A stretch of 64,000 bases of DNA from Pseudomonadota bacterium. GTDB taxonomy: Bacteria > Pseudomonadota > Gammaproteobacteria > Halothiobacillales > Halothiobacillaceae. Position numbers and translations under genes: made by a program. The stretch lies in assembly GCA_021801265.1 (NCBI GenBank), contig JAJYYE010000010.1, forward strand, positions 186,001 through 250,000, written 5' to 3'. Of the stretch, positions 1-64,000 are shown piece after piece (positions within the stretch are counted from its first letter, which is position 1; each line of letters begins with the position of its first letter). The notes beneath the pieces were generated by a model, which did no database searches, had not been told where the DNA came from, and saw nothing but the letters and a program-made list of their open reading frames with translations.

Positions 1-1325
1 AAGAAACCGAAGCACGCATCGCCCAACTCGCGCATTTTGATGCCCTGACGGGCTTGCCTAATCGCATCTTGTTGCTGGAGCACGTTGACTATGCGCTCGT
101 CAGTGCACAACGTGATACAACGTCGCTAAGCCTGATGTTTATTGATCTCGATCACTTCAAAAACGTGAACGATGCCTTGGGGCATGCCATCGGCGATGAG
201 CTGCTGGTGAGTGCCGCCAACCGATTTTTAAGCCTGATCCGCCCCCAAGATACGCTCTCTCGGCAAGGGGGTGATGAATTCACGCTGATTATCCCCGAGT
301 GTAATGCCGATTCAGCCACGCGCATGGCGAATCGACTCATTGAGCAATTTAATCAACCCTTTGTGATCGGGCATCACGAGTTAAACATCACACTCTCTAT
401 CGGGATTGCAGTTTATCCCGATGATGGCGGCGATTTTGATAGCCTCTCGAAACACGCTGATATTGCCCTATACCGCGCAAAGGAATCGGGACGGAACGAT
501 TTTCGGTTTTTCACCACCGAGATGCAGATACATTCTGATCGTGTGATGCAAATTGACACGGCCCTGCGTAAAGCTTTGGCTAACCAGCAGCTTCATGTCG
601 TTTATCAACCGCAAGTTGATCTTAAAACCCAGAAAATCGTCGGGGCCGAGGCCTTGCTCCGCTGGCACCATCCCGAGTTGGGTATCATATCACCGGCTGA
701 GTTCATCCCTATTGCCGAGGAAAATGGCTTAATTCTCGCCCTCGGTGACTGGGTGTTGCGTACCGCGCTCATCACCGCGAAACCCTGGCTTCAAACTGCG
801 GGACCGGAGTTTGTGATTGCCGTCAATTTGTCAGCCGTGCAATTCCGTCAAGCCAACTTACCCGATTACGTCCTCAATGCGCTTAAGGAAGCGGATTTAC
901 CCGCGCAAAATCTCGAACTTGAGCTCACTGAGCGCTCGGCAATGAATGACCCCGAAGCGGCCATCCGCATCATTGATACCTTAAACCAATATGGCATCAA
1001 ACTCTCGATTGATGATTTTGGCACGGGATATTCATCGTTGAGTTATTTAAAACGGTTTAGGCTCTATAAACTCAAAATCGACCAATCGTTTGTACGTGAT
1101 ATGACGGACGATCCCGAAGATCGGGCGATAGTGAGCACCATTATCACGATGGCGCACAGCTTAGGCCTTATAACCATTGCTGAAGGCGTGGAAACCCAGG
1201 AGCAACTCGACCTGTTGCGCGCAATGGGTTGCGATGAATCCCAAGGTTACTTCACCGGCAAACCCATGAGCGCCGAGGCATTTACCGAATTACTGACCCA
1301 AAGCCAAAATATCAATTTGATTTAA
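1..1325 (+). CDS. GGDEF-EAL bifunctional c-di-GMP protein (5' truncated by window)
   Basis: The reading frame is open from base 3, so the gene begins upstream of the window. What is visible is a complete GGDEF domain followed by a complete EAL domain. The GGDEF domain begins at the DALTGLPNR motif, carries an intact GGDEF signature, and has an RPQD inhibitory (I) site five residues before it. This means a diguanylate cyclase that can be feedback inhibited. The EAL domain keeps EALLRW, ELTERS, DDFGTG, KIDQSF, AEGVET and QGYFTGKP, the residues expected of an active c-di-GMP phosphodiesterase. Both activities are therefore plausible, and which dominates cannot be read from sequence. The sensory N-terminus is outside the window. 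It is the first of three c-di-GMP genes in 5.8 kb. Downstream is a REP cluster and then a convergent EAL gene. Confidence 0.95.
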   Translation, partial: ETEARIAQLAHFDALTGLPNRILLLEHVDYALVSAQRDTTSLSLMFIDLDHFKNVNDALGHAIGDELLVSAANRFLSLIRPQDTLSRQGGDEFTLIIPECNADSATRMANRLIEQFNQPFVIGHHELNITLSIGIAVYPDDGGDFDSLSKHADIALYRAKESGRNDFRFFTTEMQIHSDRVMQIDTALRKALANQQLHVVYQPQVDLKTQKIVGAEALLRWHHPELGIISPAEFIPIAEENGLILALGDWVLRTALITAKPWLQTAGPEFVIAVNLSAVQFRQANLPDYVLNALKEADLPAQNLELELTERSAMNDPEAAIRIIDTLNQYGIKLSIDDFGTGYSSLSYLKRFRLYKLKIDQSFVRDMTDDPEDRAIVSTIITMAHSLGLITIAEGVETQEQLDLLRAMGCDESQGYFTGKPMSAEAFTELLTQSQNINLI

Positions 1326-1338
1326 TGGGAAACCGATT

Positions 1339-1603
1339 GTCGGAGATAAATCCTCTCCTGCTTAATATCTACCGCAGTACGGTAGGAGGAGTGTCAACCC
1401 CGACACAGTGCCCTCCGGTTTAATGCCCTGCCACGCGATATGGCATAATTTGCAGGAGGGAATTCATCCCCGACGATGCAGCCCCGAAGCACCCAAACCC
1501 GTGCGACACGGCGTTTTGATAGAGTTCATTGCGTTGGGCACCGTGTCGGGGTTAAAACCCCTCCGACAATTCGCATTTTTGGTCGAGGAGGATTCCCCCG
1601 ACA
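1339..1603. repeat. Cluster of five REP-type palindromic repeats
   Basis: Five imperfect copies of a roughly 22-nt sequence lie in this gap. Each has the form G(T/C)AGGAG...hairpin...CCCCGAC. Copies are at 1339-1361 (minus), 1382-1404 (plus), 1452-1474 (plus), 1545-1567 (nearly self-complementary, best read as minus) and 1582-1603 (plus). Each forms a short hairpin preceded by a GTAG-like head. That layout is known for REP sequences mobilised by RAYT (TnpA-REP) transposases in pseudomonads and xanthomonads. Copies 1 and 2 face opposite ways 20 nt apart, as in a REPIN/BIME. The cluster fills the gap between two convergent c-di-GMP genes and may also act in transcript termination. Confidence 0.8.
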
Positions 1604-1640
1604 CGACGCGCCATAAACGACCAAGATAGCCACCACCCGG

Positions 1641-3854
1641 TTAAGGAATCAAAAATTCCTCAATTGGCACAGGTTTAGCGACCCCATACCCTTGATGATA
1701 ATAAACCCCAATTTGCCGCAAAACTTCCATTTGCTGGGTATTCTCTACAAATTCAGCCACCGTAATCGTATTCATTTCGAACGCAATGGCCTGAATCGAT
1801 TCGACAATCGCACGGTCAATGCGAGATTCAGTAATATGCCGAATAAACTCACCATCGATTTTCAAATAATCGAAGGGAAAACGTTTCAAATAAGAAAAAG
1901 TGGATAAACCGGTACCAAAATCATCCAGCGAGATTTTGCACCCCATGGCTTTAATCGCCAGCACCGCTTGCCGGGCAGCCGTCGTATTCTCTATCACCAT
2001 GGTTTCGGTAATTTCGAAACAAATTTGCTCCGGGCGGCAACCCGATAATTCCAACGCAGCCGCAATTTCACGCGACAATTTAGGATTAACCAAGCTGGCG
2101 CCGGCGAGATTGATCGACACCTTGCTGATTTCAGCCACCCAGGGCGATTCCGATAATTGATGCATCGTGGTTTGCAGCACCCAGACATCAATCTGGGTCA
2201 TCAAGCCATAACGTTCGGCAATGGGTAAAAATATCGCAGGCGGCAAAATGTCGCCCGTAGGTTCGCGCCAGCGCAACAAGACTTCAAAGGCCTTTACATC
2301 GGGATGGCGGGTGTCTCGAATGGTTTGAGCAAATAAAATAAAACGGCCGCTCTGATCATCGCCATTCAAGGTTGCCCGCATTCGTTGCACCCACGAGCGT
2401 TCTTCAACCCGGTGATCAAGTAACCCGGCAAGGTCATCTTCCACATGCACGGGGTGATTACGATCGTTTAAGGATAATTGGCATCCGGCTAATACGGCCG
2501 AGGTAAGCAGCCCAATATCCTGGGTTTGTGCGCAGTTAAATACCGTTAAGCCCACGCGCAGATGACGCATAGCCACCCCACCAGCATTGCGTTCCGATTC
2601 AATACCTGCCCATAATTTCTGGGCAAGTTCTGCCCCCCGCAAGCCAACGGTGGCTGTCGTCAAACAGGCAATAAATAAACCCGGTCGAACCCGAGCAGCA
2701 GATAGCTCAATGCCTTGAGCATGAATAATATGACTGATTTTTTGCTCGACCCGATGACTATTTTCATGCCCCATCAGTGCGTCTATTGCTTCTAAATCGG
2801 GTAGGTGAATCCCAATCACGACCATGGGCTGCATTGAGCCAGACAGGTCTTTGGGCCATGACTCAATCTGCCTGGCCAAACCTAAATCATTGGGTAATCC
2901 TGTGAGTGGATCGGTATGTAAACGCTGTGCTAATTTTTGCTCGGATTGTCGATAACCCTGCACCATTTCGGCCACAATGACTGCGAGCAGTGCCGCCACG
3001 AACACCAAAGCCTGATCCCCCAGAAGCTGACTGGATTCCCAACCACCATGCGCATTAACCAGCCCATTTAACACGCTCCACAGCAGCACATACGCCGCAA
3101 TCAAAAACCGCGCCATCTTGATCGGCAAAGAATGCGCGGCAAGCACCACCATCACCAAGCCAATCAAGCTCGGGGCATTAAAATCAAGCGAAGCCCATCG
3201 CCGCAGCCCCGCCATCATGACCAGCGACAGCAAGGCGATGAGCGTCCATCCCAACAGCCAAGAATTCCGCCGAAGATCAGAAAAAAACCCACGCCACAAT
3301 GGGTTACAGCCCTCCTGCAGGCAAGCCATGACCAACGGAGTCAATGTCAGGAATGCAACCGCCTCGGCCAGCCAAAATAGGCCGATGGTTTGATCGTGTG
3401 CTGACCATAGGGGATTTTGCCAAACCCCGGCAAGTGTAATGACACTCGCCAACATCAAAGCAGCGAGCGGTAGGCCGAGCAATCGGCGGCCATAATGACT
3501 GTGCATGACGTGCTGCAAAAAATACCGAAAAAGGAATGCAGCAACCAAGCCGAAACCCAAAGCCGCCGTGCCAATCAGCGACAATATCAACGCGTGATCG
3601 ACCACCCACAGGTTCCACACCAGCACGGCAATTAACAGTGGAGCGATCACGCGATAACCCCAAATCAGCACAAACCCCACCGCAATCGCATCGGCAGGCC
3701 AAATGGGGTACACCGATTGATCTGGCATAAAAGAAAACAGGGTTTGCGTCACCCAGGCCGATACGAGCCAAAGTACGGCAACCCCAACACCACGAGCTAC
3801 TTGCTGGCGTAGCGAAACCCCAAGCGTATCAGCCGCTGAAACAAACAGATTCAT
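1641..3854 (-). CDS. MASE1 membrane sensor, degenerate GGDEF, EAL phosphodiesterase
   Basis: A membrane-bound c-di-GMP protein of 737 aa. The first roughly 300 residues hold about eight hydrophobic segments resembling a MASE1 integral membrane sensor. Next is a GGDEF-like domain starting at DPLTGLPN whose catalytic signature is lost (ARVRPGLF where GGDEF should be), so it should not make c-di-GMP. The C-terminal EAL domain has EVLLRW (EVL for EAL), ITET, DDFGTG, KIDGEF, AEFVE and QGYGVAKP, compatible with phosphodiesterase activity. I chose the ATG at 3854, preceded by GAGG at a workable distance. A longer frame reaches 4103 but would translate through REP palindromes. REP clusters flank the gene on both sides. 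Conclusion: probable phosphodiesterase with a non-catalytic GGDEF domain. Confidence 0.9.
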   Translation of the reverse strand: MNLFVSAADTLGVSLRQQVARGVGVAVLWLVSAWVTQTLFSFMPDQSVYPIWPADAIAVGFVLIWGYRVIAPLLIAVLVWNLWVVDHALILSLIGTAALGFGLVAAFLFRYFLQHVMHSHYGRRLLGLPLAALMLASVITLAGVWQNPLWSAHDQTIGLFWLAEAVAFLTLTPLVMACLQEGCNPLWRGFFSDLRRNSWLLGWTLIALLSLVMMAGLRRWASLDFNAPSLIGLVMVVLAAHSLPIKMARFLIAAYVLLWSVLNGLVNAHGGWESSQLLGDQALVFVAALLAVIVAEMVQGYRQSEQKLAQRLHTDPLTGLPNDLGLARQIESWPKDLSGSMQPMVVIGIHLPDLEAIDALMGHENSHRVEQKISHIIHAQGIELSAARVRPGLFIACLTTATVGLRGAELAQKLWAGIESERNAGGVAMRHLRVGLTVFNCAQTQDIGLLTSAVLAGCQLSLNDRNHPVHVEDDLAGLLDHRVEERSWVQRMRATLNGDDQSGRFILFAQTIRDTRHPDVKAFEVLLRWREPTGDILPPAIFLPIAERYGLMTQIDVWVLQTTMHQLSESPWVAEISKVSINLAGASLVNPKLSREIAAALELSGCRPEQICFEITETMVIENTTAARQAVLAIKAMGCKISLDDFGTGLSTFSYLKRFPFDYLKIDGEFIRHITESRIDRAIVESIQAIAFEMNTITVAEFVENTQQMEVLRQIGVYYHQGYGVAKPVPIEEFLIP

Positions 3855-3876
3855 CCCTAAGAAACCTCTGATTAAC

Positions 3877-4103
3877 CCCGAAAATGCTAATACTCCTACC
3901 CCCTCGGAGGGCCCGACAGAGTGGGGTTCTCCAATCCAAACACCCGTAGGAGGGGATTTATCCCCGACAGCAGAGTTAAATAAACCCAAACGCGCGGTGC
4001 CATCGTTTATCCGCCACCGCCGCTGGCACACAATGGTGCTCATCGCATGAGGCACAATCGCAAAGCTGACGTAAGCCCGCATCAGGGATAAATCCCCGCC
4101 CAC
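3877..4103. repeat. Second REP cluster upstream of the MASE1-EAL gene
   Basis: A well-preserved plus-strand REP is at 3946-3968 and a minus-strand copy at 4081-4103. Degenerate partial copies are at about 3877-3899 (minus, only the CTCCTAC end conserved) and 3902-3917 (plus). They match the 1339-1603 cluster in sequence and head-hairpin layout. Opposed orientation of the two good copies suggests a REPIN-like unit about 158 nt long. The cluster lies in the leader or promoter zone of the minus-strand EAL gene. Confidence 0.75.
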
Positions 4104-4465
4104 AAAGCATACACATCTATGCCAGCTCGTAACCCAGATAGGGCGTCACGGCATCTGGTGCAAGTATTTCAGCATCTGGGTTGCTGGCTGCGCCACGACC
4201 ATTGTATGCAAACTTGTGTAGCTACTTACGCCGCAAAGGGAGAAGGTTAGGACGGGAAATTTATTCATCCACGAGATAGATTCCAATCCCCAACCCGCCC
4301 CGAGTACAGGGCGGGCGCTTTTATTCAGATGTACCCCAAAATCCTGATACCGCCGCATCCAATCGAGAAGTTCTTCCAGCCGATGTTGCCCTGTGCCGAT
4401 AAGTCTACCAATGAAAAAACTTTTGATTACACTCTCATCGCGATCTTTGCTTACAATTGAGGCAA
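4104..4465. other. Intergenic gap with possible small RNA ending in a terminator
   Basis: I see no convincing protein gene here. The plus strand from about 4200 to 4323 ends in a strong terminator-like hairpin (4294-4323) that does not follow any plus-strand gene. Just before it is a stretch with several GGA trinucleotides (about 4228-4258). A small regulatory RNA is possible but unproven. Confidence 0.35.
4294..4323 (+). terminator. Orphan intrinsic terminator
   Basis: A CCCGCCC/GGGCGGG stem (4294-4300 with 4309-4315, 8-nt loop) is followed by CGCTTTTA. It sits upstream of the PAS-PAS-GGDEF gene and downstream of nothing on the plus strand. Confidence 0.55.
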
Positions 4466-5800
4466 ATGCCACATTGTCATTCGTTAATAAAACATCCACA
4501 CAAAAAGGCATCAGGGCATAACCGCTTGAGTATAAAAATCCTGGATCAGAGTCTGATCACTGCTCCGCCCGATATACTGGATCGTTTACCCGTGAGCATC
4601 ATCATTGTTGCCCAAGATAAATTTGTCTACGCGAACCCCGCCGCCATGCTGCTAATGCAGGCTAAAAAACCCGCCGATTTATTGGGTCACTCCATCAATG
4701 AGTTTCTGCACCCGCTGGATCAGCAACGCGTACTGGCGCGCGTTCGGCGGGCCGAACGCGATCAGTTTACCAATCCCGTCAGTGAATACCGAATTTACAC
4801 CTGTCAACGTGAGTTGCTGGTGGTGGGCATGATGAGCACCACCTACACCATCAATGGTACGGTCGGCTTACTGGGCGCATTCATGGATATGACCGAACGT
4901 TCAGCCCTGGAAAACCGACTACGTGAATCGGAAGAACACTTCCAGCGCATGATGAATACCATGCAGGATGTGTTTTATCGCACGGATGCTGCAGGTATCA
5001 CCCGCTACGTATGCCCTGCGGTGAAGCACGTTTTGGGGTACGAGGCGAGTGAGATCATCGGCAAATCGGCGGCCGAATTTTACCCTAATCCCGCCGATCG
5101 GGAACACTTAAAACAAACCATCCTCGCCCAGGGCTTTGTACGGGATTTTCCCGGCCAAATGCGGCGCAAGGATGGCAATATCATCGATATTTCGATTAGC
5201 AGCACCATTATCTTGGATGAAGAAGGTAAATATGCCGGCGTGGAAGGCATCTGGCGCGATATTACCGAACGCCGTAATCTGGAGCGTGAACTGGAACACC
5301 GGGCTGCCACGGATGAGCTCACGGGGATTTCGAATCGACGCACGGTCTTGGAGCAACTCAATCATGCGCACAAACGCTTTCTGCGTTTACACCAATCCTT
5401 AATTGTCTTTATTCTCGATTTGGATTTTTTCAAGCGTATCAATGATCAATTTGGCCATGTGGCCGGTGATCATCTGTTGAAATTATTCATCATGACCGTG
5501 CAACAACAAATCCGCGAAATTGATTTACTGGGTCGACTCGGTGGCGAAGAGTTTGTTGTCATTCTGGATGATACGCCCCAGGACAAGGCGACCCAGATTG
5601 GGCAGCGTATTTTGCAGGTGGTGCGGGCAACCGCATTTGATCTGGGCATGGATGAGCCCGTGCACATATCCGTCAGCATCGGTGCTACCTGTGCACTAAC
5701 GACGGATCACTCACTAACAACCCTACTTGAGCACGCCGACAAAGCCCTGTACACCGCAAAAGAACAGGGCCGGGATCAACTGTGTTGGTATTGCCCCTAA
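4466..5800 (+). CDS. PAS-PAS-GGDEF diguanylate cyclase
   Basis: A soluble sensor cyclase of 444 aa with no membrane segment. Two PAS domains (about residues 30-145 and 155-275, each ending in a PAC-like DMTER/DITER segment) precede a GGDEF domain. The cyclase keeps DELTGISNRR, the metal-binding DLDFFKRIND segment and GGEEF as catalytic signature, with an REID inhibitory site five residues upstream. It should therefore make c-di-GMP and be product inhibited. The ATG at 4466 has GAGG a short distance upstream; a TTG three codons earlier is possible but less likely. The signal sensed by the PAS domains is unknown. Together with the two preceding genes it forms a local c-di-GMP group with one probable synthase, one probable hydrolase and one bifunctional protein. 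Confidence 0.93.
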   Translation: MPHCHSLIKHPHKKASGHNRLSIKILDQSLITAPPDILDRLPVSIIIVAQDKFVYANPAAMLLMQAKKPADLLGHSINEFLHPLDQQRVLARVRRAERDQFTNPVSEYRIYTCQRELLVVGMMSTTYTINGTVGLLGAFMDMTERSALENRLRESEEHFQRMMNTMQDVFYRTDAAGITRYVCPAVKHVLGYEASEIIGKSAAEFYPNPADREHLKQTILAQGFVRDFPGQMRRKDGNIIDISISSTIILDEEGKYAGVEGIWRDITERRNLERELEHRAATDELTGISNRRTVLEQLNHAHKRFLRLHQSLIVFILDLDFFKRINDQFGHVAGDHLLKLFIMTVQQQIREIDLLGRLGGEEFVVILDDTPQDKATQIGQRILQVVRATAFDLGMDEPVHISVSIGATCALTTDHSLTTLLEHADKALYTAKEQGRDQLCWYCP

Positions 5801-5919
5801 CGCGCACAATGAGCGAGACCTCACCAGTCGTTTTGGCCTTTTGCTCGATTTCTTCGGCTCCGTGCCCGGCAATGCGCTTAACCCTGTACGAATTGACAAG
5901 GAATTGCATACCTGAAGGG

Positions 5920-5951
5920 TGGGTACGTACCCAAACATTCAGGAAGAATGT
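5920..5951. repeat. Perfect palindrome and adjacent stem-loop in the 5801-6033 gap
   Basis: A 14-nt perfect palindrome (TGGGTACGTACCCA, 5920-5933) is followed directly by a hairpin ACATTC/GAATGT with a 5-nt loop (5935-5951). There is no T-run, so it is not a clear terminator. It lies between two genes that converge on it, so it could be a weak bidirectional end signal or a protein site. The rest of the gap shows nothing I recognise, and no tRNA. Confidence 0.45.
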
Positions 5952-6033
5952 CTATTCTTGGCGTGGACTCAAACCGAAGCAGTATCAAAAATACCCGATG
6001 ACCCGCCCAATCAGCGGTAAAAGAATCATTCAA

Positions 6034-6618
6034 TTACAGATGTGACTCCAAGTCCTTCAAGATCAACTCAAGCGCTTGGCGTACTTGGACCAGGGGTTGG
6101 GTGCCGGGTAAAAAAACCAACGATTCCGAGGGATTGTGCTTGAGTTCAACCGGAGTCGACACCTCAGCCCTCCCCCCAAGAGGGGCGATCTCAGGGATCG
6201 AACCTGGCACTGATTTTCGCGCAAGCAGCGTGGGTTCAGGGATATTCTCTACGACATCGACAACAGAAGATGTCATGTGCCAATCCAATGTGGGTTCTAA
6301 CATACCCGCATTGCCGACGATAGAATCCGCTTTTAAAGAATTTTTGTGGGCCTGCACCAATTGCTGCCGTGCGCCCGCAATGGTAAACCCCTGATCGTAC
6401 AACAGCGTACGAATGAGCCGAATCAATTCAATATCATGACGTTGATAGTAGCGCCGATTACCTCGACGTTTTGTGGGCTTGAGCTGGGTAAATTCCTGCT
6501 CCCAATAGCGCAACACATGCGATTTAACATTACACAAACCACCCACTTCACCAATCGTGAAGTAGCGTTTATTGGGAATCGGCGGCAGCGGCGATTCAGG
6601 AAGCGACAGTGCCGTCAT
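6034..6618 (-). CDS. MerR-family transcriptional regulator downstream of ihfA
   Basis: A 194-aa DNA-binding protein with a MerR-type winged helix-turn-helix at about residues 18-90 ([31 protein letters not shown]). This is the family regularly encoded right after ihfA in gammaproteobacteria. The C-terminal half is proline and charge rich, contains no metal-binding cysteine set, and is poorly conserved in appearance, so the effector is unknown. The start overlaps the 3' end of ihfA by 23 nt, which argues for translational coupling and expression from the thrS-to-ihfA cluster. In this family the N-terminal domain is confident; the regulated genes are not known from sequence. Confidence 0.88.
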
Positions 6619-6898
6619 AGGCCTCGACCATGGCCTTGAGTTTTTGCCCGGCCCGGAACGTCACCACGCGGCGCGCAGATACGGGAATCATTTCACCCGT
6701 ACGCGGGTTGCGGCCAGGGCGTTCGTTTTTATCACGCAGTTGAAAGTTGCCAAAACCAGAAAGTTTGATTTCTTCACCCGATTCGAGGGTGGCGCGCAAC
6801 TCTTCAAAGAAGATATCAACAAAATCCTTTGCTTCGCGTTTGTTTAACCCCAAATCAGTGTGGAGCTTTTCGACCATGTCGGCTTTAGTTAAGGCCAT
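6596..6898 (-). CDS. ihfA: Integration host factor subunit alpha
   Basis: A 100-aa nucleoid protein that with IhfB binds and sharply bends DNA at specific sites, acting in transcription, recombination and replication. The N-terminal helices are followed by the beta-arm segment [10 protein letters not shown], with the intercalating proline at residue 65, and the family motif IKLSGFGNF. Length matches the family. It lies 13 nt after pheT on the same strand and overlaps merR, the standard gammaproteobacterial order pheS-pheT-ihfA-merR. Its partner ihfB is in the same window at 21899-22204. Confidence 0.98.
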
Positions 6899-6911
6899 AA
6901 AATACCATCCT

Positions 6912-9338
6912 TCAGGTACGCAATTGAATATGATGCTGCGCTAGTTTAGCGCGTATGTTACTGATTATACCGATGATTTCATCATCCGTCAGGGTGCGTT
7001 CAAATTCCTGGAAAATAAGTTTGACTGCAACGCTTTCAAAACCGGGCTCAATGCCCGCGCCAACGTATCGGTCGAAAACCGAAACCGCATGCAAACAAGT
7101 CGGGCTATCGGCCTGAATCAGGGCCAACAACTCCGCCACAGAGAGGGTGGTTGGCTTCAGCAAGGCCAAATCACGCCGAATATGCGGGAAGCGGGAACGG
7201 GGCCGATTCGCAGGTAGCCGTCTCTTGTTCACAGCATGAAGATCAAGCGCCAGCACATAAATGGCACCGGTTAAATCCATGCGTTCCGCCACATCAGGAT
7301 GCAGCGCCCCTAACCAACCGCAGGCATGGCCGTTAATCAGTATTTCGGCACTTTGACCAGGATGTAAAGCTTTATGCCCCGCGCCTTCAAGAACACGGAA
7401 TGTCACCACGGGGCGTTCGTGAGCGGCACCCTGCGTGAGGGCAAATCCCAACTCCTGCAGTAACGCTTCACAGTCCCCTTTGAGATCAAAAAAATCAACA
7501 TTGACGGTCTTTTCCGCCCATTGCTCAGGCAATCTTGAACCACAAATCACTGCCGCCAACTGATCCGTTTCCTGCACCCCGTCCAAGTCTTTCTCAACCA
7601 GGCTGCCGGTAAATACCCGACCCAATTCAAACAGACGGACCCGGGTTTGCTGCCGATTTTGGTTATATTTTACGGCTTGTAACAAACCCGGCCACAGGCT
7701 TTGGCGCATGACGGCCATCTCACTGGAAATGGGGTTCGCCAGCGCAATGGACGGCGCGTCGTGGAATAAAACGGCTACGGCAGGATCAATGAAGCTGTAG
7801 GTAATCGCCTCGAAATAGCCCCGTTTGGCCATAAAATCAGCGATACGTGCCGAACTATTTTCGGTTTCTGGCCGCGTGCCAATCGTCAATGGTGCCCGAC
7901 CCATGGGCGCGCGGAATGCATCGAATCCCAGCAAGCGCGCGAGTTCTTCCAACAAATCTTCGGGAATCGATAAATCAAACCGATGACTGGGCGGTGTGAC
8001 CTGAAAAATGCCCACTCCCAGTTCCTTGATGACACAGCCCAGACGACTGAGGAATTTTTTTGCCAATTCAGGGGCGATTTCCAACCCCAAACGGCGGGTC
8101 GCCCAAGCCATATCCAATTCAATCACCTTGGCCACCAGCTCAGACGAGCTGCCCATGGCCGTAGCCACTGGACCGGCTTTACCGCCACAGATATCCAAAA
8201 TCAATGCCGTCGCACGGGCCAGCGCGCGCGCGGGCAAGGCCGGATCAACCCCACGCTCAAATCGGAATGACGCATCGGTGGATAATCCCAAACGGCGGGC
8301 CCGACTTGCAATCACTTCAGGCGTAAAATGCGCGGACTCCAACACAATCGCAGTCGTGGCCGCATGCACTGCCGAATCCAGGCCGCCGATGATCCCCGCA
8401 AGTGCAACTACCGCCTGTGAGTCCGCAATCACCAAGCAATCGGAATCGAGCAGAAGTTCTTGTTTATTCAAGGCCAATAAAGGCTCTTGAGATGTCGCAC
8501 GGCGCACCTGCAAATCCCCATTCAGTGTGGCGCGATCAAAGGCATGGAGCGGCTGACCCAATTCGAGCATCACGTAATTGCACACATCCACAATCGGTTC
8601 GATGCTTTTCACACCGGCCCGTCGCAAGCGCTCGGTCATCCAAAGCGGCGTTTTGCGTTGATTCAGAATATCCGTGATGACTTGTGTCAGATACGTGGGG
8701 CAATCGGATGTCGCATCAATCCGCGCGAGCTGCGTACCTACCGTGGCATCTAAAGCAGCCGCAAGGGTGTCCTGGTGTGTGATATCCAAATCGAATAAAG
8801 CGGAACAATCACGCGCCAAGCCCAAAACAGAAAGGGCATCGCCACGATTGGGTGTGATGCCCAATTCAATCACGGCATCATCTAATTGCAGCCAATCACG
8901 GATCGAGGTACCCAAAGGCGCATCAGCAGGCAATGCCCATAGGCCATCGACATCGCTCGGCAAACCCAATTCGGTGGCTGAACACAACATGCCTTCCGAG
9001 GCAATACCGCGCAATTGTGCCGATTGGATGACCAAACCACTCGGCAGCTCTGCGCCAATCTTCGCCAGCGGCACCCGCATCCCTGCCTGAACATTCGAAG
9101 CACCGCACACCACTTGAAAGATTGCGCCCCCATCACTCACGCGGGTGATTTTGAGTTTATCGGCTTCAGGATGGGGCTCTACAGCCTGGACTTCGACAAT
9201 TACCACACCTGAAAAATGCGGCGCAGCGGGTTCGATTGCGTCCACCTCAAGCCCCACCATGGTGAGGCGATGCCCCAGCCCGGCCGTATCAACGGGGGGA
9301 TTAATCCATTCACGCAACCAAGATTCAGAAAATCTCAT
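6912..9338 (-). CDS. pheT: Phenylalanyl-tRNA synthetase beta subunit
   Basis: The 808-aa large subunit of the alpha2-beta2 enzyme that charges tRNA-Phe. It shows the expected order: an EMAP-like tRNA-binding domain at about residues 40-150 ([10 protein letters not shown]), the B3/B4 editing domain around 200-370, the B5 domain near 400-475, the catalytic-like core, and a C-terminal ferredoxin-fold anticodon-binding domain from about 715. Length is close to the family's usual 790-800. It follows pheS by 44 nt and is followed by ihfA, so it is almost certainly co-transcribed with both. Nothing is missing or unusual. Confidence 0.98.
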
Positions 9339-9382
9339 AACACTCTCGCGATTTTAAGCGGTAAGGATAGACAGCGGTAATC

Positions 9383-10429
<1,047 letters not shown>

Positions 10430-10491
10430 TCATACCGTTCATTAATTGTGGTTATTTCCTGTGGAAATTTTCGTCATTCACATCGTGGGAA

Positions 10492-10554
10492 TATTTTGAT
10501 CAGCACAGCTAAATGGCCATACCATGACGCAAACCCCATGCACTGATCAAAATA
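10492..10554 (-). promoter_or_regulatory. Long inverted repeat in the pheS leader
   Basis: Two perfect 12-nt arms (10492-10503 and 10543-10554, built on TTTTGATCAG) enclose 39 nt between the rplT terminator and pheS. The arms could base-pair in the leader transcript or form a protein operator. E. coli controls pheST by a Phe-rich leader peptide in this gap. Here the only short frames (for example one of eight codons, MTKIFHRK) are not Phe rich, so classical attenuation is not supported. Confidence 0.5.
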
Positions 10555-10583
10555 CCAACACCCCAAACAAACCAATCTACATT

Positions 10584-10607
10584 AAAAAGGCGCTCAAATG
10601 AGCGCCT
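10584..10607 (-). terminator. Intrinsic terminator after rplT
   Basis: On the minus strand the stem AGGCGCTC/GAGCGCCT with loop ATTT is followed by a run of Ts. It is 38 nt after the rplT stop and separates infC-rpmI-rplT from pheST. Confidence 0.88.
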
Positions 10608-10645
10608 GATGATATCCAAATATCGTCAACTCAAGTGACAAAAAC

Positions 10646-11005
10646 TTAGAGACCCAAAGCCGCCTTCGCTTGAGCCGCAATCACGGCGAATGCAGGCTTG
10701 TCGAATACCGCCAAGTCCGCCAAGACTTTACGATCGATCTCGATGTTGGCTTTGTGAATACCATCCATCAAGCGGCTGTAGGACAAGTCATTGTTACGTG
10801 CTTCGGCATTAATACGCGTAATCCACAAGGCGCGGAATACCCGTTTTTTGGCGCGACGGTCACGATAGGCATACTGACCGGCTTTAATGACGGCTTGATG
10901 CGCAACGCGGAACGTACGCGAGCGGGCACCGTAGTAACCTTTGGCTTTATCTAAGACTTTCTTGTGTTTTGCGTGGGCATTGACGCCCCGTTTTACTCTG
11001 GCCAT
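10646..11005 (-). CDS. rplT: Ribosomal protein L20
   Basis: A 119-aa basic protein of the large ribosomal subunit, needed early in 50S assembly. It shows the typical start [20 protein letters not shown] and family length. In E. coli L20 also represses translation of rpmI-rplT by binding a structure in the upstream mRNA; the hairpin at 11430-11449 is a candidate part of such a site here, but that is inference. It lies 13 nt after rpmI and is followed by an intrinsic terminator. Confidence 0.98.
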
Positions 11006-11018
11006 GGTTCAGTTCTCC

Positions 11019-11213
11019 TTACGCGTACGGCAGCATGATGTGAATTGAAGGAACATCACGCTTGTGGACAAACGCGGGGGAACCCAGCTGGCGCTTACGC
11101 TTGGATGACTTCTTGGTCAGAATATGTCGCATGTGCGACTGTTTACGCTTAACACCGCCAGCGGTGATTTTGAACCGCTTGGCTGCGCCGCGATTAGACT
11201 TGATCTTCGGCAT
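11019..11213 (-). CDS. rpmI: Ribosomal protein L35
   Basis: A 64-aa 50S subunit protein. The start is the ATG at 11213, giving the family N-terminus [15 protein letters not shown]; a longer open frame upstream has no family support. It lies between infC and rplT as in nearly all bacteria with this cluster. The infC-rpmI gap of 270 nt is long enough to hold a regulatory leader. Confidence 0.97.
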
Positions 11214-11429
11214 GATCGACTCCAGTTTTACCGTTTGTTGTGACACCCAATGCGTCGGAGCTAAATAACGCAGTTGAGGCTGATTTCCCAAAACCTTGGC
11301 TCAAAATTTTAAATTCTTGGCACCAAGTCAATGGCGCAAGCGGGGAACCCCCCCACCCGCGCCACGGGGATGCGCTGACAGGTTCTACGAATAGACCACA
11401 GATCAGCGGCGCGAAATAATAAACGTAAT

Positions 11430-11449
11430 CCCCCCCAAAATCAAGGGGG
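11430..11449 (-). promoter_or_regulatory. G/C-run hairpin between infC and rpmI
   Basis: A run of seven Cs (11430-11436) pairs with five Gs (11445-11449) across an 8-nt A/T-rich loop. On the transcribed strand no T-run follows, so it is not a standard terminator. Its position after infC and before rpmI-rplT is where L20-binding operators lie in other gammaproteobacteria. Confidence 0.4.
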
Positions 11450-11483
11450 TATCAAGGTAAAATCCAAACCGATTCGGAATGAA

Positions 11484-12038
11484 TTAACTCGTTTTCTTCG
11501 GTGCCAATACCATTGTGACTTGGCGGCCTTCCATTTTAGGACGCTGCTCAACTACCGCCAATTCCGTCAAATCTTTTTCAATTCGATCCAACAATTCGGC
11601 AGCAATTTCTTTATGTGCCATTTCCCGACCCCGAAAACGCAGGGTGATTTTAGCCTTATCACCCTCTTCCAAAAACCGCACAATGCTGCGCATTTTGACT
11701 TGGTAATCATGATCTTCGGTACCGGGGCGGAATTTAATTTCCTTCACCTCGATTTGTTTTTGCTTTTTACGCGCTTCAGCCAGTTTTTTACTTTGCTGAT
11801 ATTTGAACTTACCGTAATCCATGATCTTGCAAACAGGGGGATTCGCGGTCGCGGAAACTTCAACCAAATCAAGGGCGACCTGAACGGCACGATCCAGCGC
11901 ATCACGGGTTCGCACGATGCCCATTTGTTCGCCGTTTTCATCGACCAGTCGAACTTCACGGGCGGTGATTTCACCATTGATACGCGGCTCATCGGGATCA
12001 CGCGTGGCCGGGGGGGTTTGTGCACGGAGCTGAGCTAT
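11484..12038 (-). CDS. infC: Translation initiation factor IF-3 with an ATA start codon
   Basis: A 184-aa factor that binds the 30S subunit and checks start-codon fidelity. Family motifs [50 protein letters not shown] and [11 protein letters not shown] are all present. The first in-frame ATG (11924) would delete the conserved first 37 residues. Reading upstream, the only start that gives family length and has a ribosome binding site is ATA at 12036-12038, with GAGG 8 nt before it; an in-frame stop lies slightly further up. Rare start codons (ATT in E. coli) are how IF-3 represses its own translation, so an ATA here fits the known logic. An ATT seven codons further upstream is possible but has no ribosome binding site. 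Confidence 0.93.
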
Positions 12039-12118
12039 GTTCTTATCCTCAAAATACGAAATATGTAATCAACACCAGCGCCGCCTCATTGACGGCTGCC
12101 TGATAAAGATCGCCTTGC

Positions 12119-12140
12119 AGATCGAGCGCATGCCCGATCT
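12119..12140. promoter_or_regulatory. Inverted repeat in the infC leader
   Basis: A 22-nt near-perfect palindrome (arms AGATCG / CGATCT around a GCATGC core) about 80 nt upstream of the infC start. It could be a leader hairpin or an operator. Confidence 0.35.
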
Positions 12141-12280
12141 AAATAAGTTGGCCATGTTAATACGCATTGCCAGTCAATGAAATAGGCAATTCATGGACAC
12201 CCCAAACCCATTGATTAATCCGAGGCCGTTACCTTCGGTTTCACATGCAGGGCACCATGTCTCGCTGAAGCGGGCACCGC

Positions 12281-12540
12281 TGCATTAAAAGCCACCTCAA
12301 AATGCGCACATACTCCGTTTTCGGAAGATTTTGCCCAGCAACCTGTCGGACCTAACGCAGTCCTAATGCAGAAAAGCCGGATTTGGTCCTATTTCCCCCT
12401 CTTTTTCGTTAAATGGCGCAACCATTCACCGCAAAAGCGTGAAAAACAGGCCTCCAACGGATCTTTCCTTCGTGACGAATGGTTCAGTCCGACAGGCTGC
12501 TAGCACCGCATCACTTGATCAAGATATTGAACTGCCTCAG
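12281..12540 (+). repeat. Dispersed intergenic repeat, copy A (interrupted)
   Basis: Between thrS and infC lies a copy of a repeat also found at 38818-38925 and 51294-51400. Shared blocks with the 51.3-kb copy include ATGCGCACATACTC (from 12302), ATTTTGCC (from 12328) and GCATCACTTGATC (from 12508). The last two are separated by a 165-bp insert in this copy and by only 7 nt in the other. Removing the insert restores the same spacing, so this copy was probably broken by a small transposon. No protein is encoded. Confidence 0.7.
12337..12501. mobile_element. 165-bp MITE-like element with 15-nt terminal inverted repeats
   Basis: The left end (12337-12351, AGCAACCTGTCGGAC) and the right end (12487-12501) are inverted repeats with one mismatch in 15. 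The interior has no coding frame. It interrupts the dispersed intergenic repeat. I see no clear target-site duplication. The ends may match an insertion sequence elsewhere in this genome, which would mobilise it in trans. Confidence 0.6.
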
Positions 12541-12542
12541 GG

Positions 12543-14456
12543 CTAACCCTGTGATTGCGCCCGAACCTCTGCAGTCAACTGTGCTAACAGGGCATCGACC
12601 GTCACCACGCCCAAATCCTGGCCTTCCCGGGTGCGCAGGGCGATTGAATCGGTTTCCATTTCCCGATCACCCGCCACCAGCAAGTAGGGCACACGCTCCA
12701 GCGTATGTTCACGAATTTTGAAACCGACTTTTTCATTGCGCAAATCCGCCTCAACGCGCAAACCCACCACCTTGAGCCGCTCGGTCACTTGCTGAACATA
12801 GTCGGCATGTTTATCCGTAATCCCCATGGCCACGGCCTGCACCGGCGCGAGCCACATCGGTAAAAACCCCGCATGATGTTCAATCAGAATGCCAATAAAC
12901 CGCTCCATTGAGCCGACGATGGCGCGGTGGAGCATCACTGGATGACGGCGCTCACTGTGTTCATCGATATACGTCGCACCCAAGCGTTCTGGCATCATGA
13001 AGTCAACCTGAATGGTGCCGAGCTGCCAGGTACGGCCAATGGCATCTTGCAAGTGATATTCGATTTTCGGGCCATAGAATGCGCCTTCACCGGGTAATTC
13101 CGTCCAAGCCACCCCCGCCGCACTCAACGCACCGCGCAAGGCAGCTTCAGATTGATCCCATACCACATCTGTGCCCAAGCGTTTATCGGGACGTAACGCG
13201 ATCTTCACCTGAATTTCAGTGAAACCAAAGGTGGCGTATACAGCCAGGGCCTGCTCATGAAACGCACGTACTTCCCGCTCGATCTGACTTTCCATGCAGA
13301 AAATATGACCATCGTCCTGGGTAAAGCCGCGTACGCGCAAAATACCATGCAGTGCACCAGAGGGTTCGTTGCGGTGGCAGGCACCGAATTCTCCATACCG
13401 AATCGGCAAATCCCGATAGCTGTGCAGGCCGTGATTGAATACCTGCACATGGCCGGGGCAATTCATCGGTTTGACGGCAAAGGTGCGTTTTTCCGATTCG
13501 GTGAAGAACATGTTTTCCTGATAGTTATCCCAGTGGCCGGATTTCTTCCACAGGCTCACATCCAGAATTTGCGGGCAGCGAATTTCCGCATAGCCCGATT
13601 GGCGGTACACGCCGCGCATATGCTGCTCGATCACCTGCCACAGTGCCCAACCCTTGGGGTGCCAGAACACCAAACCCGGTGCCTCTTCCTGAAAATGAAA
13701 CAGATTTTGCTGCTTACCAATCCGGCGATGATCGCGTTTTTCGGCCTCTGCCAATTGGGTGAGATACGCTTTGAGCTCTTTATCGGTGGCAAAGGCTGTG
13801 CCGTAGATGCGCGTCAACATCGGATTTTTGGAATCTCCGCGCCAATAGGCGCCCGCCACTTTCATCAATTTGAATACGTTGAGCACATTCGTATTCGGCA
13901 CATGCGGCCCACGACAAAAATCAGTAAAGTCGCCTTGGGTGTATAACGTGAGCTCTTCATTGCCCGGGATGCTTTCAATGATCTCGACTTTGAACGCTTC
14001 GCCCAAAGAGTCAAAAAATTTCACGGCATCGGCGCGATCAACGACTTGGCGCGTCAGCACATCGCCATGCGCGGCCAACTCATGCATTCGTTGCTCGATT
14101 TGGGCCAGATCTTCATCATTGAACGGTCGCTCAAAATAAAAATCGTAGTAAAATCCCACATCGATCACCGGGCCAATCGTCACTTGTGCGCCGGGGAATA
14201 ATTGCTTCACGGCTTGTGCCATTAAATGCGCCGTCGAGTGACGAATCACCGTCAATCCTTCGGGATCTTTCGCGGTCACAATGGCGACATCGGCATCTTG
14301 ATCAACCACGCGGGATAAATCGACCAGTTTGCCGTCAATTTTCCCAGCCAATGCGGCCTTGGCCAAACCCGCACCAATATTGGCGGCGATCTCCGCTAAT
14401 GTGACAGGATGATCAAAATTTCGTTGAGAAGAATCGGGCAGGGTAATCGTCGGCAT
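12543..14456 (-). CDS. thrS: Threonyl-tRNA synthetase
   Basis: A 637-aa class II synthetase that charges tRNA-Thr. Domain order is TGS (1-65), the editing domain with [16 protein letters not shown] (about 73-90) and the catalytic core with MNCPGHVQ supplying the zinc-binding cysteine. It ends in the anticodon-binding domain from about 535 ([12 protein letters not shown]). Length is close to the 642 aa of E. coli. The ATG at 14456 has AGGAG at good spacing. It is followed by infC, as usual, but the 504-nt gap carries a repeat and a MITE, so infC probably needs its own promoter. A short hairpin overlaps the stop codon (12539-12552). Confidence 0.97.
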
Positions 14457-14751
14457 GACGCTCTCCTTTGGCAGTGGCGGCTCCTACTAAAAACCGCGTG
14501 TTTCAGGGGCGATACGGGGTGGGATGTCGGTAAACCGGCAGCGTGTTCCGAATCTGGAATTTTTCACTCGCCCCGCCTGGATACATGACCGGCAAAGAAC
14601 GGGGCGCACAATCATAAAGCAAGTTAATAACCGTGCACAGTATCGACCCCAAACCGATCGCTAAAATGCCATCGCGCAATTGCAACGCTTTGATATTAAG
14701 GTTATGGTTCACGAAACAACTTTCTTCGGCACAATTTAAAAATGACGCATC
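14457..14751. other. Divergent promoter region between thrS and DUF484
   Basis: About 295 nt between divergent genes should hold both promoters and the thrS leader. A 69-codon minus-strand frame (GTG at 14712, stop at 14503) includes a hydrophobic segment AIGLGSILCTVINLLYDC, but it lacks a strong ribosome binding site. I treat it as unproven. Confidence 0.4.
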
Positions 14752-15462
14752 ATGACGACTGAAGCCGCCACCGCCCGACTCATTACCCCTGATTCCTCCC
14801 CACCGGATACACAAGCGCTCTCGGCTTTTTTGGCATCAAACCCGGATTTTTTGCCCATATTATGTGCCACGGAGCTCAAAGGCGTTCTTGAAGCGTTGCT
14901 GGCACAAGAACCCGCGGTACTTGCCGACCTCGTGCTCCCCTCCCCTCCGGATGGCGTTGCCTCCTTGCCACATACCCAACAGCGGTTGTGGCGTGAAAAA
15001 CTCGCGCGGCTGACTTATAAAATTAACGATCTGAGTACCACCGCGGAAAACAACGCCCGACTGGATCGCGTGTTACATAATTTTGCCTGCGCGCTTCTCA
15101 GGGCAGCTGACCGGGATCCCAATCAAGTTATCGCCCTGATTCACCAGCATTTTACCGTGGACTCGGCTCAACTCATTGTTTATGATGAGCTTGACTCACA
15201 AACCAAACAGCTCCTCGAAGGCTGGCTGACCAGCAGTACGCCGCTGTGTGGCCGTTTAAACGAAACGCAGCGGCAAGCTGTCTTTGGTAACAAATTCCCC
15301 GATACCGGCTCGGCGGCCCTCATCGCCATGGGTCAAAAGCCGACGCAACCGCACTGGATTTTGGCCTTGGGTCGGTTCACGCCGGATGGGTTTAATCCGA
15401 GCCAAGGCACTTTATTTTTAAGCCAAATTGGCGAGCTGGTTCATTCTTTTTTGTGTGAATAA
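14752..15462 (+). CDS. DUF484 family (GAF-like) protein
   Basis: A 236-aa soluble protein of the DUF484 family, which has a GAF-like fold and is typically encoded directly before xerC in gammaproteobacteria. The N-terminal third contains the typical ALSAFLASNPDFLP segment; a helical stretch near residues 80-105 is followed by the GAF-like region (about 110-235). The molecular function is not established. It overlaps xerC by 8 nt, indicating translational coupling, and no ligand-binding residue can be assigned. Confidence 0.88.
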   Translation: MTTEAATARLITPDSSPPDTQALSAFLASNPDFLPILCATELKGVLEALLAQEPAVLADLVLPSPPDGVASLPHTQQRLWREKLARLTYKINDLSTTAENNARLDRVLHNFACALLRAADRDPNQVIALIHQHFTVDSAQLIVYDELDSQTKQLLEGWLTSSTPLCGRLNETQRQAVFGNKFPDTGSAALIAMGQKPTQPHWILALGRFTPDGFNPSQGTLFLSQIGELVHSFLCE

Positions 15463-16414
15463 CACCCTCATTACGTACACACCTTTTGCACTGGCCATTG
15501 AGCAAGCGCGCGCGGAACTCGCTCAGAGCGCCCAGCTCTCGCCTAAAACCTGTGCAGCGTATCTGATCGATTGGAATCAATTAGCCGCTTATGCCGCAAC
15601 GCAGGAAATCCATGAGCCATCGGCATTAGACGATCGACGATTGCGGGGTTATCTCGCCCACTGCAGAGAAACAGGGCTTGAGAACCGCAGCATCGCCCGC
15701 AAATCCTCAGCCATACGTTGGCTTTTACGCTATTGGCAGCGCCAGCATATTTTCTGCCCCGCGAATCCTGAGGCCCTCAAACCGCCGAAGACCGGCAAAA
15801 AGCTCCCGAATGCACCAGCAATTGAAACCATCAATCAACTCCTTGACCAACCGTTACCCGAGGACATCCTGCTACTCCGTGATCGGTGCATGTTTGAACT
15901 CTTGTACAGCAGTGGCCTGCGGGTAGCGGAATTGGTGAATTTAGATGTCACTGACCTAGATCGCAGTGAAGGTATTGCTCGGGTCACCGGCAAACGGAAT
16001 AAAACTCGGCTGGTTCCGGTGGGCAGTCGGGCGTTAAACCGAATAAATGAATGGCTGCCCTTGCGGCAAAGCATGTTACGAGAATTCACGGAACCTGCAT
16101 TATTTATCAATCGGTTAGGGTCGAGGCTCACCACCCGCTCAGTGCAATACCGCTTAACTCGACTCAGCCAGCACACCGCGCTTGGCCAAGCGCTACACCC
16201 CCACCAACTGCGGCATGCGTTTGCCACCCATGTTTTGGAATCCTCAGGCGATTTGCGCGCGGTTCAAGAAATGCTCGGCCATGAAAGCTTGGCTACCACA
16301 CAAATTTATACGCATCTGGATTTCCAGCGGCTGGCGCAGGTCTATGAAGCGGCTCATCCTCGGGCACAACGCAAAAAGCCCCTGGAAACCAATCAAGACG
16401 ACCCAAATGAGTAA
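15455..16414 (+). CDS. xerC: Tyrosine recombinase XerC
   Basis: A 319-aa site-specific recombinase that with XerD resolves chromosome dimers at dif. The N-terminal core-binding domain (about 10-105) precedes the catalytic domain. The catalytic set is visible: Arg in SSGLRVAEL, Lys in GKRNKTRLVPV, HQLRHAFATHVL, His in MLGHESL and the nucleophilic Tyr in TTQIYTHLD. The GTG at 15455 is chosen because it gives family length and overlaps the DUF484 stop; an in-frame TTG at 15428 would add nine residues. It is a core xerC, not an integrase of the island at 52.9 kb. Confidence 0.94.
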   Translation: MNNTLITYTPFALAIEQARAELAQSAQLSPKTCAAYLIDWNQLAAYAATQEIHEPSALDDRRLRGYLAHCRETGLENRSIARKSSAIRWLLRYWQRQHIFCPANPEALKPPKTGKKLPNAPAIETINQLLDQPLPEDILLLRDRCMFELLYSSGLRVAELVNLDVTDLDRSEGIARVTGKRNKTRLVPVGSRALNRINEWLPLRQSMLREFTEPALFINRLGSRLTTRSVQYRLTRLSQHTALGQALHPHQLRHAFATHVLESSGDLRAVQEMLGHESLATTQIYTHLDFQRLAQVYEAAHPRAQRKKPLETNQDDPNE

Positions 16415-16517
16415 CTCTTCACGCATCCGCCCCCTCATGGCATTGAAAATCTCAAAACCTTACCCACATTGAGAAATGAGTCTCACAGTTTGAGCATTTT
16501 TTCAGGAACGTTACCCC

Positions 16518-17057
16518 ATGGAAAATTTCCACGGCACTACCATTTTGTGTGTGCGCAAAAAAAACCAAACCGTCATTGGTGGTGATGGTCAGGTCACGCT
16601 CGGGAACACCGTGGTCAAGGGCAATGCCCGCAAAGTGCGCCGGCTGTACAACGGCGAGGTCTTGGCTGGCTTTGCTGGCGCGACGGCTGATGCCTTTACC
16701 TTATTTGAAAAATTTGAAGCCAAGCTCGAAAAATACGGCGGGAACCTCCTGCGTTCAGCCGTCGAACTGGCCAAAGAATGGCGTACTGACCGCGCCATGC
16801 GCCGCCTTGAGGCCATGCTCGTGGTGGCTGATCGCACCCATATGCTGACCATCAGCGGCAATGGCGATGTCATTGAACCGGAAACTGATTTAATCGCCAT
16901 TGGTTCCGGTGGTGCCTTTGCGCAAGCCGCCGCGATTGCCCTGCTCAACCATTCGGATTTAGAAGCCCGCGCCATTGCCGAAGCTGCTCTGCATATTGCA
17001 GGCGATATCTGCATCTATACCAACCATAACCTCACTATTGAAGTACTCGACGCATGA
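16518..17057 (+). CDS. hslV: ATP-dependent protease peptidase subunit HslV
   Basis: The 179-aa proteolytic subunit of the HslUV (ClpQY) protease. The N-terminus reads [14 protein letters not shown]; in this family the active nucleophile is the first threonine after HG (Thr7), exposed after propeptide removal. The proteasome-like core, including GGDGQVTLG and the [11 protein letters not shown] segment, is intact. The ATG at 16518 has AGGAA about 10 nt upstream. The stop overlaps the hslU start by 4 nt. Confidence 0.97.
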
Positions 17058-18394
17058 ACCTGACCCCACAACAAATCGTTGCCGAACTCGATAAACATAT
17101 CGTCGGCCAGGCAGCGGCCAAGCGCGCGGTGGCCATCGCGCTGCGTAATCGTTGGCGGCGGCAGCAAATTGCCGAACCGCTGCGCAGTGAAATTACGCCG
17201 AAAAACATCCTGATGATTGGCCCCACCGGGGTTGGAAAAACCGAGATTGCGCGCCGTCTGGCAAAATTGGCCGATGCACCGTTTTTGAAAGTTGAAGCGA
17301 CTAAATTCACTGAAGTGGGGTACGTGGGACGCGATGTCGAATCCATCATCCGTGATCTGGCCGATGTCGGTTTGAAAATGCAGCGGCAAAGCGCGATGGT
17401 CGAGGTGCGGGATAAAGCCCAAGTGGCCGGAGAAAATCGAGTGCTCGATGCGCTGCTGCCCGCGCCACGTGATGGCGAATGGGCCAGCACCGCCGATTCC
17501 CACCGCGACGAAGCCTATCGCAATACCCGAGAAAAATTTCGAGAAAAATTGCGTGCCGGCGAATTGGATGAGCGGGAAATTGACATTGAATTACGCCAAA
17601 CCCCGGGCAATATCGACATTCTCTCACCACCGGGGATGGAAGAAATGGCCAGCCAAATCCGGGGCATGTTCCAGAACGTGAACCAAGGCAAGACGCAAGC
17701 CCGCCGTCTACCGGTTGCCGAGGCACTCAAACTCTTGACGGATGAAGAAGCAGCCCGTCTCGTCAATGAAGATGAGGTGCGCGCTCAGGCGCTGGAGCAC
17801 GTCGAACAGCATGGTATTGTATTTATTGATGAAATCGACAAAGTAGCCAAACGCGGCGAGCAAGGCGGTGGTGAAGTGTCCCGTGAGGGTGTCCAGCGTG
17901 ATTTATTGCCGATCATCGAAGGATCTACCGTTAATACCAAGCTCGGCATGGTTAAAACTGACCATATTTTATTTATCGCCTCGGGCGCATTTCATTTGAG
18001 CAAACCGTCGGATTTAATCCCCGAGCTTCAAGGGCGCTTACCGATTCGTGTCGAACTCGAAGCCCTATCCGCCAATGATTTTGTACGCATCCTCACCGAG
18101 CCTGATGCGGCGCTCATCCGGCAACATACGGCGCTGCTTGCGGCCGAACAATTCAAGGTGGAGTTTTCCGAATCGGCCATTCAGCGCATCGCTGAAATTG
18201 CGTTTGAAGTGAATCGCCGTACCGAAAACATCGGTGCCCGTCGATTGCATACCGTCATGGAACATCTGCTTGAAGAGCTGAGCTTTGCGGCAGATACCCG
18301 GATCAACGCGACCGTCGCCATTGATGCCGAATTTGTGGAACACCGCTTGGGCGCACTTGCCAAAGATGAAGACCTCAGCCGCTTTATTCTCTAA
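17054..18394 (+). CDS. hslU: HslU ATPase subunit of HslUV protease
   Basis: A 446-aa AAA+ unfoldase that feeds substrates into HslV. Walker A is [13 protein letters not shown] at about residues 57-69 and Walker B is [10 protein letters not shown] at about 256-265. The I-domain is inserted between them, and the C-terminal sensor-2 region contains [16 protein letters not shown]. Length matches E. coli (443). It is coupled to hslV by an ATGA overlap and followed 9 nt later by the DUF971 gene. Confidence 0.97.
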
Positions 18395-18403
18395 ACTCGA
18401 AGC

Positions 18404-18847
18404 ATGACACACCGCCTGACCGAAATTAAATGGAATAAAGCGCAAAACACGGTTTCCTTGCGCTTTGCCGACCAAATGCAGAACACCTTGGGTGCAGAAT
18501 ATCTCCGCATATTCAGCCCCTCAGCGGAAGTTCGTGGACATGGCGGCGGTGAGCCGATGCTGGTATTGGGTAAGGAGCAGGTCAAAATTCTCGCTATTGA
18601 ACCCGTGGGACGTTATGCCCTCAAATTCACCTTTGACGATGGCCATGACAGTGGACTGTATGATTGGCATACCCTGCATGAACTTTGCCAGAACCATGAG
18701 CGGTTTTGGCAGGGTTATCTCGACCGATTAGCCCGCGTCGGAATTGAGCGAAAACCCTCCGATCGACCCACAACGCCAGTGATTACAGCCAGTTTGGCTG
18801 ATGCACCATCCGCCCAAAAATCCTCTTCCGGAGCCCCTCATGACTGA
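18404..18847 (+). CDS. DUF971 (GBBH-like N-terminal domain) protein
   Basis: A 147-aa protein whose first 105 residues match the DUF971 domain, also found at the N-terminus of gamma-butyrobetaine hydroxylases ([14 protein letters not shown] and [17 protein letters not shown] are recognisable). Standalone versions follow hslU in many proteobacteria. The function is not established; links to iron-sulfur or iron homeostasis have been suggested for the family. The last 40 residues are low complexity. It overlaps ubiE by 8 nt. Confidence 0.88.
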
Positions 18848-19583
18848 ACAGACGCACTTCGGCTATCGCCAGGTTCCCATTGAAGAAAAAGCCAAATTGG
18901 TCGGCCAAGTGTTTGATTCGGTAGCCAATCACTATGACGTCATGAACGATGCCATGTCGCTGGGTATTCATCGGCTCTGGAAGCGGGTTGCCTTGGAGCA
19001 CACCGGTTTACGACGCGGGATGAAGGCTTTGGATCTGGCCTCCGGTACGGGGGATTTGGCCCTGAAAATGGCTGGATTGGTGGGTGAAAAGGGCTTGGTG
19101 CTCTTGTCCGACATCAATCAAAGCATGCTAAACGAAGGCCGAGCCAAATTGGATAATGCGGGCGTTGTCGGCAACGTGGATTACTGTCTTGCCAATGCCC
19201 AATATCTGCCCTTTCCCAGCAACTCTTTCAACTGTGTCACCATGGGTTTTGGTCTGCGCAATGTGACCGATAAAGGCATGGCACTGGCAGAAATGGTCCG
19301 CGTTCTTAAACCCGGAGGGCGGGCAGTCATACTGGAATTTTCCAAACCGATTTCCCCGCTGATTAGCAAAGTCTACGACCTATACTCGTTCACGGCACTG
19401 CCCGCCCTTGGCAAAATCTTAGCCAAAGATGCCGACAGTTATCGGTATCTCGCTGAATCCATTCGCATGCATCCCGATCAAGAAACGCTAAAAGCTCTCA
19501 TGCTGGAAAACGGCTTTGATCGCGTTGATGTGCATAATCTCAGCCTTGGTGTGGTCGCCATTCACATCGGCTATATCTACTGA
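18840..19583 (+). CDS. ubiE: Ubiquinone/menaquinone C-methyltransferase UbiE
   Basis: A 247-aa SAM-dependent methyltransferase acting on the quinone ring in ubiquinone (and menaquinone, if made) synthesis. The SAM-binding segment [16 protein letters not shown] and the family motifs [17 protein letters not shown] and [10 protein letters not shown] are present. The start at 18840 has GGAG 6 nt upstream and overlaps the DUF971 stop; an upstream ATG at 18801 adds only non-conserved residues. A second quinone methyltransferase, ubiG, is at 41412. Confidence 0.97.
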
Positions 19584-19614
19584 TGCCTGTCTGGCTAAAG
19601 CGAACTGATTTGCC

Positions 19615-21207
19615 GTGACACGCCTGCCTGAGCCGCCGCAAATAGCCACACCCCAGCCTTGGTGGTTGCGTTTATTGGGTGTAGGGATGCTGGTCATTGT
19701 GCCATTGATCTGGTGGTTGACTGCATACCCACCTCAACCTTATGGTGTCTCGACGACTGATGCCGAACTGAGCCATTCGTTCGCCCAAACCCCCCAACTG
19801 GAACAAATTCGGACGCGCGGTTATATACGGGTCGCGACCTTAATCAGTCCGACCATTTATATTCCCGATAAAACCCATCCCCAAGGACTTGAATATGATT
19901 TAGTCACTCGCTTTGCCGCCTATCTCGGTCTTAGCGTGCATTTTATTGTTGCTAAAAATATTGATGATGCTTACGCGATGGTGGCGACCAATCAAGCCGA
20001 TTTTGCCGCCGCAGGCTTAGTGGTCAGCCTCGCGCGTGAAGCGCAATTTCGCTATGGGCCGAGTTATTTATCCGTCCGGCGGCAACTCATTTATCGCCAA
20101 GGAGTAGAAAAACCCAAATCTCTTCAAGATATTGGTGATGCCCCCTTGGCGGTTGAGCAGGGTTCAAACAGCCAAAACTGGCTGACCGAGCAATCAAATA
20201 AAGGCCTGCTGGATGTGCCTTTTGACCATATAACTGATTCAACACCCCAGAAATCAGGCCAAGGAAAGACCGACTATGCGATCCGAATCCGGCTTGAAGA
20301 CAGTGGGATAAACACCCTAGAAGCGCTGGAAAATGGCACGGTGGATTATGCGGTCGTACTCTCACATGAAGCGATGTTAGGGCAGAAGATGTCCAACAAG
20401 ATACGAGTTGCCACGGATTTAGGGCCGCCCGTATCCTTCGCCTGGGCTTTTTCACGATTGGCGGATAAATCACTTTATGACGCAGCAGTGGATTTTTTTA
20501 CAGAAATCCGCCGGAACAATGAACTCAAAAATCTCATTGATCGACATTACACGCAATTCGAGCAATTAGATCAAAAATTAGCCCAACAATTTGTCGATGA
20601 TGTTGATCAACGGATCTCGCCGTATTTAAGCGCATTCAAGGCCGCGGGTAAAAAATACGCGATTGACTGGCGACTCCTGGCGGCCATGGGATATCAGGAA
20701 TCGAAATGGCAGCCCGATGCCCAATCGCAACAAGGTGCCTATGGCCTAATGCAAATCATGCCACCCACTGCGGCTTATATTGGGCTGACCGACCCGGGCA
20801 ATCCTGTAAAAAATATCCTGGCAGCAGCTAAATATCTCAGTTATCTGCGGACGCAAATTGACGATCAAGCACCCGAGCCCGACCTGACTTATCTGGCGCT
20901 TGCCGCTTATAACATTGGGATTGGGCATTTAAATGATGCGATCAAACTCACCAAGCAACAAAGCGGTGACCCCAATCGCTGGCGCGATATCCGCGAACGG
21001 TTGACCCAGCTTTCGAATTCCAAAATTTACCCCAAATTACGTAATGGCTTCGCGCGAGGCGAAGAAACCGTACAGTACGTGGAAAATATCCGCGCACTCC
21101 ACGATTTAATGGTTTGGGTGGAAATACATAATCAACAAATGAATGGCTCGTTCATTGTCGAGCATTCGGACTCAGTCTTGAATTCTGCTCAGTCAAACTC
21201 GCCATAA
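19615..21207 (+). CDS. mltF: Membrane-bound lytic transglycosylase F
   Basis: A 530-aa envelope protein that cleaves peptidoglycan to anhydromuropeptides. An N-terminal membrane anchor or signal (about residues 18-38) is followed by a periplasmic solute-binding-like domain (about 60-305) and a C-terminal SLT lytic domain (about 335-480). The catalytic Glu lies in MGYQESKWQP, with the SLT motifs GAYGLMQIMPPTA and LALAAYNIGIG. The start is GTG at 19615. The 3' end runs 56 nt into the convergent pyrF gene, so the two coding ends overlap on opposite strands. Confidence 0.93.
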   Translation: MTRLPEPPQIATPQPWWLRLLGVGMLVIVPLIWWLTAYPPQPYGVSTTDAELSHSFAQTPQLEQIRTRGYIRVATLISPTIYIPDKTHPQGLEYDLVTRFAAYLGLSVHFIVAKNIDDAYAMVATNQADFAAAGLVVSLAREAQFRYGPSYLSVRRQLIYRQGVEKPKSLQDIGDAPLAVEQGSNSQNWLTEQSNKGLLDVPFDHITDSTPQKSGQGKTDYAIRIRLEDSGINTLEALENGTVDYAVVLSHEAMLGQKMSNKIRVATDLGPPVSFAWAFSRLADKSLYDAAVDFFTEIRRNNELKNLIDRHYTQFEQLDQKLAQQFVDDVDQRISPYLSAFKAAGKKYAIDWRLLAAMGYQESKWQPDAQSQQGAYGLMQIMPPTAAYIGLTDPGNPVKNILAAAKYLSYLRTQIDDQAPEPDLTYLALAAYNIGIGHLNDAIKLTKQQSGDPNRWRDIRERLTQLSNSKIYPKLRNGFARGEETVQYVENIRALHDLMVWVEIHNQQMNGSFIVEHSDSVLNSAQSNSP

Positions 21208-21886
21208 TGGAGCGCACCACATCGGCAGGATGTACAGCGCGCGTAATGGGACGCCCGACCACAATGGCACTCGCACCCGCTGCCATTGCCTCTAACGGCG
21301 TCATGACACGCGATTGATCATCCAAGGCAGAACCAGCCGGTCGAATCCCCGGCGTAATGATCACCGGTTCGGCCTGGATGAAAATTTGACGTAGGGCGGC
21401 CGCTTCCCAAGCAGAACAGACCACCCCATCCAGACCTTCATCATTCGCCAGGCGGGCAAGCAGCTGCGCTTGTTCAGCCAAGGGGCGCGTGATGCCCACC
21501 TCAACCAGTGCCGCCTGATCCATGGAGGTCAGCACGGTAACTGCGATCAATGCTGGCGCATCAAGGGTTTGCGGCACCGCACGCCGCGCCGCAGCCAGCA
21601 TGGCACGGCCACCGAATGCATGCACATTAACCACCCGCACACCTAAATCGCAGGCTGCGCGACAAGCCTGCGCCACAGTGTGGGGAATATCGTGAAATTT
21701 CAGATCCAGAAATACATCAAAGCCTTGGGCAACAAACCGTTGCACCAAGCCTGGGCCTGCCCGAGTAAACAGTTCCTTACCCACTTTTAGCCCGCATTCG
21801 CCAGGATTCAAGTGCGCAACCAAAGCTTCAGCTTGCAGCACATCCGCGAAGTCTAAGGCAACATAAAGCCTGGATTGTTTAGCCAA
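21152..21886 (-). CDS. pyrF: Orotidine 5'-phosphate decarboxylase
   Basis: A 244-aa TIM-barrel enzyme for the last step of UMP synthesis. The active-site segment DLKFHDIPHTV and the phosphate-binding loops ITPGIRP and GASAIVVGRPITRA are intact. It follows ihfB by 12 nt on the same strand, at the end of the gyrA-to-ihfB run. The last 18 codons overlap mltF on the other strand, and that part lies beyond the conserved core. Confidence 0.96.
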   Translation of the reverse strand: MAKQSRLYVALDFADVLQAEALVAHLNPGECGLKVGKELFTRAGPGLVQRFVAQGFDVFLDLKFHDIPHTVAQACRAACDLGVRVVNVHAFGGRAMLAAARRAVPQTLDAPALIAVTVLTSMDQAALVEVGITRPLAEQAQLLARLANDEGLDGVVCSAWEAAALRQIFIQAEPVIITPGIRPAGSALDDQSRVMTPLEAMAAGASAIVVGRPITRAVHPADVVRSIMASLTEQNSRLSPNARQ

Positions 21887-21898
21887 AGTGCATTGCCT

Positions 21899-22204
21899 CT
21901 ATTCGCTACGAATCGCTTGCCCCGCCTGCTCATTCACCCGTTCGCGTAATTCCTTGCCGGGTTTGAAATGCGGAACATATTTAGACTCCAGCGAGACACT
22001 TTCTCCCGATTTTGGATTGCGTCCAATCCGTGGCTTACGGAAATTCAGCGAGAAACTTCCAAAACCGCGTATTTCAATGCGCTCACCGCGCGCCATGGCG
22101 GCGATCATTTCATCCAACATCAGTTTCACTGAGGTATCGATATCCCGAATGGACAGATATTTTTGCCGATCAGCCAATCGGTCAATCAATTCAGATTTTG
22201 TCAT
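21899..22204 (-). CDS. ihfB: Integration host factor subunit beta
   Basis: A 101-aa partner of IhfA, with the family start [10 protein letters not shown], the GFGSFSL motif, the arm proline at residue 64 in GRNPKSG and the ending [16 protein letters not shown]. The ATG at 22204 is chosen because AGGA lies 8 nt upstream; an ATG three codons earlier sits directly against that site. It follows rpsA, as in most gammaproteobacteria, but a terminator lies between, so it probably has its own promoter as well. Confidence 0.97.
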
Positions 22205-22374
22205 GCCAGTCATCCTATTTTATTGATTTTAGTGACCCAGAATTCGTAACCCATTGGTCGCCCAATAGCCTTTATTCATGCTATTCAGTAACCCAGAAAA
22301 AACAAGTAAAAAGCGCTCGCTTGAGTTTTCGGCGTTACTCATAGAAAGAAATTCATGTGCCTCACTATTTAAAC

Positions 22375-22401
22375 AAAAAACGCCATCTCAACGATGGCGT
22401 T
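22375..22401 (-). terminator. Intrinsic terminator after rpsA
   Basis: On the minus strand the stem AACGCCATC/GATGGCGTT (5-nt loop) is followed by a run of Ts. It is 24 nt past the rpsA stop and before ihfB. Confidence 0.92.
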
Positions 22402-22424
22402 AATCCAACAACTTACATAACAGA

Positions 22425-24104
22425 TTACTCTGATCGATTCAGTTGTTCTTTCAGCAAATCACCCAGGGTGGGATTGCTGACTGTTGTCCGGCTCATCTCC
22501 TCCATTGCTTCAGATTCTTCTTGTGAATCTTTGGCACGGATCGACAAGCTCACCATACGGTTTTTACGATCAACGCCCATCACTTTTGCTTCAACAGCAT
22601 CGCCTTCTTTCAAGACGGTGCGGGCATCTTCCACGCGATCACGCGAAATATCTGAAGCGCGCAAGTAACCTTCGACGCCATTGCCCAAATCAACCACCGC
22701 ACCACGGGCATCGACTTCGCGCACGGTGCCAGAGATGATTTTGCCCTTTTGGTTATCCGAAGAGAAATCGCCAATGGGGTCGCTTTCCAACTGCTTGAGG
22801 CCTAAAGAAATGCGCTCGCGCTCAGGATCGATGGCAATAACAACCGCCTCAATTTCTTCGCCTTTCTTGAATTGACGCACGGCATCTTCGCCGGTTTCAT
22901 TCCAAGACAGGTCAGACAAGTGAATCAAGCCATCGATGCCACCATCCAAGCCGATGAACACGCCAAAGTCGGTAATTGACTTAATCTGACCACTGACTTT
23001 ATCACCTTTCTGATGAGTGGCAGCAAATGCATCCCATGGATTCGCCTGGCATTGTTTCATGCCCAATGAAATCCGGCGGCGTTCTTCGTCGATGTCCAGA
23101 ATCACAACTTCCGTTTCATCGCCCACGGAAACAACCTTACCTGGGTTGACATTTTTATTGGTCCAATCCATTTCGGAAACGTGCACCAAACCTTCAACAC
23201 CATTATCGATTTCCACGAAGCAGCCGTAATCCGTGAGGTTTGTGACCTTACCGAAGAAGCGGGCACCAATCGGGAAGCGGCGTGCCAAATCGCTCCAGGG
23301 ATCTTCACCCATCTGCTTCATACCAAGTGATACGCGATTGCGATCACGGTCAAATTTCAATACTTTAACATCGACTTCGTCGCCGATGGCGACGACTTCG
23401 GAAGGATGCTTAACGCGTTTCCAAGCCATGTCGGTGATGTGCAGCAGGCCGTCGATGCCACCCAAATCAAGGAATGCACCATAATCGGTGAGGTTCTTGA
23501 CTACGCCACGCAATACCATGCCTTCCTGGAGTTGATCGAGCAGCGCATCGCGTTCGGCGCTGTACTCTTGCTCCACCACGGCACGGCGTGAAACCACGAC
23601 GTTGTTGCGTTTTTGATCGAGTTTGATGATTTTGAATTCGACATCCTTACCTTCGAGATAGGTGGTGTCGCGAATCGGACGCACGTCAACCAATGAGCCC
23701 GGCAGGAACGCACGGATTTCGCCCATTTCGACGGTAAAGCCGCCTTTGACTTTGCCGGTAATGCGGCCGGTAACGATTTCTTCGTTTTTGAATGATTTTT
23801 CCAGCGTGGTCCAAGCACGAGCACGCAAGGCTTTCTCACGAGACAATTTGGTTTCGCCAAATCCATCTTCAACGGACTCAAGGGCGACATCAACCTTATC
23901 ACCGACTTTAATCGTCAGTTCGCCGTTTTCATCGAAAAACTCGGCGGCGGGAATAACACCTTCAGATTTCAAACCGGTGTCGATGACAACAAAGTCACCG
24001 GTAATTGCGACTACAGTGCCTTCAATAATGGCACCTGGCTGCATCACTGCATTTTTTTGACTCTCTTCAAAGAGATCGGCAAAACTTTCAAATTGGGCTG
24101 ACAT
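22425..24104 (-). CDS. rpsA: Ribosomal protein S1
   Basis: A 559-aa mRNA-binding protein of the 30S subunit needed to start translation on most mRNAs. Six S1 repeats are recognisable; several carry the signature [17 protein letters not shown] or close variants. The start is the ATG at 24104 ([15 protein letters not shown]); a longer frame upstream has no family support. The start has only a weak purine stretch before it, which is usual for rpsA and fits its autogenous control. It lies in the aroA-cmk-rpsA-ihfB order. Confidence 0.97.
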
Positions 24105-24243
24105 GAATACTTCGTTCCAAAAAATACGACCAGACGCTCCGGATGACTGTCTGTCGTGGTGGTTAAAAGGCTGGCCAGTCCGCGTCCCTGGGTTGGCAGT
24201 CCACAAAAAAACAACGTGAAAATCAACATAAAATCAAGGTAGT

Positions 24244-24903
24244 TTAAACAACACCTTGGGCACGAATGAATTCCATCATTTGCGCCTCGACGGCCTCAAT
24301 CGACAGATGACTGGAATCAATCACCAGGGCTTCGGCCGCGGGAACGAGGGGCGCAATCGCCCGATTTCGATCCCGATCATCCCGAGCCCGGATCTCATCG
24401 ATGAGGGCGGCTAAATTAGCATTAAAACCATGCTCGATCAACTGTTTATAACGTCGCTCGGCTCGAATTTCCACACTGGCATCTAAAAAAAGTTTTGCGG
24501 GCGCATCGATAAAGACGACTGTTCCCATATCCCGGCCATCAGCGACCAATCCAGGAGGTTGTACAAACGCGCGCTGTCGAGCCAGTAACGCAGCACGCAC
24601 ATTAGGGTGGGCGGCAATTTGCGATGCCATAGCGCCGGTTTGTTCGGTGCGTAGAACCGAGTCGACGCATGTCCCATCCAGAAACGCTGCGCCGTCTCCG
24701 GCAAAATGTACATTCAGGGTTTCGGCCACCTCAGCAACTTCCGGCGCATCCAGAGCAAGACCTCGCTTCTGTGCCGCCAGTGCAGTTAACCGATAGAGCG
24801 CGCCGGAATCAAGCAGATGGAACCCCAAACGCTCGGCCAAACGCCGTGCCAATGTGCCTTTGCCCGAACCGCTCGGTCCATCGATGGTGATAACGGGAAT
24901 CAT
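24244..24903 (-). CDS. cmk: Cytidylate kinase
   Basis: A 219-aa enzyme that phosphorylates CMP and dCMP. The P-loop GPSGSGKGT is at residues 9-17, and the CMP-binding segments [10 protein letters not shown] and VADGRDMGT are present. The start at 24903 makes an ATGA overlap with aroA. The fusion or adjacency of aroA with cmk and rpsA is the known mixed-function supraoperon of gammaproteobacteria. Confidence 0.96.
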
Positions 24904-26264
24904 GTCGCACCGCCCACCACTGGCCCGGCAACATCCTGCAGCCCCCCACCGCATCGCCGGAACAATTCGGCAAAACCGGGGAATGAAGTTTCCACAAATT
25001 CACAATTATGGATGGTGATGGTCCCACTGGCGCGTAATCCCGCCACGGCGAACGCCATGGCGATGCGATGATCGCCCTGACTCCAGATTTCCGCCATGCC
25101 AAAGGGCAGTGCCTGCGCGCCCTGCCCCTCAATAATCATACCGTCAACGGTCGGTGTGGCTTCGATGCCGAGTTTTTGCAGGCCATCGGCCATCACGGCA
25201 ATCCGGTCCGATTCCTTGACACGCAGCTCTTCAGCGCCCGTCAACACGGTGCGGCCTTCGGCGCAGGCGGCCGCGACAAACAGCGCCGGGAATTCGTCAA
25301 TCGCCAGCGGCACTAGTGCTTCGGGAATCTCGATGCCGCGCAATCGAGCGCTTTTGACCCGAATATCGGCCACGGGTTCGCCACCCACTTCTCGCGAATT
25401 GAACACAGTCATATCCGCGCCCATCGCTTTGAGAATTTCAATCACGCCGATCCGGGTGGGGTTCATGCCAACGTGTTCGAGCGTGATTTCCGCCGCTGGG
25501 GCGATACTGGCCGCCACCATGAAAAACGCGGCTGAGGAAATATCAGCAGGCACATCGATTTTGCGCGCGGCTAAACGCCCCCCCCCCTGCACACAGGCTG
25601 TGGACCCTTTGCGTTCGACTTCATAGCCAAACCCAGACAACATCCGTTCGGTATGATCGCGCGTCGGTGCCGGTTCGGTGACGCAGGTTCGGCCTTTTGC
25701 GTATAAACCCGCCAGCAGCACACAGGATTTGACCTGGGCACTGGCCATCGGCAACAGATAATCAATCGCGTTCAATGCGTTGCCGCCGCGAATCGTCAAA
25801 GGTGAACGGCCACCTTCTGCAGATTCGATGATTGCACCCATCTGGTTAAGCGGATCAATCACCCGCCTCATCGGCCGCCGCGCCAGCGATTTATCGCCTT
25901 CCAGCACGCTATCGAATGATTGACCGGCAAGAATCCCCGCCATCAACCGCATTGAAGTGCCGGAATTGCCCACGTACAAGGGTTTTTTCGGTGATCGCAA
26001 GCCATACAGACCCACACCGGCCACGCGGACATATCCATCCACCGGATCGGTAATTTCAACGCCCATTGCCCGAAAACAGCGCAGCGTATTTAAGCTGTCT
26101 TCACCCTGTAAAAATCCACGGATTTCAGTGATACCCTCGGCCAGCGCGCCGAGCATGATCGCGCGGTGCGAAATGGATTTATCGCCCGGAACCCGAAAAT
26201 TTCCTTCGAGTTTTTTGGCACAAGGCTGCGTGGTATAGGTGACCGTGGTTGTGGCGTGGTTCAT
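24900..26264 (-). CDS. aroA: EPSP synthase (3-phosphoshikimate 1-carboxyvinyltransferase), class II-type motifs
   Basis: A 454-aa enzyme joining shikimate-3-phosphate and PEP in the chorismate pathway. It carries motifs used to define class II EPSP synthases: RDHTE (RxHxE), GDKS, SAQVK (SAQxK) and NPTR (NxTR). The PEP/glyphosate loop reads [10 protein letters not shown] and keeps glycine, not alanine, at the position equivalent to E. coli Gly96. It is single-domain, not fused to tyrA as in Pseudomonas, although tyrA is adjacent (19 nt upstream). It is coupled to cmk by a 4-nt overlap. Confidence 0.95.
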
Positions 26265-26282
26265 AACAAATACTCAAGGATT

Positions 26283-27176
26283 TTATTCGGCCTGATAGGC
26301 CGTTTCAGTTAATGCAGGTCGATAGAGTACATCGCGAACCGCTTTCGCATCGGCGAACACACGCTCCACCCCTACGCTGTCACCCGCATCGATTAATCGC
26401 CTCAGCAACTGCAGTTCATCAAGATAGTGATCCAGCATGGGCAGCAATTCATCGCGGTTGGCGACACAGATATCGCGCCACATCTGCGGATCGGAACTGG
26501 CAATGCGGGAAAAATCGCGGAATCCGCCTGCCGCGTAGCGGAAAACTTCATAGCGCTCTTCCAGTCGCGAGAGCGCGGAAACCAACCCGAACGCAGCCAG
26601 ATGCGGCAAATGGCTGGTCGCTGCCAGAACATGATCGTGATGCTGCACCGGCATCTGCTCGACCTGCGCACCCACCGCTTGCCACAACGCCACAGCCCGC
26701 TCAATCACCGCCGACGTATTGGCTGAAGTGGGCGTAAGAATCACCCGGTGATCGACAAACAGGGTTGCAAAGGCCGCATCCGGCCCACTGCGCTCAGTAC
26801 CCGCAATCGGATGCCCCGGTACGAACTGGCCAAACTGCACCGAACTTAATGCTGCACGAGCCGCCGCCACGACATTACCTTTCACGCTGCCACCGTCCGT
26901 GATTAAGGCGTTGGGGGCCAGTACCGGAGCCAGTTCAGCAAATACACTCGCCATTGCCTGCACCGGGGTGGCGATAAACACCACATCTGCTCCGCGAACC
27001 GCTTCAGCCACAGAGTCGACGGGGCGATCAATCAAGCCCAGCTCAAAGGCGCGCAACCGGGTTTGCAACTGGCGGCTATAACCCACCACTTCGCCGACCA
27101 ACCCCTGTTTCTTGAGGGCCAAACTGAGCGAGCCGCCGATGAGCCCCAAGCCAATCAAGGCTAAGCGCTCAATCAT
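26283..27176 (-). CDS. tyrA: Prephenate/arogenate dehydrogenase
   Basis: A 297-aa NAD(P)-dependent enzyme of tyrosine synthesis. The Rossmann motif GLGLIGGSLSLALKKQG is at residues 8-24; VPGHPIAGTERSGP and the DHVLAATSHLPH segment contain the conserved catalytic histidines. No chorismate mutase or ACT domain is present, so it is the standalone type. It overlaps hisC by 4 nt and sits in the pheA-hisC-tyrA-aroA order typical of the aromatic supraoperon. Substrate preference between prephenate and arogenate cannot be decided here. Confidence 0.93.
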   Translation of the reverse strand: MIERLALIGLGLIGGSLSLALKKQGLVGEVVGYSRQLQTRLRAFELGLIDRPVDSVAEAVRGADVVFIATPVQAMASVFAELAPVLAPNALITDGGSVKGNVVAAARAALSSVQFGQFVPGHPIAGTERSGPDAAFATLFVDHRVILTPTSANTSAVIERAVALWQAVGAQVEQMPVQHHDHVLAATSHLPHLAAFGLVSALSRLEERYEVFRYAAGGFRDFSRIASSDPQMWRDICVANRDELLPMLDHYLDELQLLRRLIDAGDSVGVERVFADAKAVRDVLYRPALTETAYQAE

Positions 27177-28354
27177 GCCGATGCTCGGAGCGCGGGCAGT
27201 ACGTGATCCAGGGCAGTCAAAACCCGCTCATTTTGCGCCTGTGTGCCAATGGTGATCCGAATATGGCAAGAGAGCCCGCCGGTATCTGTTTGCCCACCCA
27301 AGGCACGCACGATGACCCCTTCACGCAAGAGCGCATCGAACACACGTCCCGCCGGCAGACCAACCTGCACCGTGACAAAATTGGCTTGCGAGGGAATCAC
27401 GGCCAACCCGCGCGTGCGGAACGCCGCTTGCATAAAATCAAGCCCAACTGCATTCACCGCTCGGCTATGCTCAATAAAAGTCGAATCGCCTAACGCCGCC
27501 TCGGCCGCCTTCAAAGCCAAGCTATTGACATTAAAGGGTTGGCGCACGCGATCCAGCACAGAAATCACGGCGGGATGCCCCACAGCAAAACCGATGCGCA
27601 ATGCCGCCAGGCCATAAATTTTTGAGAACGTACGCGTCACTAATACATGAGGGAAACGCCGTGCGAGCGCCATCCCATCGGGAAATTGACCTGTGGCATA
27701 CGCCGATCGAGCCACATATTCGCTATACGCTTCATCGAGGACTACCAGTACATGGCGGGGCACCGCCTCTAAAAATTCTTCCAGCTGCGCTTGCGTCACC
27801 CATGTACCGGTGGGGTTATTGGGATTAGCCAGAAATACCACACGGGTGTGCGCATCAATTGCGCGCAACAGGGCGGGCAGATCGGCGCCATACGGCATGT
27901 CAGCATGCGTTGGCGGCAAGGCCGGGATGATTTTTGCGTCCGCACCGGTTGCCTGTGTGGCCAAGGCATAGACAGCAAACGCATAGGCTGAAAATACGGC
28001 ATTGCGACCCGGGGCTAAATAGGCTCGCGCCACGAGCTCCAATAAGTCATTCGAGCCATTGCCCAGAATAATTGACGCCGCATCGACTTGAAAATGCTTT
28101 GAAATCGCCGCCTTTAGCGCATAACCACTGCCATCAGGGTAAATATTCAAATCGTTGAACGCGTGAATCGCCGCGTGCGCCTGCGGGCTGGCGCCCAACG
28201 GATTTTCATTGGATGCCAATTTGAGAATATCGCTCAGGCCGAATTCCCGCGCCACTTCATCGACCGGTTTACCCGTCACATACGGTGAAATGGCTTGAAC
28301 GTAGTCAAGCGCCTGCGCGGCCAAATGCGCACCCAAAATTTCTGCTGGACTCAC
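27173..28354 (-). CDS. hisC: Histidinol-phosphate / aromatic aminotransferase
   Basis: A 393-aa PLP enzyme of the HisC family, with SNENPLGASP, the FLANPNNPTG segment, DEAYSEYV and the PLP lysine in TRTFSKIYGLAALR. The GTG start at 28354 has GAGGGG upstream. Its place between pheA and tyrA corresponds to the hisH-b member of the aromatic supraoperon. It probably also transaminates phenylpyruvate or hydroxyphenylpyruvate; this is inference from context. Confidence 0.93.
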   Translation of the reverse strand: MSPAEILGAHLAAQALDYVQAISPYVTGKPVDEVAREFGLSDILKLASNENPLGASPQAHAAIHAFNDLNIYPDGSGYALKAAISKHFQVDAASIILGNGSNDLLELVARAYLAPGRNAVFSAYAFAVYALATQATGADAKIIPALPPTHADMPYGADLPALLRAIDAHTRVVFLANPNNPTGTWVTQAQLEEFLEAVPRHVLVVLDEAYSEYVARSAYATGQFPDGMALARRFPHVLVTRTFSKIYGLAALRIGFAVGHPAVISVLDRVRQPFNVNSLALKAAEAALGDSTFIEHSRAVNAVGLDFMQAAFRTRGLAVIPSQANFVTVQVGLPAGRVFDALLREGVIVRALGGQTDTGGLSCHIRITIGTQAQNERVLTALDHVLPALRASA

Positions 28355-28364
28355 CCTTTTCCCC

Positions 28365-29549
28365 TCAATCTAATACACCACTTGTTGCCGACAATACCGC
28401 CAAGGGATAGGAACCCAATATCCGCAATGAGCCACAAAACGGGCGCATCCGGGTTAATGCCGACTGCACGCGCTCATCGGCCTGATGGCCTTCAAAATCG
28501 ATAAAGAATACATAGTCCCACGCGCGATCGCGGGCCGGGCGGGATTCAATTCGGGTGATATCAATGCCAAAATCCGCCAAGGGTGCGAGCAGCCGCGCCA
28601 GAGCACCCGGCTCGTTATTGACGGATAAAACCAGGGAGGTTTTATCCGCACCCGAAGGCGGTACCGCATCTCGGCCAATCACCACAAAACGCGTCGTATT
28701 AAAGGCGCTATCCTGAATATTGGTTGCGACCACATGCAACCCATGTTGCTCTGCAGCCAATAATGGCCCAATGGAAAAAGTGGTTGGCGATTCAGCGGCA
28801 AGCCGGGCAGCTTCACCATTGCTCTGCACAGCCATTCGTTCAATACCCGGATAGTGCACATCCAACCACTCCCGACATTGCGCCAACGATTGCGCATGAG
28901 AAACAATCCGTTGCGGCCGAGTATTAACCGCATCGGCGCGCGCCAACAACTGCTGGTCAATCTTGAGTGATAACTCACCGCAAATTTGAATATCGCCCGC
29001 TACCCAAGCACGCGTAGCTGAACCAAACGCCAGGGCATCCAGGGTTTGCGACACGCTGCCTTCGGTGGAGTTTTCAACGGGAACCACCCCGAAATCCACC
29101 GATCCAGCGGCAACCGCACGGAACACTTCAGGAATACCGGGTTCAAGCACCAATTGCGCGCCATGACCAAATGCCCGCAATGCAGCCTGCTCGGTAAACG
29201 TACCGCTAGGCCCTAAACACGCCACCGTGAGTGGCTGCTCTAACGCCAAACAGGCGGACATGATCTCCCGAAACAGCCACACCATGCTGTCGCCCGGCAG
29301 GGGCCCCGGATTGCGCGCGCGAACACGAGCTAACACCTGGGCTTCCCGCTCGGGACGATAAAATGAGGACTGGGGTTCGTTCGTCGTCAGTTTAATTTCG
29401 GCCACGCGCTCGGCCAGACGGGCGCGCTGCGAAATCAAAGTCATCAACTGCCCATCAAGAACATCAATGTACTGCCGGACTTCAGCCAGCGTAGTGGGTA
29501 GAGGTTGTTGAGCCCGCCAACCACCCGCGGCTTCCTGTGAGTCAGTCAC
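28365..29549 (-). CDS. pheA: Bifunctional chorismate mutase / prephenate dehydratase
   Basis: A 394-aa enzyme of phenylalanine synthesis. The AroQ chorismate mutase domain is at about 20-110 (RQYIDVLDGQLMTLISQRA). The prephenate dehydratase domain is at about 120-295 (CLGPSGTFTEQAA, VPVENSTEGSV and the catalytic TRF motif in NTTRFVVIG). A C-terminal ACT domain (ESRPARDRAWDYVFFIDFEGH) gives feedback inhibition by Phe. The GTG at 29549 lies 10 nt after serA, with AAGG at good spacing; an upstream frame to 29597 overlaps serA and lacks family support. Confidence 0.95.
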   Translation of the reverse strand: MTDSQEAAGGWRAQQPLPTTLAEVRQYIDVLDGQLMTLISQRARLAERVAEIKLTTNEPQSSFYRPEREAQVLARVRARNPGPLPGDSMVWLFREIMSACLALEQPLTVACLGPSGTFTEQAALRAFGHGAQLVLEPGIPEVFRAVAAGSVDFGVVPVENSTEGSVSQTLDALAFGSATRAWVAGDIQICGELSLKIDQQLLARADAVNTRPQRIVSHAQSLAQCREWLDVHYPGIERMAVQSNGEAARLAAESPTTFSIGPLLAAEQHGLHVVATNIQDSAFNTTRFVVIGRDAVPPSGADKTSLVLSVNNEPGALARLLAPLADFGIDITRIESRPARDRAWDYVFFIDFEGHQADERVQSALTRMRPFCGSLRILGSYPLAVLSATSGVLD

Positions 29550-29559
29550 GCGCAAAACC

Positions 29560-30723
29560 TTACAGAACGCGGATGCGCAGAATGCCGTTAATGCCATTCA
29601 AGGCCGCCAACGTATCGGCCGTAATAGAGGATTCCAAATCCATCAGGGTGTACGCCACTTGCTTGCGGGATTCGTTCATTAACCGCACGATATTTACGTT
29701 GGACTGGCCCAAAATATGGGAAATCTGACCGACCATATCGGGCATATTGCGGTTGGCGATGGCCAAACGCTGTTCACCCGAACGCGTCATCCGAACCTCG
29801 GGGAAATTCACTGAATTACGGATATTGCCGTTTTCCAGATAGTCCTTGATTTGATCGGCCACCATGATCGCACAATTGTCTTCTGCCTCACCGGTTGATG
29901 CACCCAAATGCGGGAAGGTCAGGCAGCGCGGGTGGTTTTTAGTCAAATTACCGGGGAAATCTGAAACATAGGCATGCGCCTTACCCGCATCCAGAGCCGC
30001 GACCATCGCCACTTCATCCACAATGCCCTCACGAGCGAAGTTCAGCACGACCACATTTTCTTTCATGAACGCCAGGCGTTCGGCGTTGATGAGGTGACGG
30101 GTAGCCTCCATCAACGGCACATGGAAGCTCACAAAGTCAGCTTTAGCCAAGACTTCATCGACGCTGCTGGCTTGATGAACTTCAGGCGACAACTCCCAGG
30201 CGCGCTCGATGCTGATACCTGGATCAAAACCGATCACGCGCATGCCTAACGCTTTGGCCGCATTCGCAACCCGCACGCCAATCGCGCCCAAACCAATCAC
30301 ACCCAAGGTGCGGCCCGGCAGCTCAAAGCCAACAAAATCTTTTTTGCCGGCTTCAACCGCTTTGTGAATTTCTTCATCCGTGCCGGTTAAGCCACGGGCA
30401 AAATCCCAAGCGGCACCCAGGTTACGAATTGACATTAACATGCCCGCCACCACGAGCTCTTTCACCGCATTGGCATTGGCACCGGGTGCGTTGAACACAA
30501 CCACGCCCTGCTCGCTCATTTTGTCGACGGGGATATTGTTCACACCGGCGCCCGCACGGCCAATCGCCAGCACAGATTCAGGCAGGTTCATGTCGTGCAT
30601 CTTGGCCGAACGCACCAGAATGGCATCAGCCGCATCAATTGGTGCACCCACGATGTATTTATCGCTGGGCAAACGATCGGTGCCTTTGTTAGAAATTGCA
30701 TTCAGGGTATGAATCTTGAACAT
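29560..30723 (-). CDS. serA: D-3-phosphoglycerate dehydrogenase (short, ACT-containing type)
   Basis: A 387-aa first enzyme of serine synthesis. The NAD-binding motif GVIGLGAIGVRVANAAK is at about 143-159. The catalytic residues of the family are visible: Arg in GRAGAGVNN, Glu in REGIVDE and His in FPHLGAST. A C-terminal ACT domain (about 315-387) suggests serine control. Its place between serC and pheA is the notable point: the supraoperon usually has serC directly followed by pheA. Both serine genes are therefore co-expressed with aromatic genes here. Confidence 0.95.
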   Translation of the reverse strand: MFKIHTLNAISNKGTDRLPSDKYIVGAPIDAADAILVRSAKMHDMNLPESVLAIGRAGAGVNNIPVDKMSEQGVVVFNAPGANANAVKELVVAGMLMSIRNLGAAWDFARGLTGTDEEIHKAVEAGKKDFVGFELPGRTLGVIGLGAIGVRVANAAKALGMRVIGFDPGISIERAWELSPEVHQASSVDEVLAKADFVSFHVPLMEATRHLINAERLAFMKENVVVLNFAREGIVDEVAMVAALDAGKAHAYVSDFPGNLTKNHPRCLTFPHLGASTGEAEDNCAIMVADQIKDYLENGNIRNSVNFPEVRMTRSGEQRLAIANRNMPDMVGQISHILGQSNVNIVRLMNESRKQVAYTLMDLESSITADTLAALNGINGILRIRVL

Positions 30724-30746
30724 GGAAAAACCTCTTGGGAAATGGA

Positions 30747-31835
30747 TTAGCCGTGGCGTTGAGCAAAATCGTGCATAAAGGCAATCAAGGCATCAACCCC
30801 AGCCTCAGGCATCGCGTTATAAATACTGGCACGCATGCCGCCGACCGAGCGATGCCCCGCCAATGCGGACAAACCCGCTTTTTCTGATTCAACGAGGAAC
30901 GGTTTATCCAGCGCCTCATCCTGCAAAATAAAGGGAATATTCATCCACGAACGCGCATTCACGGCTACCGGATTACGGTAAAAACCGTTGCTTTGGTCAA
31001 TGGCCGCATACAATTTGCTGGCCTTGCGCGCATTAATTTCGGCCATCTTGGCCAAGCCGCCTTTCGCCAGCAAACGCTCGAATACCAAACCGGCCATATA
31101 CCAACCGTAGGTGGGTGGCGTGTTGTACATCGAGCCGTTGTCGGCATGGATTTTATAATCGAACATTGCAGGTACATCTTTACCGGCATGGCCGATCAAA
31201 TCATCGCGGACGATGGCAATGGTCAAACCGGCAGGGCCGATATTTTTTTGCGCACCGGCGTAAATAATACCAAATTTGGAGACATCCACGGGACGCGACA
31301 AAATCGTTGAAGACATGTCCGCAACCAAGGGCACCTCACCGGTTTCAGGCACATAGCCAAATTCAACACCCGCAATGGTTTCATTCGGGGTGTAATGGAC
31401 AAAAGCCGCATCAGGATTGAACTTCAGCTCGTTCGACGCGGGCAACACAGTGTATTTGCTGGATTTCGTATCCGAAACCACATTCACCGTCATAAACCGT
31501 CTGGCCTCTGACACCGCTTTTTCAGACCAGTGACCGGTATTCAAATAATCGGCAGAACCGTCACCACGCGCTTTCAGATTCATCGGAATCATCGCGAATT
31601 GCGCAGAAGCACCACCTTGCAGAAACAACACCTGATAGTTGTCAGGAATGACCATCAGCGTGCGTAAGTCCGCTTCAGCTTTTTCAGCAATCGCCACAAA
31701 CTTTTTGCCACGATGACTCATCTCCATCACCGACATGCCCGTGCCATCGCAATCGAGCATCTCATCTCGAGCTTGCATCAATACGTCTTCAGGCAACACA
31801 CCAGGCCCTGCGCCAAAATTAAATACTCGCGCCAT
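30747..31835 (-). CDS. serC: Phosphoserine aminotransferase
   Basis: A 362-aa PLP enzyme converting 3-phosphohydroxypyruvate to phosphoserine, and a related step in pyridoxal phosphate synthesis. Family start FNFGAGPGVLPEDVL, the PLP-binding GAQKNIGPAGLT and the C-terminal GHRSVGGMRASIYNAMP are intact. The ATG at 31835 has GGGAG a short distance upstream. It follows gyrA (71-nt gap) and precedes serA (23-nt gap). Confidence 0.97.
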   Translation of the reverse strand: MARVFNFGAGPGVLPEDVLMQARDEMLDCDGTGMSVMEMSHRGKKFVAIAEKAEADLRTLMVIPDNYQVLFLQGGASAQFAMIPMNLKARGDGSADYLNTGHWSEKAVSEARRFMTVNVVSDTKSSKYTVLPASNELKFNPDAAFVHYTPNETIAGVEFGYVPETGEVPLVADMSSTILSRPVDVSKFGIIYAGAQKNIGPAGLTIAIVRDDLIGHAGKDVPAMFDYKIHADNGSMYNTPPTYGWYMAGLVFERLLAKGGLAKMAEINARKASKLYAAIDQSNGFYRNPVAVNARSWMNIPFILQDEALDKPFLVESEKAGLSALAGHRSVGGMRASIYNAMPEAGVDALIAFMHDFAQRHG

Positions 31836-31906
31836 GTTCACTCCCAACCATCTAAATTTAAATTGAATATCAAAAGCCCAATACAAAATTGAATCAGGAC
31901 CAAAAT

Positions 31907-34483
31907 TTACTCAGTATCAGCCAAAGTCCCTTGATCACTTTCAGCATCAATGCCCGCAACTGCGGCAACTGCCGCCAACTGAACGAGTTTCTCTCCCTCA
32001 CTCAAGCGAATCAAAATTACGCCTTGCGTATTGCGGGAAACAGAAGAAATTTGGCTAATTTCGGTACGCACCAAAGTGCCTGCGTCAGAAATCAGAATCA
32101 CTTCATCATCATCTTGCACCAAGGCGGCACCGACCAGATGACCATTACGCTCGCTGGTTTGAATCGCAATAACCCCTTGACCACCGCGCCCTTGCAGTGG
32201 GAAATCATCGATGGGTGTGCGTTTGCCATACCCATGTTCGGTCGCGGTGAGAACCTGACCTTCGCCCACGACAATTAAAGAAACCACGCGGTGCGCATCA
32301 TCCATGCGAATACCCCGTACACCACCCGCAGTCCGCCCCATCGAGCGGACGTCTTCCTCGGCGAACCGAATGGATTTGCCCGTATTACTCAACAACATCA
32401 GTTCACGCGAACCATCGGTGAGCGCCGCACCCACCAAGCGATCATCCTCACGCAGATCAATCGCAATAATGCCCGCCTGGCGAGGCCGTGAGAAATCTGC
32501 CAGCGGCGTTTTCTTAACTTGGCCCGTCGCTGTGGCAAAGAAAATATAGTGATCGTCGACAAACTCGCGTACCGGCAACAGCGCATTCACCCGTTCACCG
32601 GCTTGTAACGGCAGAATATTCACAATGGGGCGACCGCGTGCGCCACGCGCACCTTGGGGCAGCTGATAGACTTTACGCCAATAAACCCGGCCTAAATTCG
32701 TAAACATCAAGGCCCAGGCATGCGTGCTGGCGACCAGCAATTGCTCAATCACATCCTCATCTTTCATCCGCGTAGACGACTTACCGCGGCCGCCACGCCG
32801 CTGACTTTGATACTCAGTGAGTGATTGGGTTTTAATATAGCCTTCGCGCGACAGGGTCACCACGCGGTCTTCTTCGGCAATCAAATCTTCAATCGACAAG
32901 TCTTCGTAATCGAACACGATCTCGGTACGACGGGTATCGCCGTACTCGTCAAGCATCGCAGTCAACTCATCGCGAATCACCTGCATCAAGCGGGTTTCCG
33001 AGCGCAGAATATCGAGTAAATCAATAATTTTCTCAAGCAAACCGCGATACTCGTCAATGATCTTGTCTTGCTCCAGACCCGTCAAACGGTTCAGACGCAT
33101 CTCTAAAATAGCCTGCGCTTGCTCGGTGGAGAGTCGATAGTTTAAATCGGGTTGCATGCCAAATTCAGCGGCCAAGCTTTCTGGCCGAGACGCTTGACTA
33201 TCCGCCCGCTCGAGCATCGTGCGCACCAAGCCAGAATCCCAATCACGCGCCATCAGGGCGTCGCGGGCTTCACTGGAGTTTTGCGCCGCTTTAATCAGTG
33301 CAATCATGGCATCAATATTTGCCAACGCAACGGCCAGGCCTTCCAGTATGTGCGCCCGCTCACGCGCTTTGCGCAAATCAAACAGCGTGCGCCGCGTGAC
33401 CACTTCACGCCGATGCCGTAAAAACACGGTTAAAATTTCTCGCAAGCCCAAGGTGCGTGGCTGTCCATCCACAATCGCAACCATGTTGATGCCAAACACG
33501 CTTTGCATCTGCGTTTGCTGATACAAATTATTGAGCATCACATCCGGCAGTTCGCCCCGACGCAATTCCATGACAATACGCATACCGTCTTTATCGGACT
33601 CGTCCCGCAGCTCGGTGATGCCTTCGATTTTCTTCTCGCGCACCAATTCAGCAATGCGCTCAATCAAACGAGCTTTGTTCACCTGGTACGGCAATTCGGT
33701 CACGATGATAATGGCTTTATTGGCACGATCATCTTCTTCAAAATGCGCTCGCGCCCGCATCACCACGCGGCCACGACCCGTCAAATACGCTTCGCGAATT
33801 CCAGCCGCGCCATTAATAATACCTGCCGTCGGGAAATCCGGCCCCGGCACAAAACTGAGCAGCGTCTCATCATCGATCGCGGCATCATCAATCAAGGCAA
33901 CCGTGGCATTCAGAATTTCATTGATATTGTGCGGCGGAATATTGGTCGCCATACCCACTGCGATCCCCGACGAGCCATTGACCAGCAAGTTGGGGTAGCG
34001 TGCAGGGAAAACAGCCGGTTCGCGCTCTGAACCATCATAATTTTCGTTAAAATCGACCGTTTCCTTTTCGAGATCGGCCTGAAGCTCGTGCGCAATTTTC
34101 GCCATCCGAACTTCGGTGTACCGCATCGCGGCGGGCGCGTCACCATCGACTGAGCCGAAGTTACCTTGACCATCGATCAACATATAGCGCATTGAGAAAT
34201 TCTGCGCCATTCGAACCAAAGCGTCGTACACCGCCGTATCACCATGAGGATGATACTTACCAATCACATCACCGACCACACGGGCAGACTTTTTATAAGG
34301 CTTGTTCCAATCGTTACCCAACTCGCGCATGGCGTACAACACGCGCCGATGCACCGGCTTCAAACCATCACGGGCATCAGGCAGCGCGCGCCCGACAATC
34401 ACACTCATTGCATAGTCAAGATACGATCGGCGCATCTCGTCTTCGAGATTGACCTTAAACACCTCTTGCGCAAATTCAGACAT
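31907..34483 (-). CDS. gyrA: DNA gyrase subunit A
   Basis: An 858-aa subunit that breaks and rejoins DNA to introduce negative supercoils. The catalytic tyrosine is Tyr122 in MRYTEVRM, and the N-terminal breakage-reunion domain is followed by the C-terminal beta-pinwheel with the gyrase box QRRGGRGKS near residue 560. The quinolone-determining region reads [10 protein letters not shown], with Thr83 and Asp87; E. coli has Ser83, while Thr83 is wild type in some pseudomonads. The ATG at 34483 has AAGGA upstream. It is the first gene of the gyrA-serC-serA-pheA run, a common gammaproteobacterial order. Confidence 0.98.
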
Positions 34484-35077
34484 TATTAATCCTTAAGATT
34501 TCTCACGCCCAATCCGGATTGAGGGCAACGATACAACTTGGCGATACACCAAGAAAAAAGAGCCGAAAGTTTACCACAAGATGACAGGTGCGCACGCTAG
34601 GATTGAGCCCGCACCATGAGACCGCAGAACACATAATTCGGAATACCTCCGGAGACGCACAATACCCAAAGCACGTGAGACTCGAGACATCATAAAGAAG
34701 ACAAACGCGACATTGCACCCACATGAATCATCAAACGTATCGGAATCACCACGCGTGTTGCAACAAGACAACACCATCACCATCACTCAAACCACCAACG
34801 GATTCTGTAAATATAAAAACAATAGTTATATTAAATTCATATGGTTAAAACATAAAATACGCATTGGTCGAGGATATGCACGACTCAGTTTTGGTTTAAT
34901 CGCTCCCCTCAATCGCTCCAAAATCAAGCGACCAAACTACGCTCCGTCCAAATTCAACGTCTTGTTTGCGCTTAATACCCGGCAACAGCTACTATTCATC
35001 CCCGGATCGGGCATAATAGTTTCCGCATCATGCTTAACATTCTCATGAGTCCATTTTAGAGAAAGGAGACCTTACAG
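34484..35077. other. 594-nt divergent gap between gyrA and the OmpA-like gene
   Basis: No coding frame here is convincing. It should contain both promoters. A 12-nt perfect palindrome CAATCCGGATTG (34510-34521) lies in the gyrA leader. The stretch 34800-34860 is strongly A/T rich, and a possible promoter for the OmpA-like gene is TTGCGC with TACTAT 18 nt downstream (about 34976-35005). A strong ribosome binding site AAGGAG precedes 35078. Confidence 0.4.
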
Positions 35078-35716
35078 ATGAAAAAAATTACCGTAATCGC
35101 CGCGAGCGTCATTGCTGCTGTTGCAATGTCCAGTTCAGCGTTCGCTGCTGAAAAGAAATTTGGCGATCTGCCCCTGTCACCTTATGTGTTTAACAGTGCT
35201 GGTGAGCCTGTGATGACCCCTTATGGCAAATGCGTCCATAACGGTGTTGGCAAAGTAACCCCAGAAACCGCCATTATGGCGTGTGATCCGGATATGCTGG
35301 CTAAACCGAAAGAAGCCGCGCCAGCGCCAGCTGTTGTTGAAGCCCCACCAGCCCCGGAAATGAAAACCGTCACCCTCACGGCTGATACTTACTTTGATTT
35401 CGACAAATACAACCTGAAGCCTGCGGGCAAACAGGCTCTGGACAAGTTGATCTCTGAAATGGGCGATATGAACTCAATCGCCAAAATCAAAGTTGTGGGT
35501 TACACCGACAGCATCGGCACCGTGAAATACAACATTGGCTTGTCACAGCGTCGTGCCAATACAGTTGCCAAGTATTTGACTGCACACAACATCCCTGCAA
35601 ATAAAATCGAAACTGTAGGCATGGGTAAAGCTGATCCTGTTGCAACCAACAAAACTGCAGCTGGCCGCGCTCAAAACCGTCGCGTTGTTGTTACAACTGA
35701 AGGCGTAGGCAAGTAA
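35078..35716 (+). CDS. OmpA-family outer-membrane/peptidoglycan-binding protein
   Basis: A 212-aa exported protein. A clear signal peptide (1-23, cut after AFA) is followed by a short N-terminal region with two cysteines (GKCVHNG and MACDPD). A proline/alanine linker (about 88-104) leads to an OmpA C-terminal domain (about 107-208) with the peptidoglycan-binding segment VVGYTDSIGTVKYNIGLSQR and GRAQNRRVVV. No beta-barrel precedes it, so it is probably a periplasmic or surface-attached linker and not a porin. AAGGAG lies 9 nt before the ATG and two terminators follow, the pattern of a highly expressed single gene. Confidence 0.93.
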   Translation: MKKITVIAASVIAAVAMSSSAFAAEKKFGDLPLSPYVFNSAGEPVMTPYGKCVHNGVGKVTPETAIMACDPDMLAKPKEAAPAPAVVEAPPAPEMKTVTLTADTYFDFDKYNLKPAGKQALDKLISEMGDMNSIAKIKVVGYTDSIGTVKYNIGLSQRRANTVAKYLTAHNIPANKIETVGMGKADPVATNKTAAGRAQNRRVVVTTEGVGK

Positions 35717-35729
35717 TCTTGAGGTTACG

Positions 35730-35753
35730 GTAGCGAGTTGCCTCGCTACTTTT
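35730..35753 (+). terminator. Intrinsic terminator of the OmpA-like gene
   Basis: A perfect GTAGCGAG/CTCGCTAC stem with a 4-nt loop, followed by TTTT, starting 13 nt after the stop codon. Confidence 0.9.
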
Positions 35754-35762
35754 GCTGACATT

Positions 35763-35791
35763 AAAAACACTGCGGATGCGGTGTTTTTTTT
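35763..35791. terminator. Second, bidirectional-type terminator
   Basis: A hairpin of about seven pairs (ACACTGC with GCGGTGT, one G-T pair) is flanked by a run of As on the left and nine Ts on the right. Confidence 0.8.
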
Positions 35792-35844
35792 TGTCTTAAA
35801 TAGTTTCAACCCAACTCATCGAAGACGTGCAATAACGATCGACT

Positions 35845-36585
35845 CAACCGTAATAAATATCCTGGTGCTACACCTTGGCTCGCCAAAATCGGCTTCGCTT
35901 TTGCGATTGGCGTCGGGGGTTATTTTATTAGCCGCTGGTGCATTCCCTGGCTGGAATATATTCTGGGTACATCACACATTGATCGCAGATTGATTGGATT
36001 TATTGTTTCAATCGCCCGCACAGTTTTTTTATTATTCATTGCCATCGCCGCGTTATCACAACGGGGACTAAATACCACTTCGCTAGTAGCTTTAGCGGGT
36101 GTGGCAGGCATTGCTGCCGATTTGGCACTCAAAGAATCCTTAAGTAACTTTGCGGCAGGTGTGATGATTCTCATCTTCCGCCCCTTTATAATTGGGCGAT
36201 TTCATCAATACAGCAGGCATGTCGGGCACGATTAGAGAAATCGGCATTTTCCAAACCCGCCTGAGAGATCCGGCCAATGTAGAAATCATTGTGCCTAATG
36301 CAGCGCGCTACAACAGTCCTATTTCGAATGTCAGCACCCACCCGACGCGACGAATTGGGATTCAGATTGGCATTGATTATCGAGACGAGATACAAAACGC
36401 CAAAACACTGATCGAGCAGATCTTCGCCGCCGAGCACCGGGTACTGAAAGTACCCGGTGCCGGTTATTTTATTTCATGCGTTTGGCGCACCCAGATTTGC
36501 GCGAGCAAATCAAATCAAGCTTCGATGCCAACGGGCACCAGTATCCCATGCGCGCACATGGTTGCTGGATCGAGCCGCTAAATAA
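35845..36585 (+). pseudogene. Broken MscS-family mechanosensitive channel gene
   Basis: Three fragments in different frames together resemble MscS. The first (about 35870-36190) encodes a transmembrane region and the pore helix ALAGVAGIAADLALKESLSN, ending in FRPF. One extra G in a GGG run near 36197 then shifts the frame. The second (36200-36480) encodes GDFINTAGMSGTIREIGIF and the following beta domain. A further shift, with loss of about 20 residues, precedes LREQIKSSFDANG at the end. No start codon is found in the first frame, which is closed by a stop 90 nt upstream. The number of lesions makes a sequencing error an unlikely full explanation. It abuts rsmJ tail to tail. Confidence 0.82.
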
Positions 36586-37452
36586 TCACGTTTTGATGGC
36601 TTTTCGGGTAGGCAGATAACAGTCGAATCGCACTCGTCCGCTCGTAATCACCATGGCGGGTTTGTCTGAACTGATGGTAGGCGCTTGTGGTGGACGTTTC
36701 ACAATCCATCGTACACCCGACCGCGTACGTGCCCAGGCAAATAATTCTTCGGCATCATCATCCTGGCCAACGAGGTGATGAAAAATTCGCATGTCTTTTT
36801 TAACTAAAGCCGACTTGCTGCGCTCAGGAAACATGGGATCCATCACCCACACCGGATATTTTTCTGGATCCTCTTGACCAGGGAACAACCCATCATACGC
36901 ACGTGCATCACCCAAGTGTAGTGAGATTTTTTGCGCAATCGCTTCTGTATTGGGATGCGCTTGGGCTCGGCGTAATCCATCAGCCAATAAAAAATGGACG
37001 AGTGGATGACGCTCAAAAGCCATCACCGAACACCCCGTACTGGCCAGGGCCCAGGCATCGCGACCCAACCCCGCCGTCAGGTCAATGATTTGTGGCCGCT
37101 GATTTGCACGTAAACCCGCTGCTTTTGCCAAGGGCTCACGCGTGGTCAGTACCTGACCAAACCGGGGATTTTGTACAAAATCAACCCACAGGGGATGTTT
37201 ACCAAGCCCATCGCTCCGCTCAGGGGGATACAATTGCCAGGCATCGGATGTATAAGTGAGATGGAAGCAGTCGGCGCAAATCGATTGATTCGAAGTGTCG
37301 ACGAATTCAATCGCTAATTGCTGCGCGATGGCAGTGGCTGCCAAAGCCAGCTCATCCGAAGCATCCCCAGGCAAAATCAGCCGAATAAGTGAATGCCAAT
37401 CTGGACCTGACCGAAGGATTTTTGCTTGGCCGGGGTTGGGGCCTAAAGCCAT
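36586..37452 (-). CDS. rsmJ: 16S rRNA m2G1516 methyltransferase RsmJ
   Basis: A 288-aa SAM-dependent RNA methyltransferase of the YhiQ/RsmJ family. The SAM-binding region IIDLTAGLGRDAWALAS is at about 122-138, the acidic loop is at FERHPLVHFLL, and the family signature VMDPMFPERSKSALVKKDMR is at about 202-222. The first 10 nt overlap the end of argA on the same strand, so it is probably translated from the arg transcript. Length is slightly above E. coli (250) because of a longer N-terminus. Confidence 0.93.
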   Translation of the reverse strand: MALGPNPGQAKILRSGPDWHSLIRLILPGDASDELALAATAIAQQLAIEFVDTSNQSICADCFHLTYTSDAWQLYPPERSDGLGKHPLWVDFVQNPRFGQVLTTREPLAKAAGLRANQRPQIIDLTAGLGRDAWALASTGCSVMAFERHPLVHFLLADGLRRAQAHPNTEAIAQKISLHLGDARAYDGLFPGQEDPEKYPVWVMDPMFPERSKSALVKKDMRIFHHLVGQDDDAEELFAWARTRSGVRWIVKRPPQAPTISSDKPAMVITSGRVRFDCYLPTRKAIKT

Positions 37453-38765
37453 TTTCTAAAAATTTTTGAGTTGCGTTTGAAGTTGTATAACGCTTGGCGC
37501 TCTGTCGGCAAGCTCGCCAAACTTTCAGCCACAAATCCTTTTTCCTTAAAAAAAGCCATGGTTTGAGTCGATAACAAAAACACCGATTTCACATGCAATG
37601 CTCGAGCACGCAATTCCAGAAAATTCAGCAATCGCCCGGCACGTCCGCCCCGCTGGTAGGCTGGGTGCACCACGAGTGCTGCCAATTCCGCCGTTGATGC
37701 TTCGGGATAAGGATAAAGCGCGGCGCAACCAATCACATCACCATCCCGCTCAATGACCACAAACCGATCCAGTTCCAGCTCGAGCTGTTCACGCGAACGT
37801 CGTACCAGGACCCCGGTTTGCTCAAGCGGCTCAATCAGCGCGACGATGCCGCCGATGTCATTCAAACTCGCAGCGCGAATACACTCGAAGGGTTCCACCG
37901 AAATGAGCGTACCGCTGCCATCTCGGGTAAACAGTTCAACCAGCAAGGCACCATCATCATCCCGATCCACCAGATGCACCCGATCAACGCCCCGAGAGCA
38001 AGCCCGAATCGCACTTTCCAGATGCAACCGAAATTCATCGGACAGCGCAGCCGAGGGATTGTCAAGCAAGTTTTGTACATCGGCCAAACCCATCACATTG
38101 GGCAAGTCGTCGACCGGATCAGTTAAAAAGATCAATTTATCCGCACCAAGGCTCACGGCCAAAGCTTCGGCAACTTCTTCCGCGCGCAGGTTGAACAGCT
38201 CGCCGGTGGGAGAAAATCCCAGATTACTTTGCACAACAATCGAACCATCACCCAGCGCATCGCGAATACCTGCCACATCGATGCGCCGAACGGAGCCCGT
38301 GAATCCGAGATCCACCCCATCAATCACACCCATGGGTTTCGCTGTCACGAAATTTCCGGTTAAAACCCGCTGCGCCAAGCCCGACCCTGACGACATGCTC
38401 AGACGGGTAGATAACCACGAGAGCAAGTCAAACTGCAAGGCACCAACGGCTTCAGTGACCGGATCGATCATTTCAAAATCGGTAATGCGCAGGCCTTGGT
38501 GGAATTGGGGCGCTAAGCCCGCTTGAATTAAACGACGATTGATTTGCGGCCGTGCGCCCGGCACCAACACCAGCCGAACACCCAAATCTGCCAGTAACAC
38601 CAGATCGCGCACAACTTGCTGGAAGCGATCGGGAGCATCCAAGGCTTCCCCGCCAAATGCCAGCACAAATACCTTGCCGGCATGTTCACGGATATAAGGC
38701 ACTGCATCGCGCAGACCCTGCACCAAAATTTGCTGTGAACTTAGCATCGAGGTTGCCGCATCCAT
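37443..38765 (-). CDS. argA: N-acetylglutamate synthase (AAK-GNAT fusion)
   Basis: A 440-aa first enzyme of arginine synthesis, acetylating glutamate. An amino-acid-kinase-like domain (about 20-290, with FVLAFGGEALD and LVPGARPQINRRL) supports arginine feedback binding, and a GNAT acetyltransferase domain (about 300-435) contains AALVVHPAYQRGGRAGRLL. The start is uncertain: ATG at 38765 gives family length, while ATGs at 38813 and 38747 also fit and none has a strong ribosome binding site. It is part of argD-argF-argA-rsmJ on the minus strand; a dispersed repeat lies between argF and argA. Confidence 0.93.
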   Translation of the reverse strand: MDAATSMLSSQQILVQGLRDAVPYIREHAGKVFVLAFGGEALDAPDRFQQVVRDLVLLADLGVRLVLVPGARPQINRRLIQAGLAPQFHQGLRITDFEMIDPVTEAVGALQFDLLSWLSTRLSMSSGSGLAQRVLTGNFVTAKPMGVIDGVDLGFTGSVRRIDVAGIRDALGDGSIVVQSNLGFSPTGELFNLRAEEVAEALAVSLGADKLIFLTDPVDDLPNVMGLADVQNLLDNPSAALSDEFRLHLESAIRACSRGVDRVHLVDRDDDGALLVELFTRDGSGTLISVEPFECIRAASLNDIGGIVALIEPLEQTGVLVRRSREQLELELDRFVVIERDGDVIGCAALYPYPEASTAELAALVVHPAYQRGGRAGRLLNFLELRARALHVKSVFLLSTQTMAFFKEKGFVAESLASLPTERQALYNFKRNSKIFRKWL

Positions 38766-38817
38766 GAAGCGCCATTCCGAACAGATTGGCGGAGAACCAT
38801 TGCGCTCGACCATACGA

Positions 38818-38925
38818 CGTTAAAAACGTGCTCAAAACCCTCATGGACTCCGTCTACATTCCGGTTTTTCGCACATTTTCGCCTTGTCTTGCCTTTGCTC
38901 ATGACGTTGTTCACCAGCCTGTTAA
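38818..38925 (+). repeat. Dispersed intergenic repeat, copy C
   Basis: This shares with the 51.3-kb copy the blocks GTTAAAAA, GCTCAA, ACTC.G, a TTTTTCGC stretch, CATTTT.GCCTTG and a degenerate tail. It is the most divergent of the three copies. It fills the argF-argA gap and its end touches the argF stop codon. Confidence 0.6.
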
Positions 38926-39857
38926 TTCGGATTGGATAAATCGGCAGAAACATCACCCAAAATCAAAAACTCAAGCAACGCTTTTTGGGTGTGCAAACGC
39001 GCTTCTGCTTCCTCCCAAACCACACTTTGGGGACCATCCATGACCCCTGCCGTCACTTCCTCGCCCCGGTGCGCGGGCAGGCAATGCATAAAAAGGGCAT
39101 CCGCATTGGCCTTATCCATCACCCGGTCATCAATCGTGAAATCACTAAAATCACGCAGGCGTCGCTCCCGCTCTTCCTCTTGCCCCATACTGGCCCACAC
39201 GTCAGTGACGACCAAATCGGCATCTAAAGCGGCTTCCTCGGCGGTATTCACGAGATGAATCCGCCCACCCGCAGCCGCCACAATATCCGCATCGGGCTCA
39301 TAGCCGATAGGGGTTGCAATCATCAGTTCAAAATCAAATACTTGTGCCGCATTAATATAGGAATGACACATATTGAAGCCATCACCAATCCACGCCACGC
39401 GCTTACCCTGAATAGAGCCTCGTTTTTGCTCAAAGGTGAACACATCTGCCAGCAATTGGCAGGGGTGGTTGATGTCGGTGAGTGCATTGATGACCGGCAC
39501 TTTTGAGTACGCGGCAAATTGCTCAATCATCGCGTGATCCTTGGCGCGAATCATCACGGCATCCACCATGCGGGACATGACCCGCGCAGAATCTTCAACC
39601 GGCTCACCACGCCCCAATTGCGTATCGCGCGGGGAGAGGAAAATCGCCGTACCACCCAATTGCGCCATGCCTGCCTCAAACGACAGACGCGTGCGGGTCG
39701 AGGCTTTCTCAAAAATCATACCGAGAACGCGTTGGCGTAATGTCGCAGGACGAATCCCAGCCTCGTAGGCCTGTTTTAAATCTGCCGCACGCGCCAAAAT
39801 ACGGCGGTAATCCGCCAAAGGATAATCCAACAAACTCAGGAAATGACGTACCGTCAT
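38922..39857 (-). CDS. argF: Ornithine carbamoyltransferase
   Basis: A 311-aa enzyme making citrulline from ornithine and carbamoyl phosphate. The carbamoyl-phosphate motif STRTR is in [13 protein letters not shown], the ornithine-binding DGFNMCHS and [12 protein letters not shown] segments are intact, and [11 protein letters not shown] is present. The ATG at 39857 is used because the family begins near [12 protein letters not shown]; a longer frame to 40055 is not conserved. It lies 112 nt after argD. Confidence 0.96.
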
Positions 39858-39969
39858 AAAAAAATCTCTAAAAATACAAAACGCAGCAATCATGTGCGTT
39901 CCGTGCAAAAAGTTATGAAAACTGATTTTCAAACGCAAAGCAAGTGCATTTGCTCCGAAAATGAAGGGG

Positions 39970-41169
39970 TTAATCCGTGACTTGCTCAGCGTTCTCGGCC
40001 AGCCAACCCCGCACCAGCGCAACCAATTTAGCCACAAGCTCCTCGGCTTGTTCATTGGTCAGTATCAGGGGGGGGAGCAATCGAATCACCGAACCTGCGG
40101 TCACATTGATGAGCAAACCATGATCCAGCGCCCGTCGCACCAATTCACCACAGGGGCGATCCAACACCACACCGATCAATAAGCCCAATCCACGCACCTC
40201 AATGATGGCAGGTTCGGACTCAAAACCGGCCATCAATCCATGGCGAATCTGCTCACTTAATGCCGTGGCGCGCTCAAGCAATCCATCGCGCTCAATCACA
40301 TGAAGCACGGTGTGGCCCACCCGACAAACCAGCGGATTTCCACCAAACGTCGTGCCATGGTTACCGGGCCCAAACAACTTCGCTGCCTTACCCGCACCTA
40401 CGCTGGCACCAATCGGCACACCATTACCCAACCCCTTCGCCAAACTCATCACATCAGGAAGTAGGCCGTCTTCGTGTTGAAAGCCAAACCAGCGTCCCGT
40501 GCGGCCAATGCCTGTCTGCACTTCATCGACCATCATCAACCAATCGTGCTGATCGCACAGCGCACGAATACCCCGCAAAAAGCCTTTTGGCGCCGGGCGC
40601 ACGCCGCCCTCACCTTGCACGGGTTCAACCAGCACCGCCACGATATTGTCGTGCTGCCCGGCCAAGCGTTCGATCGCAGCCAAATCGCCATAGGGTACGC
40701 GCAAGAAGCCGCCCACCAACGGCTCAAAACCTTTCTGGATGGCCGGGCTGCCGGTCGCGGCCAGTGTGGCCAAAGTTCGGCCATGAAAACTGGTTTCCAT
40801 CACGATAATGTGGGGATCTTCGACTTTTTTATTGTGCGCGAACAGCCGCGCCAACTTGATGGCGGCCTCGTTTGCCTCAGCGCCGGAATTGCAAAAAAAC
40901 ACCGATTCCATGCCCGAGACCTCTGCCAGCCGGTCGGCCAGTTTAGCCTGCCATTCAATGCCATACACGTTTGAAGTGTGAATCAAGGTTTTCGCCTGTT
41001 CGCAAATCGCTTCGCTAATATCGGAATGAGCATGTCCCAAACCCGTCACGGCGATACCACTGAGTGCGTCTAAATACTCACGCCCTGCCTCATCCCACAA
41101 ACGCGCACCCTCACCGCGCACAAACGTGACGGGTTGCCGATTGTAGGTGGGCATTAAATGGCTGTTCAT
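39970..41169 (-). CDS. argD: Acetylornithine aminotransferase
   Basis: A 399-aa PLP class III aminotransferase acting in arginine synthesis, possibly also as the succinyldiaminopimelate aminotransferase in lysine synthesis. The PLP lysine is in [14 protein letters not shown], and [18 protein letters not shown], the [13 protein letters not shown] loop and [11 protein letters not shown] are intact. It is the first gene of argD-argF-argA-rsmJ. Confidence 0.95.
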
Positions 41170-41411
41170 GGCGAGTCACTCCTGACCAGAGAATAAACAA
41201 TAAAAAATTGAAACGATAACAATCAACAGGTAAAACAGATAAAGGGGATTGAGTCCCCTTTGATCGAGCTTATCACAAAACCGGATTTCCGCGGTGCGGA
41301 GGGGCGGGGGTTTCCTGCGCGCCGATGATTCTGACATCATCCTGCTAAACTGTAGCGGCCTAGCGCACTGCGTTGATCTGTTTTTCCCGAAAATTTCAAG
41401 GAACATTCCTC
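41170..41411. other. Divergent gap argD/ubiG with a strong hairpin
   Basis: A perfect 8-bp hairpin (AAAGGGGA/TCCCCTTT, 41241-41261, 5-nt loop) lies in the argD leader; on the minus strand it is followed by a T-rich stretch, so an attenuator or a fortuitous terminator is possible. No clear ArgR box is seen. Confidence 0.4.
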
Positions 41412-42131
41412 ATGTCCCGCTTGCCCGAATCCAGTGCTCGTGCCGATGAGCTATTAAAATTCAACCAGTTGGCCGATCAATGGTGGGATGAGCATGGCGC
41501 GTTCGCAGCCCTGCATGCCATCAACCCCTTGCGGCTGGCCTTTATCACCCAACATGCCGATGTTCATGCTTGCCGCATGCTGGATGTCGGCTGTGGCGGC
41601 GGAATATTGAGTGAAGCATTGGCGGAAGCAGGTGCGCAAGTCACCGCATTGGATCTCGCGGCCGATACGCTGGATGCCGCGCGGCATCATGCCGAAACTC
41701 AGGGCCTGGAAATTGAGTACCGCTTGGCCGATATTTTGGCCTTCGCCGATGAGCACCCGGCCGAATTCGATCACATCACCTGTATGGAAATGCTGGAACA
41801 TGTTGATGAACCCGCCCGTATCGTGCAAGCCCTCGCCAAGGCGGTCAAACCCGGTGGCTGGGTATTTTTATCCACCCTCAATCGCAATCCGAAATCTTGG
41901 TTACTCGGCATTGTGGCGGCGGAATATCTGTTGAAACTTGTGCCGCCTGGCACCCATGAACACAAACGGTTCATCCAACCCGCCGAATTGGCGCGGATGG
42001 CACGACAAGCGGGACTCACGCCGATTGCGTTTTGCGGCATCACCTACAACCCCCTCACCCAAAGCTATGCGCTCAACCCCCGCGATCTGGATGTGAACTA
42101 CCTACTGGCCTGTCGTCGCGATGCGGCATAA
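41412..42131 (+). CDS. ubiG: Ubiquinone 3-O-methyltransferase UbiG
   Basis: A 239-aa SAM methyltransferase carrying out both O-methylations of ubiquinone synthesis. The family start NQLADQWWDEHGAF, the SAM motif MLDVGCGGGILSEALA at about 57-72 and the PPGTHEHKRFI segment are present. The ATG at 41412 has AAGGAA 9 nt upstream. The 3' end overlaps the next gene by 11 nt. Confidence 0.96.
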   Translation: MSRLPESSARADELLKFNQLADQWWDEHGAFAALHAINPLRLAFITQHADVHACRMLDVGCGGGILSEALAEAGAQVTALDLAADTLDAARHHAETQGLEIEYRLADILAFADEHPAEFDHITCMEMLEHVDEPARIVQALAKAVKPGGWVFLSTLNRNPKSWLLGIVAAEYLLKLVPPGTHEHKRFIQPAELARMARQAGLTPIAFCGITYNPLTQSYALNPRDLDVNYLLACRRDAA

Positions 42132-42813
42132 TCCACGCGGGATTTTATTCGATCTGGACGGCACCCTGATCGACACCGCCCCCGACATGGCCCTCGCCCT
42201 CAATCGGCTACGGCTGGAATGCAATCTCGCACCCTTGCCGTTTGAGCACATCCGTCCACATGTATCCAACGGTGCGCGCGGCCTGCTGGAAATTGGTTTC
42301 GGCCTAAGCCCGGGACACACCGGATTCGAACATCTCCGCGATCGATTCCTACAACTTTACCGCCAAGATATTGCCAACGCTTCAGGCCTATTCGCCGGAT
42401 TTCCCTCAGTTTTAAACGCGCTCACCGAACGCGGCTTAACCTGGGGCATCGTGACCAACAAACCGGGTTTTCTCACACGGCTGCTGCTGCAAGAACTGAA
42501 TATTACCGCGCCAGTCGTGGTAGCGGGCGATGATCTACCCCGCCGAAAACCCTTCCCTGATCAGCTCATCTATGCAGCGGGCCGCTTGCGCTTGCGCCCG
42601 CAAGAACTCATCTATGTTGGCGATCACGAGCGCGATATTCAGGCCAGCCACGCCGCATACATGCCATCAGCGGCGGCGCGTTGGGGCTACCTGGATGGCG
42701 AACGCCCGATTGAAGACTGGCGAGCCGATATCATCCTAGATCAACCGACCGATCTACTCACCTGGCTTGAAACCTCGACGACCTTCCCCATCCGCAGGAA
42801 TAACACCGCATGA
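42121..42813 (+). CDS. HAD phosphatase, Gph/MupP family
   Basis: A 230-aa HAD-superfamily hydrolase. The nucleophile motif FDLDGTLIDTAPD is at 10-22, motif II is TNKP, and motif IV is YVGDHERDI. It is coupled to ubiG by overlap. Two roles fit: phosphoglycolate phosphatase (Gph), or MupP, the N-acetylmuramate 6-phosphate phosphatase of peptidoglycan recycling that is encoded next to ubiG in pseudomonads. The SNGARGLLEIGFGL segment resembles the MupP cap region as I remember it, so MupP deserves consideration; sequence alone does not settle it. Confidence 0.9.
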   Translation: MRHNPRGILFDLDGTLIDTAPDMALALNRLRLECNLAPLPFEHIRPHVSNGARGLLEIGFGLSPGHTGFEHLRDRFLQLYRQDIANASGLFAGFPSVLNALTERGLTWGIVTNKPGFLTRLLLQELNITAPVVVAGDDLPRRKPFPDQLIYAAGRLRLRPQELIYVGDHERDIQASHAAYMPSAAARWGYLDGERPIEDWRADIILDQPTDLLTWLETSTTFPIRRNNTA

Positions 42814-43391
42814 CTCGCTCCGTTTTACGATTTATGTTTTGGCCGCACCCGAACCTGGCCGCGCGCTCCCCCCCCGAATCGCTAGAGCAACTCGGTGAAC
42901 TCATGACTTTTTACCGGGAGCAACTCGTCGGTTTTCGCCCAAATAACCACTCCGCACTGCGGCTAACCGACCCCACCCGAGCGGCACAAATCGACGGTTT
43001 AATCATGGCCTTGCTGTTGCTCGATGGCTTGCTGACTGCCCGCAGCGACGCACTGGCTGGCCGCCCGCTGCGTCTACCCACCGCCGAGCTCACCGAATAC
43101 AAAGTCACACCCACACACTTCACCCAGCAAACCGTCGATTTTGCCTGGCGTCGTTTGTGCGAACGGTATGTGCGTCGCAGCCGAGATTTATTGCAGGCCG
43201 CCGCTATGCTGGGCAGACCTTGGCTTTCGGGCATGCCCTACCGCCTATGCATTGCGCGGACCGAACAAGTGCTCCGAGAAATTCAGGTTGACCCGGCCGG
43301 GGCTTATCAGGGTGAAACACGCCCCAAACTCATGGCCAAACTCACCGCTGCCGCGCGGATTTTTTGGCGCACCCTGACGGGCAGAGCGTAA
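42810..43391 (+). CDS. Unknown protein co-translated with the ubiG-linked phosphatase
   Basis: A 193-aa soluble-looking protein I do not recognise. It overlaps the phosphatase gene by 4 nt (ATGA), so it belongs to the ubiG operon. It is arginine rich and mostly helical in appearance, with hydrophobic stretches MALLLLDGLL and LLQAAAMLGRPWLSG. The C-terminal half has a weak resemblance to squalene/phytoene synthase ends, which I would not use for a call. No signal peptide or metal-binding motif is seen. Confidence 0.75.
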   Translation: MTRSVLRFMFWPHPNLAARSPPESLEQLGELMTFYREQLVGFRPNNHSALRLTDPTRAAQIDGLIMALLLLDGLLTARSDALAGRPLRLPTAELTEYKVTPTHFTQQTVDFAWRRLCERYVRRSRDLLQAAAMLGRPWLSGMPYRLCIARTEQVLREIQVDPAGAYQGETRPKLMAKLTAAARIFWRTLTGRA

Positions 43392-43499
43392 AACACTACA
43401 CACGCTATACCACGCATCCAAGACGCAGAGTAGAGATACTATAGGTCAGAGGACCTTGATGACGGCTTGCTGAAATCCGGGGCGGAAAACGATGATGGC

Positions 43500-44177
43500 C
43501 TAAACCGCCGTTGATGGCGTCATCACCTTGAGCCGATCATACCAAGCGGCAAACTCCGAACTGGTGGTATTGGCAAGCCGTACGGCAGCCAGGCCATCCG
43601 TGGAGCGGAATATGCCGAACACGCTTAAATCCGCCAAATCCGGCGCATCGCCGCCGTGGAATTTCTGCCCAGCCAAGCCATCTTTTGCCCAGTGCTGCAC
43701 GGCCGCGGCCAAGCCTGCGGGCGCATCGGTGATGCCGCGTTCGCGGGCTTTTTTCTGCGAAACGCGCGACATGACCATAGCTCCGGCAAACCGCACCAAG
43801 GTGCGCTTGAACACGCCATACCCCGAAGGTTTGAGTACTTGGCCAAAGGTTTGCCACGAGGTGCCAAAATCCTTGTGAATAATCGGGGGCAGAAAATACA
43901 CCAGCGTGTTATCCACCCAAGTTCGCCACTCGGCCACAGTGTCATCAGCCGCTAAATGCACGTAGTGGTTATCGATGTGATCCATAATTACCGACGACTC
44001 GGTGATGATGTGCTCACCATCAATCAGCACGGGCACTTTTTTCAAATCCAGCGGGGCGAGTTCTTTTGAATTCATCGGGTTGACTTCAACCACAGTGTAC
44101 GGAATGTTCGCGTAATGCAATAACGCTTTGACTTTCCAGCAAAAAGGGCAGGATTCAAATTGGTAAAGGGTCATCAT
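43500..44177 (-). CDS. Glutaredoxin-like/GST-fold protein with CPFC motif
   Basis: A 225-aa protein with an N-terminal thioredoxin-fold GST domain (about 1-78), in which CPFC at about residues 10-13 is a redox-active-type motif (FESCPFCWKVKALL). The cis-proline is in KKVPVLIDGEHIITES. A C-terminal helical GST domain follows. The architecture resembles the membrane-associated prostaglandin E synthase-2-like GST group, not classical detoxifying GSTs. The start is ATG at 44177, with GGAG about 10 nt upstream; the frame is open to 44237 without conserved sequence. Substrate unknown. Confidence 0.87.
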   Translation of the reverse strand: MMTLYQFESCPFCWKVKALLHYANIPYTVVEVNPMNSKELAPLDLKKVPVLIDGEHIITESSVIMDHIDNHYVHLAADDTVAEWRTWVDNTLVYFLPPIIHKDFGTSWQTFGQVLKPSGYGVFKRTLVRFAGAMVMSRVSQKKARERGITDAPAGLAAAVQHWAKDGLAGQKFHGGDAPDLADLSVFGIFRSTDGLAAVRLANTTSSEFAAWYDRLKVMTPSTAV

Positions 44178-44327
44178 AACTTTAAAACTCCGCCGTCTAA
44201 ATCTTAAAAAGTGTTCCGTATGAATCTCGGGAGGCAAACTTAATCCCGATAACCCAGCAGAATTTATCGCTCCGCGTGAGCGCGGCAGTGTTGTAAACTA
44301 CACGACAAATTTCATTTGTGCGCCATC

Positions 44328-45407
44328 ATGACCCAAACAAACCCCAATCCCAAAACATCTGCCTCGAATACCCCCGATAACACCCCGCTTACCTACCGCG
44401 ATGCGGGTGTGGATATCGATGCCGGCGAGGCATTAATCGAGTGTATTAAACCGGCCGTGAAACGTACCCATCGCCCCGGGGTGATTGGCGGCTTGGGCGG
44501 CTTTGGTGGCTTGTTCGCATTGGGTAATCAATACAAAGACCCGATTTTAGTCTCTGGCACCGATGGGGTGGGTACCAAATTGCGTTTGGCGATTGATTGG
44601 GATCGCCATGATCATATCGGCATTGATTTGGTCGCCATGTGCGTGAACGATATTGTCGTCACCGGTGCGGAGCCTTTGTTTTTCCTGGATTATTACGCCA
44701 CCAGCCAACTGGATGTGCCTACCGCGACCCGTGTGATCAATGGGATTGCGGCCGGTTGCGAACTGGCCGGTTGTGCGCTGATTGGCGGCGAAACCGCTGA
44801 AATGCCGAGTATGTACCATCCCGGTGATTACGATTTGGCGGGTTTTGCGGTGGGCGTGGTCGAGCGCGCCGAGATGATCGACGGCAGCCTTGTGGTGGCG
44901 GGCGATGTTTTGATTGGCTTGGCGTCATCGGGGCCGCATTCCAACGGCTATTCGCTGATTCGCAAAATCATCGAACGTGCCCAACCCGACCTGAATGCCC
45001 CGATGGCCGATGGCCACAGCCTCGCTGAGCATGTGTTGGCACCAACCCGCATTTACACCAAAACCATTCTGGAATTGCGTAAAAAGGTGCGTGTCCACGC
45101 GTTAAGCCACATCACTGGCGGCGGCTTAACCGATAACTTACCCCGGGTGTACGGCGATGAGTTAACCGCAGCGGTTGATTTATCCAGTTGGCAGCGCCCC
45201 GAAATTTTCGACTGGCTGGCCGCGCAGGGCAACGTGGCACAGCACGAAATGCTCCGCACGTTCAACAACGGCGTCGGCATGGTAGTTGTAGTGGCCGCCA
45301 CCGATACCGATGCGTGCCTCGCAGCCCTCACCGTCCAAGGCGAAAAACCATGGGTGCTGGGCGAAATGATCGAGCGCGGCACGCAAACACCGGTTGTGTA
45401 CCGTTAA
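44328..45407 (+). CDS. purM: Phosphoribosylformylglycinamidine cyclo-ligase
   Basis: A 359-aa AIR synthetase of purine synthesis. Family segments [48 protein letters not shown] and [13 protein letters not shown] are all intact. The ATG at 44328 is chosen; a TTG at 44316 adds only four residues. It precedes purN by 12 nt, the standard pair. Confidence 0.97.
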
Positions 45408-45419
45408 CTCATCGACGCG

Positions 45420-46085
45420 TTGATAACCACCACCACCGCTCAGCGCGCGCGGGTCTGCGTGCTCGTTTCCGGCAATGGCTCGAATTTGCAAGCCATGATT
45501 GATGCTTGCGCGCGCGGCAGTGTCGCCGCCGACATTGTGCAGGTCATCAGCAATCGGCCAGACGCATTCGGCCTAGTGCGCGCGCAGAACGCAGGCATCC
45601 CCACCGCAATACTCGATCACAAAAACTTTCCCGATCGTGCTGGATTCGATACTGCATTGGCAGATTTAATCGGGCAATCCCAACCCCATTGGGTCATTTT
45701 GGCAGGGTTTATGCGAATCCTCACACCCGAATTCGTCCAGCGATTTTTGGGCAAACTCATCAATATCCACCCATCCTTGCTGCCCAAGTACCCCGGGCTG
45801 AACACCCATGCACGGGCGCTTGAGGCAGGCGATGTACAACACGGTGCGACCGTGCATTTTGTGACGCCCACCGTTGATGCGGGGCCGGTGATTATTCAGG
45901 GCGTTTTAACAATTCAACCCCATGAATCACTTGGATCTTTAAAAGCGCGCGTACATCGACTGGAACACCAGATTTATCCGGTTGCACTGGCCGCGCTGGT
46001 GGCGGGCGACGTTAAATTTGAAGACGCAAGAGCCGTGTGGGCGGATGGCGCATCGAACGATTCACCGCGCCAAATGCACACGTAA
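45420..46085 (+). CDS. purN: Phosphoribosylglycinamide formyltransferase
   Basis: A 221-aa enzyme using 10-formyl-THF to formylate GAR. The phosphate-binding loop VLVSGNGSNLQAMID is near residue 15, and the catalytic Asn/His/Asp set is in INIHPSLLPKYPG and the later VDAGPVI. The annotated start is TTG at 45420; no ATG or GTG gives the full family N-terminus, and the ribosome binding site is poor. It converges on cysM with 8 nt between stops. Confidence 0.95.
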   Translation: MITTTTAQRARVCVLVSGNGSNLQAMIDACARGSVAADIVQVISNRPDAFGLVRAQNAGIPTAILDHKNFPDRAGFDTALADLIGQSQPHWVILAGFMRILTPEFVQRFLGKLINIHPSLLPKYPGLNTHARALEAGDVQHGATVHFVTPTVDAGPVIIQGVLTIQPHESLGSLKARVHRLEHQIYPVALAALVAGDVKFEDARAVWADGASNDSPRQMHT

Positions 46086-46093
46086 CGCACCCG

Positions 46094-47020
46094 CTACCCC
46101 GCCGGGAATACGCCCGTCGATAAATACCGATCCCCACGATCACAGACAATCGACACAATCACCGCATTTTCGTTTTCAGCAGCTACCTGCAACGCGACCG
46201 CCATCGCGCCACCCGATGAAATCCCCGCCAGAATACCCTCCTCTCGAGCTAAACGGCGCGTGGTTTCCTCGGCCAATGCCTGATCGACATCGATAATGCG
46301 ATCAACCACGCTGGGGTCATAAATCTTCGGCAAATACGCCGTCGGCCAACGCCGAATACCCGGAATTTGCGCGCCATCGGCCGGTTGTACGCCAATAATT
46401 TGAATCACCGGATTTTGCTGCTTGAGAAACCTGCCCGTACCGATAATCGTGCCGGTCGTGCCCATTGATGAGACAAAATGCGTGATTTTACCTGCGGTAT
46501 CGCGCCAAATTTCGGGACCGGTGGTCGCAAAGTGCGCGGTGGGATTATCGCTGTTGCTGAACTGATCAAGCACCACCCCTTCGCCGCGCGCCGCCATTTC
46601 TTGTGCCAAATCACGGGCGCGTTCCATGCCCTGCGCTTTCGGCACCAAAATCAATTGCGCACCATACGCCGCCATCGATTGCCGCCGCTCCAGCGACATG
46701 TTGTCCGGCATGATGAGCGTCATCTTCAGCCCAATGGATGCCGCAACCATCGCCAAGGCAATACCGGTGTTGCCGGAAGTTGCCTCAATCAGGCGATCAC
46801 CTGCCGTAATTTGCCCACGAACCATCGCCTGCTGAATCATCCATAACGCGGGGCGATCTTTCACCGAACCGCCCGGATTATTCCCCTCTAATTTACCCAA
46901 AACAATATTCCCGCAGGCTGTTGCCCTGGGATCAAGTCGCCCAATCCGCACCAAAGGGGTATTGCCAATTAATTGGGCCAGGCTATTTCCCAAACTGCGT
47001 TCTAAGCCGTTAGCGTTCAT
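46094..47020 (-). CDS. cysM: Cysteine synthase B
   Basis: A 308-aa PLP enzyme making cysteine from O-acetylserine and sulfide or thiosulfate. The PLP lysine is in NNPGGSVKDRPALWM; the CysM type is indicated by KDRPA and by the QFSNSDNPTAHFATTGPEIW segment. The start is not certain: ATG at 47020 gives family length, while ATG at 47041 lies inside a direct repeat. Thiosulfate use, typical of CysM, would suit a sulfur-oxidising host, but that is speculation. Confidence 0.93.
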   Translation of the reverse strand: MNANGLERSLGNSLAQLIGNTPLVRIGRLDPRATACGNIVLGKLEGNNPGGSVKDRPALWMIQQAMVRGQITAGDRLIEATSGNTGIALAMVAASIGLKMTLIMPDNMSLERRQSMAAYGAQLILVPKAQGMERARDLAQEMAARGEGVVLDQFSNSDNPTAHFATTGPEIWRDTAGKITHFVSSMGTTGTIIGTGRFLKQQNPVIQIIGVQPADGAQIPGIRRWPTAYLPKIYDPSVVDRIIDVDQALAEETTRRLAREEGILAGISSGGAMAVALQVAAENENAVIVSIVCDRGDRYLSTGVFPAG

Positions 47021-47032
47021 GGATTTGACTCT

Positions 47033-47152
47033 AAAGTTCATGCAAAGTGGATAGATTGTCGCATGTGACCTTATTTGAATCTCCTTATTTGATTGTCCTT
47101 ATTTGAAAGTTCATGCACAGTAGCCTGATTGTCGCCTGTCACCTTATTTAAT
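47033..47152. repeat. Two direct repeats of about 48 bp with extra CCTTATTTGA motifs
   Basis: Copies at 47033-47080 and 47106-47152 are about 80 percent identical and start 73 nt apart. Both begin AAAGTTCATGCA and contain GATTGTCGC and CCTTATTT. The decamer CCTTATTTGA occurs at 47069, 47083 and 47097, with a variant at 47142. They occupy the promoter gap between divergent cysM and the phosphorelay gene, so they may be regulator binding sites or a small tandem duplication. Confidence 0.65.
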
Positions 47153-47192
47153 TGCCCTCGGCGGCTCAAAACTACATTTTTGACCCAGACTT

Positions 47193-49436
47193 ATGGCTAT
47201 GCAATTACCTCAATTCACGCCGAAGAAGCTTACGCTTAAATTGCGCTCAAAATCACCCCGCAATACGCTGAACTTATTCAAGCAACCGCCACCCATTTGG
47301 CCGTTCTTGCTCGGGTTGTTTTTAACGCCCTGGATACTGTCCGGGGTAGTGCCTTGGGTACCGGTTTTACCGGATCATCCGCTCAACACCCTAACGCCAG
47401 GGAGCTTGGCCGGTTTGAGCCTGGCTTGGCTGGGGTTGTGGATTGCCCTGGCCCTTGTGGTGCAAGGGTTCAGTCATCGCCGTCGCACTGCCCGCGTGGA
47501 CGATTTTCGTGAAGAGGGCATACCCAGCCCCCCTAAAGTGTCGGCTCAGCAAATTGCGCAAGTTAATCAGCATTGGATTACCCCACTGGGGCATATTCGA
47601 GCCGCCACCGATGCGCTGGCCGTCATCAATGAAAGCGCTCTGCTCAACGAGCGCCTCACCCCGGAACTTATTGTCATTCGAGCGGCGAATGCCCAATTAC
47701 GGCTCACGATTGAAAACGTGCTGGATTATTACGAACTCTCTTCTGACCGGCTCAATGCCACACCGCGCAAAACCGACATTCGCCTTCAAATTGAAGATGC
47801 CGTCGCCGAATGGCAAATCCCGGCGCAACATCGTGCGGGTTTAATTCAGTACATCTGTTTTCAAGACATCCCCACCCTCGTCGCCGTTGATATCCGCCTG
47901 TTGCGGCGCTTATTGGATAACCTGTTTGAAGTGCTGCTCCAACAATCCGGTATCAGCGATTGCGCGGTGACTCTATTGGTGGCAGAACACGCTGAAGAAA
48001 GCGGTTTGATGGACCCGACATCCCCCACCAACCCAACAACCTATCTTGAATTGATGATTGATGCAAAAACAGAAGAACCACTCAACGATTTAGCAAAATC
48101 GCTTAAATATCAAGGGAAAAAAATCAGCGACTCGTCGACCGAGCCCTTGTTTATGAGCCAAGAAATCACGGCATGGCTCATTCAAGCACTGACCAAAAAA
48201 CTCAGCGCCACACTTCATGTGGGTGACACGCGTCCTCATCGGCAAGGTTTTCGCCTGAGTTTCCCCGCACCCATCCTCGGCACACCCCACCCCTGGCAGC
48301 CTTGGCTTAAGGGCAAGCGGTGCACTGTGCTCACACAATCCCCGATTCATGCGCAAGCGTGGCGCGGCCATCTCTTGGCGTTTGGCTCGGAAATTGTGCT
48401 TGACCCCACGCAAGATACCCGCAACATCAACTGCCTGTTTATCGACGAAGCGAGCTGGCACAAAGCACAAACCGAACAGCCCGCCTGGTTCAGGCCCCTG
48501 ATGAACAATACCCGGATCATTGGGCTGAGTCGCCATATCTCCCTTCGCGGGCGGCCGCTGGACAGTTTTAGTTGGGCGCAGATTACACTCCCCCTATTTA
48601 TTCGTCAGCGCGCACTGCAAACCTTGCTCCCCCGAATTGCGCAGCAAAACCCGCACGGCAATCCGGCCGCAATCCAACGCGTACGACCGGTCAATTTATC
48701 GGGCATGAATCAAAATTTGCCCTCATTTGCAGGCCGAACCGCACTTGTGATTGACGATGACCGTATTTATCAAGCACATCTGGTGAATCTGCTCACACAA
48801 ATCGGCATTACCGCACTCACCGCAGCGGAGGGTAAAACTGGACTAAATAGCGCGGAACAAGCTGATTTAGACTTGATTTTGACCGACATGCACCTGCCAG
48901 ACATCCTCGGCACCGGCATCGTACGGATGCTGCGCAAACAAGAGCGGCACAAACACACCCCGATTATTGCAATTACGGCGAATATTCAAACACAGGTACA
49001 TCAGTCCCTCCTCAGCGCAGGGGCGGATATGGTATTAACCAAACCCATTTCACTCGGCGAACTCATCAATGCGACAAGCCAATTTCTACAACCCATTCAT
49101 CCCGAACTACCCGCTGATTCGGCAGGAAGCCGCCAACCCAAGCCGGATCGCGTGTTGAACACACTACTCTGCGATGAATTGCCCATCTATTATCGCAGCC
49201 TCTCTTTGCCGCACAATGATTTCACCGCGCTTCGACACATTGCCCACAAATTGCGCGGCGCGGCGGCCTGCTGTCAGGCCAAACAAATCCAAACCTATGC
49301 CGGGCAACTTGAAGACAGTTTACTGACCAGCCCCATTGACGAGGGACGCATTGCACCGCTCAAACATATTTTGCTCAAAGCGATTGAACACACACTTAAA
49401 GAGCGGGAATGTCAAACCAATGAGGTCAACCATTAA
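47193..49436 (+). CDS. Degenerate BarA-like hybrid protein (pseudokinase + REC + HPt)
   Basis: A 747-aa membrane protein. Two transmembrane segments (about 30-52 and 74-92) are followed by a HisKA-like helix region where the phospho-acceptor motif reads NQHWITPLGH, so the usual His position is Gln. The kinase ATP-binding region lacks a recognisable second Asn of the N box and the DxGxG motif. The receiver domain (about 512-630) is complete, with acidic DDD, phospho-acceptor Asp in TDMHLPD, ITAN and Lys in VLTKP. The C-terminal HPt domain (about 645-740) keeps its histidine in AHKLRGAAACC. It may therefore relay phosphate received from another kinase. A GGDEF-EAL gene follows 102 nt later. Confidence 0.87.
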   Translation: MAMQLPQFTPKKLTLKLRSKSPRNTLNLFKQPPPIWPFLLGLFLTPWILSGVVPWVPVLPDHPLNTLTPGSLAGLSLAWLGLWIALALVVQGFSHRRRTARVDDFREEGIPSPPKVSAQQIAQVNQHWITPLGHIRAATDALAVINESALLNERLTPELIVIRAANAQLRLTIENVLDYYELSSDRLNATPRKTDIRLQIEDAVAEWQIPAQHRAGLIQYICFQDIPTLVAVDIRLLRRLLDNLFEVLLQQSGISDCAVTLLVAEHAEESGLMDPTSPTNPTTYLELMIDAKTEEPLNDLAKSLKYQGKKISDSSTEPLFMSQEITAWLIQALTKKLSATLHVGDTRPHRQGFRLSFPAPILGTPHPWQPWLKGKRCTVLTQSPIHAQAWRGHLLAFGSEIVLDPTQDTRNINCLFIDEASWHKAQTEQPAWFRPLMNNTRIIGLSRHISLRGRPLDSFSWAQITLPLFIRQRALQTLLPRIAQQNPHGNPAAIQRVRPVNLSGMNQNLPSFAGRTALVIDDDRIYQAHLVNLLTQIGITALTAAEGKTGLNSAEQADLDLILTDMHLPDILGTGIVRMLRKQERHKHTPIIAITANIQTQVHQSLLSAGADMVLTKPISLGELINATSQFLQPIHPELPADSAGSRQPKPDRVLNTLLCDELPIYYRSLSLPHNDFTALRHIAHKLRGAAACCQAKQIQTYAGQLEDSLLTSPIDEGRIAPLKHILLKAIEHTLKERECQTNEVNH

Positions 49437-49538
49437 TGACACATAGGTCCGTATAAATAAACGAATACCCTCAAGCAAAAAATTAAGGGTATGCTACGGG
49501 TCAATACGTATTAATTTTCGTCAGGACATAGTTATCCC

Positions 49539-51188
49539 ATGGATGCTTACGAAATTCTAAATGGCCTGCAGCACCCCGTATTTATCATCGATAAAGCCCA
49601 ATCGCTTCGCTACATTAATCCACGGGCGTTACGGCTGTTCGGCTTGCCACCATCCGATACGCTCACGATGGCAGACATTCTCGGCAAGCTATTCCTGCGG
49701 GATGGCACCCCACTACGCACCCTAGAACTTACCCATCACAAGCCCCTGCCCATTAGCCTGCATTCCAATCAATATTTGAAGGTTGATGCCCTCTTGCAAT
49801 CATCTGTTGTCGGCAATGAGCGTCTCTGTTTTGAACTGAGTTTATGCCAAAGCGGCACCGCCTCGACGATTGATTCCCTCACAGGACTCATGGATCGCGG
49901 GCAAATGCTGCAATTAATTGGCATCAAACGCCGCTTGGGGCTTGGTGCACTCATCTTGATTGATATTGACCGACTTAAAATCATCAATGATTTTCTTGGC
50001 TACAAAACGGGCGATGAGGTCATTCACGCCCTGGGCCACGCATTCCGCCATGACATTCCGAGTGAGGTGATGCTCGCCCGGTGGAGCGGACATGAGTTCA
50101 TGGCACTGGTTCCCGCAAAGCTGGTGACGCAAACCCAAACCATTGCCGAACAATTCAACACCATTGCACACCAGTTACCGCTGGGGCAGACCTTAAAAAT
50201 CCCCGGGGAGCGTTTAAGTTTGAGTGTCGGCTACACCACGTTTCAGGCCACCGACGATAACGGTCAGGATCCCTTAATCGAAGTGAATGCCGCCGTGTTT
50301 GAGGCCAAGCGCGCCGGGCGGAACCGCGCCGTGAATGCGCACCATCTGACCCGCCCTTCCATTTACATTACGGGCGGCACACTGGAATCCGCACTGGCGG
50401 AAAACCGGATTGTGGCCGCAGTACAACCCATTTTTGATCTCAAAACAGGCAACATCGTTGCCGACGAATCCCTTGCCCGCATGATTACCCCACAAGGAAA
50501 TATTATTGCGGCCGGCGAATTTATTACCGCGGCATCCTCATTGCAACTGGCGCACCGCATCGATCAAGCCATTATTAACCAAACGATCAATTATTGTGTT
50601 ACCAGTCATTTCAGCGCGCCCCGTTCGCATTTTATTAACATCTCGGGCGATTTTCTCCACCACCCTGAACTCATTGCCGAAGTCATCCAGAACGCCATGA
50701 ACGCCTGCGCGTGCACCCATCCCGATCAATCCAGTAGCCGCCAGATTAAACCGCTCGTGATTGAAATCACTGAACGCGAACTGGTTGAAGATACCCAAGA
50801 AGCACTGCGGGCATTGCAGCCCCTACTCGATTTTGGCCTGCGCCTCGCTTTGGATGACTTCGGCAGCGGCTATTCCTCTTATCGTTACTTGTTGGATTTA
50901 CCGTTCCACTTCCTGAAAATTGAAGGCGAGCTCATTCGGCATATCACCACCAATAACAAAGCCAAGCGGATTGTGAAACACATTCAAGATATGGCGCAAG
51001 ATCTTGGCCTCATCACCGTGGCCGAATTTATTACCGACCAAGCCACCGCCAACGAATTGGCAGAAATGGGCGTTGATTGGGGTCAAGGATTTTACTTAGG
51101 CAAACCTGAGCTGATGCAGCCGGATTTAATTCAACAGATGGGTTTAAAACACAGCAACCCACACGCACCCAAAAAGGTGAGATCCTAG
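49539..51188 (+). CDS. PAS, degenerate GGDEF and divergent EAL protein
   Basis: A 549-aa cytoplasmic protein with an N-terminal PAS-like region (1-100), a GGDEF-like domain (about 110-265) whose signature is WSGHEF, and an EAL domain (about 275-530). The cyclase motif is lost, so synthesis of c-di-GMP is unlikely. In the EAL domain, DESLAR replaces EALLR and KIEGEL replaces KIDxxF, while ITERE, DDFGSG and QGFYLGKP remain. Phosphodiesterase activity is uncertain; a c-di-GMP receptor or weak enzyme are the alternatives. AGGA precedes the ATG by 11 nt. The nearby phosphorelay protein may share its pathway. Confidence 0.9.
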   Translation: MDAYEILNGLQHPVFIIDKAQSLRYINPRALRLFGLPPSDTLTMADILGKLFLRDGTPLRTLELTHHKPLPISLHSNQYLKVDALLQSSVVGNERLCFELSLCQSGTASTIDSLTGLMDRGQMLQLIGIKRRLGLGALILIDIDRLKIINDFLGYKTGDEVIHALGHAFRHDIPSEVMLARWSGHEFMALVPAKLVTQTQTIAEQFNTIAHQLPLGQTLKIPGERLSLSVGYTTFQATDDNGQDPLIEVNAAVFEAKRAGRNRAVNAHHLTRPSIYITGGTLESALAENRIVAAVQPIFDLKTGNIVADESLARMITPQGNIIAAGEFITAASSLQLAHRIDQAIINQTINYCVTSHFSAPRSHFINISGDFLHHPELIAEVIQNAMNACACTHPDQSSSRQIKPLVIEITERELVEDTQEALRALQPLLDFGLRLALDDFGSGYSSYRYLLDLPFHFLKIEGELIRHITTNNKAKRIVKHIQDMAQDLGLITVAEFITDQATANELAEMGVDWGQGFYLGKPELMQPDLIQQMGLKHSNPHAPKKVRS

Positions 51189-51290
51189 CGCCTGTTCATC
51201 ACCTCGCTAAAGCGCGCATCCTGTTCCCACGCCGCTTGGGCATCCCTGCCCAAGACCTGACGCGCAGCGGACAAAGTGCCGAGAAGCTTT
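51185..51290 (-). pseudogene. Possible 3' remnant of an unidentified gene
   Basis: On the minus strand a frame ending at a TAG (51185-51187) reads TLSAARQVLGRDAQAAWEQ, then DARFSEVMNRR. It looks like the C-terminus of a real protein but runs straight into the dispersed repeat and has no start. The family is not recognised, and chance is possible. Confidence 0.3.
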
Positions 51291-51293
51291 ACT

Positions 51294-51400
51294 GTGTTAA
51301 AAATACGCTCAACATGCGCACATACTCTGCGTATATTGCGCTTTTTCGCGCCATTTTGCCTTGCGCTGCATCACTTGATCGATATCATGAACAGGCTCTG
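51294..51400 (+). repeat. Dispersed intergenic repeat, copy B (intact reference copy)
   Basis: This has the blocks GTTAAAAATACGCTCAACAT, GCGCACATACTC, CTTTTTCGCGCCATTTTGCC, GCATCACTTGATC and TGAACAGGCT in order over about 107 nt. It lies in a convergent gap. Copies A and C are at 12281-12540 and 38818-38925. Confidence 0.65.
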
Positions 51401-51436
51401 AAAGAGTGTTTTTGGGTCACCGGCCATAGAATAAAA

Positions 51437-52036
51437 TCAGCTCGGCCTTAATCGCTTCAGTACCCACCAAACAGCACTGATTGCTACAGCGCACAGCAAA
51501 CCAATCAACGCGCCGCCAGCCACATCTGCCGGGAAGTGCGCACCGACAGCCATGCGTGACCAAGCCACCCAAAAAGCCAATACCCCCAATCCCCAGCGGA
51601 TCGGCCAAGCCGCACCCGGCGCAAGGCTTGCCCACAGCAAAAACACAAACGCCGCATGCCCCGAGGGAAAACTGTACGCATATTCTGGCCGACCCACCAC
51701 ATGCACCAGTGATTCCCCCAGCACCGCCAAGGGCCGAGGTAAATCCAGCACAGGTTTCAAGGTCGCAATAACCCACCAACTCAACAAATACCCCCACACC
51801 AAAACGCCAACCCGTTCAGGCAAAATCCAGGCAGGGCGCGCCAAAGCTACAGTCAATGCCAAAGCGATATACACGGGATACCACTGATGATCGCCCACAA
51901 AAGTGCCCGCCAGCGCCAAAGCATCCTTGCCGGGCCATTGGGCACCATTAATTCCTAAAAAAAAGGCCTGATTCCAGCCATCCCAGCTATACCCAATCGA
52001 ATCGCGAAATGCGGCCGCATTCATGCCTGTGCTCAT
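51437..52036 (-). CDS. PAP2-family membrane phosphatase
   Basis: A 199-aa integral membrane protein with about five or six hydrophobic segments. The three PAP2 phosphatase motifs are complete: KPVLDLPRP (KxxxxxxRP), PSGHA, and SRMAVGAHFPADV (SRx5Hx3D). Candidate substrates are phosphatidic acid, undecaprenyl pyrophosphate or phosphatidylglycerophosphate. The ATG at 52036 makes an ATGA overlap with the DUF4337 gene, so the two are co-translated. Confidence 0.93.
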   Translation of the reverse strand: MSTGMNAAAFRDSIGYSWDGWNQAFFLGINGAQWPGKDALALAGTFVGDHQWYPVYIALALTVALARPAWILPERVGVLVWGYLLSWWVIATLKPVLDLPRPLAVLGESLVHVVGRPEYAYSFPSGHAAFVFLLWASLAPGAAWPIRWGLGVLAFWVAWSRMAVGAHFPADVAGGALIGLLCAVAISAVWWVLKRLRPS

Positions 52037-52620
52037 GCCATGGCCACCAGCGCCATGCCCCACAAACCAATGCCCACCATCGCACTTAACAGCCCCGCGC
52101 CAAATAACCAGCGACGCCCGGTCAACGCGGTAATTGAGGCCAAGGAAATTGAAATTTGAAAGAAAATCATCGCAATCTCTAAATCATGGTGTGGTTTATT
52201 CAAGCGGAATGATTCGGCATTCGCCGCCTCGGATTCTTTCTCCAACGCATCGGCACGCTGCTTGATCTCAACTTTCTGAGTTTTATATTTCGCAATTTCA
52301 TCTTGAAAACCCGCCACGCGATCCGGCGTCGTCAAATCAACCGCCAACGCCATCAAATGGGATTTAGTGCTGACTGCCTGATAATAATTCCACTCATCCG
52401 TCGCCTTCGTCTTCTTCAGAACTGCCTCATTCTTATAAAGAAGAACCTCATTCATGAGATTACTGCCCTGATAACTCACCATCGCACCCAATGCCGCAAT
52501 CAACGCGGTAAAAATCGCCACCCACTGATTCAAACTGTGAGAAACCGGAAGTCCCCCACCGTGCGCCGCCCCATGCACGGCCTCATCATGAGGTGCGTGC
52601 GTATGTAAACCATGACTCAT
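52033..52620 (-). CDS. DUF4337 family membrane protein
   Basis: A 195-aa protein of the DUF4337 family. A His-rich N-terminus (about residues 1-30) is followed by a membrane segment WVAIFTALIAALGAMVSYQG. A long charged helical region (about 60-135, with the KATDEWNYYQAVSTKSH motif typical of the family) precedes two more membrane segments at the C-terminus. The ATG at 52620 has GGAG 9 nt upstream. Its function is unknown. Coupling to a PAP2 phosphatase suggests a shared envelope role. Confidence 0.88.
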   Translation of the reverse strand: MSHGLHTHAPHDEAVHGAAHGGGLPVSHSLNQWVAIFTALIAALGAMVSYQGSNLMNEVLLYKNEAVLKKTKATDEWNYYQAVSTKSHLMALAVDLTTPDRVAGFQDEIAKYKTQKVEIKQRADALEKESEAANAESFRLNKPHHDLEIAMIFFQISISLASITALTGRRWLFGAGLLSAMVGIGLWGMALVAMA

Positions 52621-52798
52621 ACAAATAAACTCCAAAAAACACCCAGTAACCCATACAACACCCCGCATCCTCATCGCCCGCCCCACATCGGTCAAGTAAA
52701 AAATAATCAGCCAACCCAAGCAAAACGGCTTTATTCTTCAGAGAAACTCAGCTAAGATTCGCGCCTCATTTTGCACGGCACCATCCGTACAGGATTTT

Positions 52799-52875
52799 CG
52801 GGATGTAGCGCAGCCTGGTAGCGCACCTGCATGGGGTGTAGGTGGTCGGAGGTTCAAATCCTCTCATCCCGACCA
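52799..52875 (+). tRNA. tRNA-Pro (GGG anticodon)
   Basis: A 77-nt cloverleaf with encoded CCA. The acceptor stem is CGGGATG with CATCCCG. The D-arm GCGC...GCGC, anticodon stem CCTGC/GTAGG with loop ATGGGGT (anticodon GGG at 52833-52835) and T-arm with TTCAAAT all fit. The gene marks the border between core chromosome and the island, and its 3' end is a common integration site for tyrosine-recombinase elements. Confidence 0.97.
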
Positions 52876-52896
52876 ATAAAATTAACGATTTACATC

Positions 52897-52918
52897 AACC
52901 GCCGAAAGGCGGTTTTTG
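52897..52918 (+). terminator. Intrinsic terminator after tRNA-Pro
   Basis: A stem AACCGCC/GGCGGTT with a GAAA loop is followed by TTTG, 21 nt after the tRNA. Confidence 0.9.
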
Positions 52919-53621
52919 TTTTTCAGCATTTTGGATACGGATCTGGATACAACTTGGATTTTGCCAGGGGACTGCGATTAGAAGAGATGGCGTGAGAAGC
53001 TCTGGGCGATGATATTGGGGTTGACTCCCTGCTTGTGTCTACCAAATGACGTTGGCGTGGCTAAGGATGGATCCCTCGGTTGACTAGAGTGTGGATCACA
53101 AATATCCCATTTCTTTGGTAAAGCCAAAGGTCCGCTTCTCGGTGCTATTGCAGACATTGACATTGCAGTAGATTAACTGCCGCTGTGTAGGGGCGAGAGC
53201 AGTCATCTGCATTGGCACAGGGGGGCAATCACACGCCCGGACCTAACACCTGGCTATCTGAATTCTAATAATTCCGTCTCCGGCTTTGAAAAACGGTTCG
53301 GATCGGATGGCGCAAACCGAATGGTCGTTTGTCACACGCGAATTCGCTGAAGAACAGTGGATCGTTGACGTAGGTTCGACCTGATCGCGTATGGCTTCCC
53401 GTCTTGTATTTGGATATTATCTTTGGAAGCTAAGATCGCGGCCAGCTTGGTGACTTTTGTACCATGTAACCAACCCGCCAACTGAACTCCTGACTTCTCG
53501 GGGATATCTAGCTTGTGCATGGCGACCGTCACGCAAGACCATTATATGGTTGGAAGCTTGCATTCCCTCAGGACACGCCTCTGGCTAATCAGTCGAGAGG
53601 CAATAGACTAAGGACTTTAGT
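52919..53621. other. 700-nt island leader without a recognisable gene
   Basis: Just past the tRNA terminator there is GGATACGGATCTGGATACAA (52933-52952), with GGATAC twice, of the sort seen near attachment sites. No integrase or integrase fragment is recognised. Short minus-strand frames (52978-53163 and 53332-53532) have no family look or ribosome binding site. The stretch probably contains the promoter of the ABC-3C operon and decayed island DNA. Confidence 0.45.
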
Positions 53622-54842
53622 ATGGAAGCCGCTTCCCTCGATCAGTATTCCGCCGGAGAGCAAGGGCTGGGATACATCTATCAGCCTCGCTTCGCACTGC
53701 TCAAGCTCTTGCAGTTGCCGGAGAGCACGTCAGTTTTGATTGAAAAGGACGACGACCTTGACTTCATCGACAAGGACGGCGTCAAGACGCTGGCCTCCCT
53801 CAAGCACAAGGGGACTGGTGATCGTCTGACAGACCTGTCAACAGACTTCTGGAAGTCGGTCCGAATCTGGCTTGCCCGATACAACCGTGATGGGCGCAGC
53901 GAGGCCAGTCTTTGCTTCTTCCTGTTTTCGACGGGCACTGTTTCAAATACCTCATTCTTACGGCACTTCCTGCTTGAACCACCGACAGAAGACGAGACCT
54001 ATTCGCTGTCACAGATTGCAGCCAATGTTCTTGCCAAGTCCGAATCGAAACTCATCGGTGAAATCGCTGCCGAGTTCCATAAACTCAACGACGACGAGAA
54101 GGATGACTTTCTCGCGCGCATCGTGATATTTGATGCCGCACCGCGTATTGAGGATGTGCCTTCGATCATCAAAGATCAGCACATGCGTAGCATCCGGCGC
54201 GATAACCGCGATGCCATCTTCGAGCGCCTCGAAGGTTGGTGGAATGACACCATTGTCAACCTGTTGGTCGGCAAGCGTGCAGACGCCATCTTCGGCTACG
54301 AAATCTCAGACAAGCTTTCCGCGTTTGCCGAGGAGTACAAGTCAGACAACCTCCCGATCACCTTCCGAGGGAAGGTGCCCGCTGGAGAGATCGATGCAGA
54401 CAATGATCCGCGCCTGTTTGTTGTCCAACTGCGAGAAATTGGTATTGCCTCCAACCGCATTCGCAACGCCATATTGGACTACTACCGAGCTTTCGAGCAG
54501 CGGTCTTCCTGGGCTCGCCAGAACCTCCTTGTCTCGGGAGAAATGGAAGAATACGAAGACCGCCTTATTGATGAATGGAGTCGCTACCGGGATGTGGTCT
54601 TCGAGGAACTTGATGAAGACAGTGCCGATGCAGTTCTTTTGGAAGCGGGTAAAGCACTGTATCAATGGGCTGACTTGGAGAGCGGCAATAACAGCACCCT
54701 TCGCATTCGGGAGCGTGTGACCGAGCCCTATGTTGTGCGCGGCGGATTCCATATCCTTGCAAACAGCCGACCACTTCCAAGAGTTTATTGGCACCCACGT
54801 TTCCTTAACCGTGTCGGCCAGTTGTTGGGGGCCGCGGAATGA
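53622..54842 (+). CDS. ABC-3C system effector: nuclease-like N-terminal domain plus ABC-3C C-terminal domain
   Basis: A 406-aa protein, the first gene of a three-gene ABC-three-component (ABC-3C) system. The N-terminal 160 residues resemble the DUF4297/Cap4-type restriction-endonuclease-fold domain: GLGYIYQPRFALLKLL, then Glu41, Asp43-46, the LKHK segment at 60-63 and LTDLSTDFWKSVRIW. The Glu/Asp/KxK spacing is compatible with a PD-(D/E)xK active site. The remaining 240 residues (LEGWWNDTIVNLL, EYEDRLIDEWSRY, YVVRGGFHILAN) match the C-terminal domain typical of ABC-3C effectors. Expected role: DNA cleavage when the ATPase partner senses an invader. This is inference from the family; AAGGA precedes the ATG. 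Confidence 0.82.
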   Translation: MEAASLDQYSAGEQGLGYIYQPRFALLKLLQLPESTSVLIEKDDDLDFIDKDGVKTLASLKHKGTGDRLTDLSTDFWKSVRIWLARYNRDGRSEASLCFFLFSTGTVSNTSFLRHFLLEPPTEDETYSLSQIAANVLAKSESKLIGEIAAEFHKLNDDEKDDFLARIVIFDAAPRIEDVPSIIKDQHMRSIRRDNRDAIFERLEGWWNDTIVNLLVGKRADAIFGYEISDKLSAFAEEYKSDNLPITFRGKVPAGEIDADNDPRLFVVQLREIGIASNRIRNAILDYYRAFEQRSSWARQNLLVSGEMEEYEDRLIDEWSRYRDVVFEELDEDSADAVLLEAGKALYQWADLESGNNSTLRIRERVTEPYVVRGGFHILANSRPLPRVYWHPRFLNRVGQLLGAAE

Positions 54843-55327
54843 AAAGGTGGGATCAACGACCATTTGAAGTCAAAAATCTTTTCAATCCAGCCTTCTGCGG
54901 CCTGGTGTTGTTCAGGGCATTGCAAGGCTATGAGGAGGAGAACCCGGATGGCATGCCGTTCTCTCTTGCATTGCTCGTGCTCCCACTGTGTTTGCAGAAA
55001 GACGCTCGCGAAGTGATTGCGGGCAGTTCTCGCAGCTATCTTTTGAAAATCGTCGAAAAGAACCCTCAGTTGCTGGTTGGCTTCGCCGAGCGCGCCCGCG
55101 ATCTGCTGCCGTTTGCGCTCGAAGCTTTTGGCGTGCTGATGGAGCGAGGATGTTTTGACGTGTCGCCAGATGGCCGGTTGAAGACTGTGCCGAAACGCGT
55201 TCGGAAATCCGTGACCGGGACCGATGAGTCCATCTCCTGTCAACGCGTCGCACGCATTGTTGGAAAAGAATTTGCGCGCATCGCAGATCGCGTGACCGTG
55301 TACACGACCTTTGGAATACGCCCATGA
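54839..55327 (+). CDS. ABC-3C system middle component
   Basis: A 162-aa protein with the typical middle-component layout: an N-terminal VKNLFNPAFCGLVLFRALQG segment, then LLVLPLCLQKDAREVI, FAERARDLLPFALEAFGVLM, and a C-terminal GKEFARIADRVTVYTTFGI. It links the effector and the ATPase in predicted ABC-3C conflict systems. It has 4-nt ATGA overlaps at both ends, so the three genes are one translational unit, which is itself diagnostic. Confidence 0.85.
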   Translation: MKRWDQRPFEVKNLFNPAFCGLVLFRALQGYEEENPDGMPFSLALLVLPLCLQKDAREVIAGSSRSYLLKIVEKNPQLLVGFAERARDLLPFALEAFGVLMERGCFDVSPDGRLKTVPKRVRKSVTGTDESISCQRVARIVGKEFARIADRVTVYTTFGIRP

Positions 55328-57285
55328 AAATCAAATCGATTCATATCTACAGTCACGACGGGCAGCGCCGAGATCTTCAGTTCAAGGTAGACGGCCTGAA
55401 CGTCATCACTGGTCGTTCCTCCACCGGGAAATCAGCACTCTCCGAAATCATCGAATACTGTATGGGGCGCTCAACCTTCAATGTCCCGGAAGGTATCATT
55501 CGCGACAAGGTGGCATGGTTCGCCGTGATCTATCAGTTCTCCCAGGAACAGGTACTAATCGCAAAGCCCACGCCAACCGCCGGTGGTACAAGCTGCAGTA
55601 CCGCCATGCAGCGAAGGGGAAATCAACTGGCAGTCCCCGACTTTAAGGAGTTGGTGGTCAACACTGATGATGAAGCGGTGGTTGCGCTGCTGTCGCGGCT
55701 GTTGGGCATCCCGGAGAACCGTACCGATGTTGCGATAGAGCACAGCCGGGAAAGCTATGACGCGAACGTCAAGCACACGTACTACTACTTATTTCAGAAG
55801 CAGGGCATTGTCGCCAACAAGGATCAACTTTTCTATCGTCAGAATGAAGCGTTTCAGCCACAGGCGATCCGCGACACATTGCCGATCCTTCTGGGCATTT
55901 CTTCCAATGATCGGTACGAGCTGGAGGCCAAACTGCGCGCAGCGCAGCGAGAGCTGAAGCTCAACGCAAAGCTCCTCGAACAGGCTCGAGATGCCATTGA
56001 TACGTCTCAGCAAAAGGGAATCAGTCTTTTCTCGGAGGCCAAGGCGGTCGGCATCATCCAGCCGGAGAATCAACAGGCTGGGCCGGATGGCATGATCGAC
56101 GCCTTGCGTACTGCCCTGCAATGGAAACCGGCCTCGGTTCCCGACGACGACGGTCAAAGAATATCTCGGCTCGAAGAAGAGATTAGCCAACTGCGTAAGG
56201 ACCGGCGGGAGGTCCAATCCAAGGTCGATGCAGCCCGTCAGTTCTCCAAGCGGGCTGGCGGCTTTGAAAGTGAAGCGCTGGAGCAAAAAGATCGACTCGC
56301 TTCCATCAAGGCCCTTCCCAAGAATCCTGAGACCGGTGAGTGGCAATGGCCATTCTGCGAAGCAAACCTGGCTCTGGAGTCCCCTGTTGCACAAGTGCTC
56401 CTCAAAGAACTGGCAACACTCGACGAAGAAATGAGCATTGTCGCGGGTCAACGACCGAAATTGGAAGCGTATCTTGCCGAGCAGGATGACAAGGTACGCG
56501 AGGTCGTAGATGCAATAAAGAATAAGGAAGCGGAGTTGTCTGCTGCAATCGCGGCCAACGAAGTGATCGCGCAAATGGGGACGCGCAACAATGCGGCGGC
56601 ACGGGTTGTGGGTCGCATCAGCTTGTTCTTGGAAAATATTGTCCCCAATGCGGAGTTGATTGCGCGCGAAGCAGAGCACCGCCGCCTGAAGTTCAAGGTC
56701 GATGAGCTGGAGAAGAAAATTGGTGCAGACGACAGCCACGAACGACTGACATCGATTATGAATAACATCTCAGCTCAGATGTCACGTTACATTCAGGCCT
56801 TCAAGGCGGAGTTCAGCGCCTTCCCTGCCCGACTCGACCTAAATCATCTCACCATCGTTTTCGATCGGCCAGATCGCCCGGTTCCCATGAGCCGAACCGG
56901 CGGTGGTGAGAACCACTTGGCCTACCACCTGTCGGCATTGCTGGCACTGCACCTTTTCGCCTCGAAGAACAACAGCCCAATTCCTCAGTTCCTACTGATC
57001 GATCAGCCCACTCAAGTATATTTCCCCTCGGAAAAAATTTACCAAGAAGCGGATGGAACAGTCCAGAAGACAGAGGCAGACGCCGACCTAGCGGCTGTCC
57101 GTCGATTGTTCGAGCTGTTGCTAAATTTCACACAGAAGGAAGTCCCGGGTTTTCAACTCATCGTGACTGAGCACGCAAATCTTCGCGATCAGTGGTTCCA
57201 AGATGCTTTGGTTGAGCTGCCATGGACCAAACCTCCTGCATTGGTGCCGGAAAATTGGCCTTTGATGTCTCGGTCATCTTCATGA
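55324..57285 (+). CDS. ABC-3C system ATPase (DUF3732, SMC/Rad50-like)
   Basis: A 653-aa ABC ATPase of the SMC type, the third gene of the ABC-3C operon. Walker A is GRSSTGKSA at residues 30-38, a long charged helical middle (about 215-490) should form a coiled coil, the ABC signature is GGGENHLAYHLSALLALH from about 527, Walker B is FLLIDQPTQ near 555, and the switch His is in VTEHA near 614. WPFCEAN at mid-coil has only one cysteine, so the CxxC zinc hook is absent or incomplete. It probably senses DNA or a DNA-end state and licenses the nuclease-like partner. Experimental knowledge of DUF3732 systems is limited. Confidence 0.87.
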   Translation: MKIKSIHIYSHDGQRRDLQFKVDGLNVITGRSSTGKSALSEIIEYCMGRSTFNVPEGIIRDKVAWFAVIYQFSQEQVLIAKPTPTAGGTSCSTAMQRRGNQLAVPDFKELVVNTDDEAVVALLSRLLGIPENRTDVAIEHSRESYDANVKHTYYYLFQKQGIVANKDQLFYRQNEAFQPQAIRDTLPILLGISSNDRYELEAKLRAAQRELKLNAKLLEQARDAIDTSQQKGISLFSEAKAVGIIQPENQQAGPDGMIDALRTALQWKPASVPDDDGQRISRLEEEISQLRKDRREVQSKVDAARQFSKRAGGFESEALEQKDRLASIKALPKNPETGEWQWPFCEANLALESPVAQVLLKELATLDEEMSIVAGQRPKLEAYLAEQDDKVREVVDAIKNKEAELSAAIAANEVIAQMGTRNNAAARVVGRISLFLENIVPNAELIAREAEHRRLKFKVDELEKKIGADDSHERLTSIMNNISAQMSRYIQAFKAEFSAFPARLDLNHLTIVFDRPDRPVPMSRTGGGENHLAYHLSALLALHLFASKNNSPIPQFLLIDQPTQVYFPSEKIYQEADGTVQKTEADADLAAVRRLFELLLNFTQKEVPGFQLIVTEHANLRDQWFQDALVELPWTKPPALVPENWPLMSRSSS

Positions 57286-57501
57286 CCCGAAGAACGGAAG
57301 AACCGATGTCACCCCCTCGTTTGAGTCTGCGTTCTCCCTATAAAAGCCAACTTGTTGGTGGTCGGGCGTATGGAGAGCGGGAGCCGCAAAAGGCGGGCGT
57401 AGTGCGTTCAGCACGAAGCCACGCAGCGCAAGCGGAGTGCTGGGGGAGCCGACCCTGAACACGCGCCGAGCGCAGACGGAACCAGCAGCCAGCGTGACAA
57501 A

Positions 57502-57536
57502 TCCTGAGTCCAAAGGACGATCCCGAAGGGACAGGA
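57502..57536 (+). ncRNA. Three-way-junction fold
   Basis: An outer stem TCCTG/CAGGA (57502-57506 with 57532-57536) encloses two perfect hairpins: GTCC-AAA-GGAC (57508-57518) and TCCC-GAA-GGGA (57521-57531). Every base of both arms pairs. The order and tightness suggest selection on a folded nucleic acid. It could fold as RNA or as single-stranded DNA. Confidence 0.5.
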
Positions 57537-57639
57537 GTTGGCGCGGTGGTTGCGGCGGAGTCGAAGCCGAGGTCGTGAGCGAGCCCCAGCGAGCGGTCAG
57601 GGTTGGGGGCGAAGCCCCCCAATCCCCAACAAGCGATAG

Positions 57640-57772
57640 CGCGTCGGGGCATCCAGCTTTGGGTCGCAGGACGCTCGCAGAGAGGACAAGATTCTGGCGT
57701 AGGCCAGAACGAGGTCAGGCCATAAGCGTAGCGGCCTCGACCGAAGCCAGCAAAGCTGGATGCCCCGACGCG
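57640..57772. repeat. Perfect 22-nt inverted repeat with structured 89-nt interior
   Basis: Left arm 57640-57661 and right arm 57751-57772 are exact reverse complements. The interior holds the TTCTGGC/GCCAGAA hairpin (57692-57709) and a GGTC-GGCC/GGCC-GACC stem (57713-57742). The whole unit can fold as one long hairpin with side branches. Confidence 0.85.
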
Positions 57773-58090
57773 GAGCGGAGGGGATTGGGCCGGGGGAACC
57801 GCGAAGCGGGGGCGGAGCCATTTCTGCTCGGTTCCGTGGACGGGCGTCCAGCCCGTCAGGTGCTGCAAACCCGCATTGCGGGCGGCGTTCAGCCGTCCAT
57901 GAGCCTAGCGAATGGATTGCAAGTACCGTCAGGAGCTGAGTGGAAATTGACAGCGGACTCAGTGTTCACCCTGTCGTCGCCTTTGCACATCTGTCTGCAC
58001 GCCTGATGGCAATACCCCGTGCAAGGTCATGTGCAATGTCTGCTGTGCTGTGTCGTGTTGCGAGCCATGTCGTTCTAATTTTGGTCCGCG

Positions 58091-58118
58091 CCTAATGAGG
58101 TTCAACCACATCATTAGG
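58091..58118. promoter_or_regulatory. Inverted repeat just upstream of mobC-like gene
   Basis: Perfect 8-nt arms CCTAATGA and TCATTAGG are separated by 12 nt that can itself pair (GGTT with AACC). It ends 11 nt before the mobC-like start and overlaps the ribosome binding region. It may be an autoregulatory operator or the recognition repeat of a transfer origin. Confidence 0.55.
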
Positions 58119-58129
58119 AAACTAGGAAT

Positions 58130-58906
58130 ATGAGCAACGACACCACAAAGGCGCGCATGACAGCGCACGAAAAAATGGACGGCATGTCACCACGGGCACG
58201 TCACGAAGAAAAGCGATTGAATGTCCTGGAGTGGACCTATCGCTGGGGCTGGACAACGGCCATGGTCATCACTGATTTGCTTGAGGTAGAGCGCCGTGGA
58301 TTCGCCAAGCAGTTGGTCGGCAAGGGCTTTCTAAAGCCCATCACGGTGCATAAATCCAGTGGTGTGTACGGAGTGCCAATCGAAGTCTTTGCGCTAACCC
58401 AGTTGGGCGTGAACGAGGTTGAAACGATGTGTTCGCTCTCGTACCTGGAGGCTTACCGCCAAAGTTATTACGAGAATCAGCTTACTCACGATCTCGTCGT
58501 ACAGAAAATCGTGCTGAGTCTTCTCAAGGCAGGGTTCGAGGGGTACATGACGCCTCAAGAGATTACCGTCCACCTGGATGGCAGGTTGGGCGTTAAACGC
58601 CCCGACGCAATTATTTTCAGCAAGGGAGTGAAGACCGCAATTGAGCTTGAGCTCTCGAAGAAGGTTGGTCGAGAGTGGGATACGACCCGGTTTTTGATTG
58701 CAAAGAGCCTTCGGGAGAAGATGTTTGACGAGTTTCTTATTGTTTCAAACTCGGAGGCAATCCTCCGGCGATATGAATCTGAATTGAAAGAAGGCCGTCG
58801 AGTTAACCTCTGGACCCGAAACGCTGCTCGTCAGTGGAACGCGACAGGAACCACGCTCCTAACGGGTATCGAAGGGAAGATGACAACCAAGAAGATCAAG
58901 CTATGA
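58130..58906 (+). CDS. MobC / replication-relaxation family protein
   Basis: A 258-aa protein of the replication-relaxation (Replic_Relax, MobC-type) family found on plasmids and integrative elements. The N-terminal half has a winged-helix look (EKRLNVLEWTYRWGWTT, LTQLGVNEVETM). The C-terminal half has RPDAIIF near residue 157 and TAIELELSKK near 168, the spacing of a PD-(D/E)xK-like nuclease core. Members are linked to plasmid replication or mobilisation. It follows the structured non-coding block and a palindrome, and overlaps the next gene by 4 nt. No relaxase gene is visible in the window. Confidence 0.75.
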   Translation: MSNDTTKARMTAHEKMDGMSPRARHEEKRLNVLEWTYRWGWTTAMVITDLLEVERRGFAKQLVGKGFLKPITVHKSSGVYGVPIEVFALTQLGVNEVETMCSLSYLEAYRQSYYENQLTHDLVVQKIVLSLLKAGFEGYMTPQEITVHLDGRLGVKRPDAIIFSKGVKTAIELELSKKVGREWDTTRFLIAKSLREKMFDEFLIVSNSEAILRRYESELKEGRRVNLWTRNAARQWNATGTTLLTGIEGKMTTKKIKL

Positions 58907-59232
58907 CGCTGGGTTCCATCATTGCTCCGATTGCTTCACTGTCGATTACATTTATCGCAGTATTGGTTGGTGCCGGACTGGCCTTGGGCGTGTACGTGGT
59001 ATACGACATGAAGCTTAGGAAGGTCCGATCTGAGTTGAGTCGGAGTCAATCCGAGCGAGATATGGTTATGGCTGAGATCAGGGAGTTAGAGAAAGAACGG
59101 GATAAACGCTGGAGGGAACGTCGGGCGGTAGAACAATGGCTCGCCGATGCCGAACAACAGCGGGAGGAAGCGGAAGCAGCCATCCAGGCAACGGAAGAGC
59201 GGAGGGCTGCCTTCGCTCGTATCCGGATCTAG
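58903..59232 (+). CDS. Small membrane-anchored coiled-coil protein paired with mobC-like gene
   Basis: A 109-aa protein: one N-terminal membrane segment (about 7-33, LSITFIAVLVGAGLALGVYV) followed by a highly charged heptad-rich helix (about 38-102) ending ERRAAFARIRI. ATGA overlap with the upstream gene shows co-translation. The layout suggests a membrane tether or scaffold for a transfer or DNA-handling complex. I do not recognise the family. Confidence 0.75.
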   Translation: MTLGSIIAPIASLSITFIAVLVGAGLALGVYVVYDMKLRKVRSELSRSQSERDMVMAEIRELEKERDKRWRERRAVEQWLADAEQQREEAEAAIQATEERRAAFARIRI

Positions 59233-59419
59233 GATCTACTCAATTCGAAGCAACGCCCACTCACTGATTCCTGTTGTCGCCTCCGGCGCTCGTGGGTTTT
59301 GATTCACGCCTACGGCGGTCACGACTGTAGGGGAGTGGATGATCAGACCAAACCTCGCCTTGGGTGACATCAGTAAATTTTCTCTGTGAGATACTCTGGC
59401 TGGTACGGATGCGGTTGAA

Positions 59420-59437
59420 GATTTACTTCAGTAAATC
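59420..59437. promoter_or_regulatory. 18-nt palindrome near the alpA 3' end
   Basis: GATTTACT and AGTAAATC are perfect arms with a 2-nt spacer. A half-match CAGTAAATT occurs at 59369-59377. It lies in the 255-nt gap between the mobC pair and the convergent alpA gene, which otherwise shows nothing I recognise. It could be a binding site for an island regulator. Confidence 0.45.
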
Positions 59438-59487
59438 GAATTTGGCCTCGATTGCTAATCTTCCGCTGCCTGTTGCCAGCGACAGAA

Positions 59488-59736
59488 TTACGTTCCTTGT
59501 TTGGTTGGTTTCCTTTTCCGCCGGTACCAAACAGCCCCTGTTTCGACGGCTGACCTGGATTCCTTCCAGACGTCAAATTCTGTGCTTAGCCAACCCACCC
59601 GTCCGGAACTCAGTTGCCGTTGCCGAGGGAACACACCCCGCTCAATTTCTCGGTAGATGGTGGCTCGGGACAACCCCGATTGTTCGCAAATCTGGGTGAG
59701 ATTCAGGAAAGTTGCGGTCTTTTTATGCGTGGGCAC
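59488..59736 (-). CDS. AlpA-family transcriptional regulator
   Basis: An 82-aa DNA-binding protein of the AlpA/MerR-like excisionase group: FLNLTQICEQSGLSRATIYR is the helix-turn-helix, followed by GVFPRQRQLSSGRVGWLSTE, the wing typical of AlpA. In P4-like islands AlpA controls the integrase or acts as an excisionase. The start is GTG at 59736 without a strong ribosome binding site. It diverges from hsdM, so the 236-nt gap 59737-59972 holds both promoters. It supports the reading that the region is an integrated element. Confidence 0.88.
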   Translation of the reverse strand: MPTHKKTATFLNLTQICEQSGLSRATIYREIERGVFPRQRQLSSGRVGWLSTEFDVWKESRSAVETGAVWYRRKRKPTKQGT

Positions 59737-59972
59737 TGGCTAGGTTTTCTCGTGGTTAATTTTGTGATGGATAAAGCCTAATGCTCCCCATCGACCATCT
59801 CCACGATGAATAAGCTACAAAAATGTCGTTACTCAGCCTATTTTCTTGGTTTCGGGTGGCCAGCAGCCATGTGAAGGGGTTTGTGATCTGGCCTCGCGGC
59901 TCGTATCATCCTTTTCTATTTCCTTATATCTCCCACGCCAGTGGGTATAGATTCAAAAAAGTAGACTTGCCC

Positions 59973-61592
59973 ATGCATTGGATTGCCCCTTCCGAGAAAG
60001 ACACTGCTTCCGCCGCGCTGGAAAAGCGCCTGTGGGATGCTGCCGACCAGTTTCGCGCCAACTCAGGGCTGAAGGCGCAGGAATATTCCGCCCCGATTCT
60101 TGGGTTGATCTTCCTGCGTTTTGCCGAAGTGCGTTTCACCCTTCAGCGCAGCAAGCTCGGAGCCGCCGGTGTGTCGTCGCGGCGCGGCAGTCGGGTTGAT
60201 GAACCCGCCGCGTACCATGCCGAAAGCATCCTCTATCTTAGCCCCGAAGCTCGCTTTGATTATCTGCTCACGTTGCCTGAGGCGGCCAACATCGGCGCAC
60301 AGGTCAACACCGCCATGCGTGAGATCGAAAAGCACAATCCCCAGCTTGCGGGTGTGCTGCCCAAAACCTACAACCTTTTCACCAGTACCTTGCTCAAAGA
60401 GCTGCTGAAGAAAGTGTCCGAAATTCCGGCCACGGTCGATTACGATGCCTTTGGGCGCATATACGAGTATTTCCTCGGTGAGTTCGCCCGCACCGAGGGA
60501 CAGAAGGGCGGCGAGTTCTACACGCCGAGCGGCATCGTTCGTCTACTGGCCGAAATCATCGAACCCTTTCATGGTCGCATTCTCGATCCCGCCTGCGGTT
60601 CCGGCGGCATGTTTGTGCAATCGGCGCGCTTTGTGGCCGAACACCAGAAAAACCCCGCCGCCGAACTCGCCATCTGCGGTGTTGAAAAAACCGACGAAAC
60701 CGGCCGCCTGTGCCGCCTCAACTTGGCCGTGCATGGGCTGGAAGGCGACATCAAGCACGGTGGCAACGTCAATAGCTACTACGATGATCCGCACACCGCC
60801 ACCGGATCGTTCGACTTCGTCCTCGCCAATCCGCCCTTCAACGTCAACGCGGTGGACAAGGAACGGCTCAAGGACATGGTCGGCGCCGGCCGCCGCTTCC
60901 CCTTCGGCCTGCCTCGCACCGACAACGCCAACTACCTGTGGATTCAACTCTTCTACTCATCGTTGAATGTCACCGGCCGCGCCGGCTTCGTCATGGCCAA
61001 CTCGGCTTCGGATGCCCGCTCCAGCGAACAGGAACTACGACAGAAGCTGATCGAAGCGCGGGCGGTGGATGTGATGGTCGCCGTCGGCCCCAACATGTTC
61101 TACACCGTCACGCTGCCCTGCACGCTGTGGTTCTTCGACAAGAGCAAGGCCAAGACCCAGCGCGCCGATACCGTCCTCTTTATCGACGCCCGCCACATCT
61201 ACCGGCAAGTGGATCGCGCCCACCGCGACTGGACCCCGGCGCAGATCGGCTTTATCGCCAACCTCGTCCGCCTCTATCGCGGCGAGGCGCTCGACTTGAC
61301 CGTCGGCGGTGACGAGACGGCGGCCAAGCTCAAGGAAGTTTTCGGTGAAACGCCCGTCTATTCCGATGTGCCCGGCCTGTGCAAAGCCGCCACTCTGAGC
61401 GAAGTCGAAGGGCAAGGCTGGTCGCTCAACCCCGGCCGCTATGTCGGCGTCGCGCCGGGCGAGGACGTCAGCGACGAGGACTTCAAGGAACAGCTCGAAA
61501 CCCTGAACGAGGAACTGGAATCGCTGAACGCCCAGGCGCGGGAACTGGAGCAGACCATCGCCGCGAATGTGGCGGGGATTCTGGAGGCGTGA
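59973..61592 (+). CDS. hsdM: Type I restriction-modification system, methyltransferase subunit
   Basis: A 539-aa N6-adenine methyltransferase subunit. The N-terminal helical HsdM domain (about 5-165) precedes the SAM motif [10 protein letters not shown] at about 204-213 and the catalytic NPPF at about 285. A C-terminal helical tail ([19 protein letters not shown]) is probably used for contact with HsdS. ATG at 59973 gives the family start ([20 protein letters not shown]); an upstream frame to 59823 is not conserved. It is followed 2 nt later by hsdS. Base composition is more GC rich than the neighbouring alpA. Confidence 0.95.
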
Positions 61593-61594
61593 GG

Positions 61595-62845
61595 ATGGCT
61601 GCTTGGCCGGTAAAACGCATGGATGAGCTATGCGAGATCACATCGAGCAAACGCATCTTCGCGGCGGACTACGTTTCCGAAGGTGTGCCTTTTTATCGCG
61701 GGCGTGAAATCACCGAGAAATACAAGGGCAACCTCGATGTCTCGACGGAGCTTTTCATCACGGAAGAAAAATTCCACGAGATTGAGCGCAAGTTCGGGGC
61801 ACCAAAGCAAGGCGACATGCTGCTTACGTCGGTCGGCACTCTCGGCTCCGTTTATGTTGTGAAGTCGGGCGACCGCTTCTACTTCAAGGATGGGAACCTG
61901 ACTTGGTTTCGCCACTTCAAGGGGCTCGACAGCCGGTTTCTCTATTACTGGATAGGTTCTCCTCAAGGCAAAGCGGAGCTTCAGAAATGCACGATTGGTT
62001 CATCCCAGTCGGCTTTTACCATCGTGCTATTGAAAAGCATGGAGCTCGAACTCCCCCCGTTCCCCGTCCAGCAACGCATCGCGGGCATCCTGTCCGCCTA
62101 CGACGAACTCATCGAGAACAGCCAGCGGCGCATCAAGATTCTGGAGTCGATGGCCCGCGCCCTCTACCGGGAGTGGTTCGTCCACTTCCGCTTCCCCGGT
62201 CACGAAAACCACCCCCGCGTCGCTTCCCCCCTCGGCGAGATTCCGCAGGGGTGGGAGGTCATTGCCTTCACCGAAATAGCTGACGTTCTTAGTGGCGGCA
62301 CACCCAAAACCAGCACGCCCGAATACTGGGGCGGAAATATTCCTTTTTTCACCCCGCGCGACGCGCCGGACTTTTTCTACGTTGAGGGCACGGACAAGCA
62401 CATCACAGAACTCGGGCTTACCAAATGCGCCAGCCAACTCTACCCGCCTGACACGGTTTTCATCACCGCCCGTGGAACAGTTGGAAAAGTTGCTCTCCCG
62501 TCAGTCCCAATGGCGATGAACCAATCTTGCTACGCACTACGTGGCAAGCCAGGGATTTCTCAACGATTCCTGTTTCTGATGACGCTGCAACAGGTTGAGT
62601 ATCTGAAAACCAACACCGGTGGAGCGACATTCGATACCATCGTTGTCGATACCTTTCGCCGAATGCAGATAGCGAAACCACCTCTTGATTTGATCTCCGC
62701 CTTCACTCGCCATGTGGCTGGAGTGTTCGAGCAAGTGAATACGCTCCAACGCCAAATCCAAAACCTCCGCCGCACCCGCGACCTGCTGCTGCCACGTTTG
62801 CTGTCGGGACAGATAGATCTGTCGGAGGGGATGGGACTTGGCTAA
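61595..62845 (+). CDS. hsdS: Type I restriction-modification system, specificity subunit
   Basis: A 416-aa DNA-recognition subunit with two target recognition domains. TRD1 (about 1-150) is followed by a conserved helical spacer (QQRIAGILSAYDELIENSQRRIKILESMAR); TRD2 (about 205-370, PQGWEVIAFTEIADVLSGG) is followed by the second helical repeat. ATG at 61595 has GGAGG 7 nt upstream. The specificity is not predictable. No hsdR appears in the window; it may lie further right. Confidence 0.95.
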   Translation: MAAWPVKRMDELCEITSSKRIFAADYVSEGVPFYRGREITEKYKGNLDVSTELFITEEKFHEIERKFGAPKQGDMLLTSVGTLGSVYVVKSGDRFYFKDGNLTWFRHFKGLDSRFLYYWIGSPQGKAELQKCTIGSSQSAFTIVLLKSMELELPPFPVQQRIAGILSAYDELIENSQRRIKILESMARALYREWFVHFRFPGHENHPRVASPLGEIPQGWEVIAFTEIADVLSGGTPKTSTPEYWGGNIPFFTPRDAPDFFYVEGTDKHITELGLTKCASQLYPPDTVFITARGTVGKVALPSVPMAMNQSCYALRGKPGISQRFLFLMTLQQVEYLKTNTGGATFDTIVVDTFRRMQIAKPPLDLISAFTRHVAGVFEQVNTLQRQIQNLRRTRDLLLPRLLSGQIDLSEGMGLG

Positions 62846-63443
62846 GAAGAAAGCTCCAGAGATGACCCTAGCTCGCTGGCTTGTGCTAGCACAGTCTGCT
62901 GGGGTGAGAAACCAAATCGCCGCTGACAAGGCGCAAGAAGACTTTCAAGCCATCATCCAAGTGGCGGCGCGCCGTCAGACGCTGGATTGGGAAGAAGCTG
63001 TCGCACTCCTACACATGGTGTACGCCTGGATGCCAACCATGCTGCGGACCATTGAGCCGCATACCCCGGCACAGCGGAGTCAGTTGCTGGCTCATCTGCA
63101 GAAGGTGAAAGCAGGTGAAATACTGACCGCCACCGAGTTAGACAACGTGAAGCGTTTCGCCAATCGCTCTGTGGTTGGGGCGTCCAAGTTGTTGCATGTG
63201 CTTAACCCTGCGAACTACGTAATCTGGGATTCTCGGGTGGCCGATGTGTTTTTGTGGAGAGGCGTGACGCTGGTCGCCTATTCCACGATCGATCGGTACA
63301 TGGAGTACCTGAAGTCATTGCGCCAATGGGCAATGGATCCGGACGTAACCGGCGAGTGCGACGCACTACGCCAGTTGAACCCCATGCTGGCGGCTTCTGG
63401 CAATCTACGCTTGATCGAGCTGGTGCTGTTTTGCAAATCGTGA
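62838..63443 (+). CDS. Unknown protein appended to the hsd operon
   Basis: A 201-aa soluble protein I cannot name. It starts at TTG 62838, overlapping hsdS by 8 nt with GGAGGGG upstream (62823-62829), so it is translated with hsdS. The most striking segment is FANRSVVGASKLLHVLNPAN followed by YVIWDSRVADVF, around residues 105-140. It looks like a helical core with a conserved Asp/Arg pair and reminds me of glycosylase-like helix-hairpin-helix folds, but that is a weak impression. Possible roles are a modifier of the type I system or an independent defence gene. Confidence 0.78.
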   Translation: MAKKKAPEMTLARWLVLAQSAGVRNQIAADKAQEDFQAIIQVAARRQTLDWEEAVALLHMVYAWMPTMLRTIEPHTPAQRSQLLAHLQKVKAGEILTATELDNVKRFANRSVVGASKLLHVLNPANYVIWDSRVADVFLWRGVTLVAYSTIDRYMEYLKSLRQWAMDPDVTGECDALRQLNPMLAASGNLRLIELVLFCKS

Positions 63444-63518
63444 ACGGTCAAACCATAAGCACTCACGCCCATTCCCAAGACGAACTCGTCGAGCAACCCG
63501 CTTTCCAGTACTTCCCTT

Positions 63519-63556
63519 TTTTTTATGGGAAAAGTAGTATGTTTTCCCATAAAAAA
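63519..63556. promoter_or_regulatory. Perfect 15-nt palindromic operator before abiEi
   Basis: Arms 63519-63533 and 63542-63556 are exact reverse complements (TTTTTTATGGGAAAA type) with an 8-nt spacer, ending 16 nt before the abiEi start. AbiEi antitoxins repress their own operon by binding inverted repeats at the promoter, so this is a good operator candidate. T-rich flanks mean it might also act as a terminator for the hsd operon. Confidence 0.75.
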
Positions 63557-63572
63557 TTCTTGCACAGAATCT

Positions 63573-64000
63573 ATGCAATCACTTAATAAAAAAGCAATTT
63601 CACGAATATATGGACGCGGTAGGGGGTGGGCATTCTCGCCGAATGATTTCGTCGAGGATTTCAGTCGCGACCAGATTGAAAACGCGCTGTCGGGATTATG
63701 CCGCGAGGGTAAGATACGCCGCGTCTGCCGCGGCATTTACGATTACCCGAAGTTCAGCGAATTGTTGCAGCAGGAGTTAAGCCCGGACTCTGATCAAGTG
63801 GCTCAGGCGTTCGCACGCAAATTTAACTGGCGCATTCAGCCTTCGGGGGATGCGGCGCTGAATTTGCTGGGGCTCTCGACGCAGGTGCCTGGGCGGGTGG
63901 TGTATCTCTCTGATGGGCCGAACCGCCAGTATGAGATTGGTCAGCAGACGCTGGAATTCAAAAAGTCGGTGCTCAAAGATGTGGGCTTCAAATACCGCGA
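63573..64000 (+). CDS. AbiEi-type antitoxin / DUF6088 regulator (3' truncated by window)
   Basis: The first 142 codons are visible and the frame runs off the right edge without a stop. The N-terminus (IYGRGRGWAFSPNDF, IENALSGLCREGKIRRVCRG, IYDYP) is the winged-helix domain of AbiEi/DUF6088 antitoxins. It is followed by FARKFNWRIQPSGDAALNLL, typical of the antitoxin's second domain. A toxin gene of the AbiEii nucleotidyltransferase family would be expected just beyond the window. A perfect palindrome precedes it, fitting autorepression. It is part of the island's defence set. Confidence 0.87.
   Translation, partial: MQSLNKKAISRIYGRGRGWAFSPNDFVEDFSRDQIENALSGLCREGKIRRVCRGIYDYPKFSELLQQELSPDSDQVAQAFARKFNWRIQPSGDAALNLLGLSTQVPGRVVYLSDGPNRQYEIGQQTLEFKKSVLKDVGFKYR

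Follow-up and report, generated by a model that had tools for sequence, protein, structure and literature searches.

MOBC relaxases are related to PD-(D/E)XK restriction enzymes (PMC12857230). For TraX, the MOBC relaxase of the Gram-positive plasmid pAD1, the same review states that a covalent DNA intermediate has not been seen, and it poses strand recruitment and religation as a question. TraX is reported to bind five direct repeats located 70-120 bp from nic. MobC of CloDF13 probably acts without a covalent intermediate (PMC9299015). In pMET1 the putative oriT is located upstream of mobB, with an oriT-mobB-mobC order similar to that of HPI-ECOR31 and CloDF13, and two nic sites were placed inside inverted repeat 2 of pMET1 and HPI-ECOR31 (PMC2262945). 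Two further systems are comparable in other respects: the oriT of the integrative mobilizable element SGI1 together with its sgm-sRNA, which is a structured mobilisation region with the mobilisation proteins MpsA/MpsB and an RNA requirement (PMC9299015), and the Frpo/ssi promoters, which are functional folded single-stranded plasmid DNA (PMC11541004).

The locus described here is a structured block at positions 57380-57912 (+ strand) of the window, which is the whole 64,000-nt stretch of DNA that was analysed. Based on its fold and on an architecture shared with related blocks, the block is proposed, with a probability of about 0.78, to be the oriT of an 18-kb integrative mobilizable element that is served by a MobC-like relaxase and acts as folded single-stranded DNA. 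Perfect 48-bp direct repeats of the end of a tRNA-Pro gene were present at 52830-52877 and at window-coordinate 70830-70877, 18,000 bp apart. Adjoining the far copy is a tyrosine integrase (69331-70710) that contains an Arm-DNA-bind_3 domain. The repeats and the adjoining integrase thus define an 18.0-kb integrative element in tRNA-Pro (52878-64000, on to window-coordinate 70877), and with the MobC-like gene they give it the features of an integrative mobilizable element. As cargo it bears a Lamassu defence operon with LmuA, LmuC and LmuB (53622-57285, +). It also carries genes for type I restriction-modification and for an AlpA-like regulator, and an AbiEii-type toxin gene that has DUF6088 as its neighbour. 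No mobB was recognised in the island, no replication gene was found among the island genes identified, and no transfer-channel gene among those scanned, the scan covering part of the island's frames. The sequence-only reading had placed the block between a defence operon and a MobC gene, and both neighbours were as claimed.

The MobC-like gene (58130-58906, +) encodes a protein of 258 aa and is located approximately 220 bp downstream of the block, so that the block lies beside mobC as in other MOBC systems. The protein matched the NF041423 profile with an E value of 1.7e-11 and 43.8 bits, below the curated cut-off of 200, and had no match in Pfam, PF13814 included. For the other seven MobC-like proteins scanned, those of loci L031 and L051 passed PF13814, that of L030 was just below, and L035, P0001, P0004 and P0005 had no Pfam match. 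Alignment of 11 MobC proteins showed that D159, E172, E174 and K178 were invariant and P158 nearly so; these PD...E-x-E...K residues may be equivalent to the active site of TraX. No match was found for the protein among solved structures or in a peptide-pattern scan of the genome contigs. The protein is a remote family member, and it is proposed to nick the oriT as a MOBC relaxase. The next gene (58903-59232, +) encodes a small protein of 109 aa with no Pfam match, in which an N-terminal hydrophobic stretch and a coiled coil were seen by eye. Proteins of similar look by eye, with a hydrophobic or lipoprotein-like N-terminus and a coiled coil, follow mobC in L009 (4770-5477) and L010 (4786-5616). 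The small protein following mobC in the window, L009 and L010 is a possible relaxosome or coupling partner.

The fold of the block was compared with shuffled sequences in which dinucleotide content was kept. Among 560-nt segments of the + strand, 57360-57920 had a DNA fold z of −9.6. The other 114 segments tile the whole window, two of them overlapping the block, and none went beyond −3.7. Scored by molecule and strand, the same interval gave a z of −9.1 for DNA on the + strand, −7.9 for RNA on the + strand and −5.5 for RNA on the − strand, and none of 100 shuffles folded as well. In 250-nt segments, which cut long-range stems, the block ranked only 5th of 512 (z −3.5), and the count of short perfect hairpins across the window did not set it apart. 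The anomaly is therefore a long nested fold. The earlier claim that structure density was far above the rest of the window thus stood for the 560-nt fold and failed for short hairpins and 250-nt segments. At the 250-nt scale the strongest fold of the window was found at 22251-22500, with z −5.2 on the + strand and −4.2 on the − strand.

The predicted fold of 57441-57810 is ordered into two domains, with a third made of hairpins. Domain A starts with GGGGGAGCCGA (57442-57452); the 2.66-Mb genome has no other copy of it, and this one stands where the domain order begins. GGGGGAGCCG is common to the window and L029, L032, L033, L035, L036 and L051. Its closing stem pairs CCGACCCTGA (57449-57458) with TCAGGGTTGG (57597-57606), of which the last two bases may instead pair in the next hairpin, and encloses a three-way junction with AAA and GAA triloops at 57502-57536, as the sequence-only reading had described it. 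The GGGGGC-GAA-GCCCCC hairpin (57605-57619) closes the domain. The outer stem of domain B, CCCAATCCCC (57618-57627) with GGGGATTGGG (57780-57789), surrounds a perfect 22-nt inverted repeat and its branches. The arms of this central repeat (57640-57661 and 57751-57772) are 89 nt apart, and its branched interior, also as claimed earlier, includes a CTGGC-GTAG-GCCAG hairpin at 57694-57707. Three C(GTNCA)G-loop hairpins flank the A/B fold: a C(GTTCA)G hairpin at 57402-57414, and the domain C hairpins GACGGGC-GTCCA-GCCCGTC (57839-57857) and CGGC-GTTCA-GCCG (57883-57895). All of these features are on the + strand. Domains A and B occur in the fold in the same order as in the relatives, and the block shows the A-B-C order with conserved loops found there except for C(CCCA)G hairpins, none of which was present with a stem of at least 4. 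A protein-coding reading of the block, which would have contradicted a non-coding element, was rejected: neither of the long open frames across it (189 aa on +, 176 aa on −) matched a Pfam family, and the stems covary in the relatives.

A search for homologous non-coding blocks in other elements, as the sequence-only reading had suggested, showed that related blocks occur beside MobC. Ten plasmids with MobC, from Sulfuriferula, Thiothrix, Yersinia ruckeri, Citrobacter, Vibrio, Klebsiella, E. coli and Proteus, were taken as four of six distinct records listed (besides two near-identical ones of H10) and six among the 60 listed of 1218 matching records. Eight genomic loci came from the NF041423 search, which matched 10 of 369 genomes, after the own genome and G118 were removed. 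In all 10 plasmids the block near the mob genes held one or more hairpins of the C(GTNCA)G or C(CCCA)G class with a stem of 4, and by the same criterion so did four of the eight genomic loci (L022, L025, L027 and L029). No hairpin with these loops was found in L023, L024 and L026, and one in L028. L030, from another genus of the host's family, also has such a block. Strong folds were observed in the MobC loci L024 (1901-2600) and L028 (4601-5300) without the loop motifs there; these two folds are perhaps a further structural class.

Hairpins were counted in 15 MobC-adjacent blocks (13.3 kb), leaving out L034, L023, L024, L026 and L028. Perfect hairpins with a stem of at least 5 and a loop of 3-6 numbered 180 compared to 54 expected, with 15 C(CCCA)G loops (0.04 expected), 15 C(GTNCA)G loops (0.03 expected) and 16 C(GNA)G loops (0.34 expected). 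The 30 GTNCA and CCCA hairpins with a stem of at least 5 all lie in the 13.3 kb of blocks and none in the surrounding 176.6 kb. With a stem of 4, six such hairpins were found outside the blocks (window 52783, L030 4576 and 12174, L033 4790, L036 3732 and L037 7168). In plasmids with other relaxases, stem-5 loop hairpins numbered none in R388 (33.9 kb) and one in R751 (50.0 of 53.4 kb), which is one in 83.9 kb. The conserved loops recur on stems of differing sequence. These counts are for blocks picked for MobC proximity, and the ranges of some overlap with open frames or, for L031, with the ColE1-like origin. The limits and strand of the blocks of L010, L022, L025, L029 and L031 were set after the loop matches, so the confinement of GTNCA loops to one strand is by construction, whereas that of the CCCA and GNA loops is not.

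The domain order was also traced in the relatives. An opening rich in G (GGGGGAGCC or a close variant of it), followed by a stem with inner hairpins and then a GGGG-C...CCCC hairpin, was found in nine of the 15 blocks (window, L009, L010, L029, L030, L032, L033, L035 and L036), and the other six (L011, L022, L025, L027, L031 and L037) do not have it. A long inverted repeat was detected in all 18 blocks scanned, with scores of 11-23 compared to 6-13 in five shuffles each; the exceptions were L022, where one shuffle equalled the block, and L037, where the best repeat lies outside the hairpin part. GTNCA hairpins come after the long inverted repeat in most blocks, and one homologous hairpin carries a CCCA or CCCG loop in the majority of relatives and a GTCCA loop in L032. 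The orientation of the block relative to mobC is alike in the window, L009, L010, L029, L030, L032, L033, L035, L036 and L051, and is reversed in L011, L022, L025, L027, L031 and L037.

Two small plasmids carry the block without detectable relatives of the mobilisation genes. L045 (4.2 kb, MPF_T type) has the whole block at 738-1298 and no detectable relative of the L035/L036 MobC or the L035 MobB, and L044 (4.2 kb) has at least the first 300 bases of the block (3906-4223, to the end of the record) with no detectable mobB or mobC relatives. Both are candidate relaxase-less hitch-hikers, and a block kept without detectable mobB/mobC fits a cis-acting site that uses the proteins of another plasmid. 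Genes annotated as T4SS-type and EexN-type were also seen on L044. With the window block itself, blastn produced no match in 72,556 plasmid records or in the phage collection. A DNA search of 96 related genomes found pieces in three, the own genome included; those outside the own block were short, and one of them (L003, the locus also called L030) is a MobC locus. In another genome (G005), L004 (1400-1660) and L005 (1400-1650) are two copies of a different repeated element with a common GGTTCYGTGGAYGGGCRTCCAG-type hairpin seen by eye, and L005 has a string close to CCGTCAGGAGCTGAGTGGAAATTGA in common with window 57830-57950.

Covariation, another check proposed in the sequence-only reading, was assessed in alignment A1, which holds 15 relatives of the L035-plasmid type (approximately 69-100% identical to the query by blast, 386 columns; 11 of the 15 loci among the matches listed, 60 of 279 records) and leaves the window out. 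The structure counted had 84 pairs, 7 of the 91 predicted being omitted, and 97.9% of 1225 cells were paired. Compensatory double changes occurred in 32 of the 84 pairs, compared to 14.2 in shuffles and at most 8 with slid partners, and the changed cells comprised 90 with both sides altered and 12 with one. G-T cells numbered 37 against 3 A-C cells, or 13 against 3 once the two columns with 24 of the G-T cells are set aside. As G-T is well above A-C, it is the block strand that folds, and selection is not only on a two-stranded cruciform. Comparison of the window with L030 showed that 6 of 15 positions of the central repeat differ while 15 of 15 are paired in both, and that both arms of the domain A stem differ in sequence next to conserved flanks.

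A covariance model of domain A (R1) was built without the window, L030 and L010 from alignment A2, which consists of eight of the 15 A1 members with L029, L032 and L009. R1 found L010 at an E value of 5.6e-5 and L030 weakly (E 0.19). On the window it scored 13.7 bits (E 2.7 over 209.8 kb), which is not significant, and this sole window match up to E 5 lies inside the block; R1 probably misses the window because the domain A there is about 90 bases longer. Searches of 229 and then 398 genomes, draws which may overlap, returned G169, which was used in building, and the new loci of G074, G595 and G706. A MobC homologue adjoins the block in all three new loci, of which G595 and G706 are from one genus; as the MobC profile matches just 10 of 369 genomes, this adjacency is not expected by chance. 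In the R1-found loci L051, L059 and L060, GTNCA and CCCA hairpins with a perfect stem of 5 were absent, and each locus had a single stem-4 GTNCA hairpin. Alignment A4 holds a probable false second match in L048.

The oriT reading rests on the published oriT-mobB-mobC order, the presence of the block on L044 and L045 and its varying orientation relative to mobC. The earlier suggestion of a novel oriT was partly supported, by the related MobC-adjacent blocks, the covariation in the relatives, the two small plasmids and the published placement. Counting against it are the R1 score on the window, the missing C(CCCA)G hairpins there, the low profile score of MobC, the four genomic MobC loci with one loop hairpin or none, the few such hairpins in the R1-found loci, the six blocks that lack the G-rich opening, the varying orientation, and block limits and strand that were partly set after the loop matches. 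In the proposed mechanism, the restriction-enzyme-related relaxase encoded downstream would process the block as its oriT. After unwinding, the single-stranded DNA of one strand would fold into ordered domains: a stem led by G5-AGCC with its hairpins (A), a nested stem around the long inverted repeat (B) and the C(GTNCA)G-loop hairpins (C). The conserved loops would be read by relaxosome proteins, and the inverted-repeat duplex would offer a nick site to the PD-(D/E)XK-type nuclease. By analogy with the published sites (PMC2262945), nic is predicted in or near the central repeat, and the published inverted repeat 2 would correspond to the long repeat seen here.

The central repeat may have an additional role. 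Covalent intermediates between MOBC relaxases and DNA have not been observed, and the repeat may instead act as a splint that holds the strand ends for religation, so that folded DNA would stand in for a covalent relaxase. One arm of the repeat would be nicked and the other arm, on the same strand, would pair across both new ends; the splinted ends would then form a nicked duplex that host ligase could seal in the recipient. Uptake of the strand by the coupling protein or MobC would be guided by the flanking conserved-loop hairpins, acting as an address label. This extension is tentative, and we regard it as possible but doubtful. If true, the oriT would not be a passive site but a DNA machine that splints itself.

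The sequence-only reading had also named a large structured RNA as an alternative, and in its favour the + strand folds strongly as RNA (z −7.9). A structured non-coding RNA transcribed from this strand and taking part in mobilisation would have a precedent in the sRNA transcribed near the oriT of SGI1 (PMC9299015), and the excess of G-U-type over A-C cells in the relatives and the seven GNRA tetraloops on the block strand compared to one on the other would suit it as well. However, no promoter-like site was found in 57200-58200, three terminator-like sites were all outside the block, the block had no Rfam 15 match even at E up to 5, and the altered pairs in the relatives were mostly changed on both sides and rarely on one. 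Since the orientation relative to mobC varies, an mRNA leader does not suit either. C(UNCG)G is the favourite loop of RNA, and it was absent from the hairpins of the 15 blocks, compared to 16 C(GNA)G triloops. Such triloops and some tetraloops were reportedly found by Nakano in 2002 and by others to be unusually stable in DNA. Overall, an RNA of this kind is considered unlikely, and the evidence favours single-stranded DNA as the folding molecule.

Strand-specific folding beside mobilisation genes could also be expected of a leading-region site of the ssi/Frpo type, which would prime the complementary strand or early expression in the recipient beside a separate oriT, and such elements occur in leading regions (PMC11541004). 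This is very unlikely for the block, in which no −35/−10-like pair was found by a scan of the double-strand consensus only, the 500-nt size is multi-domain, and the long inverted repeat is of the kind where published work places nic (PMC2262945). Finally, that the block was the replication origin or partition site of a once autonomous element is scarcely plausible. Hairpins and repeats occur in such sites and the MobC families carry a replication-relaxation label, but by eye the hairpin block of L031 is apart from the ColE1-like origin and that of pYR8 (L011) is apart from the repeats near rep, and the island has no replication gene among those identified.

Preferring the oriT reading, the block can be set against the described systems. 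It is like the putative oriTs of MOBC plasmids (CloDF13 type; pMET1 and HPI-ECOR31) in lying beside mobilisation genes, mobB/mobC in those plasmids, with inverted repeats, and L031 (CloDF13-type) and the VirB plasmids of the L035 type, whose gene order is similar to that of pMET1, share its loop classes and have a long inverted repeat. The window element differs from these plasmids in being an island with no recognised mobB and with a far diverged central repeat and MobC, and L031 differs in having no G-rich domain A opening. The putative relaxase would be of the PD-(D/E)XK type like that of pAD1 (PMC12857230), whereas inverted repeats and conserved-loop hairpins dominate here in place of the direct repeats reported for TraX. 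The element as known here is unlike SGI1 in its mobilisation proteins and RNA requirement, and the block differs from the Frpo/ssi promoters in size and in that no promoter-like hexamers were found. No description of the conserved loop architecture was found among the open-access titles and starts of abstracts listed; the CloDF13 (2001), HPI-ECOR31 and TraX (2013) papers lie outside that scope and may hold part of it. MOBC oriTs are known, and within this scope what appears to be new is that they include a conserved folded class, that this class extends to chromosomal islands, and that it has a loop code.

The MOBC family of relaxases is poorly understood. According to a 2025 review, the lack of an observed covalent intermediate raises the question of how these enzymes recruit, transfer and religate their DNA (PMC12857230). 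The architecture described here yields testable candidates for the recognition loops and the nick-bearing duplex. In addition, it offers a model-based route to the oriTs of MOBC islands and of relaxase-less hitch-hiker plasmids, which sequence similarity can miss.
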